Shown piece after piece: positions 1 through 64,000 of a stretch of DNA of 64,000 nucleotides; the stretch's first letter is position 1, and every line of letters starts with the position of its first letter. The notes below the pieces were generated by a model. It saw nothing but the letters and a program-made list of their open reading frames with translations, searched no databases and was not told the DNA's origin. Made by a program: the position numbers and the translations under genes. Origin of the DNA: Hoylesella pleuritidis JCM 14110 (lineage in GTDB: Bacteria; Bacteroidota; Bacteroidia; Bacteroidales; Bacteroidaceae); assembly GCF_000613725.1 (NCBI RefSeq), contig NZ_BAJN01000012.1, forward strand, positions 1-64,000, written 5' to 3'.

Positions 1-75
1 TTCGAAGGACTTGAAAGTAAAAAGCCGACGGCCATCGATGCTGACGGAAATCTTTTTGTCTATTAATTCTCCCAT
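1..75 (-). CDS. 5' end of an unidentified gene running off the window edge
   Basis: The reverse strand has an ATG at 75 and stays open to the window edge, giving 25 residues beginning MGELIDKKISVSIDG. There is no signal peptide or membrane segment in what is visible. The opening (short acidic start, then a beta-type IDGRR...FTFKSF stretch) vaguely resembles the N-terminus of Bacteroidetes VgrG-like spike proteins, but 25 residues cannot settle that and I assign no function. Confidence 0.4.
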   Translation of the reverse strand, partial: MGELIDKKISVSIDGRRLFTFKSFE

Positions 76-556
76 ATATTCTATTTATTAATAATCATAT
101 TAAAAAGCAAATTGACAGGATTTGTGAGGAAAGAGAAAGAAAATACAAAGCCTTGTCAGTTTCGATTTCAAAAATAGATAAAAAACAGATAGACTACAAG
201 GATGATAGAGTAAAAAAGATAAAATATAGGAGAATTTAACACTGTGATTCTTTTCAAAAGACTTTTATTCTCAAGGTAAAAGTGTATGATTTCAGAGAAA
301 TGTAATATGGCGTGTATATTCGGTTTGTTTGTTAAGTAGCTGATAGTCAGTGATAAAGCGAGTGTCGTGTAAGAATGTAGTGTGAGAAATGAAGATAATT
401 GGTATTTGATAATATACAGACCTACATAGAATAGAAAAGTAGTCCTTTTGCATTGTTGTTAATTTCTTTCCGATGGTAAAGTATTATGAACAAAGAAATT
501 AATTACTAAGTAAAAATTTGATGAATAAGTCGTTTGATAAAAAAGTTTTGAAAAGA
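76..556. other. intergenic region, no gene seen
   Basis: This is AT-rich DNA between the reverse-strand gene fragment and the tRNA promoter. All frames are broken by stops. I see no convincing hairpin terminator, RNA gene or repeat in it. Confidence 0.5.
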
Positions 557-588
557 TTTGGCAGTGTCGAAAAACTGTTGTATCTTTG
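557..588 (+). promoter_or_regulatory. promoter of tRNA-Val
   Basis: TTTG at 557-560, a 20-nt spacer, then TATCTTTG at 581-588. This matches the Bacteroidetes -33/-7 consensus. The tRNA begins 26 nt downstream. Confidence 0.8.
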
Positions 589-614
589 CAACTGCTTTTC
601 GAATGGGAAAACGA

Positions 615-689
615 GGGCGTTTAGCTCAGCTGGTTTAGAGCATCTGCCTTACAAGCAGAGGGTCGGGGGTTCGAATCCCTCAACGCCCA
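615..689 (+). tRNA. tRNA-Val (anticodon TAC)
   Basis: This is a complete cloverleaf. Acceptor arms are GGGCGTT (615-621) and AACGCCC (682-688) with discriminator A689. The D-arm reads TTAGCTCAGCTGGTTTAGAGC, the anticodon stem CTGCC..AAGCAG encloses loop CTTACAA (anticodon TAC), and the T-arm contains GGTTCGAATCC. The 3' CCA is not encoded. It has its own promoter upstream and lies ahead of purB. Confidence 0.95.
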
Positions 690-758
690 CAAAGTTGTTC
701 CGCAATTCTCGGCAGAGATTTGTGGAATTTTTCTTTTTAGAAGTTTTATCATAAATAA

Positions 759-791
759 TTGTCGCCGTATCAATTTTAATTCGTAATTTTG
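759..791 (+). promoter_or_regulatory. promoter of purB
   Basis: TTG at 759-761 and TAATTTTG at 784-791, spaced 22 nt, 25 nt before the purB start codon. The -7 fits TAnnTTTG; the spacer is slightly long. Confidence 0.6.
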
Positions 792-815
792 TGCACAGAA
801 TAATGATATATCAAT

Positions 816-2162
816 ATGACTCTTAACTTATTGACCGCTGTATCTCCTATTGATGGTCGTTATAGAGATAAAACGGAGCTTTTGGCTGGTTACTTTTCCG
901 AATATGCGTTGATTCGTTATCGCGTACGGGTAGAAATCGAATATTTTATAGCTTTATGCGAATTGCCTTTGCCACAGCTGGTTTCTTTGGATAAAACGCT
1001 ATTTGAACAATTACGCGATATCTATAGAAATTTTGGTGAAGAAGAGGCTCGTCGGGTGAAAGCCATTGAAGAGGTTACCAATCATGATGTCAAAGCTGTG
1101 GAGTATTTCATTAAAGAGGAGTTTGATAAAATCGGTGGCTTAGATGTTTATAAGGAATTTGTCCATTTCGGACTCACTTCGCAGGATATTAATAATACGA
1201 GTGTTCCGCTTTCTCTGAAAGAAGCATTGGAGTGTGTCTTTTTTCCGCAAGTGGAAGAATTGATAGCTCAATTGCGTACTTATTCAGATGAGTGGAAAGA
1301 TGTGCCGATGCTAGCCCGTACACATGGACAGCCGGCTTCGCCTACTCGCTTGGGAAAAGAAGTGATGGTGTTCGTCTACCGGCTGACTGAGCAATTGAAC
1401 ACGTTGAAAGCTTGTAAACTGACGGCTAAATTCGGAGGAGCCACAGGTAATTTCAATGCCCATCACGTGGCCTATCCTGCTTTTGATTGGAAAGACTTTG
1501 GGAATCGATTCATTCGGGAGAAATTAGGCTTGGATCGTGAACAGTATACCACGCAGATCAGCAATTATGACCATTTAGGAAGTGTATTTGATGCGATACG
1601 CCGGATCAATACGGTCATTCTCGATTTGGACCGGGATTTTTGGCTGTATATTTCGATGGAATATTTCAAGCAGAAGATCAAGGCCGGCGAAGTGGGTTCG
1701 AGTGCGATGCCACATAAGGTGAATCCGATCGATTTTGAGAATAGCGAGGGTAATTTGGAAATCGCAAATGCCATTTTCCAATTTTTGGCCAGGAAATTGC
1801 CTGTAAGTCGGTTACAACGTGATTTGACCGATTCTACGGTATTGCGCAATGTGGGAGTGCCGATGGGGCATAGTATTATTGCCGTTCAAAGTACGTTGAA
1901 GGGATTGCGTAAACTCATTCTCAATACGGAGAGATTGAATGAAGATTTAGATGATACGTGGGCAGTGGTGGCCGAAGCCATTCAGACGATCTTGCGACGT
2001 GAAGTTTATCCGCATCCTTATGAGGCATTGAAAGCACTCACTCGGACTAATCAGAGAATGACCGAAGAGACGATTCATGATTTTATTAAGACGTTGGACG
2101 TCAGTGGCAGGGTCAAGGAAGAATTGCTGGCAATAACGCCGCGTAATTATATTGGAATTTAA
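816..2162 (+). CDS. purB: adenylosuccinate lyase PurB
   Basis: Adenylosuccinate lyase catalyses two fumarate-releasing steps: SAICAR to AICAR in purine synthesis, and adenylosuccinate to AMP. The 448-residue product has the usual length and starts like the family (SPIDGRY, residues 11-17). The fumarase/ASL superfamily signature SSAMPHKVNP is near residue 292, and the catalytic-region blocks FGLTSQDINNT and RTHGQPASPTRLGKE are present. The ATG lies 25 nt after a good promoter. The gene is followed after 53 nt by the rluB-type gene in the same direction, so a shared transcript with rluB and asnS is plausible. No defects are seen. Confidence 0.96.
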   Translation: MTLNLLTAVSPIDGRYRDKTELLAGYFSEYALIRYRVRVEIEYFIALCELPLPQLVSLDKTLFEQLRDIYRNFGEEEARRVKAIEEVTNHDVKAVEYFIKEEFDKIGGLDVYKEFVHFGLTSQDINNTSVPLSLKEALECVFFPQVEELIAQLRTYSDEWKDVPMLARTHGQPASPTRLGKEVMVFVYRLTEQLNTLKACKLTAKFGGATGNFNAHHVAYPAFDWKDFGNRFIREKLGLDREQYTTQISNYDHLGSVFDAIRRINTVILDLDRDFWLYISMEYFKQKIKAGEVGSSAMPHKVNPIDFENSEGNLEIANAIFQFLARKLPVSRLQRDLTDSTVLRNVGVPMGHSIIAVQSTLKGLRKLILNTERLNEDLDDTWAVVAEAIQTILRREVYPHPYEALKALTRTNQRMTEETIHDFIKTLDVSGRVKEELLAITPRNYIGI

Positions 2163-2215
2163 GAAATAATTATTTATTAACGAGCCGTGAGGCTAAAAGA
2201 AAGCAGAATGTAAAT

Positions 2216-3628
2216 ATGGATTCAGAGTTAGAAAACAAAGTACAAGATTCATCAACAGAGCAGAATCAAAGTAACCGTGAGAGTTATCAGCCGGAAGGTT
2301 ATTATCAGAGAGAGCATCGTAATGGAGTAAGATCACAACGGCCACGTATTCATACGCCGCGCGCTTATAATCTGGATAGAAATAACGACAGGGAAAGCAG
2401 CGGATTCCGCCCCGAAGGTTTTGGTGGTGTACTCCAGTCGGGCAGCGAAGAGGTGCAATCTCGTCAGTATCGTCCTCGTTTCAATAATAATAGCAGTGGC
2501 TATCAGCCCCGTCAGGGTGACTATGGTCAACCTCGCCAGGGCGGTTATCGCCCACGTTATTACAATAACAATGGTGACAACGGTGGTGGTTATCAACCTT
2601 ATCAAGGTGGCTATGGTCAATCTCGTCAGTATCGTCCTCGTTATAATAATAACAATGCTGAAAGTAGTTATCAACCCCGCCAAGTTGGTTATCAGCATCG
2701 TGAGGGTGGTTATCAACCTCGCGGCGGTTATAATAACAATCGTGGTGGCTATAATCGTAGCGGTTACAATAATAATTGCGGTTATAATAACAATCGTGGT
2801 GGTTATGATCAGGGCAATGGCTATCGTCAGCGTACGCCCGACTATGATCCGAATGCCAAATATAGTATGAAGAAGCGCATCGAGTATAAGGAAGAACATA
2901 TCGATCCTAATGAGCCGATTCGCCTTAATAAATACCTTGCTAATGCAGGCGTTTGCAGTCGCCGTGAAGCTGATGAGTTTATTCAGGCTGGTGTTGTTAC
3001 CGTCAATGGTACTGTTGTCACGGAACTTGGTACAAAAGTTTTACGTTCGGATACTGTGATCTTCCACGAGCAGCCCGTATCTTTGGAAAAGAAAGTCTAT
3101 GTGCTTCTCAATAAACCGAAAGATTATGTCACTACCAATGATGATCCGCAGCAGCGTAAAACCGTGATGGATCTGGTTAAGAACGTTTGTCCGGAGCGTA
3201 TATATCCCGTAGGTCGTTTAGACCGTAATACCACAGGTGTATTGCTTCTCACCAATGATGGCGACCTTGCCAGCAAACTTACGCATCCCAAGTTTTTAAA
3301 GAAAAAGGTGTATCACGTGTTCTTAGACAAGAATGTCACTGCACATGATTTGCAGCAGATTGCTGAGGGGGTTACGTTAGATGATGGTGAAGTGCATGCA
3401 GATGCTATTGAATATGCCAATGATGCGGCAAAGAACCAGGTAGGAATTGAAATTCATAGTGGTAAGAATCGTATTGTACGTCGTATTTTTGAGAGCCTGG
3501 GCTATCGTGTTATCAAATTAGATCGGGTGCAGTTTGCTGGTTTGACCAAGAAGGGACTTCGTCGCGGTGATTGGCGGTTCCTTACGGAAAAAGAGGTTGA
3601 TATGTTGCGAATGGGAGCATTTGAATAA
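2216..3628 (+). CDS. rRNA pseudouridine synthase (RluB/RsuA family) with long low-complexity N-terminal extension
   Basis: The C-terminal half is an RsuA/RluB-type enzyme that would isomerise a uridine in rRNA. An S4 RNA-binding domain (IRLNKYLANAGVCSRREAD, from about residue 237) precedes the catalytic domain, whose motif GRLDRNTTGVLLLTNDG (near residue 335) contains the catalytic Asp. Residues about 20-210 are an Asn/Gly/Tyr/Gln/Arg-rich extension built of YQPRQGGY- and YNNNRGGY-like units, presumably disordered and RNA-binding. Similar extensions are common on this enzyme in Bacteroidetes. It lies between purB and asnS, co-directional. The exact target uridine cannot be read from sequence; RluB is the best guess. 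The start is supported by the absence of earlier in-frame ATGs. Confidence 0.88.
   Translation: MDSELENKVQDSSTEQNQSNRESYQPEGYYQREHRNGVRSQRPRIHTPRAYNLDRNNDRESSGFRPEGFGGVLQSGSEEVQSRQYRPRFNNNSSGYQPRQGDYGQPRQGGYRPRYYNNNGDNGGGYQPYQGGYGQSRQYRPRYNNNNAESSYQPRQVGYQHREGGYQPRGGYNNNRGGYNRSGYNNNCGYNNNRGGYDQGNGYRQRTPDYDPNAKYSMKKRIEYKEEHIDPNEPIRLNKYLANAGVCSRREADEFIQAGVVTVNGTVVTELGTKVLRSDTVIFHEQPVSLEKKVYVLLNKPKDYVTTNDDPQQRKTVMDLVKNVCPERIYPVGRLDRNTTGVLLLTNDGDLASKLTHPKFLKKKVYHVFLDKNVTAHDLQQIAEGVTLDDGEVHADAIEYANDAAKNQVGIEIHSGKNRIVRRIFESLGYRVIKLDRVQFAGLTKKGLRRGDWRFLTEKEVDMLRMGAFE
2440..2830 (+). repeat. low-complexity Asn/Gly/Tyr/Arg-coding repeats
   Basis: Imperfect short repeats such as GGTTATCAACCTCG and TATAATAACAATCGTGGTGG recur many times inside the pseudouridine-synthase gene. 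They encode the Y-Q/N-P/N-R-G-G extension. They create spurious open frames on both strands here. Confidence 0.8.
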
Positions 3629-3739
3629 TAAAATAAAGGTAAAAGACGACTTAAATTTTATGAATTAAAAAGATAAGGATATGTAAATATTAGGTCGTAA
3701 AGTTTTATTAATTTAAACGAGTGGAATAGAAAGCTAACG

Positions 3740-5137
3740 ATGATGAAAAGAATAAAAGTCGTTGATGTGCTTCAATGTACAGACTTTGGCACTGTCGTTA
3801 ATGTAAAGGGATGGGTGCGGACACATCGCAGCAGTAAAGCTGTCGACTTTATCGCACTGAATGACGGTTCGACAATTAAGAATGTGCAGGTCGTTGTTAA
3901 TCCCGCAGACTTTGACGAAGCCCTTTTGAAGCAACTCACCACAGGTGCTTGTATCAGTGTTATAGGTCGATTGGTGGAGAGCCAAGGACTGGGACAGCTA
4001 TCGGAAATTCAGTGCCAAAGCATCGAGCTCTATGGAACTTGTGGTTCGGACTACCCGATGCAGAAGAAAGGACAGAGCTTTGAATATATGCGTCAGTATG
4101 CCCATTTGCGCCTACGCACCAATACTTTCGGAGCGGTTATGCGTATCCGGCATAATATGGCTATCGCTATTCATAAGTATTTTCACGATCACGGTTTCTT
4201 CTACTTTCACACGCCGATTATTACGGCCAGTGATTGCGAGGGGGCAGGAGAGATGTTTCAGGTGACAACTAAAAATCTCTATGACTTAAAAAAAAGCGAA
4301 GACGGAAAGATTATCTATACCGACGACTTTTTCGGTAAGATGACCAGTCTAACCGTGAGTGGTCAGTTAGAGGGTGAATTGGGGGCAACGTCGCTTGGAC
4401 AGATTTATACGTTCGGTCCTACATTCCGTGCAGAGAATTCCAATACGCCGCGCCATTTGGCTGAGTTTTGGATGATCGAACCCGAAGTTGCCTTTGTCGA
4501 CTTGCCCGAACTGATGGATTTAGAAGAAGACTTCATTAAATACTGTGTTCGCTGGGCGCTTGACAACTGCAAGGATGATCTCGAATTCCTCAATAAGATG
4601 ATCGACAAGACCTTGATTGAGCGTTTACAAGGCATCGTTAAAGAGTCGTTTGTCCGTTTGCCTTACACCGAGGGAATCGAGATTCTTGAAGGGGCAGTAG
4701 CCCAAGGGCGCAAGTTCGAGTTCCCCGTAACGTGGGGAATGGATTTGGCCAGCGAGCATGAGCGTTTTTTGGTGGAGGAACACTTCAAGCGTCCCATTAT
4801 TATGACGGATTATCCCAAAGACATCAAGGCTTTCTATATGAAGATCAATGATGACGGAAAGACCGTCCAGGGTACCGATGTCTTGTTTCCGCAGATCGGC
4901 GAAATCATCGGTGGTAGCGTCCGCGAAGAAAGTTATGACAAGCTGATGAGTGAAATCGAACGTCGTGATATTCCGATGAAAGATATGTGGTGGTATCTCG
5001 ATACGCGTAGGTATGGAACCTGTCCGCACGGTGGTTTCGGTTTAGGCTTCGAGCGTCTCATTCTGTTTGTTACCGGGATGCAGAATATCCGAGACGTTAT
5101 CCCGTTCCCACGTACCCCTAAAACAGCAGAGTTTTAA
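3740..5137 (+). CDS. asnS: asparagine--tRNA ligase
   Basis: Class IIb aminoacyl-tRNA synthetase that charges tRNA-Asn. Residues about 15-105 form the OB-fold anticodon-binding domain ([23 protein letters not shown]). The catalytic core carries motif 2 ([20 protein letters not shown], from about residue 228) and motif 3 ([10 protein letters not shown], near residue 432). The 465-residue length is typical. Two ATGs stand in tandem at 3740 and 3743; either could start. It is the last gene of the purB-rluB-asnS run and is followed by a very long hairpin terminator. Confidence 0.96.
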
Positions 5138-5138
5138 G

Positions 5139-5226
5139 AAAGATAAAGGATAGAAAAAGAGCGATGAAAGTTTATTTGCCAATGCTATTTAAACTTTCAT
5201 CGCTCTTTTTCTACCCTTTATCTTTT
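5139..5226 (+). terminator. long hairpin terminator after asnS
   Basis: A perfect 24-bp inverted repeat (5151-5174 with 5190-5213) extends outward to about 37 bp with one mismatch. The loop is about 15 nt, and the right arm contains CGCTCTTTTTCT. It starts a few bases after the asnS stop. Because it is nearly symmetrical it could also act on reverse-strand transcription. Confidence 0.8.
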
Positions 5227-5398
5227 TACCTTTAATTATATAGATGTAATATTACATATAAATAACATATTCACTTCTCTTTCTGGTACTTTTCAATTAT
5301 CTTTATGACAATAGTCCCTTTCTTTATCCAGAAAATTCCCTTCTGAAACGTTAAACTCTCACGTTTTCCAACTTAAAATAAAAAAATATGCCCTTTTA

Positions 5399-5430
5399 TT
5401 TGCTTGTTTTAATATTTATTTCTATTTTTG
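5399..5430 (+). promoter_or_regulatory. promoter of the large surface lipoprotein gene
   Basis: TTTG at 5399-5402, spacer of 20 nt, TATTTTTG at 5423-5430: a near-ideal Bacteroidetes promoter. It leaves a 5' leader of about 70 nt before the ATG at 5509. Confidence 0.75.
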
Positions 5431-5508
5431 CACCGAAATAGCATATCCTGAATCAAAAAGGATAGAGAGACATGTTTTTTATATAATTGTTTAATTAAAT
5501 TTTATCGT

Positions 5509-8500
5509 ATGAAGAGAAAAATTTTTAGTACGTTGCTTATGGGTGCATTTTTCATCGCATCTATGAGTATGTTTACGTCTTGTAAAGACTACGATGATGA
5601 CATTAAATCTAATGCCAATGACATCGCAGCTTTGAAGACGCAGCTGAAGACGCTGGAGGCGGCTTTGGAAAAAGCAAAGCAGGATGCTGCTACAGCTCAG
5701 GCCAAATTTGCAACAAAGCAAGAACTCAAAGACTTGCAGGAGAAAATCAAAAATGTTGTTACAGCAGAAGAGCTGAAAAAAGCAGTTGATGAGTGTAAGG
5801 CTTTGATCGAAAAAAATGCTAGTGCAGAAAAGATTAAAGCTTTAGCTGAAAAGATCGACGGTATCAATGGTACCTTGAATACATTGGGTACAACCGTTAA
5901 CACTTTGGAAGGTGCCATCAAGGCTGCAAAGGCAAATCTTGAAGCTCAGGGCTATGCTTTTGAAAAGTTGGGCGAAGCTCTCGCTGGTAAGGCTAACAAG
6001 GCTGAGGTTGAGAAGCAGATCAAAGATTTGAAAGATCAGATCGCCCTCCTCAAAGGTGGTGCCGATTCTTCTAAAACTCTGCAAGAGTTGAAGAGCAAAT
6101 TGCAGACATTGAGTGACAACATCGACAAGACGATGGGCAAGATGAACCTCTTGACTGTTCTTATTGATAGGAAACTCACTGCACTCGTACTGATGCCTTC
6201 TTTCTATTGGGAAGGTCTTGCAGGTATCGAGTTACCCGCAATCTATAACGCACCGACTTATTCATTCGACGGTAAAACGACGTTTACTTACAAGCAGACT
6301 GGTGCTTCTGGTTATGAAACGATTAAAATCACAGCCGACAACAGACATCCCGTAGCAAGCGGTGCGACAATTACCATTATGGACGGTGCCGTTGCTAAGT
6401 ATCACGTTGATCCAACATCGGCGAGTCTTGAAAATGCTACATTCAGTTTCTTTACGAACGAGGCTGATGTTTACACACGTGGTGGTGGGGAATTCGCTAC
6501 TCCTAAGGTTGCTAAGTTCGATGGTAAAGTAAACAATGTAAAGGATGGTATTCTTACTGTTCCTTTCAAGGCTGACTTTGCAAAACTCTCGAAGTATTAT
6601 AACGATTGGGTTGCAAGTTCTAACAACGATCCTAATGTCAATAACAATGGTTGGGAAGATGCAGATCACGAGCACTCTTACGGTGGTAAGTTGCCGTTCG
6701 TTGCTCTTCAAACTTCTTTCCCCAAAACAGAGAATGAAGCAGCCCGTACGATTACTTCTGATTATGCAGTTGTAACGCCTGCTAAGATTCAGCTCCGTGC
6801 TTTGGCTGATAACAATCCTGACGAAGTTCTCGACAAGGGTACATTCGTAAATTCTACACCTCACGTTGGTGTTATCGGTGATAACCACCTCTATACTTCG
6901 CTCTACGGAACTCTTAATGAGGAATTCGGCCAGACACTTGCTGATGCTCAGACTCACGGTGTATTGACAATGCCTGCTACACACGGCGTTGTTTATAATA
7001 GTACGATCGATCTGAAGCCTTTCATCGAGACTCACGCAAACTATATTACATTTGCTAAGTACGGTAAGGCTAAACATGATTACACGATGACAGCTGAGGA
7101 GCTTGAAGCTCTTGGTTTGAAGTATAAGTTTACTGTTGTTGACTATCGTCACGGTGAAGAAAAGACAAGCGAGTCTGCACACATCGAGCAGATTGCTGAT
7201 GGTGTCTTTGCTCCGCGTTCTGTAACGAAAGATGGCCAAACTATTAAGGGTAAGGTTGCTACACGTGAAGTGATCGACCGTGAGCCGTTGGTACGTGTTG
7301 ACCTTGTTGATACTAAGGGTAACGTTGTTCTTTACGGTTACATCAAACTGCGTATTATCGCTGCTGAATTGCAAGATAAGGTTGTTGAGGTTGAGCTGAA
7401 CGGCATTTATATGAACTGTGGTGATAAGGGTAAGATGACTTGGTCGCAGGTTGAAAGCCAGATTCTTTCTATCCTCGGAACAAATGGTCTTACAAAGCAG
7501 GAGTTTGAAAAGAACTACTATCTTGAAGTGAAAGCAGGTAAGACTGTAATGCCGACTGAGGCAGATGGTCACCTCTACACTGAAGGCTGGCAGGCTATCC
7601 GTTACAGTGAGCCTAAACTTGCTGCTAAGTTGGCTAACCAAGAAGATGCTTACGGTCGCGTATGGTATACTCCGCACGACAATGCAACCAATCCGCAGGC
7701 TTGGGATGCTCAGACCAACGTTTTGGAATGGAACCTTACCGATGATGCTACGGCTGGTAAGATGAATGCTGCTAAGTATAAGAAGTTTATGGAAGAGTAT
7801 GGCGTAACCTACGCTTCTAAGGGCGAAAATACAAAGGATGCTTTCACTTGGGTACGTTTCATCAACAAGATCGACGGTACAAGTGTCTGGGTTAAATTGA
7901 ACTTTGCTCCTCATAAGGTTCACTTCGAGTATGGTAAGGTTTCTGGTAAGGACCTCCACCACTGGTATCAGTTCAACTCGGCTTATGTTCCTGGTACAGA
8001 GTCTGACCTCGATGTACACTTCAACGTTCCTACACCGGCTGAGGTTAACAAGGTTGACTTGACCAATGCTAAGTTCGATAAGGATGTTCGTGAATACTGG
8101 GTTGACAAGAAATTGTTGCTCACACTTGAAGGTCCGAAGGATAAGTTTACCAAATTCTATAATGCCGACAAGTCTGTTAAGACTACGATCGACTTCGAGT
8201 TCACATTGCCGAAGAAGGGTGTTAACTCTACAATTAATGCAGCAGGTGACACGTGGGTTGTAGAAGGTATTTCAGGGTCTAAGTGGACATTGAAATTGAC
8301 GGATAATAACCATAAGATTGTTGCCATTGCACAAAATGGTAGAACGATCACTCCTGAGGATGTTGCTGAACTCCGTCAGAACTCTGATGACCATAAGTAT
8401 TCTGTTCTCCACTACTTTGGTGATGAGACTCCTAATAACAATGCTGCAACTGACCTTGTAAACAAGATGGGCCGTCGCGATGCTGAGGGTAAGGATATCA

Positions 8501-9279
8501 TGGCCGATTATCTGACCGCTAACATCGACAAGACGTTTACTGCTTACATCGAGATTAAGGCTTCTCAGGATCCTTGCTATGCTCCATTGTTGGCTAACAA
8601 CTTCTTCAATGTACGTGTTCTCCGTCCAATCAACGTATGGCCAAAGAATATTACTTGGACCGACGCTTTGAACAATACTGAGACCGTTAAGATCGAGGAT
8701 TTGATCAATATCAAGGACTGGCGTGACTATGATGTATTGGTTAATGGTAACTTTACAGAGGGTAAGGTTCCTTATCACTTCTATGGTATTACCGACTTGG
8801 CTGTTATCCGTGAACAGATCCGTTCGGATGCTGACCTTGAATACTCAGTGCGTAGCGGTGCAGCTCTGACAGATCTTGCTAAGATCAAGGCTTTGAAGAC
8901 CGTTGACCGGATTCCTTCACTCACAAGCTATAAGACTGTTGCCGGTATTACAACAGCAACTTACCTCAAAGTTAAGAATGCTGCTGGTACAGAGGTTTAC
9001 AATGATGCACATCACGGAATGTCAGGTAACGGCTGGACAGAAGGTGATATGGCAGGCAAGAAGTATGGTACCATTGAGTACACCAATAACGGTGGAGGTG
9101 CTCAGATCTTCCACGTTTATGTTCCTATCGCAGTGAAGTACAACTGGGGTAACGTGATCAACAAGAAGACCAACGCTTCTACAAGCGGTGTTGATAAGAA
9201 GTTGAACTACACGCAGGTTGTTTGGGTTACCATTACGGTTAATAAGACAACTGGTTCTGGTGGTGCTAAGAAGAACTAA
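5509..9279 (+). CDS. large (1256 aa) putative surface-exposed lipoprotein with N-terminal coiled coil
   Basis: The start is a lipoprotein signal peptide with lipobox FTSC (Cys at residue 26), followed by KDYDDDI. An acidic run directly after the cysteine is the pattern of the Bacteroidetes lipoprotein surface-export signal, so display on the outside of the outer membrane is likely. Residues about 30-215 are Ala/Lys/Glu/Leu-rich heptad sequence, predicted coiled coil. The remaining 1000 residues look like beta-rich extracellular domains that I cannot assign to a named family. Codon use is strongly restricted (GCT, GGT, AAG, GTT), unlike neighbouring genes, and with the ideal promoter suggests very high expression. 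A strong terminator follows, so it is probably monocistronic. The small lipoprotein and OmpA protein downstream may be functional partners (inference). A long antisense frame at 6262-8019 is a codon-bias artefact. Confidence 0.85.
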   Translation: MKRKIFSTLLMGAFFIASMSMFTSCKDYDDDIKSNANDIAALKTQLKTLEAALEKAKQDAATAQAKFATKQELKDLQEKIKNVVTAEELKKAVDECKALIEKNASAEKIKALAEKIDGINGTLNTLGTTVNTLEGAIKAAKANLEAQGYAFEKLGEALAGKANKAEVEKQIKDLKDQIALLKGGADSSKTLQELKSKLQTLSDNIDKTMGKMNLLTVLIDRKLTALVLMPSFYWEGLAGIELPAIYNAPTYSFDGKTTFTYKQTGASGYETIKITADNRHPVASGATITIMDGAVAKYHVDPTSASLENATFSFFTNEADVYTRGGGEFATPKVAKFDGKVNNVKDGILTVPFKADFAKLSKYYNDWVASSNNDPNVNNNGWEDADHEHSYGGKLPFVALQTSFPKTENEAARTITSDYAVVTPAKIQLRALADNNPDEVLDKGTFVNSTPHVGVIGDNHLYTSLYGTLNEEFGQTLADAQTHGVLTMPATHGVVYNSTIDLKPFIETHANYITFAKYGKAKHDYTMTAEELEALGLKYKFTVVDYRHGEEKTSESAHIEQIADGVFAPRSVTKDGQTIKGKVATREVIDREPLVRVDLVDTKGNVVLYGYIKLRIIAAELQDKVVEVELNGIYMNCGDKGKMTWSQVESQILSILGTNGLTKQEFEKNYYLEVKAGKTVMPTEADGHLYTEGWQAIRYSEPKLAAKLANQEDAYGRVWYTPHDNATNPQAWDAQTNVLEWNLTDDATAGKMNAAKYKKFMEEYGVTYASKGENTKDAFTWVRFINKIDGTSVWVKLNFAPHKVHFEYGKVSGKDLHHWYQFNSAYVPGTESDLDVHFNVPTPAEVNKVDLTNAKFDKDVREYWVDKKLLLTLEGPKDKFTKFYNADKSVKTTIDFEFTLPKKGVNSTINAAGDTWVVEGISGSKWTLKLTDNNHKIVAIAQNGRTITPEDVAELRQNSDDHKYSVLHYFGDETPNNNAATDLVNKMGRRDAEGKDIMADYLTANIDKTFTAYIEIKASQDPCYAPLLANNFFNVRVLRPINVWPKNITWTDALNNTETVKIEDLINIKDWRDYDVLVNGNFTEGKVPYHFYGITDLAVIREQIRSDADLEYSVRSGAALTDLAKIKALKTVDRIPSLTSYKTVAGITTATYLKVKNAAGTEVYNDAHHGMSGNGWTEGDMAGKKYGTIEYTNNGGGAQIFHVYVPIAVKYNWGNVINKKTNASTSGVDKKLNYTQVVWVTITVNKTTGSGGAKKN

Positions 9280-9311
9280 TTAGGTTATTGTAATCTAATC
9301 AAATATCAAAG

Positions 9312-9341
9312 AGGGGTGTCACTCGTTGACACCCCTTTTTT
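9312..9341 (+). terminator. rho-independent terminator after the large lipoprotein gene
   Basis: A 10-bp GC-rich stem (AGGGGTGTCA 9312-9321 with TGACACCCCT 9327-9336), 5-nt loop, then a run of T to 9341. Confidence 0.9.
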
Positions 9342-9356
9342 CCTAAAAGTCGAGAT

Positions 9357-9881
9357 ATGAGAAAAAGTGTAATTTATCTTTTTTTGCTTTCACTCCTTGT
9401 AGTAATGGCGGTATCGTCTTGCGGTAAGAAAGAAAAATCTGTTAAGCAGTTGGAAGATGAATTTCTCATTCAACCCAAAGATTCTTTCAACAATGCAGAT
9501 ACGGCAGAAGTCAGAAAATTGGTAGACGAGTTTGTTTATCGGTTGGACTGCAAGGATATCAAAGCTGCTGTATCGATGTTGTCATTCCTTGACGGAGACA
9601 GCATTGTTCCTCTTCCGGGGAGCTTGGCTAAAAGGCAGGCCAATGCTTTGATGAGTATGCGAGGTATTCGTTACACCGTTGAAAGATTGGTTTTTGATCA
9701 GGAGAAGGATAATATTGTGAAGCTGAATGCCGTGCTTTTTGAAAAGAAAGCCGGTGACCTGCGACCCAATACTATCGCTTTTTATCTGAAACCTATCCGC
9801 CGTGGTGGAAAGTGGTATCTTACTACTGCTGATAATGTGACGGACACGAATAACCTCAGTGGTACAAGAATTCAAAATTAA
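9357..9881 (+). CDS. small lipoprotein of unknown function
   Basis: 174 residues with a lipoprotein signal peptide ending in VSSC (Cys at about residue 22) followed by GKKEK. This is not acidic, so retention on the periplasmic side is more likely than surface export. The mature part (ADTAEVRKLVDEFVYRLD...GKWYLTTADNV) has the look of a small alpha+beta NTF2-like domain, but I cannot confirm a family. It begins 15 nt after the terminator of the preceding gene and ends 9 nt before the OmpA gene, so it is probably co-transcribed with that one. Confidence 0.8.
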   Translation: MRKSVIYLFLLSLLVVMAVSSCGKKEKSVKQLEDEFLIQPKDSFNNADTAEVRKLVDEFVYRLDCKDIKAAVSMLSFLDGDSIVPLPGSLAKRQANALMSMRGIRYTVERLVFDQEKDNIVKLNAVLFEKKAGDLRPNTIAFYLKPIRRGGKWYLTTADNVTDTNNLSGTRIQN

Positions 9882-9890
9882 TCGTTCATT

Positions 9891-11030
9891 ATGAAAAGTT
9901 TAAAGTCTCTTATGGCTGCGGCTCTCTTTTTGGCGAGCACGTCGGCAATGGCTCAGGCTTCCTATGTAGATAAGGAGGGTAATGAGTACCAGTTTAAGAA
10001 GCACCTTTTCTTGAACCTTGAAGGAGGAGCGCAATATACATTTGGCGAAGCCAAATTCAAGGATCTGATCAGTCCGAACGTACAACTCGGACTCGGCTAT
10101 CAGTTCTGTCCGGTATTTGCTTTGCGTTTGCAAGCTAATGCTTGGCAGAGCAAAGGTGGCTGGAACGGCTATACGAACAGAGGACAGATTCTACCTTCGT
10201 TCACGGCTAATTATAAGTATAAGTATGTAGCACCGGGGCTCGACCTGATGTTTAATCTCTCCAATCTCTTCTGCGGTTGGAATCCCAATCGTGTTTTCAA
10301 CCTGACTGCTTTTGTAGGCGGTGGGGCCAATGTTGCTTGGGGCAATGAGGAGGTGAATGATCTTGCCAAAGGTATTGCTAATGTGGTACCTTACAACCTC
10401 GAAAACCTTTGGGACGGTACGAAAGTGCTGCCTTACGGTCGCTGCGGTTTAGAAGCCTGTTTCCGTTTGAGTAATGCCGTAAGCCTGTTGGTTGAGGGCA
10501 ATGCCAATGTCCTGTCCGATAAGTATAACTCGAAGAAAGCCGGTAATGCCGACTGGTATTTCAACGGTCTGGTGGGTTTGCGCATTAATTTGGGCAAGAG
10601 CTATACCAAGAAAGAACAGCCTATTCCGGAACCTGTTCCGGAGCCTGTTATAGAAGAGCAGCCCGCACCCGTTGTTGAGCCTGTTCCTGTTGTTGAGCCA
10701 AAGGCAGAACCTTTACGTCGTGATGTCTTCTTTACCATCAACTCTTATAAGGTACGTGCTTCCGAGCTTCAGAAGATTCAGGAAATCGTTGATTATCTGA
10801 ACAAAACCCCCGAAGCAAAGGTTACCGTTACGGGATATGCCGATGCCGGTACGGGTAATGACAAGATCAACGACAGAATCGCCGCACAGCGTGCTGCTTC
10901 TGTTGTCAATACATTGAAAACACAGTATGGTATTTCTGCTGACCGCATTACATCCGACAGTAAGGGTGCCCGTGTTCAGCCGTTCGCAGAGAACGATAAG
11001 AACCGCGTTTCGATTTGTATTGCAGAGTAA
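9891..11030 (+). CDS. OmpA-family outer membrane protein
   Basis: 379 residues. A signal peptide (residues 1-22, cleavage after AMAQA) is followed by an eight-strand-like outer membrane beta-barrel (about 30-240, many aromatic and glycine alternations). A Pro/Glu/Val-rich linker follows (about 245-275, PEPVPEPVIEE repeats), then an OmpA C-terminal peptidoglycan-binding domain (about 280-379) with VTVTGYADAGTGNDKIND and ISADRITSDSKG. It should tie the outer membrane to the cell wall. It lies 9 nt after the small lipoprotein gene and is followed by a terminator at 11080. Confidence 0.92.
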   Translation: MKSLKSLMAAALFLASTSAMAQASYVDKEGNEYQFKKHLFLNLEGGAQYTFGEAKFKDLISPNVQLGLGYQFCPVFALRLQANAWQSKGGWNGYTNRGQILPSFTANYKYKYVAPGLDLMFNLSNLFCGWNPNRVFNLTAFVGGGANVAWGNEEVNDLAKGIANVVPYNLENLWDGTKVLPYGRCGLEACFRLSNAVSLLVEGNANVLSDKYNSKKAGNADWYFNGLVGLRINLGKSYTKKEQPIPEPVPEPVIEEQPAPVVEPVPVVEPKAEPLRRDVFFTINSYKVRASELQKIQEIVDYLNKTPEAKVTVTGYADAGTGNDKINDRIAAQRAASVVNTLKTQYGISADRITSDSKGARVQPFAENDKNRVSICIAE

Positions 11031-11079
11031 ATTAATATGATAAGTCCGTTGCTTTAGTCGTAGCGGCATTTGAGAATTG

Positions 11080-11118
11080 GGCAATGGGTTTCGTTTAATG
11101 AGCCCATTGCCATTTTTT
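11080..11118 (+). terminator. terminator after the OmpA gene
   Basis: Nine-bp stem GGCAATGGG (11080-11088) / CCCATTGCC (11103-11111), 14-nt loop, then ATTTTTTA. It lies between the OmpA gene and the DUF1573 gene and argues that the latter starts at 11125 rather than at an in-frame ATG inside the hairpin (11077). Confidence 0.75.
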
Positions 11119-11124
11119 ATTTCT

Positions 11125-11532
11125 ATGAAACAGATTTATTGCGCGATACTATTGCTGCTCATATTGAGCGGCTGTAAACAAAGGCTGAAGCCAGTATCTA
11201 CACCGAGTGTGCAGACCACGATACGGTTTGAGAATACCGATCATGATTTCGGTCAGTATGCAGAACGAGAGTCCAAGCGTTGTTCTTTCGTTTTCAGTAA
11301 TACAGGGCGGAAACCGTTATTTATCAGTAGTGTGGAAACCGATTGCGGTTGTACAACCGTTGTTTTCCCGAAACATCCTGTTGCACCCAATGAGAAAGAC
11401 AGTCTTGTCGTTACCTACGACGGTAATGGTTTTATTCCCGGTGCCTATCGCAAATGGATTACGGTGCAGACCAATGGCGCAGACAGCGCCGTGATGTTGA
11501 CGATTTATGGACGGTATGCACCGAATGATTGA
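11125..11532 (+). CDS. DUF1573 domain lipoprotein
   Basis: 135 residues starting at the ATG at 11125: MKQIYCAILLLLILSGCKQ is a classic lipoprotein signal with lipobox LSGC. The remainder is a DUF1573 domain, an Ig-like fold frequent in Bacteroidetes envelope proteins, with the family pattern DHDFGQ...FVFSNTGRKPLFI...DCGCTTVVFPKHPVAP...V.YDG. Its role is unknown. An upstream in-frame ATG at 11077 would add 16 residues, destroy the signal peptide and overlap the terminator hairpin, so it is rejected. It is the last forward gene before the reverse-strand block. Confidence 0.85.
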   Translation: MKQIYCAILLLLILSGCKQRLKPVSTPSVQTTIRFENTDHDFGQYAERESKRCSFVFSNTGRKPLFISSVETDCGCTTVVFPKHPVAPNEKDSLVVTYDGNGFIPGAYRKWITVQTNGADSAVMLTIYGRYAPND

Positions 11533-12048
11533 TAGATATTATTGCCTAATGCGAGTTCGATGCTAACTCTCTTCTAAACAACTGTCAAAGTCGCAACGGA
11601 GTTGCGACAATCGCAGTAACGGAGTTACGGCAAACGTAGTAACGGGGTTACGATAAATGGCGCAACGAAACAGCGACAAGCATTGCTGCTCCGATACCGT
11701 ATACATTGATGTTCTTGAAACACGATGGCCCATACATTGATAAATTCATCGAGTGTATGTTGCCTAGGAAATAGTTGGTAAAAACTTACTGTTATTAACT
11801 GGAAAGTATATAGAATCTATATGCTGAATGATGGCGGAAAGGGATAAATGGATTGACCTGCCGGTTAGAAAGCAGATATCCTTTATCTCAGGCGATGACA
11901 AGTCCTATGGGAGAGGGGCACTGCTCCTATACTTGTGTGGCAGAAGTATAATACTTCTTGTTTGACATAAATACAAGGAAAAAGGATTGTAATAAAAAGA
12001 AACGGCGAAAAATATAGGAGAGATAGCCTTTATTTGTGCCGTTTCCTG
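11533..12048. other. intergenic region between converging genes
   Basis: About 515 nt without a supported gene. It contains four palindromic repeat units at 11590-11677 (listed separately). The rest (11690-12048) has no clear hairpin, promoter or reading frame. The short reverse frame that ends at 11927 mostly shadows the membrane-protein gene in another frame. Confidence 0.6.
11590..11677. repeat. four tandem imperfect palindromic repeats, 22-24 bp period
   Basis: Units at 11590-11608, 11612-11630, 11635-11653 and 11660-11677 share the plan CG(C/T)(A)GTAACGG(A/G)GTTACG. The first is a perfect arm pair (GTCGCAAC / GTTGCGAC). The later units show compensating changes (GCAAC/GTTGC becoming GTAAC/GTTAC) that keep the hairpin, except the last, which is degenerate. 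They lie between convergent genes. Confidence 0.7.
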
Positions 12049-12933
12049 TCAAATTTCTACCTGTTTTTGCCTTGCCTCTTTTCTTTGTTGCAGAAAATAA
12101 CCCACTGGTATGGCAATTCCTATTATTGCAATTACCAAATGTATGGGATATTGTGAAGGGGTTGCCCATATTTTCCCAATGATGCCTGTGCGGTTGAAGA
12201 CTTCCACTGCAATCCAAAATACGATAACCGTTGCAGTGGCCATACGGATGTTGGCTCCCCAAGCATGCAGCCGAAGCTGTTTCCTGAAAATGAAAGGAGC
12301 ACCCATCAAAGCACCTACAGCCACTGCAAACGTAAGAGGATGGTCTCTGCCTATAAAGATAGGGTCGTAACAGAACATCAGCAATAAGTAACAAGTCCAC
12401 AACATCGTATTGATTTCCATAAAGGTGATAATGGAGACGTGTCGAGTCATACCATATTTGGCTATTTGGCGTTTATGACTGCCCAGCAGTCTGCTCTGCC
12501 ACCAGTTCAGAAAGTTACAACCGTTGCGTGTGCTGAATATATACACCATCATCACCATTGCCCATAGTCCGAATGTGGCGGGTAGCAACAGATATTCGGG
12601 ACGACTGATAATCTTTCCCGTTACTGGATCAATTTCGGCCTGTGTCCCGAAACGTTGTGCATAATACATAAAGAGGAAATCTACCCATCCTGTCCAAAAG
12701 AAGATACCGCCGATGAGCCCGAGCAGCGTTTGCCGTGTGTCGCCCTTGATAAATACACCTGTCACAACCATTATAAATCCGATAAGTCCTACAAGCATAC
12801 CTGCACCCAAGAGTTGAGCTCCCGTATAATTCTCTTTGAGTACTCTGGCTATCAGATGTACCAACGGCATAGAGAAGAGTATTACGCTCATTGATACGAA
12901 TGACCTGAAATAATATTGCTTATGCTCTGCCAT
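12049..12933 (-). CDS. polytopic membrane protein of unknown function (paralogue B)
   Basis: 294 residues with about seven hydrophobic segments and short loops. I do not recognise a named family. It is clearly paralogous to the gene just upstream: both share KGDTRQTL.GL.GG..FWTGWV and FLF.YYA.R.G (residues about 60-95), YVFSTKNGCDF-like and MTRHxSIITFME blocks, and a WGANIRMA.ATVI.FW segment near residue 225. It overlaps the upstream paralogue by 14 nt (12920-12933), so the two are translated from one message. Conserved His, Glu and Trp within membrane segments hint at a functional membrane enzyme or transporter, but that is inference. Confidence 0.78.
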   Translation of the reverse strand: MAEHKQYYFRSFVSMSVILFSMPLVHLIARVLKENYTGAQLLGAGMLVGLIGFIMVVTGVFIKGDTRQTLLGLIGGIFFWTGWVDFLFMYYAQRFGTQAEIDPVTGKIISRPEYLLLPATFGLWAMVMMVYIFSTRNGCNFLNWWQSRLLGSHKRQIAKYGMTRHVSIITFMEINTMLWTCYLLLMFCYDPIFIGRDHPLTFAVAVGALMGAPFIFRKQLRLHAWGANIRMATATVIVFWIAVEVFNRTGIIGKIWATPSQYPIHLVIAIIGIAIPVGYFLQQRKEARQKQVEI

Positions 12934-13804
12934 CTTCTTCCCTTGTCTTTCTTTTCGTTCCTTTCAACCAAAGGTAAATCCCTAATACAATGAACAAGAG
13001 CAGAATAATGATCAACTGCGGAGCATATTTCTCGGGTTCTACCCAAAACTCTTTGAAGAAGTTGATGCGACCGAGTATTTCAATGGGAGTCCAAAAGATG
13101 ATGACGGTGGCAATAGCCATCCTGATATTGGCACCCCAAGCGGCTAACTTTAATTCGCGTTTGAACATAAAGACAGAGCCAATAAGACAGCCTATACCTA
13201 CGAGGAAGGTAACGGGGTGATGGTCGCCGAGGAAGTTTTTGTCGTAGCAGAACATCAGAAGGAGGTAAAGGCCCCACAGCATCATATTAAGCTCCATAAA
13301 CGTGATGATGCTGGTGTGGCGTGTCATCGGTTGGGCAGCGATTACTTTACGCCGACTTCGGAAACATACTTTTTGTATCCAAGTAATAAAGTCGCAGCCG
13401 TTTTTCGTGCTGAATACGTACATCGTCATTACCATCATCCACATTCCGAATGATGCGGGCATAATGAGATATTCGGGTTTTGTTACTATGACGTCGTTCT
13501 CTATTTCGGGCTGTACGCCGTAACGACGGGCATAGTAGAGGAAGAGAAATTCCACCCATCCCGTCCAGAACAGGAGTCCGCCGAAGAGTCCCCACAGCGT
13601 TTGTCGCGTGTCACCTTTGGCGAAAACGCCCACGATAACCAATACTAATCCTGCAAGCCCCATCAGGAAGCCTGCATAATGCATTGCCGAGGGAGACATC
13701 AGTCTCTCCATCAGAATCATCAGTGCGTGCCCTAAGGGCATCGAGAATAATACCAGGAGAAAAGAGGCGATGGTGCGCCACCAGTAATTTCTATTTGAGT
13801 TCAT
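12920..13804 (-). CDS. polytopic membrane protein of unknown function (paralogue A)
   Basis: 294 residues, the same length as its downstream paralogue, with about seven membrane segments and a charged tail (KGTKRKTREEDGRA). The shared motifs KGDTRQTLWGL, FWTGWVEFLFLYYARRYG and MTRHTSIITFMELN show tandem duplication with divergence. No catalytic motif of a known family is evident. It follows recG on the same strand, with about 95 nt between them. Its first 14 nt overlap a short open stretch with no ATG (13791-13931), the same overlap length as between the two paralogues. Confidence 0.78.
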   Translation of the reverse strand: MNSNRNYWWRTIASFLLVLFSMPLGHALMILMERLMSPSAMHYAGFLMGLAGLVLVIVGVFAKGDTRQTLWGLFGGLLFWTGWVEFLFLYYARRYGVQPEIENDVIVTKPEYLIMPASFGMWMMVMTMYVFSTKNGCDFITWIQKVCFRSRRKVIAAQPMTRHTSIITFMELNMMLWGLYLLLMFCYDKNFLGDHHPVTFLVGIGCLIGSVFMFKRELKLAAWGANIRMAIATVIIFWTPIEILGRINFFKEFWVEPEKYAPQLIIILLLFIVLGIYLWLKGTKRKTREEDGRA

Positions 13805-13899
13805 CGCAATAATAACTTATTTGTCCGCCGGTATCGCCGATTTCTACGTCGGCCTTGTACCAACTCTTTATGATCTGATTTTTTAGTGAAAGATCGGCT

Positions 13900-15999
13900 T
13901 CAGCTGATTGCCGCCCAATTAATATTAGTCTTTCTTAATTCTTTTAATCGATTCCAGAGCATTTTATATTCTGATTTCTCGCACGTGGGATCAGCATCGA
14001 TAATCTTTTGTGCCTCATTGCGAGCCATCTGAACGATTTGTCCGTCGCGGGCAATATCGGCGATTTTTAAATCGAATGCGATGCCGCTTTGCTGTGTTCC
14101 TTCGAGGTCGCCGGGACCGCGCAGTTTGAGATCTGCTTCTGCAATGCGGAAGCCATCATTGGTATCGCACATAATATCAATACGTTTGCGAGTTTCTTCG
14201 GCCAACTTATAGGATGTGACTAAAATACAATAACTCTGGTCGGCACCGCGACCTACTCGCCCGCGTAGCTGATGCAGTTGGGAGAGTCCGAATCGTTGCG
14301 CATCGAGAATCACCATTACCGAGGCATTAGGAACATTTACACCTACTTCGATAACCGTTGTAGCGACGAGTATTTGGGTTTCGCCTGACACGAATTTCTG
14401 CATTTCCACCTCTTTATCCTTGGGTTTCATCCTGCCGTGGACCTTGCTCATCCGAAACTCGGGAAAAACTTGGCGTAGGGTCTCAAATCCCTCTTCGAGA
14501 TTCTTCAAATCAATTTTCTCACTCTCTTTAATCAACGGAAAGACAATGTAAACCTGCCGGCCTTGATGGATCTGCTGACGAATTCCTTGATACAAGCTTG
14601 CCATCTGTGTATCATATTTATGTATTGTCTGAATTGGTTTGCGACCGGGCGGTAGTTCATCGATGACACTGACATCAAGATCTCCATAAATTGTCATCGC
14701 CAACGTACGTGGAATGGGGGTGGCAGTCATCACCAACACGTGTGGCGGATTGTCACTCTTGCTCCACAACTTGGCACGTTGAGCTACGCCGAAACGATGT
14801 TGCTCGTCGACGACGACAAATCCTAAGCGGGCGAATTGCACCGTATCTTCGATTACTGCGTGTGTGCCCACCAAAATATGGATATTTCCGGTAGCCAGAC
14901 CTGCCAACACTTCCTGCCTACGCTTGCCTTGAACGACGCCTGTGAGTAACTCGATGCGGACATCTATACCGTGTAGAAACTCTTTAATCGTTGTGAGATG
15001 TTGTTCGGCCAAGATTTCTGTCGGTGCCATAATGCAGGCTTGGAAACCGTTGTCTAAGGCTATCAGCATAGACATCAGTGCCACAAGTGTCTTGCCCGAG
15101 CCCACATCTCCTTGTAAAAGTCGATTCATCTGGCGCCCGCTGTGCATATCGGCACGAATCTCGCGAATCACTCGTTTCTGTGCGTTTGTCAGTTGAAAAG
15201 GCAGGTTTTGAGTGTAAAATGTATTGAAGAAACGACCTACCTGCGAGAACATATATCCGCGATACTTGCGTCGATGATCGCTGGCATAACGCAGAATATT
15301 GAGTTGCACGTAGAATAATTCCTCGAATTTGAGTCGTAATCGGGCCTGTTGCATTTCGTCGGCAGTTTTCGGATAATGAATCTGTCGAAATGCCCGGTCG
15401 CGTGAAATCAAGTGAAGCGGTTCCACGATATAAGGCGGAAGCGTTTCGGGTAGCGGTGAGGGGAGTTTTTCCAAGAGCGTCTTCTCCAATCGTTCGATGG
15501 CCCGCGACTGCATTCCCGCTTTCTTCATCTTCTCCGTTGTGACGTAATAAGGTTGCATTCCCATCTCTGACAGTTGCAGTGTTGATGCGTCGTCAATGTC
15601 AGGATGGGCAAATTGATAACGTCCGTTAAATACTGTCGGTTTGCCGAACACGATGTATTCGCGTTCTACCTTATAGGTTTTTGCTGCATATTGTACGCCC
15701 TGAAACCAAACTAAGTCTACGATTCCCGTACCATCGGTGAAGTGAGCTACGAGTCGTTTGCGCCTTGGCCCATTGACAAATTCTTCAAAACTGAGGATCT
15801 TTCCCTTAATTTGCACGAACGGCATATCAATAGATAGCTCTACAATGGTATAGATTCTGCTGCGATCCACATACTTATAAGGATAATATTCCAACAACTC
15901 TCCCCACGTCTGAATATGGAGTTCGCGGTTTAAAATATCCTTACGTTTCGGCCCCATACCGGGCAAATACATAATGTCTTGGTCTAAGATCGCAGTCAA
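13900..15999 (-). CDS. recG: ATP-dependent DNA helicase RecG
   Basis: RecG reverses stalled replication forks and branch-migrates Holliday junctions. The 699-residue protein has an N-terminal wedge/OB region (about 1-230), Walker A GDVGSGKT near residue 296, the DEQH box (VVDEQHRFGVAQR) near 393, and helicase C-terminal motifs including QLRGRVGRG. The start is judged to be TTG at 15999, 4 nt after the ispD stop, because the resulting N-terminus (M-TAILDQDIMYLPGMGPKR) matches the length and pattern of Bacteroidetes RecG; ATG at 15972 is the alternative. The frame happens to be open upstream into ispD, giving a false 924-codon IspD-RecG fusion. Confidence 0.92.
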   Translation of the reverse strand: MTAILDQDIMYLPGMGPKRKDILNRELHIQTWGELLEYYPYKYVDRSRIYTIVELSIDMPFVQIKGKILSFEEFVNGPRRKRLVAHFTDGTGIVDLVWFQGVQYAAKTYKVEREYIVFGKPTVFNGRYQFAHPDIDDASTLQLSEMGMQPYYVTTEKMKKAGMQSRAIERLEKTLLEKLPSPLPETLPPYIVEPLHLISRDRAFRQIHYPKTADEMQQARLRLKFEELFYVQLNILRYASDHRRKYRGYMFSQVGRFFNTFYTQNLPFQLTNAQKRVIREIRADMHSGRQMNRLLQGDVGSGKTLVALMSMLIALDNGFQACIMAPTEILAEQHLTTIKEFLHGIDVRIELLTGVVQGKRRQEVLAGLATGNIHILVGTHAVIEDTVQFARLGFVVVDEQHRFGVAQRAKLWSKSDNPPHVLVMTATPIPRTLAMTIYGDLDVSVIDELPPGRKPIQTIHKYDTQMASLYQGIRQQIHQGRQVYIVFPLIKESEKIDLKNLEEGFETLRQVFPEFRMSKVHGRMKPKDKEVEMQKFVSGETQILVATTVIEVGVNVPNASVMVILDAQRFGLSQLHQLRGRVGRGADQSYCILVTSYKLAEETRKRIDIMCDTNDGFRIAEADLKLRGPGDLEGTQQSGIAFDLKIADIARDGQIVQMARNEAQKIIDADPTCEKSEYKMLWNRLKELRKTNINWAAIS

Positions 16000-16003
16000 A
16001 ATC

Positions 16004-16674
16004 CTATGATTTAAGCATCGCCTCTGCAATGGTGAGGTCGAATGGTGTGGTGAGTTTGATGTTTTCTCGATTACCTTCAACCATCGTAACGGTGTATCCG
16101 AGATTCTCAACGACCGAGGCCTCATCGGTGAATGAGTCTTGATAAGGCTGATTAAAGCTCTGCGTAGCAGGCCGATGTCGAACACCTGCGGTGTCTGCAC
16201 CGTACGATAGTTGCTGCGCAAGACGTTCTTGGCTACCCCGCAATTATCTACATAGCGCAGCGTTTCAGTTACCGAAAGTACCGGAATGGCTGCATCCGAT
16301 TCGCTGGCAGCCTTGAAACAGCGCGCGATAACTGTTCCCGAAACAAAAGGACGCACGCCGTCGTGAATGCCAACGAGTCCTTCTGCATCAGCTGGAATAG
16401 CCTTTAAGCCGTTTTTAGATGATTCGAAGCGTGTCTCACCACCGTCGACAACCGTATGTGGAATACCAAATCCGTATTCTTTGCACAATTTTTGCCAATA
16501 AGGATGTTGTTCTCGGGGTAACACAAGAATGATTTTCAGTCTCTTATCATAAGCCTGAAAGCGTTCAATCGTGTGCATTAATACCGGCTTCCCACCGATG
16601 GAGATAAACTGCTTGGGCACGTCCGTTCCCATCCGCAGACCTTTCCCACCGGCCACGATGATGATATAGCTCAT
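16004..16674 (-). pseudogene. ispD: ispD, 2-C-methyl-D-erythritol 4-phosphate cytidylyltransferase, with a one-base frameshift
   Basis: IspD transfers CMP to methylerythritol phosphate in isoprenoid synthesis. The N-terminal 175 residues are intact: nucleotide-binding loop AGGKGLRMG (8-16), PKQF, HDGVRPFV, and VQTPQVF. At about 16150-16160 the frame is lost: the DNA for ...LLRRA reads GCT TTA ATC, but one extra base would give AFNQPYQDSFTDEASVVE and the normal C-terminus ending LTTPFDLTIAEAMLKS at the TAG at 16004-16006. The total of 671 nt is one base short of a multiple of three. The MEP pathway is normally essential, so a sequencing or assembly deletion is more likely than a real null. The uncorrected frame runs on into recG. 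Confidence 0.85.
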
Positions 16675-16744
16675 ATAGTGAGTTGTAAGTTTGTGAGTTT
16701 TTGAGTTGATGAGTCTTTATTGGATGATAATTTTATTCATTTGA

Positions 16745-17311
16745 TCAGTGGCAGGTGATAAGTTCATTGATCAGCATTCCTTCTTTTACTTCCTGTGCTT
16801 TCTCCTCCGAAGTGAGCTGAGCCAAAAGACAAAAGCCATAGATAAACGCTGCTGCCGGCCCCTTGCCGGTCGTGATATTGCCGTCGACAGTGCAGAGTTC
16901 GCGCGTATATTCCGCACCATCCAAATACTTTTCAAAGCCCGGATAGCACGTAGCCCGCTTACCTTTCAAGATTCCGATGCTGCCCAAAACCATCGGTGCG
17001 GCACAGATAGCGCCTACACGTCGCCCCGAATTGAACTGATTCAACACGGCTTCGCATACACCTTGATGAGCATTTAGATTTGAAGCACCCGGCATCCCGC
17101 CTGGGAGCATCAATAAGTCGGCATCACTCAGGTCGGCGTCTTCAAAAAGTAGGTCTGCTTTTACTATCACGTGGTGGGCCGACTCCACATATTCTGTGCC
17201 CGTGATACTCACTGTCCGAACATCGACACCACCTCGTCTGAGGATATCCACAGGCGCCAAGGCTTCTGTTTCTTCAAAGCCAGTGGCAAGAAATTGATAC
17301 ACTTTTACCAT
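16745..17311 (-). CDS. DJ-1/PfpI (YajL/ThiJ-type) family protein
   Basis: 188 residues with the class-I glutamine-amidotransferase-like fold of the DJ-1 family, whose members act in protein/nucleotide deglycation or oxidative-stress defence. Visible are FLATGFEETEALAPVDILRR at the N-terminus, LMLPGGMPGA (about 66-75) and the nucleophile elbow AICAAPMVL with its Cys near residue 105. The start at 17311 (MVKVYQF) gives the family's normal N-terminus. An upstream in-frame start at 17389 would add 26 unrelated residues and lie ahead of a candidate promoter. It is divergent from nadK with a shared 113-nt promoter region. Confidence 0.9.
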   Translation of the reverse strand: MVKVYQFLATGFEETEALAPVDILRRGGVDVRTVSITGTEYVESAHHVIVKADLLFEDADLSDADLLMLPGGMPGASNLNAHQGVCEAVLNQFNSGRRVGAICAAPMVLGSIGILKGKRATCYPGFEKYLDGAEYTRELCTVDGNITTGKGPAAAFIYGFCLLAQLTSEEKAQEVKEGMLINELITCH

Positions 17312-17341
17312 AGTTTTATGCTTTTTATCGACAAAAAAATG

Positions 17342-17374
17342 TATTTTTGCAACATTAATGGATATGCAAATATA
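17342..17374. promoter_or_regulatory. divergent promoter region, DJ-1 gene / nadK
   Basis: Forward TATTTTTG at 17342-17349 is suited to nadK (ATG 17425). Reverse TATATTTG at 17374-17367 is suited to the DJ-1 gene (ATG 17311). Both fit the -7 consensus TAnnTTTG; the -33 elements are weak. Confidence 0.5.
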
Positions 17375-17424
17375 CGAAATGTTTGGCATTTAACTGTGCC
17401 TTTCACCTAAAAAAGCATTAAAAT

Positions 17425-18312
17425 ATGTCATCGGATCAACTTCGATTTGCCGTTTTCGGCAATGAACATCAGGCCGAGAAGTCAGCGTCAGTGCAGCGAA
17501 CGCTTGCTCACTTGGCTACACACGGGGCCGAAGTATATATCGAACGCACCTTTTATGACTTTCTTATGAAAGACCGACGACTGTCAGTCGATGTAGCCGG
17601 TGTATTTGATGATTACAATTTCGACGTCGATTTTGTCATTTCGATGGGCGGAGACGGAACCTTCTTAAAGGCTGCCAGTCGTGTGGGAGTAAAGGGAACG
17701 CCCGTCATCGGTATCAATATGGGCCGTTTGGGATTTCTTGCCGATATCCCGTCTGTGGAAATCGAGGATGCCCTCGACGATGTTTTGAATGGCAAATTCA
17801 CCATAGAGAATCACGCCGTGATACAGATTGAGACCGATGCAGAAACTATTTCAGGCTCACCTTATGCTTTGAACGATATCGCTATACTCAAACGTGATAA
17901 TGCTTCGATGATTTCCGTCCGTGCTTGTATCAACGGCGAATATCTTGTTACTTATCAAGCAGACGGCTTGGTGGTGTCGACACCGACAGGAAGTACGGCT
18001 TATAGCCTGTCGAATGGTGGCCCGATCATCGTGCCCAAGGCCGGAATCTTGTGTCTTACGCCTGTTGCGCCGCACAGTTTGACCATCCGTCCGATTGTGA
18101 TTCCCGATGATTCGGAGATCACTTTAACCGTAGAGAGTCGCTCACACAATTATCTCGTGGCGGTGGATGGTCGTTCGGAGCGCTTGCGCGAGGGCACGAA
18201 AGTCACCATTCGGAAGGCTCCCCACAGCATTCGAATGATTAAACGAGACAGTCGCCGATATTTTTCTACCCTGCGGGAAAAGCTGATGTGGGGGGCAGAT
18301 AACCGCGGATGA
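17425..18312 (+). CDS. nadK: NAD kinase
   Basis: Phosphorylates NAD+ to NADP+. 295 residues with the hallmark MGGDGTFLKAA (GGDGT near residue 74). The NE/D motif region YALNDIAI and the glycine-rich block VSTPTGSTAYSLSNGGPI (near 190) are also present. Length and C-terminus are normal. It is transcribed divergently from the DJ-1 gene and followed by an ABC exporter gene after 19 nt, probably in one transcript. Confidence 0.96.
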   Translation: MSSDQLRFAVFGNEHQAEKSASVQRTLAHLATHGAEVYIERTFYDFLMKDRRLSVDVAGVFDDYNFDVDFVISMGGDGTFLKAASRVGVKGTPVIGINMGRLGFLADIPSVEIEDALDDVLNGKFTIENHAVIQIETDAETISGSPYALNDIAILKRDNASMISVRACINGEYLVTYQADGLVVSTPTGSTAYSLSNGGPIIVPKAGILCLTPVAPHSLTIRPIVIPDDSEITLTVESRSHNYLVAVDGRSERLREGTKVTIRKAPHSIRMIKRDSRRYFSTLREKLMWGADNRG

Positions 18313-18331
18313 GAAAATAACTTCAATTAAT

Positions 18332-20020
18332 ATGAAAATCAAAGAACTCTTACGGATCCCTGAGTCGAAGTATTCTGCAAGTACGATATTGCGCTGGCTG
18401 TGGCTTGCTTGGCGTGGAAACCGCGTGCAGGCCGTGCTGAATGCATCGATAGGTCTGCTTTCCGTAGGTATCAGTCTGGCTCAGGTGTGGGCCGTTCAGC
18501 AGGCTATCGACATTGCTTCGGGTGCTGCCGACGGTTCGATTTATTGGGCCGTGGCTGTGATGGGCAGCTTAATCCTGTGCGATTTCGGCTTGAATATCTC
18601 AGGAGTATGGGTAAGAAATATCCTTGGAGTGAAAGCTCAGAATCGTATGCAACAGCAGATGCTTGACCGAATTTTGCGTTCTGAGTGGCACGGAAAAGAG
18701 AGTATGCACTCCGGAGACGTGCTCAATCGACTCGAATTCGATGTCAGCAACGTCGTAAGTTTCCTCACAGAGACCATTCCTAACACGCTTTCAGTGGTAG
18801 CATTGTTCTTCGGAGCCTTCTTCTATTTGTGTTCGATGGACAGCACTTTGGCCTTTATCACGGTGGGCATTATCCCTGTTTTCATTGTGTTCAGCAAGAT
18901 TTATATCGGGCAGATGCGCCGACTTACCCGACAGGTACGCGATTCTGACAGTCGGGTACAAAGTGTCCTGCAAGAAACTATCCAACACCGAATGCTCATT
19001 AAGACCTTAGAGAGCGATACCGTGATGGTGAATCGTTTGGAGAATATGCAAAGCCAGCTGCGGCACAACGTTGTACGGCGCACGGCATTCAATGTTTTTT
19101 CGAGTCTGATTCTCAATTTTGGGTTTGCTCTCGGATACCTCGTTGCTTTCCTTTGGGCTGCAGTCAGGATGTCGCAACACACGTTGACATTCGGCGGGAT
19201 GACTGCTTTCTTACAGTTGGTCAATCGTATCCAGAGTCCCGCTCGCAGTTTAACAAAACTCGTTCCGGCCTTTGTGAGTGTGTTTACAGCTGCCGAACGG
19301 CTGATGGAACTTGAAGAGAACCCTTTGGAAGAGCAGGGAACACCCATTGAAATACCTGCTCCCTGCGGCATCCGACTGCAAAGCGTTACCTATTCTTATG
19401 CTACTGCCGACGGTGAAGTATTGAAAAATCTCAACTTCGATTTTCGTCCCGGCTCGTGTACAGCTATTCAAGGCGAGACCGGCTCGGGTAAAACGACACT
19501 CGTTCGCCTGTTGCTCGCACTCCTGCAACCGCAAAGCGGCAGCGTTCAGATATACGACAGCAAGGGGCGTGCACGCGATTTGTCGCCTCGAATGCGGTGT
19601 AACTTCGTTTATGTACCGCAAGGAAACACTCTGATGAGCGGTACCATACGTGATAATTTGCGCTTAGGCCGGCTCAATGCTGATGACGATGAGATGCGCG
19701 AAGCTCTGAAACAGAGTTGTGCCGACTTTGTTTTCGACCTCCCCGAGGGGCTTGATACGGTTTGTTCAGAGGCGGGTGGCGGACTGAGTGAGGGTCAGGC
19801 GCAGCGCATCAGTATTGCACGTGCCCTGCTGCGCAACCGATCTATTATGCTATTCGATGAAGCCACGAGCGCGTTAGATCCCGAAACAGAGCGTCAACTG
19901 CTGCAAAACTTACTCGCTGTTCACGACAAAACCATCATCTTTATCACCCATCGCCCCGCCGTTTTGGAGTATTGCGACCAAACATTGCAGATTGTTAAGG
20001 GGGAGAAAGTAAAGAAGTGA
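18332..20020 (+). CDS. ABC-type exporter, fused membrane and ATPase domains
   Basis: 562 residues. About 1-310 form the six-helix exporter membrane domain and 340-560 the ATPase. Walker A GETGSGKTT is near residue 379, signature GGLSEGQAQRISIARALL near 483, Walker B SIMLFDEATSALD near 503, and the switch histidine is in ITHRPA. Such half-transporters work as dimers and usually flip lipids, drugs or peptides; the substrate cannot be told from sequence. It sits 19 nt after nadK and is closed by a hairpin terminator at 20044. Confidence 0.92.
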   Translation: MKIKELLRIPESKYSASTILRWLWLAWRGNRVQAVLNASIGLLSVGISLAQVWAVQQAIDIASGAADGSIYWAVAVMGSLILCDFGLNISGVWVRNILGVKAQNRMQQQMLDRILRSEWHGKESMHSGDVLNRLEFDVSNVVSFLTETIPNTLSVVALFFGAFFYLCSMDSTLAFITVGIIPVFIVFSKIYIGQMRRLTRQVRDSDSRVQSVLQETIQHRMLIKTLESDTVMVNRLENMQSQLRHNVVRRTAFNVFSSLILNFGFALGYLVAFLWAAVRMSQHTLTFGGMTAFLQLVNRIQSPARSLTKLVPAFVSVFTAAERLMELEENPLEEQGTPIEIPAPCGIRLQSVTYSYATADGEVLKNLNFDFRPGSCTAIQGETGSGKTTLVRLLLALLQPQSGSVQIYDSKGRARDLSPRMRCNFVYVPQGNTLMSGTIRDNLRLGRLNADDDEMREALKQSCADFVFDLPEGLDTVCSEAGGGLSEGQAQRISIARALLRNRSIMLFDEATSALDPETERQLLQNLLAVHDKTIIFITHRPAVLEYCDQTLQIVKGEKVKK

Positions 20021-20043
20021 GAGGAAAAGAAAGAATGAAATGG

Positions 20044-20092
20044 AAAGAGATTTGTATATGTCTGAAAACCAGGTATATACAAATCTCTTTTC
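20044..20092 (+). terminator. hairpin terminator after the ABC exporter
   Basis: Perfect 16-bp inverted repeat, AAAGAGATTTGTATAT (20044-20059) and its complement (20075-20090), with the right arm ending in a T-rich stretch. The position is 24 nt after the stop codon. Confidence 0.75.
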
Positions 20093-20114
20093 AATAAATG
20101 TCTACTTGTTTGAT

Positions 20115-20195
20115 GATTAACGGTTAAATGCATGCCATTTAACCGTTTTTCGTACAGCGATTAACCATTCATTGCAATGTAACTGACAGTTAGTT
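20115..20195. repeat. palindromic TAACGGTTAAA repeat, site A
   Basis: Contains AACGGTTAAATG (20119-20130) facing CATTTAACCGTT (20136-20147), then GCGATTAACC and GTAACTGACAGTTAGTTGCAA. It belongs to a family found at five intergenic places in this window (sites A-E). It lies between the convergent ABC and OmpA-lipoprotein genes. Confidence 0.7.
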
Positions 20196-20244
20196 GCAAA
20201 AGCCTCGTATATAATTGAATTTCGAATATATACGAGGCTCTTGC
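20196..20244 (-). terminator. hairpin terminator of the OmpA-like lipoprotein gene
   Basis: Stem GCCTCGTATATA (20202-20213) / TATATACGAGGC (20227-20238), extended by GCAA/TTGC with one mismatch. On the reverse strand the stem is followed by TTTT. It lies 43 nt beyond the stop of the gene at 20287. Confidence 0.6.
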
Positions 20245-20286
20245 TTATCCGTCTCCTCTCAGAGAGAAATCGAGGGAGAGACTTCC

Positions 20287-21135
20287 TTAGTTTCGGCCAT
20301 TCTCACTCTCCGGCGCCTTATCGATCAAGTCCATAAACTGGTCGAGTTTAGGCGTGATGATAATCTGGGTACGGCGGTTACGTTGCTTACCGAGTTCGGT
20401 ATTGTTGGTTGTCAGTGGGTTGTATTCGCCTCTACCGCCAGCCGTCATACGCTTAGGATCGACGCCATAACGGTTTTGCAAATACTGCACTACGCTCGAA
20501 GCACGCAGACAAGAGAGGTCCCAATTGTTGCGAATGTTGGTTCTTGAAATGGGTACGTTATCCGTATTGCCCTCGATGAGTACGTCATAATCTTTGTAAT
20601 CTGTGATGATTTTGGCAATCTTACTCAACGTTTCAGCGGCCCGATCGTTGATTTCGTAACTGCCGCTCTTATAAAGCATATTGTCGGCCAACGATATATA
20701 GACCACGCCTTTGAGCACTTGCACGTCTACTTCTTTCATTTCTTCCTTGCTCAACGATCGTGTCAGATTGTTCGTAAGCACCATATTGAGCGAGTCACTC
20801 TTGGTCTTTACCTCTACCAAATGGCGAATATATTGGTTGCTTTCATTGATCTGATCTACCAATTTAGAGATATTGATGTTGTTGGAATTGGTATTCGAAA
20901 GACTCTGATCAAGCGACCGCTGCAGTGCTGCATAGTCTTTCTTCTGTTGAGCGAGCTGCTCCTCCAAGCTCGTTACGCGTGCCTGGCTGGCTGCAAGCTG
21001 CTCTTTGGCATTGCGATAGTTGTCGGTCAGTTCGCGGTTTTCTGTCTGACAATTCTCTAATGCTTTTTTACTGGCACAGCTACTTACCATCAGTGCACCT
21101 GCCAATAGCGTAAATGTCAAGAGATTTTTCTTCAT
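20287..21135 (-). CDS. OmpA-like peptidoglycan-associated lipoprotein with coiled coil
   Basis: 282 residues. Lipoprotein signal with lipobox VSSC (Cys at residue 20), a coiled-coil segment (about 30-110, heptads with Gln/Leu/Lys), and an OmpA C-terminal peptidoglycan-binding domain (about 160-265). The domain has VLIEGNTDNVPI, NWDLSCLRASSVVQYL and MTAGGRGEYNP. It resembles the YiaD/MotB-like OmpA lipoproteins of Bacteroidetes and should anchor the outer membrane to the wall. The start at 21135 (MKKNLLTF) gives the lipoprotein signal; an in-frame ATG at 21222 adds 29 unsuitable residues and lies upstream of a TATCTTTG box at 21176-21169. It ends facing the ABC exporter gene. Confidence 0.9.
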   Translation of the reverse strand: MKKNLLTFTLLAGALMVSSCASKKALENCQTENRELTDNYRNAKEQLAASQARVTSLEEQLAQQKKDYAALQRSLDQSLSNTNSNNINISKLVDQINESNQYIRHLVEVKTKSDSLNMVLTNNLTRSLSKEEMKEVDVQVLKGVVYISLADNMLYKSGSYEINDRAAETLSKIAKIITDYKDYDVLIEGNTDNVPISRTNIRNNWDLSCLRASSVVQYLQNRYGVDPKRMTAGGRGEYNPLTTNNTELGKQRNRRTQIIITPKLDQFMDLIDKAPESENGRN

Positions 21136-21479
21136 ATTTATTCTGTGTTTAATGTACATTTTTCGTTGCAAAGATATCCATTTGACGGCAAATGAAGACA
21201 TAAATATAATGAATTTATGCAATTTTAACCTCGTGATCTGTTGATTATCTTACGTTAACTGGTTTGTTTCCAGAATGTTACGGATATCTTGTAAAGTTGC
21301 AATAGTTGTCTTTCTGTTTAAACGGGTTTGTTATCTTGCTCGGCCGTTTGCCTGAAAATGCTTCGTAACGGAGCCGAAGTGTGGGGCTGATAAAGTGATT
21401 GAGATTATTTAACAGGCAAGATATAATATATCGGAGAAATGTCGGTTATTGTGTGATGTATAACAAAATAAATAAACGT

Positions 21480-21944
21480 ATGATGAAAAAAGCATTTATG
21501 GCACTGGCTGCTTGCGCGTTGATTGCATCGTGCCAGCAGAAGGGAAAAACAGAAGCCAACGCAGAAAACGCTGATTCTGTCGCAGTAGATTCAATGGTAA
21601 GCGACTCTGTTCGCTATGAAGGTGTAGTGCCCGCAGCCGACGGTCCCGGTATTCGTTATGAACTGGCGCTGGCCAATGACAGCACAGATGGGTTCTCGCT
21701 CGTGATGACTTATTTGGAAGCGGAGAACGGAAAAGATAAGGTCTTCTACTATACAGGTAAAAAAGAAGATGTGAAGAAGACCGTAGATGGTGCCGAAAAG
21801 ATGGCTTACAAGCTGAATCTCGGTAAGAAAGAAGACACCGAATATTTCCTCGTTCTCAACGACTCTACGTTGCGTATGGTCAATGAAGACTTGAAAGAGG
21901 GCGTTGCCGGTGGCACGAAGTATGATTTGAAACTCAAAAAGTAA
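21480..21944 (+). CDS. NlpE-N-like lipoprotein lacking the CxxC motif
   Basis: About 154 residues from the tandem ATGs at 21480/21483. Lipobox IASC (Cys near residue 17), then a short Asn/Asp/Ser-rich spacer. From about residue 40 there is a domain with the NlpE N-terminal pattern: YEGVVPAADGPGIRYELAL, YYTGKKEDV, YFLVLNDSTLRMVNEDL. In canonical NlpE the first block reads LPCADCxGI; here both cysteines are replaced (AADG). NlpE-type proteins sense envelope or copper stress in enterobacteria, but that role is not implied here. A longer in-frame start at 21399 is rejected because it hides the lipoprotein signal. Confidence 0.78.
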   Translation: MMKKAFMALAACALIASCQQKGKTEANAENADSVAVDSMVSDSVRYEGVVPAADGPGIRYELALANDSTDGFSLVMTYLEAENGKDKVFYYTGKKEDVKKTVDGAEKMAYKLNLGKKEDTEYFLVLNDSTLRMVNEDLKEGVAGGTKYDLKLKK

Positions 21945-22142
21945 TTTGTTTTTGTCTTAGACAAAAGTTCAGAAGGACAAGAGGTAAGTGGTGAAATCGA
22001 TATCGCTGCTTGGCTTTTGTCCTTTTATCTAAATATTGATCATATTCGATATCTGAATCTTTCATCGTTTGCGTAATACATATTGATAAAACATTTGTAT
22101 GTTGGTGGTTGTCAGTTATATATAATTCCCTTTTCGTTTTAT

Positions 22143-22233
22143 TGTTAAACACCTTGTAAGTAACGGTCAATCGCCTTGCAAAAGATGGTTAAACGCAGTG
22201 CGTTTAACGGTTAGTTGTCGGGCGTTTAATAAT
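22143..22233. repeat. palindromic TAACGGTTAAA repeat, site B
   Basis: Core GTTAAACGCA (22188-22197), central G, TGCGTTTAAC (22199-22208), then GGTTAGTTG. Flanking pieces include TTGTTAAACACCTTG, TAACGGTCAATCGCCTTGCAA and GGCGTTTAATAA. The core is identical to site D except for the central base. Confidence 0.7.
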
Positions 22234-22492
22234 TGTTTGATTTACAGAGATATACAGGGATAAGTGATATCTATGGCTTTTGAACTCGGAATCAGGAATG
22301 AGGCTCTTCCAAAACGGTTATGATCAACAAAACTGTTTTATCATTTGCAGGGTGCGATGAGGATGAAACAGACAGTCATACACGAACAATTTTCTGTAAT
22401 TTCAATACGATTAGCGTTGTATTCTTTTATAGAAACGCTTTAATTCCATACTATTTTAGTCAGCCATAAAGCCAAACTTTTATCGGAAACAC

Positions 22493-22523
22493 TTGTGCAG
22501 TCGAGATTTATTGATTATCTTTG
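22493..22523 (+). promoter_or_regulatory. promoter of the GT8 gene
   Basis: TTG at 22493-22495, 20-nt spacer, TATCTTTG at 22516-22523. The predicted start of transcription lies about 25-30 nt before the ATG at 22558. Confidence 0.7.
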
Positions 22524-22557
22524 CCCATATCTTCTCTATGAAAGAGAGATTTAGATT

Positions 22558-23484
22558 ATGACAATAGGAACGGTGAACATAGCATATACGATCGATTGCA
22601 ATGCAGTTTTGCCTTGCTATGTGTCTGTCAAATCGATGCTGGCACATACAAAAACGAAGGTGGATGTCTATATTGTCAGCGACAGTCCGTTACCGAATAA
22701 AGATCGTGCAACATTGGAAACGTTGCGCTCTGAGAATGCAAATATCGAGTTTATTACCATTGACGGGACTCTGTTCAACAATTTCCCGATTGGCGGGGAA
22801 ACGGCCAATGCGGAAATACCTCTTGCTACTTATTACCGTCTTTATTTCCCCGTCTGTTTCTCTTTTGATAAAATCATCTATGTCGATGCTGATACAATGT
22901 TCACTGATGACATTGCACTGCTGTGGCAAATAGATTTAAACGACAGTCTTGTTGCAGGAGTTCCCGATAAGAAAGAGATGCAAGAGAGGAGAAAAAACGA
23001 ACTGGGTTTGAATCGCGATGAGCAATATATAAACGCCGGTGTACAGGTAATGAACTTGTGGGAAATGCGTAAGGCGGGTCTTTTCCAACAATGTCGGCAG
23101 GTTGTAAACAATCAACGAGAGAGAATTATTTATCACGATCAGGATCTGTTAAACCTACTTTGTCGTGGTAGAATCAAGATATTACCTTATCGGTGGAATC
23201 TGTTGGCGGACTATTTGTTAAAGGAACCAAAAGAGGGTGATGATAAAACACGTCTGCTCAAAGATGCACAGGCACATCCGGCAATCATTCATTTCGCCGG
23301 TGCAATCAAGCCTTGGCAAGACCGGTGTTGGCATCCTTATCAGAGAAAATGGCGAAAGTATCTGTCCGATTCTCCTTATTTCGTTTCTGATCGTACGCTG
23401 AAAGAGCGTCTCGCTCTTATCATACGCGGGTATTTCTACTATTTTTGCTTAGGTCCCAGTCCTTATTCCAGGCCTCGCGAATAA
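22558..23484 (+). CDS. glycosyltransferase family 8 (LPS-type hexosyltransferase)
   Basis: 308 residues with the complete GT8 pattern. It has an N-terminal nucleotide-sugar fold (NIAYTIDCNAVLPCYVSVKS), the metal-binding DxD in IIYVDADTMFTDDIALLW (near residue 107), and INAGVQVMNLWEMRK. HDQDLLN and the C-terminal IIHFAGAIKPWQ with the second metal ligand follow. GT8 enzymes of this kind add glucose or galactose from UDP-sugars to LPS or other glycans; donor and acceptor are unknown here. It stands alone behind its own promoter, next to cell-wall genes. Confidence 0.9.
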   Translation: MTIGTVNIAYTIDCNAVLPCYVSVKSMLAHTKTKVDVYIVSDSPLPNKDRATLETLRSENANIEFITIDGTLFNNFPIGGETANAEIPLATYYRLYFPVCFSFDKIIYVDADTMFTDDIALLWQIDLNDSLVAGVPDKKEMQERRKNELGLNRDEQYINAGVQVMNLWEMRKAGLFQQCRQVVNNQRERIIYHDQDLLNLLCRGRIKILPYRWNLLADYLLKEPKEGDDKTRLLKDAQAHPAIIHFAGAIKPWQDRCWHPYQRKWRKYLSDSPYFVSDRTLKERLALIIRGYFYYFCLGPSPYSRPRE

Positions 23485-23548
23485 CAAAAGAGGCTTTGGA
23501 AACGAATCTGTGATGATGTTAAAAGCCACATAAATTCTGTTAACCTGC

Positions 23549-23578
23549 TTGATTCTTGTCAATTTTTTGTTATCTTTG
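23549..23578 (+). promoter_or_regulatory. promoter of the M23 peptidase gene
   Basis: TTG at 23549-23551, 19-nt spacer, TATCTTTG at 23571-23578. The leader to the ATG at 23677 is about 90 nt. Confidence 0.7.
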
Positions 23579-23676
23579 CCACGTCTTTTGACAATTCATC
23601 GAATATTTGTTTGATTCAATGGATTGTTTCGGGAGGTGCCTATTCACCTTTTCCCCGATACAAATTAAACCTATAA

Positions 23677-24633
23677 ATGTCAGAAATGAGGATAAGAAAG
23701 ACGATTAAAACCATTGCGGTTACTGCAATATTGGCTCTTACGGCACAGTCGGCGGTCGGCCAGGATCTATTGGCTCGACAGGCGCCTGTGGACAGAAAGA
23801 TGAGAAGAGTAGACACACTCGCCCTGCAAAGCATTATTAATCGAGAAACAGCACAATCTCCGGCAGCAGATCTCTACAATGATTGGGATAATCGATATGC
23901 CCATCGTGCCACGGAACTTCCTGATTCTTTCCGCATCAATCTGCGGCATTTTCATATGCCGACACCCAGTCGTGTCATAACGTCTAACTTCGGAGCACGT
24001 TGGGGGCGAATGCACAAAGGAATCGATATCAAGGTATATGTCGGCGACACTATTCGTTCGGCATTTGCAGGAAAAGTTCGCATCGTACGTTATGAAGCCG
24101 GCGGTTATGGCAAATATATCGTCATTCGTCATCCCAACGGACTTGAAACTATTTACGGACATCTCTCTAAACAATTGGTAGAAGAAAATCAAGAGGTGCG
24201 CGCGGGAGAAGTAATCGGACTCGGAGGAAACACTGGACGTAGCACAGGATCGCATCTCCACTTCGAGACAAGACTGTGTGGTGTAGCCTTAAATCCTGCT
24301 TTGCTCTTTGATTTTAGGGCTCAAGACATAACAGCCGATACGTATATGTTCCGCCGGAGTTCGTATGAACGGGAGTCGGCAGAGGCGACTCGTCTTCGTG
24401 GTAAGATTGGAAATGGTGGTTACTCACGTGATGAAGTGACCGGAGAGATAGCTCAGAACAATCATAATTCTGCCTCTTTCAATGGTGAAAAATTGTTCCA
24501 TAAAGTCGAAGCAGGCGAAACTTTGGCAAGTATTGCACGTAAACGTGGTGTAACTATCGATCAACTGTGCAAGCTCAATCATCTAAACCGTAATACACGA
24601 GTATCTGCCGGTCGGATGTTAAGGTACTCATAA
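23677..24633 (+). CDS. secreted M23 metallopeptidase with C-terminal LysM domain
   Basis: 318 residues. Signal peptide (about 1-28, ending SAVGQ), then a spacer and an M23/LytM peptidase domain (about 95-215). Zinc ligands are in GRMHKGID (His near residue 113) and SHLHFE (near 191), with the typical GNTGRSTGSHLHFE block. A LysM peptidoglycan-binding domain closes the protein (about 270-316, VEAGETLASIARKRGVTIDQ). It probably cleaves peptide cross-links of peptidoglycan in the periplasm. The start is either 23677 or ATG 23686. It converges with the Cys/Lys-rich gene across a shared terminator. Confidence 0.92.
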   Translation: MSEMRIRKTIKTIAVTAILALTAQSAVGQDLLARQAPVDRKMRRVDTLALQSIINRETAQSPAADLYNDWDNRYAHRATELPDSFRINLRHFHMPTPSRVITSNFGARWGRMHKGIDIKVYVGDTIRSAFAGKVRIVRYEAGGYGKYIVIRHPNGLETIYGHLSKQLVEENQEVRAGEVIGLGGNTGRSTGSHLHFETRLCGVALNPALLFDFRAQDITADTYMFRRSSYERESAEATRLRGKIGNGGYSRDEVTGEIAQNNHNSASFNGEKLFHKVEAGETLASIARKRGVTIDQLCKLNHLNRNTRVSAGRMLRYS

Positions 24634-24667
24634 ATAAGCAGAACAGACATTTACAATCAATAATAAA

Positions 24668-24699
24668 GCGCCCGCAAAGATGTGAATCTCTGCGGGCGC
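24668..24699. terminator. bidirectional terminator
   Basis: GCGCCCGCA (24668-24676) pairs with TGCGGGCGC (24691-24699), with an inner AGA/TCT. It lies between the convergent M23 peptidase and Cys/Lys-rich genes, with A/T-rich flanks on both sides. Confidence 0.7.
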
Positions 24700-24726
24700 A
24701 TTCGTTATTCGTGTGGAATGGTTGGC

Positions 24727-25059
24727 TTACTTCTTGTCGGCTTTCTTATCACATTTGGTGCATTCTTTCTTATCGCACTTAACTGCGACTTTACAACAAC
24801 CCTTTCCGGATTTCTTGTCACACTTTTTGCAGGCTGCATTTTTCTTGCATTCCTTACCTTTGCAACTATCCTTGCAAGTCTTATCGCACTTTTCTGCCTT
24901 TGTGGTTGCACCGGTCTTGCCGTCTACATTCTTGTGTTTCTTACACTTTTCACACTTCTCTGTCTTGTCACATTTCTTCTTTTCAGTCTTCACGTCTTGT
25001 GCATTCGCAAAGCTTATCGCAGCCAACATCAAGACTGCACTCATTAATACTTTCTTCAT
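24727..25059 (-). CDS. small secreted Cys/Lys-rich protein
   Basis: 110 residues. A cleavable signal peptide (MKKVLMSAVLMLAAISFANA) is followed by about 90 residues with 14 cysteines and a great excess of lysine. The cysteines sit in units such as KCDK, CEKCKK, CKDSCKGKEC and CKKCDKK. No known domain is recognised. The composition would suit metal binding or a disulfide-rich cationic peptide in the periplasm or outside; both are guesses. A reverse-strand TATCTTTG (25099-25092) lies 33 nt upstream of the start and supports it as a real gene, as do the signal peptide and terminator. Confidence 0.82.
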   Translation of the reverse strand: MKKVLMSAVLMLAAISFANAQDVKTEKKKCDKTEKCEKCKKHKNVDGKTGATTKAEKCDKTCKDSCKGKECKKNAACKKCDKKSGKGCCKVAVKCDKKECTKCDKKADKK

Positions 25060-25091
25060 TTTACCTTATACTTTAAATGATTCAACGGTTG

Positions 25092-25099
25092 CAAAGATA
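25092..25099 (-). promoter_or_regulatory. -7 element of the Cys/Lys-rich gene
   Basis: TATCTTTG read on the reverse strand, 33 nt before the start codon at 25059. The -33 element is weak. Confidence 0.5.
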
Positions 25100-25183
25100 A
25101 TGAATATTTTGAATGAATGGTAGCTTTTTGGATTATTTATTACTTAAAAAGTAACAAATTCGTAATAAATTAGGAGTTTCCCA

Positions 25184-25957
25184 TTACTTCAAAGCAGTGC
25201 GAATGACAAACCAAAGGTGCATTGTGAGGGTACAAAAAAGGCCATAATGACGAGTCATCAGGTGGAAACGCTCGATAAGTGATGCCCGATGATTCTTCAC
25301 ACTCATTCCTCCCTCCAAATAATTGACTACCACTGCGTGTACGTTACGCAGCGGAAGATGACACGCTTCGGCCTCTTTCATTATGCGAATACACCAATCT
25401 ATGTCGGCCGATAATCGATAATGTAAGTCATAGGGAGTGTTTTTCGCAAGGTCAGTACGGGCATAAAAGGCCTGATGACATACCAACATTCCTTGCCGAA
25501 ACGATTTCCACGTAAGCCGTTCGGGCACAGAATGCTGACGATGATACAAAAAACGGCCCTCCGAATCCACCACATCCGTGTCGCCGTAAAGTACGCCGGG
25601 CAAGATCTCTCCATCTCCGACGCTGCCTGCAATGAGGTCGAGTGTGTCGGCAGAAGGCAGCACATCGCCCGCATTCAGGTAGCAAACATAATCGCCCGAA
25701 GCCTTGTGCAGACCCTTATTCATCGCATCATAGAGTCCGTTGTCGGGTTCCGAAGCGATCAAAATATTATGACCTGTTTTTGCTTCATCTGATTTCACCT
25801 TATATATATGAGCCATTTCTACCGTGCGATCACGCGAAGCACCGTCGATAATCAGGTGTTCCACATAAGGATAAGTCTGAATCAACACGCTGTTTGCTGT
25901 TCGTTGGAATACAGCTTCGGCATTGAATGTTACTGTAATGATGGTAAATCGGATCAT
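25184..25957 (-). CDS. glycosyltransferase family 2
   Basis: 257 residues of GT-A fold: ITVTFNAEAVFQRTANSVL and HLIIDGASRDRT at the N-terminus, then NKGLHKASGDYVCYLNAGD (the DxD-equivalent region). WfgS/WcaE-like continuation follows (GVLYGDTDVVDSEGRFLYHR; CHQAFYAR; SADIDWCIRI). It transfers an unknown sugar in glycan synthesis. Its ATG overlaps the stop of the upstream GT4 gene (ATGA at 25954-25957), so the two are translationally coupled. Confidence 0.9.
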   Translation of the reverse strand: MIRFTIITVTFNAEAVFQRTANSVLIQTYPYVEHLIIDGASRDRTVEMAHIYKVKSDEAKTGHNILIASEPDNGLYDAMNKGLHKASGDYVCYLNAGDVLPSADTLDLIAGSVGDGEILPGVLYGDTDVVDSEGRFLYHRQHSVPERLTWKSFRQGMLVCHQAFYARTDLAKNTPYDLHYRLSADIDWCIRIMKEAEACHLPLRNVHAVVVNYLEGGMSVKNHRASLIERFHLMTRHYGLFCTLTMHLWFVIRTALK

Positions 25958-27228
25958 AAATGGAACTCTTTGATGGCCAAAGCCTGATTATACACCTCTA
26001 TATAACGCTGTGACACGTAGGTTTGAGAATACTTCGACTGCACTTTTTGTACTGCATTGCGTCGCAATTCATCGTGATCGGCTTCGTGCAAAACCCAAAA
26101 CAAGCCTGCCGCAAAGTCTGATGCGTCTTTAAATTCGGCCACATAGCCATTCATCTTATGGTCGATCATCTCGGGAATTCCGCCTACACGGAATCCGACA
26201 CACGGCACGCCGCACGCCATTGACTCCATAATGGTATTCGGAAGATTGTCTTCCAATGATGGAAGAACGAAAACATTGGCCGAATTATAAATATCCACGA
26301 GTCGCTTTTCATCTGAAATGTAGCCCAAAGAATACACTGGCAACGGCAGATTGTCGGTAATTGCCTCTGAGTGTCCGCCCAAAATGGCCACGCCTAAATG
26401 GTCTTTCAGCTCCGGGCGAGCCTCTATGAGTTTGCCGACAGCTTCGATCAAGAAATCGATACCTTTGCGTTTGTCCGTTACTCGTTGTGAGACAAATAAT
26501 ATCAGCTGCTTATCCGTGATAAGTCCGGCCCTTTGTCGCGCTTCCTTTTGACTTTTCGGACAAAACATTCGCGTATCAATCGGATTCGGAATCGTCACCA
26601 CCTCCTGGCCCCGAAGCAGTGCGCTCTGGCGCGCTTGTCGGCCAAGCCACTCGCTGCAAGTGACATAATAGATGTTGCGGTTGTGTAAAACGCGTTGCTT
26701 CCGGTGCCAAATCTTGTTGGATAGGTCGGTCTTCGAGCCGCCGCCGGGCAACAATGGGCACTCGTGACACGTGGTCTTGAACTTCGGACAACCGTGTGTG
26801 TAATGGCAGATAGCCGTAGCCGGCCACGCGTCGTGCATCGTCCAAACTACCGGTTTGCCTATATCTAAAATCTTGCGAATGCCGTTCAGTGAGAGCATTC
26901 CTTGGTTGATCCATGCTAAATGAATGACATCTGCCTCTTTAAATTCGGGTAATGACGTGATGTCCGAGCCCGAATTGGCGATGTCTATTTCGAAAAGATG
27001 ATCGCGAGAGAAGTGCAATTGCCGAAAGATACACCATCGTTCCCATAGAAAATGCCATCTGAACATCGGTGAACGAGGCAATGCCGCCACCGTGATATGA
27101 TCGGTTTGCTTGTCCCGAACCAGCATTTTGGCTTTCACGCCGTTATTGTTCAGTGCATCCATCAGCCGATTGGAAGCTACTGCTGCACCGCCCGTCTGCT
27201 CGCTGGTATTCACTATCAATACACGCAT
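25954..27228 (-). CDS. glycosyltransferase family 4 (GT-B fold)
   Basis: 424 residues. The N-terminal Rossmann half starts VLIVNTSEQTGGAAVASNRL and includes WTMHDAWPATAICHYTHGCP, a motif seen in GT4 enzymes of surface glycan loci. The C-terminal half has LILFVSQRVTDKRKGIDFLIEA and the donor-binding NVFVLPSLEDNLPNTIMESMACG (E-x7-E). The start at 27228 (MRVLIVNTS) follows a promoter at 27284-27254; an in-frame ATG at 27330 lies upstream of that promoter and is rejected. It is coupled by ATGA overlap to the GT2 gene. Confidence 0.92.
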   Translation of the reverse strand: MRVLIVNTSEQTGGAAVASNRLMDALNNNGVKAKMLVRDKQTDHITVAALPRSPMFRWHFLWERWCIFRQLHFSRDHLFEIDIANSGSDITSLPEFKEADVIHLAWINQGMLSLNGIRKILDIGKPVVWTMHDAWPATAICHYTHGCPKFKTTCHECPLLPGGGSKTDLSNKIWHRKQRVLHNRNIYYVTCSEWLGRQARQSALLRGQEVVTIPNPIDTRMFCPKSQKEARQRAGLITDKQLILFVSQRVTDKRKGIDFLIEAVGKLIEARPELKDHLGVAILGGHSEAITDNLPLPVYSLGYISDEKRLVDIYNSANVFVLPSLEDNLPNTIMESMACGVPCVGFRVGGIPEMIDHKMNGYVAEFKDASDFAAGLFWVLHEADHDELRRNAVQKVQSKYSQTYVSQRYIEVYNQALAIKEFHL

Positions 27229-27253
27229 TGCTATCTTGTTCTTAATCCGAATA

Positions 27254-27284
27254 CAAAGATAATACTTACCGATGTATTTGCAAA
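27254..27284 (-). promoter_or_regulatory. promoter of the GT4-GT2 pair
   Basis: On the reverse strand TTTG at 27284-27281, 19-nt spacer, TATCTTTG at 27261-27254. The start codon at 27228 is 25 nt downstream. Confidence 0.75.
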
Positions 27285-27385
27285 GAAAACCGATTGAAAT
27301 GCCTTTATTTTCCATTGTGTACGTACACAACTCATTGATTTATGTCAATAAAAGTGCATTTTACTGTAAAATGAAAGGCAAAAGT

Positions 27386-27417
27386 ATTGTGCGCGTGCAA
27401 AATTCAGCGTACCTTTG
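27386..27417 (+). promoter_or_regulatory. promoter of a candidate small RNA
   Basis: ATTG at 27386-27389, 20-nt spacer, TACCTTTG at 27410-27417. No reading frame follows; a strong terminator lies about 190 nt downstream. Confidence 0.65.
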
Positions 27418-27423
27418 CATCGT

Positions 27424-27613
27424 CAAAAGGTTAATAGATTGTTTAGGTTAGTAGTAATAGATTTAGGTTTTTAGTTATTAGGTTTAAGGTAGATTTTACA
27501 GATTGTTTAACGGGTAACAATGAAGGCCGTGAGGTTTTCATTTCGTTCGAAAAAGATTTAAGTTAAACATAAGGGGTGCGCCGCAGTTCGTTGAGAATTG
27601 CGGCGCATCTTTT
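27424..27613 (+). ncRNA. candidate small non-coding RNA, about 190 nt
   Basis: The unit is bounded by a consensus promoter (27386-27417) and a rho-independent terminator (27575-27613) and has no supported ORF. The body is U/A/G-rich and poor in C, with AGATTGTTTA occurring twice (27437 and 27500 region). A 9-bp hairpin is capped by a GTGA (GNRA) tetraloop (27520-27541: GAAGGCC-GTGA-GGTTTTC). Promoter-plus-terminator units of this kind and size fit the described Bacteroidales-1/6S-type RNAs of this order, but I cannot confirm membership without a covariance-model search. The 5' end is inferred as about 7 nt after the -7 box. Confidence 0.6.
27575..27613 (+). terminator. rho-independent terminator of the candidate sRNA
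   Basis: Twelve-bp stem, TGCGCCGCAGTT (27577-27588) with AATTGCGGCGCA (27596-27607), one G-U pair, 7-nt loop, then TCTTTT. Confidence 0.85.
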
Positions 27614-27665
27614 ATATACTCAAAGAGAGTTAAATGGAAGAATAAAAGGGTATGAGTAAAGAATG

Positions 27666-27789
27666 GCCTCACTCTCTAACCTCTCTTCAAAAGGAGAGGG
27701 AGCAAGTTGCTTTAATATCGCTCATATAATATTTAATAGCTATTGTATAATTCTCCTCTCTCTAAAAAGAGAGGGGTTGGGGGTGAGGC
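27666..27789. repeat. MITE-like inverted-repeat element, about 124 bp
   Basis: The ends GCCTCACTCTCTAACCTCTC (from 27666) and GAGAGGGGTTGGGGGTGAGGC (to 27789) are imperfect terminal inverted repeats of about 37 bp. Each end can also fold on itself (CCTCTC...GAGAGG). The 50-bp centre is AT-rich and codes for nothing. No clear target duplication is seen. This has the structure of a non-autonomous miniature element; no transposase is present in the window. Confidence 0.6.
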
Positions 27790-27827
27790 TCCTGTCTCTT
27801 TGTTGTGTTTTCCTTTGCATTTAACTG

Positions 27828-27928
27828 TTAATTACCTTGCAACTAACGGTTAAACGGCGTGCGATTAACCGTTAATCGCACGCCGTTTAACGGCTTTTCA
27901 TCGTGTATTTAACTGTTAGTTGTTTTGC
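27828..27928. repeat. palindromic TAACGGTTAAA repeat, site C
   Basis: Contains CTTGCAACTAACGG, then a perfect 21-bp inverted repeat (27849-27869 with 27871-27891, one central base), then TTTAACTGTTAGTTG. The repeat runs into the 3' end of the nuclease gene: its stop codon and last Asn codons are made from the repeat. Confidence 0.75.
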
Positions 27929-28995
27929 GAGCGATGATTTTTTATGTGCCGAACAGACTGATGAGGCGTTTTGATACGCCACGCATTGATATTTAACCGG
28001 CTTTCGATCTCATCCTCGATGTCATCCGGAAGATTGCAGAAGAAGTCAATACCGGTGCGTCGTTCCAGCTCGTCTATGCTGATGGCATATTGTGAAAAGT
28101 CGCCCGAATGTTTCTTTTCATCGTGTAAAGTCCATAGTCCGATGGCCTGATAGTGGCCGTCTTTCTTGCACAATATAGCCATATAAAAGTATTTCGGGAT
28201 AAGTAACCCCGAGCGCGTTGTACCTGAAATCTGGTCGTCTCGGTCTATCGTGGCGGCCTTGACGACAAAAAGCGTGTCGCGAAAAGCCGTGTTATTCCAC
28301 GCGCGTACCTGTGTTTCGAGTCGCTTCCAGACGCCGGCATTGTGGCGTTGGTACTGCGGTTGCATATTGCTTAGATAGAAAGTTTGTTGGTTCTGAACCT
28401 TAGAACAGCGTCGATCTGCTGCCGGACAGAGATGTCCTCGTGAAAAACCGGAACCTACATACTGGCTGAGAACAGTACGATAGGCAGTCGGAATGTCTTC
28501 ATCTTCTCTGAAAGTATTGTTTCGTTTCTCGTTATCACAGGTGTTTCCGTCATACATTTGATAGCACGTCCAGCGATTGGATTTCTTTGAACAGTCCCAT
28601 TCAAGGCTGTAAGTATTGCCGTATTCAGGTGTGGAATGCTTGATAAGAAGATTCATTTCGCCCTCTTTTCGATGTGGAAATTCCAATTGTGAGGCTTGCG
28701 GATCGGTGTTCCGATTTCGGTTTACGGCTCTATTGGATGGGCTGTTCGGAACGGATGAGTTCGCGATATAGACGATGCTGTCTATCCGATGATTGAGAAT
28801 AGTATGTCGGGTATTGTCTGTATAACGAATCTGTGTCAGCGAATCGCCGAGATACGTGATTCTTTTCAGTCGGTCGAGTACTACATCATAGGTTGCCTGC
28901 CGATGCAGATAATAACGCAGGATGCCGCTTGCAGTTTGGCTGATAGCCGCGAGTGAGATGGTGAGCGACAAGAAAATGATCGATAGTTTTTTCAT
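27916..28995 (-). CDS. secreted DNA/RNA non-specific endonuclease
   Basis: 359 residues. Signal peptide (about 1-20, ending AAISQ) and an N-terminal region of unknown fold (25-90). The endonuclease domain (about 110-335) has the beta-beta-alpha-metal signature GFSRGHLCPAADRR near residue 183, the catalytic His being in the SRGH version of DRGH. FYLSNMQPQYQRHNAGVWKRLE follows, with the conserved Asn metal ligand. It should degrade nucleic acids outside the cytoplasm, for scavenging or defence. It lies upstream of the site C repeat and downstream of the chrA genes on the same strand. Confidence 0.88.
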   Translation of the reverse strand: MKKLSIIFLSLTISLAAISQTASGILRYYLHRQATYDVVLDRLKRITYLGDSLTQIRYTDNTRHTILNHRIDSIVYIANSSVPNSPSNRAVNRNRNTDPQASQLEFPHRKEGEMNLLIKHSTPEYGNTYSLEWDCSKKSNRWTCYQMYDGNTCDNEKRNNTFREDEDIPTAYRTVLSQYVGSGFSRGHLCPAADRRCSKVQNQQTFYLSNMQPQYQRHNAGVWKRLETQVRAWNNTAFRDTLFVVKAATIDRDDQISGTTRSGLLIPKYFYMAILCKKDGHYQAIGLWTLHDEKKHSGDFSQYAISIDELERRTGIDFFCNLPDDIEDEIESRLNINAWRIKTPHQSVRHIKNHRSQNN

Positions 28996-29033
28996 AAATC
29001 AGATGGATTGGATGACTGATAGATTGCCGATTC

Positions 29034-29606
29034 TTAATACAAAAGCAGAAGACCGGCTACGGCTGCATAACCGATCATCCGTATAGGATTGATTCGTATT
29101 ATCTTTGTGCCGACGAAAGTGGCGATGAACAGCCCTATGCTTATGCAGAACTGCCACGGGTGATCGGGGCTGCTGAAGTTTTCGGGAGTCATCAATAGCA
29201 GCGCAGCAGCAGCAAGCAGGCCTACGACTGCGGGTCTGAGACCGGCAAAAATGTTTTGAACCGGCGCCGTGTTCATATATTTCATAAACATTTTACTGAT
29301 GAGTATCATCATAATTAACGACGGAAGCACCAATGCAAACGTTGCGACGGCACTGCCGAGAGCAGCCATCGCATTGCCGTAACCGGCATTATGGACTGCC
29401 GTGTAACCGCAATATGTGGCCGAATTGATGCCGATCGGTCCCGGCGTTATCTGTGAAACGGCTACGATATTGGTAAATTCGGCGGCCGAAAGCCAATGGT
29501 GATGTGCTACCGTTTCGGCTTGAATGAGCGATAACATACCGTAACCGCCGCCGAATCCGAATAATCCTATCTCGAAGAAAGTGATGAACAAATAGATGAA
29601 AAGCAT
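29034..29606 (-). CDS. chromate transporter ChrA, half-size subunit
   Basis: 190 residues with five to six membrane helices and the CHR-domain pattern FGFGGGYGMLSLIQAETV, then QITPGPIGINSATYCGY. Short CHR proteins occur in pairs and act together as a chromate/sulfate antiporter-like transporter. The partner is immediately upstream, 25 nt away. Confidence 0.85.
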   Translation of the reverse strand: MLFIYLFITFFEIGLFGFGGGYGMLSLIQAETVAHHHWLSAAEFTNIVAVSQITPGPIGINSATYCGYTAVHNAGYGNAMAALGSAVATFALVLPSLIMMILISKMFMKYMNTAPVQNIFAGLRPAVVGLLAAAALLLMTPENFSSPDHPWQFCISIGLFIATFVGTKIIRINPIRMIGYAAVAGLLLLY

Positions 29607-29631
29607 ATTTTGAGTTTATGAGTTGTTGCAT

Positions 29632-30183
29632 TCAGGTTTCTTTTAAGAACTTCCCGTAAAGATAACCGCCTATTCCTGCGATGATGATTACGTACACGGG
29701 ATTAACGCCCAAGAGCCAAATTGCAAGGGCAGAGACCAACGGAATCCAACAATTTGTTAGCGAAATATTCGTACTTTTAGCTAAACTGAACGTGGGAGCG
29801 GCAATCAATGCCACGACGGCCGGACGTATGCCGCGAAACATTGCAGCTACAATCGTATTGTTTTCAAATTGCTTGAAGAACATAGCTATCAGCAGAATGA
29901 GCAGGAACGAGGGTAAGGTTGTGGCTAAACTCGTGCACAATGCACCTCGGAGTCGGCGCAGTTTGTAGCCGATAAAGATGCTCATATTGATGGCGAAAAC
30001 GCCCGGACAGCTCTGGGCAACGGCAATTAGATCGATGAAATCTTGTTTTTCGAGCCATTTGTATCTATCAACGACTTCGGCTTCGATAATGGGGATCATC
30101 GCATAACCGCCTCCAAGGGTGAATGCTCCTATTTTAAAGAAAGTCTTGAAGCTGTCCCAATAGAATCTGTTCGTGTTGCTCAT
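29632..30183 (-). CDS. chromate transporter ChrA, half-size subunit
   Basis: 183 residues from the ATG at 30183, with CHR motif FTLGGGYAMIPIIEAEVVD near residue 20 and AVAQSCPGVFAINMSIFIGY near 60, and five to six membrane segments. The start is fixed by an ATGA overlap with the purL stop (30180-30183); an upstream in-frame ATG at 30231 would lie inside purL. It forms an antiparallel pair with the next gene. Its coupling to purL is most likely positional rather than functional. Confidence 0.86.
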   Translation of the reverse strand: MSNTNRFYWDSFKTFFKIGAFTLGGGYAMIPIIEAEVVDRYKWLEKQDFIDLIAVAQSCPGVFAINMSIFIGYKLRRLRGALCTSLATTLPSFLLILLIAMFFKQFENNTIVAAMFRGIRPAVVALIAAPTFSLAKSTNISLTNCWIPLVSALAIWLLGVNPVYVIIIAGIGGYLYGKFLKET

Positions 30184-33100
30184 TTTCTCTCTTCTATCCA
30201 TTTTCGTGCATTGACAAACGCCTCGATCCACGGTGTGATGTCATCAGCGCGGTGCTCATTAGGGTAGAATGCGTTCTGCCAGGGAAATATGGCGCGTTCT
30301 AAATGAGGCATCATTGCGAGGTGACGGCCGTTTGCTGAGCAGATGGCTGCAGCGTTATAGTCGCTTCCGTTGGGATTACCGGGATACTCGGCATAGTTAT
30401 ATTTGGCAACGATTTGGTATTGGTCCTCGGGCTCGGGTAAGTAAAATCGTCCTTCGCCGTGGGCGACCCATAGTCCGAGTTTGCATCCGCTGAGACTGCC
30501 GAACATCACACTGTTGTTCGATGGGATGCTTAATGTGAGATAAGCACTTTCAAATTTACGCGAGTTATTGTGACAGAGATGGCCCCGATGACGGTGTTCG
30601 GGATTGATTAAATTCAATTCTGCCATCAATTGACACCCGTTGCAGATACCCAGGGATAATGTATCGGAACGCGAATAGAAACGATCGAGCGCCTCTTTGG
30701 CTTTCGGATTATAGAGGAAAGCACCTGCCCAGCCTTTTGCCGAGCCCAAAACATCGGAATTGGAAAAGCCTCCGCAGAACACGATCAGGTGGATTTCATC
30801 CAATGTCTCGCGGCCGCAGATAAGATCGGTCATCGTGACATCTTTCACATCGAAGCCTGCGAGATAAAGTGCATAAGCCATTTCGCGCTCACCGTTGGTT
30901 CCTTTTTCGCGGATGATGGCAGCTTTGATACCGGTCGGTTTACGACGGTCGGCATCGAGGTCGTATTGAGAAAGCCTCCCCGTAAATTCCTTTTTAAATT
31001 TGAACTCGATAGGTTGCTTCTTGTAATTCACGTATCGTTTCTTTGCCATTCCGTTCAAACTCTGCTTGGAATCGAGCAAATAAGAGGTCCGGAACCACGT
31101 ATCGCGCAAGGCATCTATATCAAATGAATGTGTTATTTCGCCTTTCTTAACGATGAGTGTGCGTTTATCAGGGGTCGGATAACCGATTTTTGCAAATCCG
31201 ATTCCTCTTTCTTCTAAGTAGTTTTGCAGTTCGTGCTTATGCGAATCGGCCACTTGGATAACGATTCCGGGGTTTTCGGCAAAGAGATTCTTCACTAAGT
31301 CGTCGTCTGCTAAATCGTGAAGATTGATGTGTAAACCGCCTTTTGCATTGGCAAAAGTCATTTCCAACAATGTGACAATTAGTCCGCCGGCACTGATATC
31401 GTGTCCGGCCATAATCCATTTGCGGTTGATCAACTCCTGAACAGCCTCGAAACAATCTGCGAAATATGTAGCATTAGATACGGTCGGCACGTCATCGCCC
31501 ACCTTTCCGAGGCTTTGTGCAAAGGCAGAACCGCCTAACCGCTGAGCATCGAAGCTGAAATCAATGTAATAAAGAGACGAGTTCTTATCGTTAATAACCA
31601 CCGGTGACACCACGTTACGCACATCTGAAACCTCACCTCCACTCGTAACAATAACCGTTCCGGGCGCAATCACTTTTTCACCATCAGAATATTGTTGAGT
31701 GAGTGACAGCGAGTCCTTACCCGTCGGGACGTTGATTCCAAGTTCGCAACAGAAGTCCGATAAGGCTTTCACAGCCTGATAGAGTCGCGCATCTTCGCCT
31801 TCGCGCGACCGACAGGGCCACATCCAATTGGCCGAAAGCGACACACTGCGCAGTCCTTCACGCAAAGGTGCCCACACAATATTGGTCAACGACTCGGCAA
31901 CTGACAGCACAGAGCCTGCCGAGGGGGATGCAAGCCCCGCCTGGGGAGCGTGCCCTAAGGCTGTAGCAATACCCTTACAACCGCGGTAGTCGAGTGCAAC
32001 CACACCGCAATCTGATAACGGAAGCTGGATCACTCCTTGACATTGTTGCCACGCAACCTTACCAGTCACGGAACGGTCTACTTTATTTGTCAGCCAGTCT
32101 TTGCACGCAACGGCTTCTAATTGCAGTACGTGTGCAAGGTATTCATCGATTTTTTGCAGGTCGTAAGATACGTTTTCATAGTGTCGTTCTACCGTCTTGT
32201 CCGTCATTATAGTCTTAGGCGAATGACCGAACATCTGTGATACATCAAGATCGAACGGCTTAACACCATCCTTTTGGACAAAAGAGAAATGCGCATCGCC
32301 TGTCGTTTCGCCCACGACATACAGTGGAGCACGTTCCCGTTCGGCAATTTTTCGAACGCGATCGATGTGTTTTTCATCGATAAGTAAGCCCATTCGCTCC
32401 TGGCTTTCATTTGCAATAATCTCCTTGGCAGAGAGCGTTCGGTCGCCGATGGGTAGTTGATCCATCTCTATTTTACCGCCGCATTCCTCGACAAGTTCCG
32501 ACAAACAGTTGAGATGTCCTGCTGAACCGTGGTCGTGAATGGACACAACGGGATTGTCATCTGCCTCTACCAAGGCACGCACAAGGTTGTAAGCACGCTT
32601 CTGCATCTCCGGATTGGCACGCTGAACGGCGTTGAGCTCAATGCCGTTGGCATATCGTCCTGTATCAACTGACGATACAGAGCCGCCTCCAAGACCGATT
32701 CTGTAATTGTCACCACCCACAACTACCACTTTATTTCCAGGCTGCGGAGCTTTCTTTAAACAGTCTCTTCGGGTGCCGTAACCGACTCCTCCTGCCAACA
32801 TAATCACTTTATCATAAGCCAAGAGAGAGTTATCTATTGTCGCTTCTCTCGTAGAAGAAGGAGTTTTAGCAGTCGTTTCTTGGTGTTCAAAAGTAAGAAC
32901 GGAACCGCAAATGAGCGGTTGTCCGAACTTATTTCCAAAGTCAGAGGCTCCGTTCGAGGCTTTAATCAAAATCTGTTCAGGAGTCTGATACAGCCATTTT
33001 CGTGCGGGAATCAAAGTCTCCCAATCACGAATCACGGAGTCTTCTGCTCTTACCTGAGATAAATTGGGGGTGAGTCCGGCCTCTAATCTCGGGTAAGCTG

Positions 33101-33968
33101 TCATATAAACAGCCGTCCCCGCGATGGGCCAAGAGCCCGTTCCGCCTGCCATTCGATCACGAATCTCACCGCCTGTGCCTGTTGCAGCACCGTTGAAAGG
33201 CTCCACTGTGGTAGGGAAATTATGTGTTTCGGCTTTTAACGAGATGACACTCTCTACATCTGTCACTTGGAAATAGTCGCTTGTCGACTGATCCTTAGGT
33301 GCAAACTGTTCGATGATCGGCCCCTGTGCAAAGGCTACATTATCTTTATATGCACTCAAAATACTATTCGGATTCTCATTGGTTGTCTTCTTAATCATTG
33401 CAAATAGCGACGACTCCATCTCTTTTCCGTCGATGACGAACGTACCTCCGAAAATCTTATGACGGCAATGCTCTGAATTGATTTGCGCAAATCCGAAGAT
33501 TTCTGAGTCTGTCAGCGGGCGTCCGTTAGCCTTTTCAATGGTGTGAAGATATTTTATTTCCTCGGGCGAAAGCGCTAAACCTTCCTGCTCATTATATGTT
33601 TCTATATCGTTGATATATTTGATCGGTTCGGGTTTACGGTCTATCGTGAAGATGTTCTGATCCAAACCGTCATACATTCGTTGCAGCATTGGATCGTGTT
33701 CGGCTTCTTTTGAAGCAACGGGAAAATATTCCTCAATACGCAAAATGCCGTTAAGATTCATATTCTGTGTAATCTCAACGGCATTCGTACTCCACGGAGT
33801 GACCATCTCTCGACGCGGTCCCACGTAATAACCGGTCAGTTCCGGTGCATCGATCAGCGTGGCATCGCCATACAACCAGCATAGTTTGTTTGTCTCGTTT
33901 GTACTCGGCCGATGGTCGAAAGCTGTTGCAATCACGGTCTCTTTGGATGTTTTGAAGAAAAGAATCAT
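30180..33968 (-). CDS. purL: phosphoribosylformylglycinamidine synthase PurL (single-chain)
   Basis: Converts FGAR to FGAM with ATP and glutamine in purine synthesis. About 1262 residues, the long fused type. An N-terminal linker domain is followed by tandem AIRS-like ATP-binding halves (SLKAETHNFPTTVEPFNGAA; GGVGYGTRRD). The C-terminal class-I glutaminase (from about residue 1010) has the nucleophile Cys in LGICNGCQLM and a C-terminal HLERAIFPWQ. The start at 33968 (MILFFKTSKETV) fits the family and follows a promoter at 34035-34005; an earlier in-frame ATG at 34034 lies on that promoter. It ends with an ATGA overlap to the chrA gene. Confidence 0.96.
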   Translation of the reverse strand: MILFFKTSKETVIATAFDHRPSTNETNKLCWLYGDATLIDAPELTGYYVGPRREMVTPWSTNAVEITQNMNLNGILRIEEYFPVASKEAEHDPMLQRMYDGLDQNIFTIDRKPEPIKYINDIETYNEQEGLALSPEEIKYLHTIEKANGRPLTDSEIFGFAQINSEHCRHKIFGGTFVIDGKEMESSLFAMIKKTTNENPNSILSAYKDNVAFAQGPIIEQFAPKDQSTSDYFQVTDVESVISLKAETHNFPTTVEPFNGAATGTGGEIRDRMAGGTGSWPIAGTAVYMTAYPRLEAGLTPNLSQVRAEDSVIRDWETLIPARKWLYQTPEQILIKASNGASDFGNKFGQPLICGSVLTFEHQETTAKTPSSTREATIDNSLLAYDKVIMLAGGVGYGTRRDCLKKAPQPGNKVVVVGGDNYRIGLGGGSVSSVDTGRYANGIELNAVQRANPEMQKRAYNLVRALVEADDNPVVSIHDHGSAGHLNCLSELVEECGGKIEMDQLPIGDRTLSAKEIIANESQERMGLLIDEKHIDRVRKIAERERAPLYVVGETTGDAHFSFVQKDGVKPFDLDVSQMFGHSPKTIMTDKTVERHYENVSYDLQKIDEYLAHVLQLEAVACKDWLTNKVDRSVTGKVAWQQCQGVIQLPLSDCGVVALDYRGCKGIATALGHAPQAGLASPSAGSVLSVAESLTNIVWAPLREGLRSVSLSANWMWPCRSREGEDARLYQAVKALSDFCCELGINVPTGKDSLSLTQQYSDGEKVIAPGTVIVTSGGEVSDVRNVVSPVVINDKNSSLYYIDFSFDAQRLGGSAFAQSLGKVGDDVPTVSNATYFADCFEAVQELINRKWIMAGHDISAGGLIVTLLEMTFANAKGGLHINLHDLADDDLVKNLFAENPGIVIQVADSHKHELQNYLEERGIGFAKIGYPTPDKRTLIVKKGEITHSFDIDALRDTWFRTSYLLDSKQSLNGMAKKRYVNYKKQPIEFKFKKEFTGRLSQYDLDADRRKPTGIKAAIIREKGTNGEREMAYALYLAGFDVKDVTMTDLICGRETLDEIHLIVFCGGFSNSDVLGSAKGWAGAFLYNPKAKEALDRFYSRSDTLSLGICNGCQLMAELNLINPEHRHRGHLCHNNSRKFESAYLTLSIPSNNSVMFGSLSGCKLGLWVAHGEGRFYLPEPEDQYQIVAKYNYAEYPGNPNGSDYNAAAICSANGRHLAMMPHLERAIFPWQNAFYPNEHRADDITPWIEAFVNARKWIEERK

Positions 33969-34004
33969 AGTCGTTCTGAATATAATAGGTAATGAATGAT
34001 GTTG

Positions 34005-34035
34005 CAAAGATACGCCAATTCGGTTGAAGAACAAA
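34005..34035 (-). promoter_or_regulatory. promoter of purL
   Basis: Reverse strand TTTG at 34035-34032, 19-nt spacer, TATCTTTG at 34012-34005, 37 nt before the purL ATG. Confidence 0.75.
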
Positions 34036-34127
34036 ATAAAATACAGAGTTAATTGCCTGTTGACGACTAACCATTGATGATTGATGGCCTTTCAGATGTA
34101 TTGCAGACAAAATTCAGTTCTACCCCA

Positions 34128-36674
34128 TTATCTCAACAGATAATAGGCATTCTCTTTCAGTTTATTCATCAATGATACCGGATAATGGGGATGAGCAGCA
34201 ATCCATTGCTGTACAATCTGCTTGGCTTCGATACTTTTGTGTCCTGCAAGCAGTGCTGAAAGCCAGTAACCGGGGAAGAAAATGTCACCTGTTTTCTGCA
34301 CATCTTGCAAAGCATCTAAGCCCGGCCAGAGATACCGATTGCTGTGAGGCTCACGCGTAGAAGCGTTGAGTAGGGCGAGCATTGACTGTGCCCACGGCTC
34401 AACGGAGCGATTCTCGCGTTGCAGCAGACTGTCAAACAGTTGCCGTTGAACCAACGTGTCGGGGGTGCAAGCACGTGACACGAAGTCGAACTCACGTGTT
34501 TGGTCGGTATTTTTCAGTCTTGTGCGTTGCACGTCCAGTATCTCTTGCCATTGGGTGGGAAGCATAATAGCTAAGTGATAGGCAATATGCGTATAGTCGT
34601 TGACGGTGATCGACGAGTCGGCTTGCGTCTTCCAGATTTCGTAAATCTTGCTGATGATATCGGGGGCAACGGCTGATGTACCCAAGACTTGCAGTATCTT
34701 CTTCCGCACCGATGGCAATTTGTGGTGATAACCGTATGTCCACAGATTGCGTTCGGCATCCATTCGCCGATTATCGGGTGTTCCATAGGAGGGCATCTCG
34801 ACCGAAATACGCCGCAAATAATCAATGCATGTAGAGGCAATTAGGTCGTTTCGTTCATCGAGAAAGCCTCGGAACAAGTATTGAAAAGCATGTTTCGAGT
34901 TAATATTGCGGGCTAAATAGTTCTCGTAGAGTGTCATCATTAGTGCAAAACGAGATGTTTCGGGCTGTGTAAACCACGCCGCAAGTGCTTCGGTCTGCGA
35001 TTGATCGGCCGTCAGAAAGCGACCGTAACCGCTGCCATCATAGTTAGAAAAGAGTGTCAAGGGCTCGTTTGAGAGCAGTGTTTCACAATGACCTGCCTCC
35101 ACATTTTGCGGGATTCGGCACAGCGAGTCACGATAAACCGCTCCAACAACGAACTGTTGCGGCCAGACAAGTCCGCGTCCGAAAGGATCAGTTTGAGTCA
35201 TTCTGATCTTCCCATTTGTGTATTGACAGACAATTGTCGGCATCCCTTTCTGTTTCACCCATATCTCACTGAAAGCGGGGAGAGCGGCTTCCGGCTTCAC
35301 ACTATCAAGTATTTGGATGAGCGAGTCCCACGTTGCATTGCCATAACTGAACCGCTTCAGATAACATTGCAGCCCTTTTCGGAAAGCTGATTCGCCCATT
35401 CGCTGCTCTAATTTGAGCATCATCACGGGTGCCTTGTGATAGATAATGTTGCCGTAAAGCAGCCCGGCACGATTGAGATTAGCTAATGATTGCTGAATGG
35501 GATGTGTACCTTCAGTGCGGTCGGTACTTATTGCGCGAGTCTGATAACTCTTTAAGAAGTTGAGGTCGTGGTTGATTTCGGGAAACTGTTCACGTGCAAT
35601 CTTCGAAGCCATCAGATTTGCAAACACCTCTTTTGTCCATACATCGTCGAACCAACGCATTGTAACCAAGTCGCCGAACCACATATGTGCCGTTTCGTGT
35701 GCAATCAATTCAAGGCGCTTAAGTTCTTCATCGGGTGTGGGATTAGGGCCGAGAAAGAGCGTGCGATCACGATATTGGATAGCCCCCGGATGCTCCATTC
35801 CGCCGAATTGATACCCCGGAAGAATTGCAAATCCATATTTCTTGAAAGGGTAAGGAATGTTGGTGTAACGTTCGAGCCAACGTAATGAGAACGCAATTTC
35901 ATCGAAGATTTTATCCAATTGGGCCGTTTTCTGCGGGTCGGTCTCACGATACAGGGCTTCGAGTTCGCGCCCGTCGCGCATTGCTTTGCGTGTTCGAAAT
36001 TTGCCGGCAGTGAAAGAAAAGAGATAGGTCGGTATCTTTTCTGTCTGCGAAAATGTATATATATCATTTTTATATACTATATTCGCACTTTTATTCAATC
36101 GTTTTCCGGGAGCATTAGACAATACTTTCCAACCCTCAGGAACAGTAAGTGTGAGTGAGAAATGCGCTTTCAAATCAGGCTGGTCGAAGCAAGGGAACAC
36201 GCTCCGAGCGTGATCCGGCACGAAGAGTGTGTACAAATAGTCGGCGCTGCGATTAAGAGACTTATTCTCGGAAGTGCCTGCTAACACGATCTCATTATAT
36301 CCCTTATGCAGCCATTTACCGGGAATGATGATGTGTTCGTCAATCACCTGCAATGGCCTTAATTCGCCATTGATACGCGATGCATCTGTTTGCAGGGTTC
36401 CTTGGAAATCGAGTTGCAGATCAGTTGTAGAATTTCGATTAAAGCGAATGGTGTCGATGAATGTTATATCTTTGGTTAATCGCAATGGAATTTCAAATGA
36501 AATGCGATACGAAATATTGTTGATTTCGCGTGCTCTGACTGTTGCCAGCTCTTTCGATACGCCCTTTTCTACTTTCACATTCATAGCTGTTACAGGTCTT
36601 GAAGCCTGAACTGGGAGCAGCACAGACAGTATCAGCACTGTAAAAAAACATCGAAACGTCTTACTTGTTTTCAT
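34128..36674 (-). CDS. M1-family zinc aminopeptidase, exported
   Basis: 848 residues from the ATG at 36674, with a signal peptide (MKTSKTFRCFFTVLILSVLL, cleavage near VQAS). The N-terminal beta-sandwich domain precedes the catalytic domain with GGMEHPG (the GAMEN exopeptidase motif, near residue 286). Zinc site HETAH (326-330) lies 18 residues before Glu349 in TKEVFANL. A helical C-terminal ERAP-like domain follows. It would trim N-terminal residues from peptides in the periplasm, useful for a peptide-fermenting organism. An in-frame start at 36698 lies just at the promoter and is rejected. Confidence 0.93.
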   Translation of the reverse strand: MKTSKTFRCFFTVLILSVLLPVQASRPVTAMNVKVEKGVSKELATVRAREINNISYRISFEIPLRLTKDITFIDTIRFNRNSTTDLQLDFQGTLQTDASRINGELRPLQVIDEHIIIPGKWLHKGYNEIVLAGTSENKSLNRSADYLYTLFVPDHARSVFPCFDQPDLKAHFSLTLTVPEGWKVLSNAPGKRLNKSANIVYKNDIYTFSQTEKIPTYLFSFTAGKFRTRKAMRDGRELEALYRETDPQKTAQLDKIFDEIAFSLRWLERYTNIPYPFKKYGFAILPGYQFGGMEHPGAIQYRDRTLFLGPNPTPDEELKRLELIAHETAHMWFGDLVTMRWFDDVWTKEVFANLMASKIAREQFPEINHDLNFLKSYQTRAISTDRTEGTHPIQQSLANLNRAGLLYGNIIYHKAPVMMLKLEQRMGESAFRKGLQCYLKRFSYGNATWDSLIQILDSVKPEAALPAFSEIWVKQKGMPTIVCQYTNGKIRMTQTDPFGRGLVWPQQFVVGAVYRDSLCRIPQNVEAGHCETLLSNEPLTLFSNYDGSGYGRFLTADQSQTEALAAWFTQPETSRFALMMTLYENYLARNINSKHAFQYLFRGFLDERNDLIASTCIDYLRRISVEMPSYGTPDNRRMDAERNLWTYGYHHKLPSVRKKILQVLGTSAVAPDIISKIYEIWKTQADSSITVNDYTHIAYHLAIMLPTQWQEILDVQRTRLKNTDQTREFDFVSRACTPDTLVQRQLFDSLLQRENRSVEPWAQSMLALLNASTREPHSNRYLWPGLDALQDVQKTGDIFFPGYWLSALLAGHKSIEAKQIVQQWIAAHPHYPVSLMNKLKENAYYLLR

Positions 36675-36695
36675 TTTTTTGTTTGTTTGATTGTA

Positions 36696-36703
36696 CAAAG
36701 TTA
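36696..36703 (-). promoter_or_regulatory. -7 element of the M1 aminopeptidase gene
   Basis: TAACTTTG on the reverse strand at 36703-36696, with a TTG about 22 nt upstream. The ATG at 36674 is 22 nt downstream. Confidence 0.55.
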
Positions 36704-36792
36704 CAATTTATTTTGTCATTTTGTGCAATTTGATTCGATATGAATTGAAAAAACTAAGATACTTACATACACAAAAGCTCATAAGTCCTTAT

Positions 36793-37278
36793 TCAGTAAT
36801 TTTCTATGGCCTTACGTCTCTTCGCACGCTCTTTTTTCGATACGTATCCCTTTTCAAAGATGCGTAACCAGCCGAGGAAGTTCATCCCCGAAGGTTGTTG
36901 AGCGCTCTCGAAAGTGCTCTTTTTAACGCTTTTCATTATATCGGGGCTGATACGTGGGGCTTTTGCAGTGATGATAACCTCGTTGACCGTAATGCTTTTC
37001 GGCAATAAAAATATTGTGTCCTGCATCTCTTTTCTATTTAAGATACGGCGGATATAATTGCCGTGAGTAATGGTTACACTTCCGAAAGTCGTCGTAATGA
37101 TAAACCGGCCGGCCTTATTCGTTGTGAAAGTTTTATTGTTGTCGGTAAAGATATTTACGTTTACGATAGGCAAGCGGGTCTGGATGTCTAATACGATACC
37201 CGCAGTTTGTGCCTTGCCCACGTATTGGTTGAGAGCAAGAATGCTGATAACGGCGAGTTGTAATTGTGCCTGTCTCAT
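36793..37278 (-). CDS. small exported protein with carboxypeptidase-regulatory-like domain
   Basis: 161 residues from the ATG at 37278. A hydrophobic signal segment (residues 5-24, ending VGKAQ) is followed by TAGIVLDIQTRLPIVNVNIF, FTTNKAGRFIITTTFGSVTITHGNY and SITVNEVIITAKAP. This is the beta-sandwich CarboxypepD_reg-like pattern seen at the start of TonB-dependent receptors and in stand-alone Bacteroidetes proteins. There is no barrel or plug. The C-terminus is basic (KKERAKRRKAIENY). Its function is unknown. The reverse TATATTTG at 37310-37303 supports this start over an ATG at 37305. Confidence 0.75.
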   Translation of the reverse strand: MRQAQLQLAVISILALNQYVGKAQTAGIVLDIQTRLPIVNVNIFTDNNKTFTTNKAGRFIITTTFGSVTITHGNYIRRILNRKEMQDTIFLLPKSITVNEVIITAKAPRISPDIMKSVKKSTFESAQQPSGMNFLGWLRIFEKGYVSKKERAKRRKAIENY

Positions 37279-37838
37279 CTTCTTATATCGCTTTTCGATA
37301 GACAAATATAGATGAAAAATTCTCTGATTGTATCAAAGAAACGGCAGATTTAATGATATTTAAAGAGAAAAGAGGGAATAAAGAGAAAGACAAGTCACTT
37401 CTTTTCCTTTTCGGAGGAGCTGGAAATGGTAGGCCGGAAAGCTATTGGCAGAGATTGTTTTCGATTTATACCTAAGGAGGCAAGCACACAAATTAAAAAG
37501 AGGATTGTATATAGTTGATTTTCAATAAGATATAATTCTATTTCCAACTAACGGTTAAATATGCTGCAACTAACGGTTAAACGCACTGCGTTTAACGTCT
37601 TTTACAAGGCGATTAACGGTGTTTCGTAACCCCCTTTGATATGGGCGATATTGCATAGAAAGATGAGGGGGTGAACGGGGAAAGATGAAATAGTGTGTCG
37701 GTGGGGGAGAGAAGGACAAATGATGGATTGTGAATAATGAGTCGTGAGTTGTCAAATGCTCTCCGTCTATAAATTGTAGGTCGTCTGATTGAGAGACCTC
37801 AATTGAATCGTCAGGAGGCGATTATAAATGTCTGCGTG
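37279..37838. other. intergenic region with repeat
   Basis: Holds the -7 element TATATTTG (37310-37303, reverse) for the gene at 36793-37278 and the site D repeat (37546-37629). Otherwise it is AT-rich DNA without a supported frame. The purine-rich stretch 37640-37740 has no recognised element. Confidence 0.55.
37546..37629. repeat. palindromic TAACGGTTAAA repeat, site D
   Basis: Two tandem CAACTAACGGTTAAA units (37546 and 37567). The second runs into GTTAAACGCA-C-TGCGTTTAAC (37576-37596), the same core as site B with the central base changed. Then come TTACAAGGCGATTAACGG and TTTCGTAAC. Confidence 0.7.
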
Positions 37839-38722
37839 TTATTCTCGGTTGCGATAACTCAATGGGGAGATGCCGGCACGGCTTTTGAAGAAGTTGGTGA
37901 AGGCCGAGATGTCGTTGAAGTGGAGGCTGTTGGCAATCTCGCCAATGGTGAGATCGGACGTGCGGAGCAATGTGCAGGCCTCGTTATAGGTAAGAAGTGC
38001 GAGATGATCGTAGATTGTCGTGCCCGAAATTTCGCGCACTGTACGCGACAAATAAGTGGTTGTCATATTGAGTTTGTCAGCATAGAAGCGGATTTGTCGC
38101 TCTTTTCGGAAGTTGGAATGAGCCAAATGGATGAAGATTTTAAAGATGTTTTCCTTGTGCTTGAAGTCGTGTGTGAGCAGGCTGTTGTCGTAAGGCAGCT
38201 CGGTGATAAACAGTAAGCAGACGTGAACCAGCGATTGGAGAATCTCTAATTTGTAGAGATGAGGCTGGCGAACGACCTGCTTGATCTGGTGTAAAAGCTC
38301 AATGAAAGAGCTTGTCTGATGGTGGTCGAGATGGAAAACGAGGTTGGAATGGGTGATCACTGTGGGCATCATCACGTCGGTTTCGCGGTCGATCGAGCGC
38401 AGACCGGCATAGAAATGAGTCTCGATGAGCAACCTTCCACCTCTGTATGAGTATCAGTGGGGCGGGTAACGACGGGTTGAAAGGGGGTGAGCAGCAGCAA
38501 ATCGCCGGCCTGTAACGTGATGTTGTTATCGCCGACACATACTTCCATCCTCCCTTTTTTCACCAACAGTACCTCGTAAAAGCTAATTCTCCCGCTGAAA
38601 GTGAGCATCGATGCACTGTTGCCGGAGGCTGAATGGAAATAAACCAAACAGGCTCCGAAGATGTCTTCAATGGCATAACGCGCTGCCATCTGCTGTAAAT
38701 TCAGGATTCCGTTGTTGCTCAT
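37839..38722 (-). pseudogene. AraC-family transcription regulator split by a frameshift
   Basis: The first frame (38722 down to about 38430) gives a cupin-type N-terminal domain: FSGRISFYEVLLVKKGRMEV and LQAGDLLLLTPFQPV. The second frame (38432 down to 37839) gives the rest, including the double helix-turn-helix of AraC regulators: FYADKLNMTTTYLSRTVRE, LTIGEIANSLHFNDISAFTN and FFKSRAGISPLSYR. The frames join near 38430-38440, and one missing base would restore a protein of about 294 residues (884 nt, one short of a multiple of three). Either an inactivated regulator or an assembly deletion. It is divergent from the dcuB/ansB chimera and could have regulated that operon. Confidence 0.8.
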
Positions 38723-38812
38723 TGTTGTGCTTTGGATGCAAAAATACGAATAAGTTTCGTTATTTACAAAAAATGAACAGATATTTATAACTCTCGCATT
38801 GATGATTTTTCC

Positions 38813-38820
38813 TATCTTTG
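38813..38820 (+). promoter_or_regulatory. -7 element upstream of the dcuB/ansB chimera
   Basis: TATCTTTG at 38813-38820, 53 nt before the ATG at 38873. The -33 element is not obvious. Confidence 0.5.
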
Positions 38821-38872
38821 CCCATAACTACTGAACCGGTAACTATTGCCGTTCGACAAAGAAAGAAACTTT

Positions 38873-39403
38873 ATGTTGACAGCCCTTATACTGTTACAAT
38901 TGACCATTGTACTGGCTTTGATCTTCATCGGAGCACGTGTCGGAGGCTTCGGGTTGGGTATTCTCGTGGGCGGACGGGGCATTGAACTTAAAAGTACGGA
39001 GCAGAACCGGCACACTGCACAGCGTGAGTTCAGCGTGGATAATATCGGCAAACTGTTCCGCGTGGGCATTGTTTACGGGTATGCCGACTGTTCGTCGGTG
39101 CCGATGCGGGCTTTTACCGATGCTGGATTCAATGGTATTGTATGGGGCGGCGTGGGTGATGGCAACTTCTATAAAGATGTGTTCGACGTGGCGTTGAAAG
39201 CTCGTGCAAAGGATATCAACATTGCTTGCTCGTCGCGTATACCTATGGAGACTACGTGTTTGAGCGGAAAAATAGACGATGCTCAATATCATTTCGTGGC
39301 TGCACTCACACTGAATTTGAAGAAAGCACGTGTGCTCTTGATACTTGCTCTGGCAAAAACGCGCGTCTGGCAACGTATTCAGGAGTTTTTCAATAAGTAT
39401 TGA
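38873..39403 (+). pseudogene. chimeric remnant: start of dcuB joined to the end of ansB
   Basis: From the ATG at 38873, residues 1-35 (MLTALILLQLTIVLALIFIG, ARVGGFGLGILVGG) are the first membrane helix of a C4-dicarboxylate transporter of the DcuA/DcuB type. From about residue 50 the sequence is the C-terminal third of a type II L-asparaginase: VDNIGKLFRVGIVYGYADCS, GIVWGGVGDGN, IDDAQYHFVAALTLNLKKAR, VLLILALAKT..WQRIQEFFNKY. The asparaginase catalytic TGGTI part and all later DcuB helices are missing. The frame is open throughout (176 codons). In related bacteria ansB, dcuB and aspA form one operon, so this looks like a large deletion between dcuB and ansB. The product is unlikely to do either job. 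Porin and aspA genes follow. Confidence 0.8.
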
Positions 39404-39427
39404 TTTCACCTTAAAATATACCGACCG

Positions 39428-40618
39428 ATGAAACGAAAACAATTCTTCCTGATGGCCGCGGCACTTTCGGCAGTCTTGCAAGTCAATGCACAGGGCAACA
39501 ATACAGATATGGGAGGCCCTGACGGCGATTATCGGTCGCTGGCCGACCGCGTGCTGAAATTAGAGAAAAAGACCGATGCTTTCAATCTCTATCTCAACTA
39601 CGCGGCGGCTGCTCAAGTACGAGACGAGAGCGGATCGTGGATCAGTGGTTTTGTCAACAAGCAGTTACGACTCGAGATCAAGGGAAATCTTACCGACCGA
39701 CTGTTCTATCGTCTGTGCCACAGACTCAACAAATCGAATACTGCCAAAGGGGCCGACAACTTCGCAAAAGCTACGGATATAATGCTTGTGGGGTATCATC
39801 TCGATAACAAGTGGACTGTCGAAGCCGGTAAGATATGCCAACACTGGGGCGGATTCGAGTTCGACATCAATCCGATGTACATTTACGAGTTCTCGGATAT
39901 GGTGGGATCAATGGACTGTTATATGGCTGGTGTATCGGTGGCTTACCGCCTTGTGCCTACGCAAGAGTTGGTGGTAGATATTACGAACACCGACAATGGT
40001 ACCTTAGATGAAGATAATGCGGCCCTGACTTTGCGTAATATTCGGGCGGCTAAACGCCCGTTTACCTACATTGTCAATTGGAACGGCAGCTTTTGCGGTG
40101 ATCGGTTGCAGACTCGTTGGTCGTGGGGCTTGCAGACGCAAGCGCAACATAAATACTCGCGTATGCTCATTTTTGGGCAGAAACTCAATCTTCCCACTTT
40201 TCAATGGTATGTTGATTATATGGGCGAATTTGATAGTTTCGACCGGCTCGGCATTGTTTCTGCCGAGGTGAAAGATGTTGCCGGTACAGCCGGTGCCCCC
40301 GCAATGCATAGCTATACACCCGTGCACTATCACTCGTTGATTACCGAAGCCAACTGGCAATTCCGTCCGCGGTGGAACGTTTTCGTCAAAGGTACCTACG
40401 AAACGGCCAGTATGCCGCACTCCGATACCTTCAAAGACTATCGTAAATCGATGAGGTACTTGGGCGGAGTAGAGTATTATCCTGATCCGACACAAGACTT
40501 TCGTGTGTCACTCAGCTATATCGGACATAACCATAAATATACAAGTGCATCAGCCTTGACCGATAACCACACCAACAGAGTGGAACTCGGGTTTATGTAT
40601 CGCATTAAATGCTTTTGA
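39428..40618 (+). CDS. outer membrane porin, OprO/OprP-like
   Basis: 396 residues. Signal peptide (about 1-21, SAVLQVNAQ), a short coiled-coil-like segment (SLADRVLKLEKKTDAFNLYL), then a beta-barrel of alternating aromatic strands. It ends in LGFMYRIKCF with the penultimate aromatic pattern typical of porins. The phosphate-selective porin O/P family is the best match by feel. Its place between the dcuB/ansB remnant and aspA suggests it lets aspartate or other dicarboxylates through the outer membrane (inference). It starts 24 nt after the chimera's stop. Confidence 0.8.
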   Translation: MKRKQFFLMAAALSAVLQVNAQGNNTDMGGPDGDYRSLADRVLKLEKKTDAFNLYLNYAAAAQVRDESGSWISGFVNKQLRLEIKGNLTDRLFYRLCHRLNKSNTAKGADNFAKATDIMLVGYHLDNKWTVEAGKICQHWGGFEFDINPMYIYEFSDMVGSMDCYMAGVSVAYRLVPTQELVVDITNTDNGTLDEDNAALTLRNIRAAKRPFTYIVNWNGSFCGDRLQTRWSWGLQTQAQHKYSRMLIFGQKLNLPTFQWYVDYMGEFDSFDRLGIVSAEVKDVAGTAGAPAMHSYTPVHYHSLITEANWQFRPRWNVFVKGTYETASMPHSDTFKDYRKSMRYLGGVEYYPDPTQDFRVSLSYIGHNHKYTSASALTDNHTNRVELGFMYRIKCF

Positions 40619-40763
40619 TAAATGATAGGTGAAGGATTTCGGATGAATGATGAAATGAGCAATGGAAGTCTGATAGCTATTGGGGATGTACGATGAAAGT
40701 CGATATCATTAATGGCGGGGTGATATGCCGATAGTTCTTCTATAAAGATCGTGGAAAGTTCCT

Positions 40764-40842
40764 GCAACAACTCAATAACTTACAAACTTAGAAACTCAAA
40801 AATAAAACAACAATTCAATAACTCATAAACTAAAACATTTAA
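40764..40842 (+). repeat. A/C-rich ACTCA microrepeat leader before aspA
   Basis: A G-poor stretch made of variants of AACTCA, AACTTA and AAACTA (CAACTCAATAACTTACAAAC, AATTCAATAACTCATAAAC). It occupies the 5' leader up to the aspA start. Very similar sequence occurs on the reverse strand upstream of ispD (16678-16722) and of the chrA gene (29606-29627). Confidence 0.5.
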
Positions 40843-40855
40843 AAACTAAAACACG

Positions 40856-42268
40856 ATGTCAGAACAAAAATTCAGAGTAGAGTCCGACCTCTTAGGCGAA
40901 CTCAAAGTGCCCGCAGAGGCTTATTACGGAGTACAAACCCAGCGTGGTATTAACAACTACCACATCTCGCGGAAGAAGATTCGTGACTATCCCGATTACA
41001 TCATCGCGATAGCTTATGTCAAGTTGGCGGCCGTACAAACCAACCACACATTGGGGGTGATCAACGACGAAATAGCAGGTGCTATTTCGCAGGCTTGCCG
41101 CGAAATTATTGATGGTAAGTTCCACGAAGACTTCCCCATCGATATGATGCAGGGTGGTGCGGGTACGTCGGTCAATATGAATGCCAATGAGGTGATTGCC
41201 AACCGTGCCCTTGAAATTATGGGACATAAGAAAGGGGAGTATCAATATTGTTATCCCAATGATCATTGCAACTGCGGCCAGTCTACGAATGACGTCTATC
41301 CGACAACCATTCGTCTGGCTATCATTCGAATGAACAAAACGCTTGTTGCCAGTCTCACGGGGCTCATTTCAGCCCTCCGTTACAAAGGTGATGAGTATAA
41401 AGACGCTTTGAAAATGGGGCGGACCCAATTGCAAGATGCCGTTCCGATGACCGTAGGACAGGAGTTTAACGCTTACGCTACCAACTTAGAAGAGGAAATT
41501 CTCAATCTCGAACGCAACGTGAAATTGCTCCACGAGATCAATATGGGAGGTACTGCCATCGGCACAGGACTCAATGCCGTGCCCGGATTTGCAAAGCTCT
41601 GTGCTGCCAATTTGAGCAAACTCACAGGCGAAACATTCACTCCCGCGTCCGACCTCGTTGAAGCAACGCCTGACACCGGGGCCTATGTGAGCTATTCGTC
41701 GGCACTGAAACGCTTGGCCGTTAAGCTCTCCAAAATCTGCAACGACCTGCGACTGATGGCGTCGGGACCGCGTTGCGGCTTGCACGAAATCAATCTTCCG
41801 CCCAAGGCTCCTGGATCGTCCATTATGCCGGGAAAAGTGAATCCAGTGATTCCTGAGGTTACCAATCAGGTTTGTTTCAAGGTGATCGGTAACGATACCA
41901 CGGTTTCTTTCGCCGCCGAAGCCGGTCAGTTGGAACTCAATGTGATGGAACCTGTTATCACGGAGTCGCTCTTCGAGAGTCTGTGGTGGTTGCGCAACGC
42001 CATCGATACGCTGACGGAGGAGTGCATTCTGGGCATCACCGTCAACAAGGAACACTGTTATGAGATGGTCAAGAACAGCATCGGCATCGTTACGGCACTC
42101 AATCCTTACCTCGGATATAAGACTTGCAGTAAGGTGGCTAAGGAAGCTTTGGACACCAACCGATCTGTTTACGACATCATTCTCGAACAGAAGCTGATGA
42201 CGAAAGAGAAGCTCGATGAGGCGCTTGATCCCAAACAGATGCTCGCATCTCATCAGTTTATGAAATAA
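40856..42268 (+). CDS. aspA: aspartate ammonia-lyase
   Basis: Deaminates aspartate to fumarate and ammonia, feeding fumarate respiration. 470 residues, standard length. The superfamily signature GSSIMPGKVNPVIPEV is near residue 318, with the substrate loops GGAGTSVNMNANEV and QSTNDVYPT. It follows the porin after 237 nt that contain no gene but an A/C-rich repeat leader. With dcuB and ansB reduced to a remnant just upstream, aspartate uptake must use another transporter. No defect is seen in aspA itself. Confidence 0.96.
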   Translation: MSEQKFRVESDLLGELKVPAEAYYGVQTQRGINNYHISRKKIRDYPDYIIAIAYVKLAAVQTNHTLGVINDEIAGAISQACREIIDGKFHEDFPIDMMQGGAGTSVNMNANEVIANRALEIMGHKKGEYQYCYPNDHCNCGQSTNDVYPTTIRLAIIRMNKTLVASLTGLISALRYKGDEYKDALKMGRTQLQDAVPMTVGQEFNAYATNLEEEILNLERNVKLLHEINMGGTAIGTGLNAVPGFAKLCAANLSKLTGETFTPASDLVEATPDTGAYVSYSSALKRLAVKLSKICNDLRLMASGPRCGLHEINLPPKAPGSSIMPGKVNPVIPEVTNQVCFKVIGNDTTVSFAAEAGQLELNVMEPVITESLFESLWWLRNAIDTLTEECILGITVNKEHCYEMVKNSIGIVTALNPYLGYKTCSKVAKEALDTNRSVYDIILEQKLMTKEKLDEALDPKQMLASHQFMK

Positions 42269-42340
42269 GTTTGCATAATTAAATAGGTTGGGAGGTCGTA
42301 TTTGTCAGTTCAAATGCGACCTCTTTTCATCTTTTTTCTG

Positions 42341-42348
42341 TAATTTTG
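42341..42348 (+). promoter_or_regulatory. -7 element of the hydrolase fusion gene
   Basis: TAATTTTG at 42341-42348. The predicted transcription start near 42355 favours the ATG at 42380 over that at 42362. Confidence 0.5.
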
Positions 42349-42379
42349 CAGATGTACTTGTATGAAATATATCAGCAAA

Positions 42380-43375
42380 ATGGAAAATCCATATATCAAA
42401 CAATATCTCGATCTGATGGCGGGGAAGAAGATTTTGTATGTTCACGGATTTGGTTCATCGGCCCGATCGGGTACGGTGATTCGTATTCAAAGTGCTTTGC
42501 CCAATGCCGAAGTTATTGCTTATGATCTGCCGCTGCATCCTGCGGAGGCAATGGAACTGTTGCACCGGGTGTGTAATGAGCAACAGCCCGATTTGATTAT
42601 TGGTACATCTATGGGTGGAATGTATGCTGAAATGCTCTATGGTTATGACCGGATATTAGTGAATCCGGCCTTTCAGATGGGTAAAACAATGCACGAACAC
42701 AATATGATGGGTAAGCAAACGTTTCAAAATCTGCGTGCAGACGGTGTGCAAGAGTTTATCGTCACGAAAGCCTTGGTCAAGGAATATAAGGATATTACCG
42801 AACAATGTTTTTCTGATGTCACGCCCGAGGAGCAGCAACGCGTATATGGTCTCTTCGGCGATGAAGACACCACAGTACATACATTTGACTTGTTTCGCAG
42901 TCATTATACCAACGCAATACATTTCCACGGCGCTCATCGGTTGGATGACCGATCGCTGATGCACGGCGTGATACCTGTTGTCCGTTGGATGGATGATAAG
43001 CAGGAAGGGCGGGAACGGAGCATCGTCTATATCAGTGTTGATACATTGGCCGATGCGTATGGCAAACCGAAGTCTAGTCTCAATAAAGCTTATGATTATT
43101 TGATAGAGCATTATGATGTTTATATCGTTGCTTCCGCTCCGACCGATGATCATCCTTATCTCACGCAGACACAGCAGTGGGCGGAGCAATACCTGAGTAC
43201 GCCTGCGCACGATCGTGTCATTTTCTGCAACCGTCATTCCCTTCTTTATGGCGATTATTTCATTGCTTCCATTCCCGATAAAGATTTTATGGGCACTAGA
43301 ATTGCTTTTGGAAGTGATGAATTCAAAACGTGGGAAACCGTGCTCACGTTTTTTGAACGGATGAATGGGGGATAA
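42380..43375 (+). CDS. YqiA-like esterase fused to a nucleotidase-like (HAD) domain
   Basis: 331 residues (337 if the ATG at 42362 is used). The first 200 are a YqiA/YcfP-type alpha/beta hydrolase: KKILYVHGFGSSARSGT and the nucleophile elbow IIGTSMGGMYAEML. The C-terminal part (about 215-325) resembles 5'(3')-deoxyribonucleotidase/HAD proteins of Bacteroidetes: SIVYISVDTLADAYGKPKSS, VYIVASAPTDDHP, HDRVIFCNRHSLLYGDYFI. The usual DxD nucleophile pair reads as SVDTLAD, so phosphatase activity is doubtful. Substrates are unknown. It has its own promoter and is the last gene before the polysaccharide locus. Confidence 0.75.
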   Translation: MENPYIKQYLDLMAGKKILYVHGFGSSARSGTVIRIQSALPNAEVIAYDLPLHPAEAMELLHRVCNEQQPDLIIGTSMGGMYAEMLYGYDRILVNPAFQMGKTMHEHNMMGKQTFQNLRADGVQEFIVTKALVKEYKDITEQCFSDVTPEEQQRVYGLFGDEDTTVHTFDLFRSHYTNAIHFHGAHRLDDRSLMHGVIPVVRWMDDKQEGRERSIVYISVDTLADAYGKPKSSLNKAYDYLIEHYDVYIVASAPTDDHPYLTQTQQWAEQYLSTPAHDRVIFCNRHSLLYGDYFIASIPDKDFMGTRIAFGSDEFKTWETVLTFFERMNGG

Positions 43376-43435
43376 GTAAAAGTGAACTATTTATTGTCAT
43401 ATTTTTAATATTGTGTTAAAATATCTCTCTAAATG

Positions 43436-43466
43436 TTGTTTTGTTGCTAAAAAAGGCCTATCTTTG
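43436..43466 (+). promoter_or_regulatory. promoter of the surface-polysaccharide locus
   Basis: TTG at 43436-43438, 20-nt spacer, TATCTTTG at 43459-43466. It is followed by about 380 nt of untranslated leader before neuD. Confidence 0.7.
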
Positions 43467-43472
43467 CAGGCG

Positions 43473-43855
43473 AAATAGAGATATAATATCTGGTAATCAG
43501 CAACTCTGCGGGTATACAAAATACCCTACGGCGGAGACGGTTCTCAGAAAAGAAAGTTTATCCTGATGTGAGATACTCATTCAGGGAAAAGGAAGTTTAA
43601 CTTTAAAATAAACATTCTTTTAGAGAGTTATTGAGCGTTTTGCTTTGGGGTGAGAGAATACGCGAGAGAGTCATTGTTCGTATTCTAATGGTAATTTTTT
43701 TTTAGAATTTAGTGGGAAATGTTTCCGATTTTACTAATGATGCAGTAAAACTGTATGTTGATCATGTATATGAAAGATGTACTCAGATTTATACCGATAT
43801 AATTACAAATGTAATCATAGATTATTTGTATTAATAAAGTATTGGATAAAAATAA
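43473..43855 (+). other. long structured 5' leader of the polysaccharide locus
   Basis: No supported reading frame. Hairpins seen: 43504-43536 (CTCTGC/GCGGAG around GGGTAT/ATACCC), 43562-43585 (CCTGA/TCAGG around TGAG/CTCA), and 43655-43686 (AGAATACG/CGTATTCT). The last is followed 8 nt later by T9 (43695-43703) and may act as a weak terminator. Capsule operons of Bacteroides have leaders where transcription stops early unless an UpxY/NusG-like protein binds; this could be such a leader, but no upxY gene is in the window. An independent small RNA is the alternative. Confidence 0.45.
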
Positions 43856-44500
43856 ATGAAAAGCCTAATTATTATTGGAGCTGGAGGATATGCTAAATCT
43901 GTCTTAGATTCTGTAGATTATATGAACTTCAAGATGGAGGGTTTCCTTGATGATATAAAACCTATTGGGACAGAGCATCTTGGCTATCCTATAATAGGAA
44001 ATAAGGTCGAAGATATAGAGCATTATAAAAACTATGTATTCTTTGTTGCGATTGGAAATAATGCAAAACGAAAGTTGTGGTTTGAGAAATTAAAATTATA
44101 TGATCTATCACTCATTAATGTTATAGATCATTCGGCTATAGTATCTAAATATGCTACTATGGGAGAAGGATGTTTCGTGGGTAAACTTGCCATACTTAAT
44201 CATGGATGTATTGTAGGTGATAATTGTGTTGTTAATACGAGGGCTTTAGTAGAACATGGCTGCAATATTCATAATCATGTTAATTTATCTACTAATTCGA
44301 CACTTAACGGGGATGTTATTGTTGAAGAGGGAGGATTTATTGGTAGCGGGACCGTTATTAATGGACAAATCACAGTTGGTAAATGGGCATTAGTAGGTTC
44401 GGGAGCCGTGGTAATTCGTGATGTCAAGTCAAATACAACTGTCGTTGGTGTCCCAGCCAAAGAGATCATTTCAAATAGTCATAAATACAACTCTTTTTAA
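43856..44500 (+). CDS. neuD: NeuD-type sugar O-acyltransferase
   Basis: 214 residues. The N-terminal PglD/NeuD nucleotide-sugar-binding part starts SLIIIGAGGYAKSVLD, followed by a left-handed beta-helix of hexapeptide repeats (about 95-205: CIVGDNCVVNTRALVEHGCN, GGFIGSGTVINGQITVGKWA, VVGVPAKEI). His in ALVEHGCNIH is the probable catalytic base. In sialic acid clusters NeuD acetylates the sugar or aids NeuB. It heads neuD-neuB-neuA-neuC, 11 nt before neuB. Base composition is AT-rich from here on. Confidence 0.88.
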   Translation: MKSLIIIGAGGYAKSVLDSVDYMNFKMEGFLDDIKPIGTEHLGYPIIGNKVEDIEHYKNYVFFVAIGNNAKRKLWFEKLKLYDLSLINVIDHSAIVSKYATMGEGCFVGKLAILNHGCIVGDNCVVNTRALVEHGCNIHNHVNLSTNSTLNGDVIVEEGGFIGSGTVINGQITVGKWALVGSGAVVIRDVKSNTTVVGVPAKEIISNSHKYNSF

Positions 44501-44511
44501 AAATAAGAAAG

Positions 44512-45525
44512 ATGCAACATATTTATATTATTGCCGAAATAGGTTGTAATCATTGTGGTGATCCTATTCTTGCAAAAAAAATGGTTGAAAAGGCGAAATT
44601 GTGTGGTGTAGATGCCGTTAAATTTCAAACCTTTAAAGCCTCTGCGCTCATTTCAAAATATGCTCCTAAGGCAGATTATCAGAAAATCACTACAGGAGAA
44701 AATGAAAATCAACTTGAGATGACACGTAAATTGGAACTTCCTTTTGCTGATTATGAAAAATTAAGAGACTATGCTATTAGTTTAGGATTGGACGTATTCT
44801 CTACAGCATTTGATATGGAGTCTATTGATTTACTGGAGCAAAGTGGTCAATCCATTTGGAAGATACCTTCTGGTGAGATTACTAATTTACCGTATCTTGA
44901 AAGAATTGCTAAGATAAGGGTCACAGGTAAGAGAATCATTCTGTCAACAGGAATGTCAACAATAGATGAAATTCATCAGGCTGTAGATACAATATTGCAA
45001 TATGAAGTAAAAGAAAACCTTACAATCTTGCATTGTAATACTGAATATCCTACCCCGGATGAGGATGTCAATCTAAGTGCTATTGATACGCTACATCAAG
45101 AATTTCCTAATTTCAAAATAGGATTTTCAGACCACTCTATTGGAACTGTTGCAACAATTGGCGCATGTATGAAAAATATAGTTCTTATTGAAAAGCATTT
45201 TACATTAGATAAGAATCTTGAAGGACCAGATCATAAAGCGTCAGCTACTCCAGACGAACTTCTTCTGTTATGTGAATCGGTAAGGAGGATAGAAGTTATT
45301 GCGGGAGGGAATGGAAAACGAGTAACTGCATCTGAACGTAGAAATATCAATATTGCACGTAAGTCTATCGTTGCAAAAACAACCATTAGGAAAGGAGATA
45401 TTCTATCTGAAAACAACATTACTTGTAAACGGCCAGGTAACGGTGTTAGCCCTATGAAATGGTATGAGGTTTTGGGAACTAAGGCAATCAAAGACTTTAG
45501 TGAAGATCAACTCATAGAATATTAA
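44512..45525 (+). CDS. neuB: N-acetylneuraminate synthase NeuB
   Basis: Condenses phosphoenolpyruvate with N-acetylmannosamine (or a related amino sugar) to a nonulosonic acid. 337 residues. The N-terminal TIM barrel has YIIAEIGCNHCGDPILAKKM, DAVKFQTFKASAL and IPSGEITNLPYLE. The C-terminal SAF/antifreeze-like domain (about 275-335) starts RKSIVAKTTIRKGDILSENN. NeuB, LegI and PseI are hard to separate by eye; the neighbouring NeuC-type epimerase and absence of LegB/PseB-like genes favour Neu5Ac. It is 1 nt from neuA. Confidence 0.92.
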   Translation: MQHIYIIAEIGCNHCGDPILAKKMVEKAKLCGVDAVKFQTFKASALISKYAPKADYQKITTGENENQLEMTRKLELPFADYEKLRDYAISLGLDVFSTAFDMESIDLLEQSGQSIWKIPSGEITNLPYLERIAKIRVTGKRIILSTGMSTIDEIHQAVDTILQYEVKENLTILHCNTEYPTPDEDVNLSAIDTLHQEFPNFKIGFSDHSIGTVATIGACMKNIVLIEKHFTLDKNLEGPDHKASATPDELLLLCESVRRIEVIAGGNGKRVTASERRNINIARKSIVAKTTIRKGDILSENNITCKRPGNGVSPMKWYEVLGTKAIKDFSEDQLIEY

Positions 45526-45526
45526 A

Positions 45527-46225
45527 ATGAAGAGATTGGCAATAATACCAGCGAGATCTGGCAGCAAGGGACTTAAAGATAAGAATATTATTGAACTCTG
45601 TGGAAAACCGATGATTGCTTATTCAATTATCGCAGCAAAAGATAGTGGTCTCTTTGATAAAATATTAGTTTCTACAGATTCTACTTATTATGCTGAAATT
45701 GCAGAGTCATATGGTGCAGAGACGATACTGAGAGATGAGATACTTGCAAGTGATCAAGCGACTTCATTTATGGTTATTGAGGACGTGCTAAATAGACTAA
45801 ATGTCCGTTATGATTATTTTGCCTTGCTCCAACCTACATCTCCTCTACGTACAGCTAATCATATACAAGAAGCTGCAGCCAAATTTGAGGATAAATATGC
45901 AATTTTTGATTTCTTGGTATCTATGAAGAAGTTGGAGTTTAACAAAGATTTGGTAAATATGATTGACGAAGATGAAAGCCTTAAGTATTTTGACAAGGAC
46001 TTTTCCTGTTATCGTCGCCAAGGTTATTCTTATTATTCACCAAATGGAGCTATATTCATAGGGAAACCCGAAGCATACCTAAAGCACGGACATTTCTTTG
46101 GTGCACGGGCATTGTCCTATATTATGAGTGATATTGACTCTGTGGATGTCGATCATCCTATTGATTACGAACTTGCTAAGATTTTGATGGGAAAAAGGAT
46201 TATTCGTGAGAGTCTTTTCGATTGA
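45527..46225 (+). CDS. neuA: CMP-N-acetylneuraminate (acylneuraminate) cytidylyltransferase
   Basis: Activates the nonulosonic acid with CTP to the CMP-sugar used by sialyltransferases. 232 residues, the short single-domain type. Nucleotide-binding P-loop-like motif IIPARSGSKGLKDKNI (4-19), then PMIAYSI, STDSTYYAEIAESYGAE, FALLQPTSPLRTANHI and DVDHPIDYELA. It follows neuB by 1 nt and precedes neuC by about 140 nt without a gene. Confidence 0.93.
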   Translation: MKRLAIIPARSGSKGLKDKNIIELCGKPMIAYSIIAAKDSGLFDKILVSTDSTYYAEIAESYGAETILRDEILASDQATSFMVIEDVLNRLNVRYDYFALLQPTSPLRTANHIQEAAAKFEDKYAIFDFLVSMKKLEFNKDLVNMIDEDESLKYFDKDFSCYRRQGYSYYSPNGAIFIGKPEAYLKHGHFFGARALSYIMSDIDSVDVDHPIDYELAKILMGKRIIRESLFD

Positions 46226-46365
46226 GAATCTCAAAGAGGTCTGAATTCTGCCCATTATAGTTAGTATCTTTTCTTGGGTACAACAGTGATTATCCTTTAA
46301 TCTTTATTACGCATTGTGTATTATTAATAACTAGTATATTTTATAAAGAACGAAGGCTGAGATAT

Positions 46366-47535
46366 ATGCATAAATATAAAGTCTGTTTCGCAACAGGTTC
46401 AAGAGCTGATTATGGTATAGTAAGATCCTATCTTCGATTGCTGAACGAGGATGACTGTATCGATTTATCTATACTTATTACAGGCGCTTTATTGGATACT
46501 AAGTATGGTAAGGCGAAATCTATCATCCAAGATGACGGTTTTAATATTGGTTTTGAATGTCCTGTACCCTTAAAGGTTGAAAGATTATGTGATACGACAT
46601 TGACAATGTCTGCTGTACTTGATCAGTTCGGTAAATATTTTGAAGAAAACAGGTACGACTTGGTAATTATTCTTGGCGACAGATATGAAATCTTTTCCGT
46701 TGCTATCGCAGCTGCAATGCAACATCTACCTATTCTACATTTACATGGTGGAGAAATTACTTTGAGTAACTATGATGAATTCATACGGCATAGTATTACC
46801 AAGATGAGCCGATTCCATTTTACCTCTACTGAAGAATATAGAAATAGGGTAATACAATTAGGTGAAGAACCTTCAAGGGTGTTTAATTTGGGAGCGTTAG
46901 GAGCAGAGAATTGTCTCTTTATAGATATGGGACAGGTTAATGAAGACATTAAGCTACTGCCTGAAAAGAGATGTTTTACGGTGTTATTCCATCCAGAAAC
47001 ATTAAATGTACAGTCCCCACTTATCCAAGTAAATGAACTTTTAACCGCTATAGAGAAGTATTTGCCTAATTATGAATTTTGTTTTATAGGTTCAAACGCC
47101 GATACAAAATCAGATATTATTAGAGAAAGGATACAAGTATTTTGTGGGAATCATAAGCACACACGCTATTACGAAAACCTGCATCCTGATGCATATCATT
47201 ATTTAGTAAAAAAATCTATAGCATTGTTAGGTAATTCAAGTAGTGGAATTATTGAGGTACCATCACTAAACTCATTGACAATAAATATTGGTGATCGCCA
47301 AACAGGTCGTGTAAAAGGGAATAGCATTATTGATGTGCGCTGTAATACTAATGACATAATAAGGGGTATTGAAAAGGCCATAAATAGTGATCAAATGGTT
47401 ATAATAAATCCGTATTTAAAAGAGAATTCTACAAAGCTCTATTACGAAACGACAATTAAAATTTTAATGAGATCAATAAGTAGTAGGTATAAAAAAATTT
47501 TACGATTTAAAAATCGAATAATAATAGCCTTATGA
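46366..47535 (+). CDS. neuC: UDP-N-acetylglucosamine 2-epimerase, hydrolysing (NeuC)
   Basis: Makes ManNAc (with release of UDP) from UDP-GlcNAc, the substrate of NeuB. 389 residues of GT-B-like epimerase fold: CFATGSRADYGIVRSYLRLL, LVIILGDRYEIFSVAIAA, HGGEITLSNYDEFIRHSITK and LLGNSSSGIIEVPSLN. The RADYG start and GDRYE motif are typical of the hydrolysing NeuC/LegG group rather than the WecB type. The C-terminal 15 residues are basic and AT-rich coded. It is followed 11 nt later by the candidate sialyltransferase. Confidence 0.9.
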   Translation: MHKYKVCFATGSRADYGIVRSYLRLLNEDDCIDLSILITGALLDTKYGKAKSIIQDDGFNIGFECPVPLKVERLCDTTLTMSAVLDQFGKYFEENRYDLVIILGDRYEIFSVAIAAAMQHLPILHLHGGEITLSNYDEFIRHSITKMSRFHFTSTEEYRNRVIQLGEEPSRVFNLGALGAENCLFIDMGQVNEDIKLLPEKRCFTVLFHPETLNVQSPLIQVNELLTAIEKYLPNYEFCFIGSNADTKSDIIRERIQVFCGNHKHTRYYENLHPDAYHYLVKKSIALLGNSSSGIIEVPSLNSLTINIGDRQTGRVKGNSIIDVRCNTNDIIRGIEKAINSDQMVIINPYLKENSTKLYYETTIKILMRSISSRYKKILRFKNRIIIAL

Positions 47536-47546
47536 TATAAATAGTT

Positions 47547-48438
47547 ATGATACAGAGATTCCGTCACATCGTTCATTTTATATTAGCTTTCCTTTCGGAT
47601 TATCTTTATTTATTAGGAAGGCCTTTGTTTTATCAAATTCAGTTCCAATATTTTAGAAATGAATTTGATAAAGAGAAGCAGGCTAATAGATTATGTATAC
47701 TTGGTAATGGACCAACTTTTACTCAAATAGAAGAACATTTAAGTGAACTAAGAGATGTCGATTTTTGTGCTGTCAATTTAAGTGTAAATACAGAAATCTT
47801 TTTTCGTATAAAGCCCAGAATGTTTGTTATTGTGGATATGATATTTTGGCAACAACCGGAAAAGAAGGGTATAAAAGAATGTTGGGAGAATATACAAAAG
47901 ATAGATTGGAATATAACGATTTGTATCCCATATAATTTCCCGAGCTATATGAAGAAGACTTTCGAGAAAAATCCTTTTGTCAAGGTTTGTAGATATAGTA
48001 ACAATGCTTGGGAACCTGAATTGAGAAAAGCAAAGAAATTGAAGATGTGGCTTTATAAAAGGGGCTGGGTATCTCCAAATGGTTCGAATGTCAGTATTGG
48101 AGCAATTTATTCCGCTATATTGAATGGATATAAAGAGATTAATCTTTTAGGACTTGAGCATTCTTGGATGAAAGATATCAGAGTTAATGATAAGAATGAA
48201 GTTGTTTTGATAGATCGTCATTACTATGGTGATGTAGAACACGTCTGGTTAGACTATGAAGGAAATCCTATCAAACTGATAGATTTTTTTATCTTCACAA
48301 TTAGTAACATTTACTGGTCACCTGAATCTAAAAAACTTTGCTGATTATTTGGGTGATGTCAAGATAATTAATCGTACAAAAGATTCCTATATAGATGCTT
48401 ATGAACGGGCTTCTTTCGAAAGTCTTTTGAATGAGTAA
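47547..48438 (+). CDS. putative sialyltransferase-like glycan protein (GT42/DUF115-like), C-terminus frameshifted at T7
   Basis: As sequenced the frame stops at 48344 (265 residues). The T7 run at 48284-48290 is the likely fault: with T6 the frame continues as FLSSQLVTFTGHLNLKNFAD...YIDAYERASFESLLNE to 48438 (296 residues). The main body has LCILGNGPTFTQIEEHL near residue 50, FFRIKPRMFVIVDMIFW, and NGSNVSIGAIYSAILNGYKE with INLLGLEHSWMKD. The GNGP start and the YKEI.L.GL segment recall CstI/II-type sialyltransferases (GT42) and DUF115 proteins. Position just after neuDBAC makes a sialyltransferase attractive, but homology is weak by eye. Confidence 0.6.
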
Positions 48439-48441
48439 TAG

Positions 48442-49699
48442 ATGGATAAGTTTATTGACAGACTCTTACATAATAAAACCATAAGAGATGGAGGAGTCTT
48501 TGCTTTCTTCTCTTTCCTAAATCAAGGACTCAATTTCTTCTTGTTAATCATCCTATCTTGGTATATACTTCCCGCTTCTTATGGTAAATTAAACTTGTTT
48601 TATACAAGTGTGAGCGTTGTTTCATTTGTCATCTGTTTATGCACATCGGGAATTGTTAGTATAAAGTATTTCAAGGTGACAAGGGAAATTTTGTCAAAAT
48701 ACATAAACGTTGTATTGTTAACAACCCTCATAATATCAGGTCTGTTACTGCTATCTATATCTTTTTTTTATCCATTTCTTACGAGGATTGCCAATATAGA
48801 ATTATCTATGCAGATATGGTGTGTCTATTTATGTGCTGTATCAGTGATGTATAATCTCTTGCTAGATATATATAGATTAGAAGAAAAATCAATTAAGTAT
48901 GGTGTTTTTACGATAATATCAACATTACTAAATATATGTGCATCTCTAATTTTAGTTGTCGCGTTAAAACAAGATTGGTATGGACGTGTTGAAGCTAATA
49001 TAATTACTTCAACAGCCTTTTTGTTTATAGGGATATATCTGCTTTTTAAGAAAAAATATTTAACCTTGGAAAAACCGACGAAGGAGATTTATAAGGAGAC
49101 ATTATCTTATGGAATTCCACTGATCCCACATAGCAGTAACGGTTTTCTCAGACAAGGAATGGATCGCTATATTATTAATTCACATTTTACATCGTCATCA
49201 GTCGGACTATTCAGTTTTGCTATTAATTTTGCCTTTATTATATATTCTGTAGGTTCTGCTTTCAATAAATCAAATTCTGTATATATATATAAGTCGTTAT
49301 CGTACGGACAAGAGGGTGTCAAGGCTAAATTGAGAAAGCAGACTGTCTATATACTAGTATTCTATTTAGGATTTTCTCTTCTACTTTGTATCTTATGCAG
49401 ACTTCTCATACCCATTCTTTTCCCTAATTATAAGGACTCTGTTATATATCTTTTCCCTCTTTGTATGAGCTGCTTCTTTCAATGTGTTTATTTGCAATTC
49501 TGTAATTTTTTTGTTTTATTTCAAAAAGACAAAAGAGTTGATGTATATGACAGTAGGAGTTTCGTTAGTGCATCTGCCTTTATCCTTATTGTTAACAAGA
49601 TATTCCGTGTTGTATGCAGCATATATTAGTATGTTGTCTTCTTTCATTGAGGCCTTGTTGGTATACGCATATTCACGCAAATTATATAAAATCATTTAG
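48442..49699 (+). CDS. wzx: Wzx-type oligosaccharide flippase, frameshifted near its 3' end at T7
   Basis: Polytopic membrane protein of the MATE/Wzx superfamily with about 12 predicted segments, starting VFAFFSFLNQGLNFFLLIIL. Conserved-looking GIPLIPHSSNGFLRQGMDRY is near residue 225 and FFQCVYLQFCNF near 350. The frame as sequenced ends at 49629 in unrelated residues. Dropping one T from the T7 run at 49506-49512 gives NFLFYFKKTKELMYMTVGVS and a normal C-terminus to 49699 (about 418 residues). It would flip the lipid-linked repeat unit across the inner membrane. It begins 3 nt after the restored stop of the preceding gene. Confidence 0.8.
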
Positions 49700-49714
49700 A
49701 ATGCATAGAAAACC

Positions 49715-50716
49715 ATGAAACAGGAAAGAGTACATTGGGTAGATATTGCAAAATGCTTATTAATAATCTGCGTAATAGTGTATCATATCCCTGTTTTTGC
49801 CGAACAAAATGGAGTTCACGGATTGGAATGGATGTATGGTATGAGACCTTTATTTCGGGCTTATTTTATGCCTGCATTTTTTGTGATAACAGGGTTTTGT
49901 AGTTTATTTAATGCTTCTTCTTTCTGGAGTTTTGCTTATAAGAACTTTAAACTTCTGATGATTCCTAATTTTCTACTTGTGGTTGGCACGCCAGTGAGTT
50001 CTTTTCTTTTAAGTAGAAATATGAACATTGTAGTTTATATCGAAGCAGTTAAGGACTTTTTTATTTCAGGAGGTTTTTGGTTTCTTACATCGCTTTTCTT
50101 TGCTAAGCTGGTATACTATGCAATGAAACGTTTCGGTAAATCAATGTTGTTATTAGGGGTGATGTCTTTGGGAATAATGGTTACAGGAATTATTCTTCAT
50201 GATATGGGAGTTCTTAATTTTTGGTGTTTTCAAAACACTTTGGTGCTCATCCCATTTCTCTGGATAGGTCAGCTGATATATAGGTATCAAGTAATGTTGT
50301 TTAGATTTAAGAATCTTATTATGCTAAGTTCTTTATATCCAATTGGGCTTTTATTGTTTTACTTGATATGTAAAGGTGATGAACCCTTTGTAACACTTCA
50401 CGTAACTGTTGGTATAAAAGAGCTTCCTGCATTCTTGATCTTAACGATATCTGGTACATTCCTTTGTTTTACGGTATCTAGATGGATTCCTCAAAACAAA
50501 GTAATGGAATACATTGGCAGGGAGTCTTTAACTATTTATCTTTTCCACATGTATTTTCTACTGAAGCTTTTACCCCATTTGTCAAACGTAATTGTTTCTG
50601 GTGTGATGAGGTGCGTTTCAGGTATCCTAATAGTAATTGCCACCCTTGTTTTCTGTACGATAGTTAATGTTATTCTGAATACTAAGTATCTTAAATGGGT
50701 ACTAGGTAAATTTTAA
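49715..50716 (+). CDS. membrane acyltransferase family 3
   Basis: 333 residues with about ten membrane helices. It starts with the acyltransferase-3 pattern VHWVDIAKCLLIICVIVYH (conserved His near residue 24), then YFMPAFFVITGFC. The C-terminal ESLTIYLFHMYFLLKLL block is also family-like. Such proteins O-acetylate or otherwise acylate glycans using cytoplasmic acyl-CoA. It is intact, unlike the second acyltransferase at 52569. It lies 15 nt after the flippase and 10 nt before a GT2 gene. Confidence 0.85.
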   Translation: MKQERVHWVDIAKCLLIICVIVYHIPVFAEQNGVHGLEWMYGMRPLFRAYFMPAFFVITGFCSLFNASSFWSFAYKNFKLLMIPNFLLVVGTPVSSFLLSRNMNIVVYIEAVKDFFISGGFWFLTSLFFAKLVYYAMKRFGKSMLLLGVMSLGIMVTGIILHDMGVLNFWCFQNTLVLIPFLWIGQLIYRYQVMLFRFKNLIMLSSLYPIGLLLFYLICKGDEPFVTLHVTVGIKELPAFLILTISGTFLCFTVSRWIPQNKVMEYIGRESLTIYLFHMYFLLKLLPHLSNVIVSGVMRCVSGILIVIATLVFCTIVNVILNTKYLKWVLGKF

Positions 50717-50726
50717 ACTTCTTGAA

Positions 50727-51608
50727 ATGGACGTTTCCGTAATTATAGTAAATTATAATACTAAAACTTTAACTTCAGACTGTATTGATAGTATTATAGA
50801 AAAGACTCAAGGAGTCGACTATGAAATAATTTTGGTGGATAATATGTCTGAGGATGGCTCAAAAGAGTTTTTTGAGAGTGATGAACGTTTATCAACATAC
50901 ATTTATAATAATACAAATTATGGTTTCGGTATTGCTAATAATATAGGGATGAAAGCGGCTAAAGGGAAGTATTTTTTTTTGCTTAATTCTGATACCTTAC
51001 TGGTCAACAATGCAATAAAGGAATTCTTCGATTATGCGGAGAAAAACGATGATGGTTCTGTATACGGTTGTTATCTTGTAGATAAAAATAATGCAGACAA
51101 TCTTTCATATTTTGATTTTCCGGCATTTACAGTATCTGAGTTTATCAAGAAAAGATTTTTCAGAACGTTAAAAAAAGAAGACTACTCAATTAAGTATGTT
51201 GAGGCGATAACGGGAGCGGATCTTTTTGTTCCACGGCGTACAATTGAATTGATTGGTGGTTTTAATCCTAATATCTTTTTATATGGTGAAGAGAGTGAAT
51301 TACAGTATAGAATGAAAAAGAAAGGAATAGCCCGGATTATTTTACCAATGCCTAAAATTATTCATTTTGGGAAACAAAGTATGACTTTCTCTGTTTTGAA
51401 GCAGGTGAAAATGCTGGATAGCAGTTTTACAGTTTTAAAGCTACATATGAATACACCGACTTATCTACTTGCAAGAATATATTATGCTGCAAATTATTCA
51501 TTGCGTGCTTTGTTATGTTTGCTGAATGGTCGGAATGGAGCAAAAGAGATATTCTTAGGAGCTTTCAGACGGGTGGAACTCAAAGATTACGATTTAAAAA
51601 TTCTATGA
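50727..51608 (+). CDS. glycosyltransferase family 2 (rhamnosyltransferase-like)
   Basis: 293 residues of GT-A fold: VSVIIVNYNTKTLTSDCIDS, EIILVDNMSEDGSKEFF, NTNYGFGIANNIGMKAAKGK, FFLLNSDTLL and a C-terminal acceptor region with GADLFVPRRTIELIGGFNPN and YGEESELQYRMKKKG. This is the WcaA/RfbF-like pattern of rhamnosyl- and related transferases. A T9 run (50972-50980) in frame codes YFFL and would truncate the gene if it changed length. Its stop overlaps the next start by ATGA (51605-51608). Confidence 0.88.
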   Translation: MDVSVIIVNYNTKTLTSDCIDSIIEKTQGVDYEIILVDNMSEDGSKEFFESDERLSTYIYNNTNYGFGIANNIGMKAAKGKYFFLLNSDTLLVNNAIKEFFDYAEKNDDGSVYGCYLVDKNNADNLSYFDFPAFTVSEFIKKRFFRTLKKEDYSIKYVEAITGADLFVPRRTIELIGGFNPNIFLYGEESELQYRMKKKGIARIILPMPKIIHFGKQSMTFSVLKQVKMLDSSFTVLKLHMNTPTYLLARIYYAANYSLRALLCLLNGRNGAKEIFLGAFRRVELKDYDLKIL

Positions 51609-52606
51609 GGATTAAATATTGGATAGCTTATTTCTTGGATTTATTTATTCGAGAACCGAGACTGATTCTAAAATATTACAGAACGTTTAGCTTTTCCCAA
51701 CGTAAGGTAGCTGGAGAGCGTTTGATTTTTATGGCTGATGGAAAATTTCCTCATGGGGGTATGTTCGATCGTTTGAAAGGAGCAGTCTCTGTATATGCAG
51801 TTTCTAAGGTCCAAGGAAAGGAGTTTAAATTGAACTTCTCTTCGCCTTTTAGTTTAGAAAGGTATTTAGAACCCAATCTATATGATTGGACTATTAATCA
51901 AACAGAACTAAATTATCATTATCCTTCGTCTCGTCCCCTTTTCTTATATGGGGAATGTCTGCATCCTTGCCGGCTTATTAAAGTTCGGAACTGTGAAGTA
52001 CATTTTTATTATGGTTATGACTCTCTTGATTATATAAATTCTAAGTATGATGTTGATTATGATTGGGGGAAACTGTATCATGAACTCTTCCGTCCTACCG
52101 CTTATTTGCAAAAATATATAGATTTTTATAAGAAAGATGTCGGAAAAGATTATGTTACGCTTCATTTTCGCTTCTTAAATCTTTTGGGTGATCGTACAGA
52201 ATTTGATATAAATCCCACTTTATGCACAGTGCGGCAACGTGAGTTGATGGATCTGTCTGTGGAAAAGATGAAATGTATAAAGGCAAAATATCCGTTTTAT
52301 CGAATAATGTTGGCTACGGATAGCAATCGTTTTACGGAATATGTCAGAGAACAGCTCCCTGATGTATATATCGTGCCAGGAGAGATACGCCATATTGGTA
52401 CAACCGACGAAACGAATGATACTGAAAATATAAAAATGTTTATAGACTACTATCTGATAGCGGGAGCCAAGAAAGTTTATAATATTGTTGGGCCCGGAAT
52501 GTGGAAAAGTGCATTCCCTAAGTATGCTGCAAAAATAGGAGGTGTAGAATTTGAAAGACTCATAATAAATGGAGACAGTGATAAAACAGAGGGTCTTATA
52601 TCTTGA
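51605..52606 (+). CDS. putative glycosyltransferase of unassigned family
   Basis: 333 residues from the ATG at 51605, which overlaps the GT2 stop; an in-frame start at 51515 would lie well inside GT2 and is rejected. No clear family is recognised. It is soluble apart from a hydrophobic N-terminus, with HGGMFDRLKGAVSVYAVSKV, KDYVTLHFRFLNLLGDRTEF and IMLATDSNRFTEYVREQLPD. These look like the GT-B-type fucosyltransferase-like proteins that carry an HxR motif and an S/TDS loop, so a sugar transferase role is inferred from this and from context. Its 3' end overlaps the next gene by 38 nt. Confidence 0.65.
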   Translation: MRIKYWIAYFLDLFIREPRLILKYYRTFSFSQRKVAGERLIFMADGKFPHGGMFDRLKGAVSVYAVSKVQGKEFKLNFSSPFSLERYLEPNLYDWTINQTELNYHYPSSRPLFLYGECLHPCRLIKVRNCEVHFYYGYDSLDYINSKYDVDYDWGKLYHELFRPTAYLQKYIDFYKKDVGKDYVTLHFRFLNLLGDRTEFDINPTLCTVRQRELMDLSVEKMKCIKAKYPFYRIMLATDSNRFTEYVREQLPDVYIVPGEIRHIGTTDETNDTENIKMFIDYYLIAGAKKVYNIVGPGMWKSAFPKYAAKIGGVEFERLIINGDSDKTEGLIS

Positions 52607-53583
52607 TGTTGTTAAGTTTGTTGCGATTACACTTGTTTGTATAGGGCATAGTTATCCTTTGACAATAGGTTATGAAAGTCATCTGAGGCCAATCATCTAT
52701 TCTTTTCACATGCCGTTGTTTATGCTTATCTGTGGATATTTTTCTGTATCTTCTTTTCAAAGAAACTTTAAATACTTCTTGAAGCAAAAGACAACACAAT
52801 TGTTAATTCCGGCTTTCTCCGGAATAATGCTATCACTTTGCTTGATGTTTATTCTTGCAAGTGAAAGTATTTTCTTGTCTACCGTTGTCGCTGAATTATA
52901 TGGAGGGCTATGGTTTTTAAAGACCCTATTTATTTGTTATCTGATCGTTTACGTTTTCAAAAGATTTTATTTGCCAGACTGGTTTGCCTGTCTTAGTTCG
53001 ATAATCCTTTTTCTAATTCTTCCATACGGAGGGACATTACAAGTGAATTTTCTACTTATAATGTTTTGGATGGGTTATTTTGTTAATAAGAGTAAATGTG
53101 CGGGGGGGGGGTAATTGCAAATTACTATTAACGTCAATGTCGCTATTACTATTTATACTCGTAATATATATTGGTATGGCTCAGCCTGTGCAACAAATTA
53201 CATCAGAAGTCATATTTACTCATCCTTTAGATTTGGTTCGTCAATTTTTTGTAGGTATTGCAGGTTCAATCTCTATGATTGGTATTATCTATTATATATG
53301 TAGAAAAACACCGGTAAATAGTACTTTTTATAAAATTCTTACATGGTTGGGGACTGTCGGGCGTTATACTTTGGGAATTTATGTTGTTCAGACGTTACTT
53401 TTAGAGCGTCTGTTTTATACACTATGTCCAAAGATTAATCATTTTGCATCATATACTCTGATTGATTTTGTTTTTACACCAATAATTGGTATTGCCTTTT
53501 CTTTTTTATCATACTATACTGTTTTATTTTTGAAAAAGAATAGGTATATGAATTTACTGTTATTTGGAGGAAGTTATAAATAG
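52569..53583 (+). CDS. phase-variable membrane acyltransferase family 3, OFF in this sequence (G10 tract)
   Basis: The first frame gives 181 residues: LYLDVVKFVAITLVCIGHSY (conserved His27), YSFHMPLFMLICGYF, ELYGGLWFLKTLFICYL, then KCAGGG and a stop immediately after ten G (53102-53111). A second frame from the tract to 53583 encodes the remaining membrane helices, including VGRYTLGIYVVQTLLLERLF, typical of the family C-terminus. Removing one G (G9) or adding two (G12) joins them into about 337 residues, the normal length. The protein would acylate the locus glycan. An assembly error in the homopolymer is the alternative. It overlaps the preceding gene by 38 nt. Confidence 0.8.
53102..53111 (+). 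repeat. poly-G tract (G10) inside the acyltransferase gene
   Basis: Ten consecutive G, flanked by TGTGC and TAATTG. The longest G run noticed in the window; its length sets the reading frame of the acyltransferase. Confidence 0.9.
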
Positions 53584-54849
53584 ATGAAAATCATATTAAT
53601 ATCAAATATGACACCTTATCGGGAGAATTTTAACGGAACATCTGCTCTCCCTTATCATCTGCTTTATCGCCGTAATGCAGGGACGGAAAGTACGAATATT
53701 GCTATCGATTCAGAGTCTTGCGATACGCAGAAGGAAAAAATCGAAGTTGAAGTCTATTCATTTAATATTAATAGATTACCTGACGAGAAGATTCGTGAAG
53801 CAGAAAAAGAATTGGGGATAAAGATTCATATTATGCCTTTGTCAAGGTGGTTTGTATTCCTTTTTAAGTTCCATTTACTTTTCTTTCGTTTATTCTTAAA
53901 GTATCCTTTACACTATTATTTGAAATTATCTCCGTTCTATATAAAAGAGATTGAGAGGTTGCATCCGGATGGAATATGGGTATATGGAGAAGAAATGTCT
54001 CGTGTTATAAACCAATTCTCTGGTTTGAAACGTGTACATACAACAGTAGATTGTACTTCTTTATATTATCACAGATTGTTGAAATCCGGGTTACTGTATG
54101 GTTGTGCAGATAGACTGAAAGCTAAAATTAACTACCGTAAATTTTATAGACTTGAAGAACATTATTTGAATGGCAAAGACGTGAAATACCATTTGGTCGG
54201 GCAGGCAGACCGTGATTTCCTTGTGGATCATAATTCCGAATTACAGGCCTATTTTATCAGGCATCCCCATTATGAGGTCGTTGATAGTGCTGAAAACAGA
54301 GAGTTTCATACTTCCATACGTTTGCTCATAGCAGGACAATGTAATCTATATATGCAACGAGATACAGAAGAATTGGTAAAAGAACTGTGTCTTTTCAGTG
54401 ATGTATTATCCGATGGGGGAGATATTCGTGATTGCTATGAGTTGCTGTTTTTAGGAAAGGGTTGGGAACAATCCGTAGAAATTTTAGAGACGAGCGGATG
54501 GAAGGTTAAGCATATTCGGTTTGCACCAGATTATATTAAGGAGATCAAAAAACACGATATTCAGCTTACACCGATATCTATCGGCACGGGTACAAAGGGA
54601 AAAGTGCTCGATGCCATTGCCAACGGATTGCTTGTGATAGGTACCCCCTATGCTTTAGAAAATATTGCCGTAAAATCCGGAGAGTCGTGCATTGAATACC
54701 ATTCTACGGCTGAAGCCATAGACATTTTACGGAAAATTCCAATGGAAAGGAAAAAATATGAACAGATAGCCGAACAAGGAAGAGAAGCTGTATGCCGATA
54801 TCATAGTCGTAAATTAATTTCCGAACAACTCTTTAATTTATTTAAATAG
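53584..54849 (+). CDS. glycosyltransferase, GT-B fold (GT4-like)
   Basis: 421 residues. The N-terminal half begins MKIILISNMTPYRENFNGTS. The C-terminal half has IRLLIAGQCNLYMQRDTEEL, LLFLGKGWEQSVEIL and a donor-binding-like segment IQLTPISIGTGTKGKVLDAI followed by ANGLLVIGTPYALENI. The pattern is a distant GT4/GT1-type transferase. No membrane anchor apart from a hydrophobic patch (WFVFLFKFHLLFFRLFL, about residue 85-105) that could attach it to the membrane. It starts right after the acyltransferase stop and is followed by the polymerase gene after 5 nt. Confidence 0.8.
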   Translation: MKIILISNMTPYRENFNGTSALPYHLLYRRNAGTESTNIAIDSESCDTQKEKIEVEVYSFNINRLPDEKIREAEKELGIKIHIMPLSRWFVFLFKFHLLFFRLFLKYPLHYYLKLSPFYIKEIERLHPDGIWVYGEEMSRVINQFSGLKRVHTTVDCTSLYYHRLLKSGLLYGCADRLKAKINYRKFYRLEEHYLNGKDVKYHLVGQADRDFLVDHNSELQAYFIRHPHYEVVDSAENREFHTSIRLLIAGQCNLYMQRDTEELVKELCLFSDVLSDGGDIRDCYELLFLGKGWEQSVEILETSGWKVKHIRFAPDYIKEIKKHDIQLTPISIGTGTKGKVLDAIANGLLVIGTPYALENIAVKSGESCIEYHSTAEAIDILRKIPMERKKYEQIAEQGREAVCRYHSRKLISEQLFNLFK

Positions 54850-54854
54850 GCGCA

Positions 54855-55997
54855 ATGTATCTTTATATCCTCATATTCGTTTTTGTCTTATTGGCATATT
54901 TGTTTACCTTTAAAAAGAGTGGCATCAGTAACAAACAACTTGCGTTATTGCTGGGAGGCTTGGCCGTATTTGTAGGAATTGCAGATATGCTCGGTGGCTT
55001 CGATAGGTATAGTTACGGTATGCTTTTCGATGATCTGGCAGATGGCATCCGAAACGAGGATAGTTTCTGGGACAGTATGATCATTCAAACATATCCGAAA
55101 GAGTTGGGGTATGTTGGTCTGAACTATCTGATTGCTACCTTTACAGCCAATCGATACATATTTATCTTTATCGTCACGCTGGTTATATATGCTCTATTTT
55201 ATAAATCTCTTATAGATTATACGGACAATTATCCTTTTGCCGTATTGTTGTTTTTGGGCTTGTTATTCTTTTTCTCTTTTACCTATTTAAGACAAATATT
55301 GGGAGTCGGTATAGCATGGATTTCTATTAAATATGTGTATGAACGTAAGTTATGGAGATTTCTGTTGATTATGTTTATCGCATTCCTGATGCATAATTCC
55401 GCTCTGATATTGGTGCCAGTATATTGGCTACCGATAAGAAAATTTAGCAAAGGAACCGTGCTGCTCGTGTTAGCTGTTTGTCTTGTTTTAGGTATTTCAG
55501 GTTTACCGAGCTCATTGTTCGAAATATATGGCTCCGCTTCGGATATGGAGATGAGGGCTTCCCGATATACAGAAGATATGGGATTTCGTGTAGCTTATTT
55601 TGTAGAAGCTGTGTTCTTCTTGTTCTTCATTCTAATCAATTATCACAAAATACCGAAAGAGCCTAAAAGAATCGTATTACTCAATGTTGCCCTGATGTTT
55701 TGTGCAATATTGCTTGTTTTCATAAAATCTGAGAATGGTGGACGCTTGGGATGGTACTATATGATTGGTATTATTTCCACATTGACTTATCTCGCTGTAG
55801 TCAAGCGGAACAGCCAGATTTATCGTTTCTCTATGATTATAGTTTCCGCTTTGCTTTTTCTTCGTATTCTGCTGCAATGGGACAGTATGCTTTATCCCTA
55901 TAAAACGTTCTTTACTAATGGGCATAGAGCAGGTGATCCCATATATGAAATGGACGAATATGATGAACAATACGATTTAGATAAATTTTATCGGTAA
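54855..55997 (+). CDS. wzy: EpsG/Wzy-type polysaccharide polymerase
   Basis: 380 residues with about ten membrane segments and an early periplasmic loop. The EpsG family pattern is present: PKELGYVGLNYLIATFTANR, SFTYLRQILGVGIAWISIKY and LMHNSALILVPVYWL. In Wzx/Wzy pathways this protein links repeat units on the periplasmic face. It sits among the glycosyltransferases, 5 nt after one and 1 nt before another, so it is co-transcribed. The assignment as polymerase combines family resemblance and context. Confidence 0.82.
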   Translation: MYLYILIFVFVLLAYLFTFKKSGISNKQLALLLGGLAVFVGIADMLGGFDRYSYGMLFDDLADGIRNEDSFWDSMIIQTYPKELGYVGLNYLIATFTANRYIFIFIVTLVIYALFYKSLIDYTDNYPFAVLLFLGLLFFFSFTYLRQILGVGIAWISIKYVYERKLWRFLLIMFIAFLMHNSALILVPVYWLPIRKFSKGTVLLVLAVCLVLGISGLPSSLFEIYGSASDMEMRASRYTEDMGFRVAYFVEAVFFLFFILINYHKIPKEPKRIVLLNVALMFCAILLVFIKSENGGRLGWYYMIGIISTLTYLAVVKRNSQIYRFSMIIVSALLFLRILLQWDSMLYPYKTFFTNGHRAGDPIYEMDEYDEQYDLDKFYR

Positions 55998-55998
55998 A

Positions 55999-56868
55999 AT
56001 GCAGATAACCGTATTTACCCCAACTTATAACAGAGCAAGTCTATTACCAGCATTATATCAAAGCCTTTGTCGGCAGATATTTTCCGATTTCGAATGGCTT
56101 ATTGTCGATGATGGTTCGGAAGACGATACAGAGAAAGTTGTCGGAGCTTTCGTTGAAGAGCATAAGATTCCGGTCCGGTATATCAGACAGGAAAATAGAG
56201 GAAAGCATGCAGCCATAAATTTAGGGGCGGATGAGGCGCAAGGAGAGTTGTTTTTCATTGTCGATAGTGACGATAGTCTACCCCGGAATTCTTTGGAAAT
56301 AATCGATCGTTTTTATTCTCAAATTGCGAATGACGTCTCGTTCGGAGGAGTTTGTGGATATATGTCTCATCACGATGGCACGGTTATAGGTCGTGGAAAC
56401 GAGGATGAAATTCTTGACGCCAGTTCTGTCGATCTGCGATATAAATACAATGTTGTCGGTGATATGGCAGAGGTTTTCAGAACAGAAGTCATAAGAAAGT
56501 TTCCTTTTCCAGTGATTCAGGGTGAGAAATTTTGTCCGGAAGTGTTGATATGGAACAGAATATCTAAGGAATACAGATTGCGTGTTTTTAAGCAAGTAAT
56601 ATATTATCGGGATTATTTGCAAGGCGGTCTCACCTCTAAGATGACAGAAATAAGGATGAAAAGTCCTATTGCATCTATGATGTGCTATGCAGAAATGAAT
56701 GCTTTGGATATTCCTTTTAAGGATAAATTGAAGGCGGCTGTCAATTATTGGCGTTTCTGGTTCTGTTCGAAAGCGGGAGATAAACCCAAGATAGGTAAGT
56801 CGTGGAGATGGATTAAATTCTTTGGATGGCTAATGTATAAGAGAGATTTAAGTCAATGCAAAAAGTAA
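55999..56868 (+). CDS. glycosyltransferase family 2
   Basis: 289 residues. GT-A fold with ITVFTPTYNRASLLPALYQS, WLIVDDGSEDDTEKVV and FFIVDSDDSLPRNSLEII (DxD). GGVCGYM and an acceptor region with GDMAEVFRTEVIRKFPFPV, then EKFCPEVLIWNRIS follow. It resembles transferases that add Gal/GalNAc-like sugars in O-antigen and capsule loci, but specificity is not readable. It begins 1 nt after the polymerase stop. Confidence 0.9.
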   Translation: MQITVFTPTYNRASLLPALYQSLCRQIFSDFEWLIVDDGSEDDTEKVVGAFVEEHKIPVRYIRQENRGKHAAINLGADEAQGELFFIVDSDDSLPRNSLEIIDRFYSQIANDVSFGGVCGYMSHHDGTVIGRGNEDEILDASSVDLRYKYNVVGDMAEVFRTEVIRKFPFPVIQGEKFCPEVLIWNRISKEYRLRVFKQVIYYRDYLQGGLTSKMTEIRMKSPIASMMCYAEMNALDIPFKDKLKAAVNYWRFWFCSKAGDKPKIGKSWRWIKFFGWLMYKRDLSQCKK

Positions 56869-56922
56869 CATACGGTAGGATGTTATGTAAAAACGACATC
56901 TTAGGAAGAACGATTTGACATT

Positions 56923-58026
56923 ATGAAGATACTGTACGTTATAACATCTCTCTTGATGGGAGGAGCCGAAAAGCTTGTGGTGGATATGATACCACGCTTG
57001 AAAGCTGATGGACACACCGTAGATTTGGCGGTCTTTAACGGAGAAGATACGCCGCTGATGCGGAAATTATGCGTCGAAGTTCCCGAAGTCAAGATATATA
57101 AGCTTGGCCACGGATATTATAATCCGCTGTATATATTGAAGCTGGTTAAGATTATGAGACAGTATGACATCGTGCATACGCATAACTCTTCACCTCAATT
57201 ATTTGTAGCAATTGCGAGTGTGGTATGCTCGGTGGAGTTATGCTCCACCGAGCATACCACTTCCAACCGCAAACGCGGTTGGAAGTGGTATGCCCCCGTT
57301 GAAAGTTGGATGTACGATCGATACGATCGTGTGATCTGTATCAGCAAGATTGCAGAACAGAAGTTGCGGGAATATATGGGGGGAGCATGGCTTGATGACA
57401 AATCGGAGAAATATAATCGTATCTTGACCATCAACAACGGAGTGGATGTGGAAGCAATCCGTAATGCACAAGCTGATCAGGCGTTGGTGCAAGCTAAGGA
57501 ACATCGGACTGCAATCTTGATGGTGGCCGGGTTTCGTGAAGCTAAGGATCAAGACACGCTTATCAGGGCCTTGCGTCTTTTAGGTGAGCAGTATGAAGTC
57601 TGGTTTGCAGGTATTGGTGTGAGAATGGATCTTGTCAAAGAGCTGGTCCGGGAACTCCACGTGGAAAGTCGGGTAAGATTCCTTGGATTGAGAACAGACA
57701 TCCCTAATGTCTTAAAGGCTGCGGATATTATTGTGATGTCCTCCCATTGGGAGGGATTGTCACTTTCTAATGTAGAAGGAATGTCGGCAGGCAAACCTTT
57801 CATTGCCAGTGATGTGAATGGGCTACGCGAAGTAACGAAAGGATATGGACTTTTGTTTCCGAACGAAGATGAGGAAGCTTTAGCCGGGATGATTCGTAGA
57901 TTGCACGACGATGTCGATTTTTATCAAGAAGTGGCGGAGCGATGTTATCTGCGAGCAAAGGAGTTTGATATCGGGCAGATGGTAGATGGCTATGAACAGG
58001 TTTATCTACAACTCTTGGAAAATTAA
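56923..58026 (+). CDS. glycosyltransferase family 4
   Basis: 367 residues, GT-B fold. The N-terminal half has ILYVITSLLMGGAEKLVVDM and VHTHNSSPQLFVAIASVVCS, then TEHTTSNRKRGWKWYAPVES. The C-terminal half has ILMVAGFREAKDQDTLIRAL, VRFLGLRTDIPNVLKAADI and the donor site MSSHWEGLSLSNVEGMSAGKP (E-x7-E). The coding stretch for residues about 99-124 is an unusual double inverted repeat (57220-57293), yet the encoded residues fit the family. It is the last gene of the transferase run before the VirE-like gene. Confidence 0.9.
   Translation: MKILYVITSLLMGGAEKLVVDMIPRLKADGHTVDLAVFNGEDTPLMRKLCVEVPEVKIYKLGHGYYNPLYILKLVKIMRQYDIVHTHNSSPQLFVAIASVVCSVELCSTEHTTSNRKRGWKWYAPVESWMYDRYDRVICISKIAEQKLREYMGGAWLDDKSEKYNRILTINNGVDVEAIRNAQADQALVQAKEHRTAILMVAGFREAKDQDTLIRALRLLGEQYEVWFAGIGVRMDLVKELVRELHVESRVRFLGLRTDIPNVLKAADIIVMSSHWEGLSLSNVEGMSAGKPFIASDVNGLREVTKGYGLLFPNEDEEALAGMIRRLHDDVDFYQEVAERCYLRAKEFDIGQMVDGYEQVYLQLLEN
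57220..57293. repeat. two overlapping perfect inverted repeats inside a glycosyltransferase gene
   Basis: Hairpin 1: an 18-bp arm 57220-57237 with 57243-57260, loop of 5. Hairpin 2: a 19-bp arm 57252-57270 with 57275-57293, loop AAAC. They share the segment GCATACCAC (57252-57260), so only one can form at a time. Confidence 0.85.
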
Positions 58027-58129
58027 AGGCTGATTTTATATACATATTATACATTCATCAATAAGGCGTTGATTTATAAGTAATTAAGGGGGTGAATGAA
58101 AAATAACACTTAATACATCTATATACACA

Positions 58130-59991
58130 ATGACGAAAGTAACACTTATTCGGAAAGGCCAGAGAATCCCGACTTATATCCGTATAGATCTGAAAAGTCT
58201 ATACCAAGACATTCGTTCGGGAGCTTATCTTAATATGGTTGAGCAGGTGAGGGAAGACTATCCTCTCACGCTGCTTCATAATGGTTGGAAGCTGACAGAT
58301 ATGGAACGGCTGGATAAAGTACCCCGTATCTGTTTTGCCTGTGAATGGCGTAAAAAGAGAAATCAGGCTTCTATTGATGCATTCAATGGATTGATTTTAT
58401 TGGAAATCAATAGTTTGGCTGATATGGATGATGTGCAGAGTATTCGTACAAAAGCGGCGCAGATTCCTTATTCGCTGTTGACTTTTATTGGTGCGACGGA
58501 ACATTCCGTTAAGATCATCTGTCAGGCACAGCGTCCTGACGGTTCGTTGCCGGCGACCCGGGAAGAGCGTGAAACATTTTTGGTTGAAGCTTACGACAAG
58601 TTGCATTATATTTACAGCACCCAGTTGCAGATGACGGTGGATAATATTAAGCCGCAATTAGACTCTTCCTGCTATGTCTCTGTTGATGAGGGGGCTATAC
58701 TAACGGATAATGCCGTTCCGATCATCGTAACCGTAGCACCCCGCACCCCGCACTTGCACCATACTGAAATGAAAGTAAGCAGTAAGGAACTTCCATTATT
58801 TAAGGATAGGGGAGAAGCTGAAACTCAGCGATTATTATTCCATTATTGTTTGTTGGATGCGTTGAATGATACGCGTCTTGAAAAAGGTGACGATGCAGAA
58901 GAGAAAGTGTTGAATGTCTTGGCCAAATATTGCTGTGAGTCGGGATTGCCGATGGCAATGTGTATGAGGCTGATCAAGTATAATCCGGACTATGGACGTG
59001 ATGATTTGCTCGTGGAAAATATCTTCACTGCGGTTTATCATAAAAAGCTCATCAAGATATATCCCTATTTATGATCCGATTGATGACTATCTCTCTCATC
59101 TTCCTAAATGGGATGGGGGCGAGCGGGTGGAAGAGTTAGCGAAAAGAATACCTACTGACAATGGAAATTTTGCGCATTGTTTTCATATTTGGATGTTATC
59201 GATGGTAGCCCATTGGATGGGGCGGATGTCGAGTCAGGCCAATGCTCTCGTACCTTTGCTGATCGGTTCACAAGGATGCGGCAAGAGTTCTTTCTGCGCA
59301 GCTTTGCTGCCCGACGAACTTCAACCTTATTATAACGATCGCATTGATTTTCGCAATGAAACTTCGATGCTGATGGGACTTACCAATTTTGCGTTGATCA
59401 ACATTGATGAGTTCGACTCGGTGAGTCGGGGTAAGCAGCCGCTGTTGAAATATCTTATCTCTACTCCGGCTGTCAAAATGCGAATGCCCTATCAGACGAG
59501 TATCTCAAATCGCCGTTGCTATGCCAGTTTTATTGCTACGACTAATAGCCGAAAGCCATTAAAGGATCTGACGGGGAGCCGGAGGTTTCTGTGTGTAGAG
59601 ATCAATGGAAATATTGATTTTCTTTCTCCAATTGATTATGGTCAATTGTATGCACAGTTGGTAGAAGAGATTGCTGCGGGGGCCCGCTTCTATTTTAATG
59701 AAGAGGAGACACGTGGATAATGGAAATGAATCAGCGCGTTTCGTTGACATTGATGATTTAGAGTTGCTGATTGACAGTCTGTTCCGTAAACCCAATGGGA
59801 CGGATGATTTCAAAGAAGTGTCATTGCCGGAAGTCGTTGAGCTTCTCAAACCGTATGATAAGCAACTGCGAGGTAATCGCCAAGACCTGATCAGAATCGG
59901 TCGAATCCTCCGGATGAAAGGATTTGAAGTAAAGCGTACAGCCACGGGTATGAAATATAAGGTGATTAACGGTGAATCGGTGGCCATTTAA
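58130..59991 (+). pseudogene. VirE/BT4734-like primase-helicase-type protein, broken by two frameshifts
   Basis: Three frames follow each other. 58130-59074 encodes a BT4734-like N-terminal domain (RIPTYIRIDLKSLYQDIRSG; a PrimPol-like fold is likely). The second covers about 59050-59720 and carries the VirE/VapE P-loop ATPase: Walker A LIGSQGCGKSSFCAAL, Walker B ALINIDEFDS, and TGSRRFLCVEI. The third runs to 59991 with a C-terminal DNA-binding-like tail (KEVSLPEVVELLKPYDKQLR). One base too many in the A5 run at 59042-59046 and another near 59706-59716 would explain the breaks; corrected length is about 619 residues. Such genes are common in Bacteroides, often beside capsule loci or on mobile DNA; their role is unknown. 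Confidence 0.8.
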
Positions 59992-60023
59992 CCGCTTTTT
60001 GGCAGGTGATTAACGGTTAAATG
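59963..60023. repeat. palindromic TAACGGTTAAA repeat, site E
   Basis: GTGATTAACGGTGAATCGG, GGCCATTTAACCGCTTTTTGG, then GGTGATTAACGGTTAAATG. It begins inside the last codons of the VirE-like gene and supplies its stop codon, then faces the following glycosyltransferase. Confidence 0.65.
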
Positions 60024-60113
60024 TAGTATGGATGTATATATATAGCATTGCGTAAAGTGCTGAATTACAATGCACTTTTTGTTAAATGTAGGTGTGTAGG
60101 AGAATTTGGATTT

Positions 60114-61264
60114 ATGGATTATAATAAGAAAAATATCTTACATGTAGTAAACATTTATTTCGTAATACCTTATTTTATAGGCGGCCAGTTCAGGTATTTC
60201 CGCCAAAAGGGATACAATCTGCATGTGGTATGTTCCCCGAGTTGTTATCTGAAAGACTATGCCAAGGAGCAGAATTTCGATTATCGGGAGATACCGGTAC
60301 TGCGGTCGATCGCTCCGTTACAGGACATTAAGTCTATTATACATATCTGTCGATACATCAAGGAGAAGGACATCGGCATCGTAGTAGGGCATACCCCCAA
60401 GGAGGATTGCTTGCTATGCTTGCCGGATGGCTGATGCGTGTGCCGCAACGCATCTATTTTCGCCACGGGCTGGTATACCAGACGGCGAAAGGGCTCAAGC
60501 GATTTATCTTGATAACGGTAGATCGAATAGCCTCGCGCTTGGCAACAAAGATTGTTTGTGTTAGTCCCTCAGTTTTGCAGCATAGTATAGAAGACCGCTT
60601 GGCACCTGCACGCAAGCAGCTTATTTTGGGCAAAGGCACCTGCTCGGGTATCGATACGCAGGGCAAATTCAATCCTGCAAATATAAACGCTCGTAAACTG
60701 TCGGAGATGAAAAGACAGTGGGGAATAGCCGAAAGCGATTGGGTTATAGGCTATACAGGCCGACTTGTGAGAGATAAAGGTATTATCGAACTGGTTGAGG
60801 CTTTCAGAATACTGAAAGAGTATGATCCTCGTTTCAAGCTTCTGTTGGTGGGTATGTTCGAGATAAGGGATGCCCTACCCGAAGATGTGCAGCAGGATAT
60901 CAGGAATGATCCGCAGATTGTGTGGACTGATTTCCAGAATGTAGATATGGAATACTTTTATTCTATGATGAACGTCTATGTGCTTGCGAGCTATAGAGAG
61001 GGCTTCCCAACGGGTGTACTCGAGGCTCAATCGATGGAAGTTCCTGTGGTTACAACCAGAGTAACGGGCTGTTGCGACTCGATACAAGAAGGGGTGACGG
61101 GTTTATTTGTACAACATAATGCTCGCGAGTTGGCAGCCTGCGTTTTTAAAATACGCGACGGAAAGACTGAAATATCGGGAGCCCAGGCGCGCGCCTGGGT
61201 GGTAGACAATTTCGATAACCTGAAAGTATGGCGAGAAATCGAGAAGTTATTCGAAGATAAATAA
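60114..61264 (+). pseudogene. glycosyltransferase family 4, split by a one-base frameshift
   Basis: The first frame (60114-60434) gives the N-terminal GT-B start ILHVVNIYFVIPYFIGGQFR and IGIVVGHTPKE. The second (to 61264) continues LAMLAGWLMRVPQRIYFRHG, TKIVCVSPSVLQHSI, VIGYTGRLVRDKGIIELVEA and NVYVLASYREGFPTGVLEAQ. At 60399-60407 AAGGAGGATT reads as KED; one more G would give PKGGLLAMLAG and rejoin the frames, about 383 residues. It is WbpL-cluster-like in context: an epimerase and initiating transferase follow. The start at 60114 (MDYNKKNI) is preferred over an in-frame start at 60048. Confidence 0.82.
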
Positions 61265-61335
61265 GCGGTTTTTGAAATTAGCAGGGGGTAACTCTTTAAA
61301 TTCCCTGAACTTCTTAGATATATACAACTATAAAA

Positions 61336-62268
61336 ATGAAGATATTGATAACCGGTGTCCGCGGCTTTGTAGGGAAAAATTTAGTACCTGCCTTGTCTGC
61401 CCACCACACCGTATATGGCCTTGGAAGAACCGTAGAAACAGTGGCCGGTATAGAGAGAATGTACACTTGGGAGGATTTAGATCGTGGTGCAGTGCCCGAA
61501 GTAGATGCCATTATCCACCTTGCAGGCAAGGCCCACGATACGAAGAAGCAGACCGGAGCTGAAGTCTATTTTGTCGTAAACCGTGATCTGACCATCAAAG
61601 TGTATGATTACTTTCTGCATTCTGCATCCCGAAAGTTTATCTTTTTCAGTTCTGTGAAGGCTGTTGCCGACTTTGTAAACGGTACTGTGCTCACGGAAGA
61701 TGCGGTGCCTAAGTCCGTGGGAGCCTACGGCGAGAGCAAGATAGAGGCCGAAACGTATATTCTTGGCCATCCTTGTGAAGGTAAAGATGTGTACATCTTA
61801 CGCCCCTGTATGATGCACGGACCGGGCAACAAGGGCAATCTTAACCTGCTTTACAAAGTTGTTCGTAAAGGCATTCCGTGGCCTTTGGGAGCTTTTGAGA
61901 ACCATCGTTCCTTTGCTTCTATCGGCAATGTGTGCTACGTGGTGTGCCGTTTGTTAGAAGAACAGATACCGAGCGGCGTCTATAACTTGGCCGATGATGA
62001 GCCCGTTTCTACCAACGAATTGATTTCGATTATCTGTGAAGTATTGGGAAAACAGGCTTGTATTCTCAATATACCCCCTTTGTTGATGAAGAGCGCTGCG
62101 AGGATAGGCGACTTGCTCCATCTGCCTCTCAACACTGAGCGAATAGAGAAACTGACGGAGAATTACGTTGTTTCGAATACAAGGATTAAAAGTGCACTCG
62201 GTATAGAGGTTATGCCAACCGCAGTGAAAGTCGGCTTGAGAGGAACCATCGAGTCGTTTAACAAATAA
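61336..62268 (+). CDS. NAD-dependent sugar epimerase/dehydratase
   Basis: 310 residues of the extended SDR family: NAD-binding TGVRGFVGKNL (6-16), IIHLAGKAHDT, FIFFSSVKAV and the catalytic YGESK with Tyr near residue 134. Similar enzymes (WbpK/FnlB-like) precede the initiating transferase in many Bacteroides capsule loci and reduce a 4-keto sugar such as that of FucNAc or QuiNAc precursors. The exact reaction is unknown. It lies 8 nt before the transferase gene. Confidence 0.87.
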   Translation: MKILITGVRGFVGKNLVPALSAHHTVYGLGRTVETVAGIERMYTWEDLDRGAVPEVDAIIHLAGKAHDTKKQTGAEVYFVVNRDLTIKVYDYFLHSASRKFIFFSSVKAVADFVNGTVLTEDAVPKSVGAYGESKIEAETYILGHPCEGKDVYILRPCMMHGPGNKGNLNLLYKVVRKGIPWPLGAFENHRSFASIGNVCYVVCRLLEEQIPSGVYNLADDEPVSTNELISIICEVLGKQACILNIPPLLMKSAARIGDLLHLPLNTERIEKLTENYVVSNTRIKSALGIEVMPTAVKVGLRGTIESFNK

Positions 62269-62275
62269 ATCTGCT

Positions 62276-63223
62276 ATGTCCTATATCGTTATTGCACTGC
62301 TCCTTCTGGCGCTTGAATTACTTTATTTCAAGGTAGCCCGTCGGTATAATATCGTTGATAGACCTTCGGAGCGCGGATCGTCTAAAAACATAACCCTGAG
62401 AGGTGGCGGCATCGTGTTCTTCTTCGGAGCTCTTGCCAGCTTTGTTTATTCGGGTTGGCAGTATCCGTGGTTCATTGCAGGACTTACGCTGGTGTCGGTC
62501 GTCAGCTTTTGGGATGATATTTGCTCGTTGAGTCCGCGGATCCGATTGCTGATACATTTCACGGCCATGCTTCTGATGTTCTATCAGTTAGACCTGTTTA
62601 CGGCTGACCGTTGGTGGATGATTGCCGTTGCACTCGTGGTATGTACCGGGGCAATGAATATTTTCAACTTTATGGATGGCATCAATGGCATCACCGGAGG
62701 CTATGCATTGGTCGTTTTAGCAGCCTTAGGCTATGTAGATATGCGGGTTACGCAGTTCGTAGACGTCCGTTTTATCCTGATTACAGCCATCGCAGTTGCT
62801 GTGTTTTGCTTCTTTAATTTCAGAACTAAAGCTCGGTGTTTCGCCGGTGACATCGGTGCCGTGGGCATTGCATTCATCTTACTTTTCTATATCGGATGTT
62901 TGGTTCTGCACACACATGATCTCTCGTGGTTCGCTTTTCTTGCCGTGTACGGCGTAGACGGCAGTCTTACAATTATCCATCGTTTGCTGTTGCACGAGAA
63001 CATATCCCTCCCGCACAGAAAACATACTTATCAAATTATGGCCAACGAACTGCACATTCCGCATATTGTAGTTTCGGTAATCTATATGTCTATGCAAGGA
63101 ATAGCCTGTATCTGTTTCCTTCTTAGTCCGGGATATTCTGCTTTCCTGCTGATTGTAGCGACACTTGTTGTTATGTATATCTTGTTTATGAAGAAATATT
63201 TCCATCTTCATCAGGTAAATTAG
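62276..63223 (+). CDS. undecaprenyl-phosphate sugar-1-phosphate transferase (WecA/WbpL family)
   Basis: 315 residues with about ten membrane helices. Loop motifs of the polyprenyl-phosphate HexNAc-1-P transferase family are present: RYNIVDRPSERGSSKNITLR, SFWDDICSLSPRIRLLIHF, NIFNFMDGINGITGGYAL (DxxN region near residue 132), and the HR-type loop VDGSLTIIHRLLLHENISLP with HRKHTYQ. It starts assembly by transferring a HexNAc-1-phosphate such as FucNAc or QuiNAc to the lipid carrier. It works with the epimerase just upstream. Confidence 0.9.
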   Translation: MSYIVIALLLLALELLYFKVARRYNIVDRPSERGSSKNITLRGGGIVFFFGALASFVYSGWQYPWFIAGLTLVSVVSFWDDICSLSPRIRLLIHFTAMLLMFYQLDLFTADRWWMIAVALVVCTGAMNIFNFMDGINGITGGYALVVLAALGYVDMRVTQFVDVRFILITAIAVAVFCFFNFRTKARCFAGDIGAVGIAFILLFYIGCLVLHTHDLSWFAFLAVYGVDGSLTIIHRLLLHENISLPHRKHTYQIMANELHIPHIVVSVIYMSMQGIACICFLLSPGYSAFLLIVATLVVMYILFMKKYFHLHQVN

Positions 63224-63252
63224 CGACAGAAAGAATAATTTTTAAGCTGATA

Positions 63253-63284
63253 TTTGATATTATCCTAAAAAATCTTTAACTTTG
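63253..63284 (+). promoter_or_regulatory. promoter of the CapD/WbpM-type gene
   Basis: TTTG at 63253-63256, 20-nt spacer, TAACTTTG at 63277-63284, 25 nt before the ATG at 63310. A separate promoter within the locus. Confidence 0.75.
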
Positions 63285-63309
63285 CTTTGTTTTAATAAAG
63301 AAGAGTGTT

Positions 63310-64000
63310 ATGAGTTGTATAAATAGACTTGTTAATTGGTATTTCAAGAGAGAATCCTTGCCTTACTGGTGTATTTTGTTTATCGATAGTCTGATCTGTT
63401 ACATATCGGGCATATTCGTATGTTGGCTCTTCTTCCGTGGGGCAATCACCTTAGACAATATCGTTCCCATCACCAGAACCCTTCTTTTGTACACGATATT
63501 CAACCTCTTAGGGTTTAGAATTTTTCATACTTATTATGGCGTAATTCGTTATTCCTCGTTTGTAGACCTGCAACGTGTGGGGTATGCTATGGGGGTGAGT
63601 TTCATCTGTGTGGCTATCTTGCATTATCCCATTATCTGGGGGAATGGCTGGAATGGCTGGCTCGTTCCGCTGCATCTCCGTCACATCATCAGTATATATA
63701 TTGTTGCCACGGTTTGGATGTGGGCATTCCGTGTCATTGTAAAGATGGTTTATGACACGACATTTGATAATGAAAGTGCTGTGCGGACACTTATCTATGG
63801 TATCAAAGATGGCGGGATAGGGCTGGCAAAGAGTATCAATAACGAAAAGCCGCAGCGTTTTCGGCTCAAGGGGTTCATTGCTCACGATCCTACAATGACT
63901 GATCTGTACCTCCTGGGACAACGTGTTTATCCTGCCGACGAGGGACTGACCGATGTCATTGTGAAGCAAAAAATCAAAGCTGTGCTTATCTCTCCGTTGC
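63310..64000 (+). CDS. CapD/WbpM-type nucleotide-sugar dehydratase, 3' end beyond the window
   Basis: 230 residues are visible and open to the edge. Four membrane helices (YWCILFIDSLICYISGIFVC; LLLYTIFNLLGFRIF; VSFICVAILHYP; HIISIYIVATVWMWAF) precede a soluble Rossmann-like region beginning VRTLIYGIKDGGIGLAKSI. This is the arrangement of the large FlaA1/WbpM/CapD UDP-GlcNAc 4,6-dehydratases (usually about 620-650 residues), which make the 4-keto-6-deoxy precursor for QuiNAc/FucNAc. The catalytic domain lies outside the window. Confidence 0.85.
   Translation, partial: MSCINRLVNWYFKRESLPYWCILFIDSLICYISGIFVCWLFFRGAITLDNIVPITRTLLLYTIFNLLGFRIFHTYYGVIRYSSFVDLQRVGYAMGVSFICVAILHYPIIWGNGWNGWLVPLHLRHIISIYIVATVWMWAFRVIVKMVYDTTFDNESAVRTLIYGIKDGGIGLAKSINNEKPQRFRLKGFIAHDPTMTDLYLLGQRVYPADEGLTDVIVKQKIKAVLISPL

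Follow-up and report, generated by a model that had tools for sequence, protein, structure and literature searches.

A poly-G tract at the break of an AT3 acyltransferase gene in a Hoylesella pleuritidis glycan locus, a probable site of slipped-strand phase variation

The window, i.e., the whole stretch of 64,000 nucleotides of Hoylesella pleuritidis JCM 14110 DNA that was analysed, contains a glycan locus in which one of two acyltransferase-3 (AT3) genes is split. The features of interest are the following:

43856–47535, forward strand: sialic-acid-type genes, NeuD, NeuB, NeuA/PseF-like and NeuC (NCBIfam)
48442–49629, forward strand: flippase (PF01943, E 1.2e-8)
49715–50716, forward strand: another AT3 acyltransferase, the second in the locus, with an open frame (PF01757, E 5.7e-21)
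51515–52606, forward strand: upstream gene without a Pfam or NCBIfam match, overlapping the AT3 start by 38 bases
52569–53114, forward strand: N-terminal half of the AT3 acyltransferase, 181 aa, with a TAA stop at 53112–53114
53102–53111, forward strand: G10 tract, the proposed slippage site, as read from the sequence; the only G10 of the assembly
53112–53583, forward strand: C-terminal AT3 half, in a different open frame, with a TAG at 53581–53583
53584–54849, forward strand: downstream glycosyltransferase (PF13524), directly 3′ of the AT3 stop codon
54855–55997, forward strand: EpsG-type polymerase (PF14897, E 4e-41)

In the sialic-acid-type cluster, NeuD, NeuB and NeuC scored over the NCBIfam cut-offs and the PseF-like cytidylyltransferase below. 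The locus also carries further glycosyltransferases and a PF00953 enzyme, and its likely product is a sialic-acid-containing surface polysaccharide. Homologues of the downstream glycosyltransferase were found in loci L006, L007, L009 and L011; in the first three, an AT3 homologue occurs together with relatives of both this glycosyltransferase and EpsG, and in L006 the glycosyltransferase lies directly 3′ of the AT3 gene, as in the window. By eye, the flippase ORF appears to end early (49530–49700), while a different frame goes on with a membrane-like segment.

Bases 53100–53114 read gc, ten G and taa, confirming the statement of the first-pass annotation that the frame stops directly after the tract: the ORF 52569–53114 is terminated by the TAA immediately 3′ of G10. 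The second half of the protein, which the same annotation had described as intact in another frame, indeed remains open up to the TAG at 53581–53583 without any further stop. The N half matched PF01757 (Acyl_transf_3) over the Pfam cut-off (E 1.9e-19; 70.3 bits versus a cut-off of 31). For the C half, Pfam returned DUF418 alone (E 2.1e-6), PF01757 being below its cut-off, and membership of the family was established with an AT3 profile built in this analysis, on which the N half covers positions 1–175 and the C half positions 184–332, with the junction at the tract. The five closest homologues (L005–L008 and L011) are uninterrupted at the tract site and 321–337 aa long, in agreement with the normal length of about 337 residues that had been predicted.

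AT3 proteins are described as carrying acyl groups over the membrane onto surface sugars (PMC9833829, PMC9558356), and in OafB-type members the first helix is said to bear an R-X10-H motif (PMC9833829). The window protein has K16-X10-H27 in its place; across 22 homologues the K is invariant and the H nearly invariant. As judged from these residues, the window gene is a PF01757 protein that is not of the OafB type, having K for R in the motif. For L005, an intact homologue, a structure model (pLDDT 89.5) gave no match at E ≤0.001 in a fold search against the PDB, the best one being a weak match to human HGSNAT (E 0.035, TM 0.46 by query). According to the alignment and this model, the tract would fall at L005 residues 171–177, between the predicted helices 155–170 and 179–198.

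The window gene has the makeup of a contingency locus, in that a repeat lies within the ORF, the repeat length sets the frame, and both halves are intact. It counts against a switch that a G tract at this site is absent from all five closest homologues. In the alignment, the tract nearest to the window's site is the G8 of L305, placed in the same loop 3–4 codons off. Among 40 relatives searched, no same-species copy of the gene was found.

Apart from G10, no G or C run in the window is longer than 6, and the assembly (2.56 Mb in 49 contigs) has no second G10. A first-order model derived from the window predicts, per 2.56 Mb, about 0.50 G runs and 0.14 C runs of at least 10, i.e., about 0.6 in all; hence a lone G10 is unremarkable and proves little, and what matters is its location inside an AT3 gene. 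Runs of G or C of at least 8 numbered 4 in the assembly, versus about 14 predicted from the window composition. Elsewhere in the same genome we noticed a C9 run within a histidine-kinase ORF (contig C42, L194:2946), another possible slip site, and a second broken AT3 gene (C41:102625–103655, L189), which is devoid of a G tract. In the window (53112), as well as in L024, L254, L259, L031 and L305, the tract is directly followed by TAA or TGA, meaning that one shifted frame ends immediately; chance is not accounted for in this observation.

Frameshifts are also present at 58–61 kb of the window. A glycosyltransferase gene (60048–61264, with a C5 stretch around 60391 nearby) lies in two frames and is continuous in L251, and a BT4734-like/VapE/DUF3874 gene (58130–59991) lies in three frames and is continuous in L268. 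As these interruptions are not at homopolymers, either decay or indel error is possible in that part of the window. One could accordingly picture the AT3 gene as dead, an unselected member of a decaying part of the locus whose run gained a base, so that the run would be mutation-prone, the state fixed, and no switch would exist. The second broken AT3 gene on C41 fits with such decay; however, both halves of the window gene still match the profile in full and contain no further stop, and we regard this explanation as unlikely.

An error of sequencing or assembly is, in our opinion, quite unlikely. The true run would then be of a different length and the gene intact in the isolate, a plausible thought given that homopolymers are error-prone and that the further frameshifts at 58–61 kb could have the same origin. 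On the other hand, ORFs of 856–1284 aa are intact in the first 37 kb of the window, and the tract itself would stand whatever its length.

The occurrence of tracts in AT3 genes at large was assessed on 158 loci, in which AT3 genes make up 10% of the ORF DNA. Sample A consisted of 80 loci retrieved by similarity to the N half and chosen blind to tracts; sample B of 80 regions around AT3 matches (78 after dropping two duplicates), half from the genus and half order-wide. Overall, G or C runs of at least 8 were found 13 times in AT3 genes, 9 times in other ORFs and 5 times elsewhere (p 2.3e-8 with respect to the AT3 share of coding DNA). The corresponding counts were 8, 7 and 3 for sample A and 5, 2 and 2 for sample B. 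For runs of at least 9, AT3 genes accounted for 6 of 12 in sample A and for 1 of 4 in sample B, the latter not significant on its own.

The excess was not evenly distributed. All five AT3 runs of at least 8 in sample B came from its genus half, the order-wide half contributing none, and no run of at least 10 was listed anywhere in this sample. In sample A, query-matched AT3 genes carried a run in 7 of 47 Bacteroidales loci versus 0 of 33 others (p 0.02). In a third set, made up of 34 loci fetched with short flanks, AT3 genes represent 31% of the DNA and held 3 of the 5 runs of at least 8, which is not significant, and no run of at least 9. A genus-wide survey detected G10 in 108 of 200 genomes, but mostly outside AT3 genes, and in many cases at the end of a contig or not within a long ORF, which counts against a switch; with a narrow first AT3 profile, just one AT3 gene (L090, the same as L205) besides the window's was recognized among 69 loci. 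The AT3 excess is consequently valid in comparison with other genes but not with DNA as a whole.

Base-composition chance was rejected as a cause of the excess, on account of the above counts by gene class and of synonymous shuffles. In AT3 genes, 15 runs were seen versus a mean of 3.6 and a largest value of 8 in 60 shuffles (the 15 were counted over ORF pieces, so the tract of a broken gene may count twice), whereas other ORFs had 9 runs, 20 shuffles giving a mean of 16. Other genes thus tend to avoid long runs, and AT3 genes do not.

A glycine-rich protein motif was likewise rejected as the reason for the tracts, based on codon usage. AT3 proteins contain Gly-Gly-Gly about as often as other proteins do, but it was coded by at least 8 G in 10 of 18 AT3 instances versus 2 of 184 elsewhere (overlapping windows counted). 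When distinct AT3 places were considered, the proportion was 7 of 14 (p 5e-8).

We then tallied the state of all AT3 genes met in the analysis whose coding strand has at least 9 consecutive G; these do not constitute a random sample. The frame was broken at the tract in 4 of 9, namely the window gene (G10), L014 (G10), L024 (G12) and L302 (G9), and continued across it in L038 (G9), L069 (G12), L205 (G10), L297 (G9) and L203 (G9, with a stop upstream). All 12 AT3 genes with G8 that we met were in frame, as were all four with coding-strand C runs of 8–9. A hexapeptide-transferase gene that lies shortly after the G12 AT3 gene of L024 is broken as well, and a G9 run (L024 position 7422) occupies the break.

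Tract length also differed between close relatives. The genes of L038 (Alistipes MAG, G9) and L069 (Bacteroides MAG, G12) are 91% identical and both open. L297 (G9) and L295, with 93% identity, differ by three bases in the tract, which in L295 is the shorter one and is interrupted; L295 carries a frameshift of its own, at another place and without a tract. Fifteen homologues of the window gene were collected from 398 genomes (three were already in sample A), and four Prevotella genes among these have G8 or G9: L297 (G9, open), L302 (G9, shifted), L305 (G8) and L306 (G8). Two others, L303 and L308, have G7. The latter, whose sequence is the same as that of L009, contains two frame changes and was not counted as an OFF form, since it may reflect an old sequencing problem. 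The L299 homologue, with an open frame of 602 aa, contains a large insertion that keeps the frame, near position 160 of the profile. Another AT3 clade keeps a G8 at a single site: 4 of 5 matches, counting the query, have it, and so does Bacteroides L082. A run of exactly G8 in this clade does not look variable, which counts against a switch.

The breaks at tracts recur in independent assemblies, contrary to what an assembly error would predict, and they concern unrelated AT3 genes, which together with the tract excess argues against a gene that is simply dead. Long homopolymers can also slip during transcription, and one might suppose that slippage of RNA polymerase or of the ribosome yields some full-length protein from G10, the run tuning the level of expression with no DNA switch. 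We deem such recoding highly improbable, because the in-frame G8 genes need none and tract lengths differ between relatives.

The reading best supported by the AT3 tract excess, by the breaks exactly at tracts and by the length differences between close relatives is that of a switch, and we believe that the window gene is probably a contingency locus for slipped-strand, phase-variable acylation, captured OFF, as the first-pass annotation had suggested. The part of that proposal that concerns this very site is weakened by the five tract-free homologues and by the two frameshifted genes nearby. The product of 52569–53583 would be a membrane acyltransferase that decorates the locus glycan with acyl groups, probably acetyl. 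Slipped-strand mispairing at the G tract would alter its length, multiples of three allowing read-through and other lengths leading to a stop at or soon after the tract, and the assembly would represent the OFF form. The same arrangement seems to have arisen repeatedly, at different places of the protein, in Prevotella and other Bacteroidales. We infer the rate and reversibility of slippage, as well as the acylation of the locus glycan; the benefit might be escape from phages or antibodies, and an effect on the downstream glycosyltransferase is conceivable.

Bacteroidales are known for invertible promoters. Beside promoter inversion, a poly-G phasome, widespread and with AT3 acyltransferases at its centre, could constitute a second layer of surface variation, with tracts arising repeatedly at different places of the genes, being kept as DNA in some clades (G8), and toggling glycan acylation gene by gene. 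We give this broader proposal an even chance.

The repeat of Haemophilus influenzae oafA is a tetranucleotide, and the window gene has a G run inside the gene instead. OafA belongs to another phylum and acts on LOS, but, like the window protein, it is an AT3 protein acylating a surface glycan, and its on/off switching is described as governing LOS O-acetylation (PMC9558356, PMC11868660); phase variation precedents among AT3 proteins thus exist (PMC9558356). In Escherichia coli K1, repeat number switches the frame of neuO, an acetyltransferase gene for a sialic-acid glycan, polysialic acid (PMC13001214). However, neuO is reported to be phage-borne, to have a heptanucleotide repeat near its 5′ end and not to encode an AT3 protein (PMC13001214, PMC9558356), whereas the window gene has a G run in a PF01757 protein.

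A closer taxonomic parallel is PS locus I/9 of Bacteroides fragilis (Patrick et al. 2010), a Bacteroidales polysaccharide locus where one additional C within a run shifts the frame of an acetyltransferase-related gene and slippage was suggested (PMC3090145). That run has only four C, and the portion of the report available describes a strain-to-strain difference, with no family-wide pattern. The poly-G contingency genes of Campylobacter, Helicobacter and Neisseria share with the window gene frame-switching G runs in surface-glycan genes, although these organisms belong to other phyla and switching has been measured there, whereas the window is known from sequence alone. A review cautions against applying the term phase variation to slip-prone runs for which reversal has yet to be shown (PMC11868660). 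In the open-licence literature we found no published account of poly-G switching of AT3 genes in Bacteroidales; hence, while the mechanism and an AT3 precedent (oafA) are already known, the AT3-wide recurrence of poly-G in this order was not found there.

If the switch is real, what these bacteria display on their surface would be understated by a single genome sequence. Recognition by phages and antibodies can change with acylation, and acylation would switch among the cells of one clone in a manner invisible to searches for invertible promoters. In many cases, an AT3 gene annotated as broken would be an OFF form, and the AT3 tracts would provide a ready list of testable switches.
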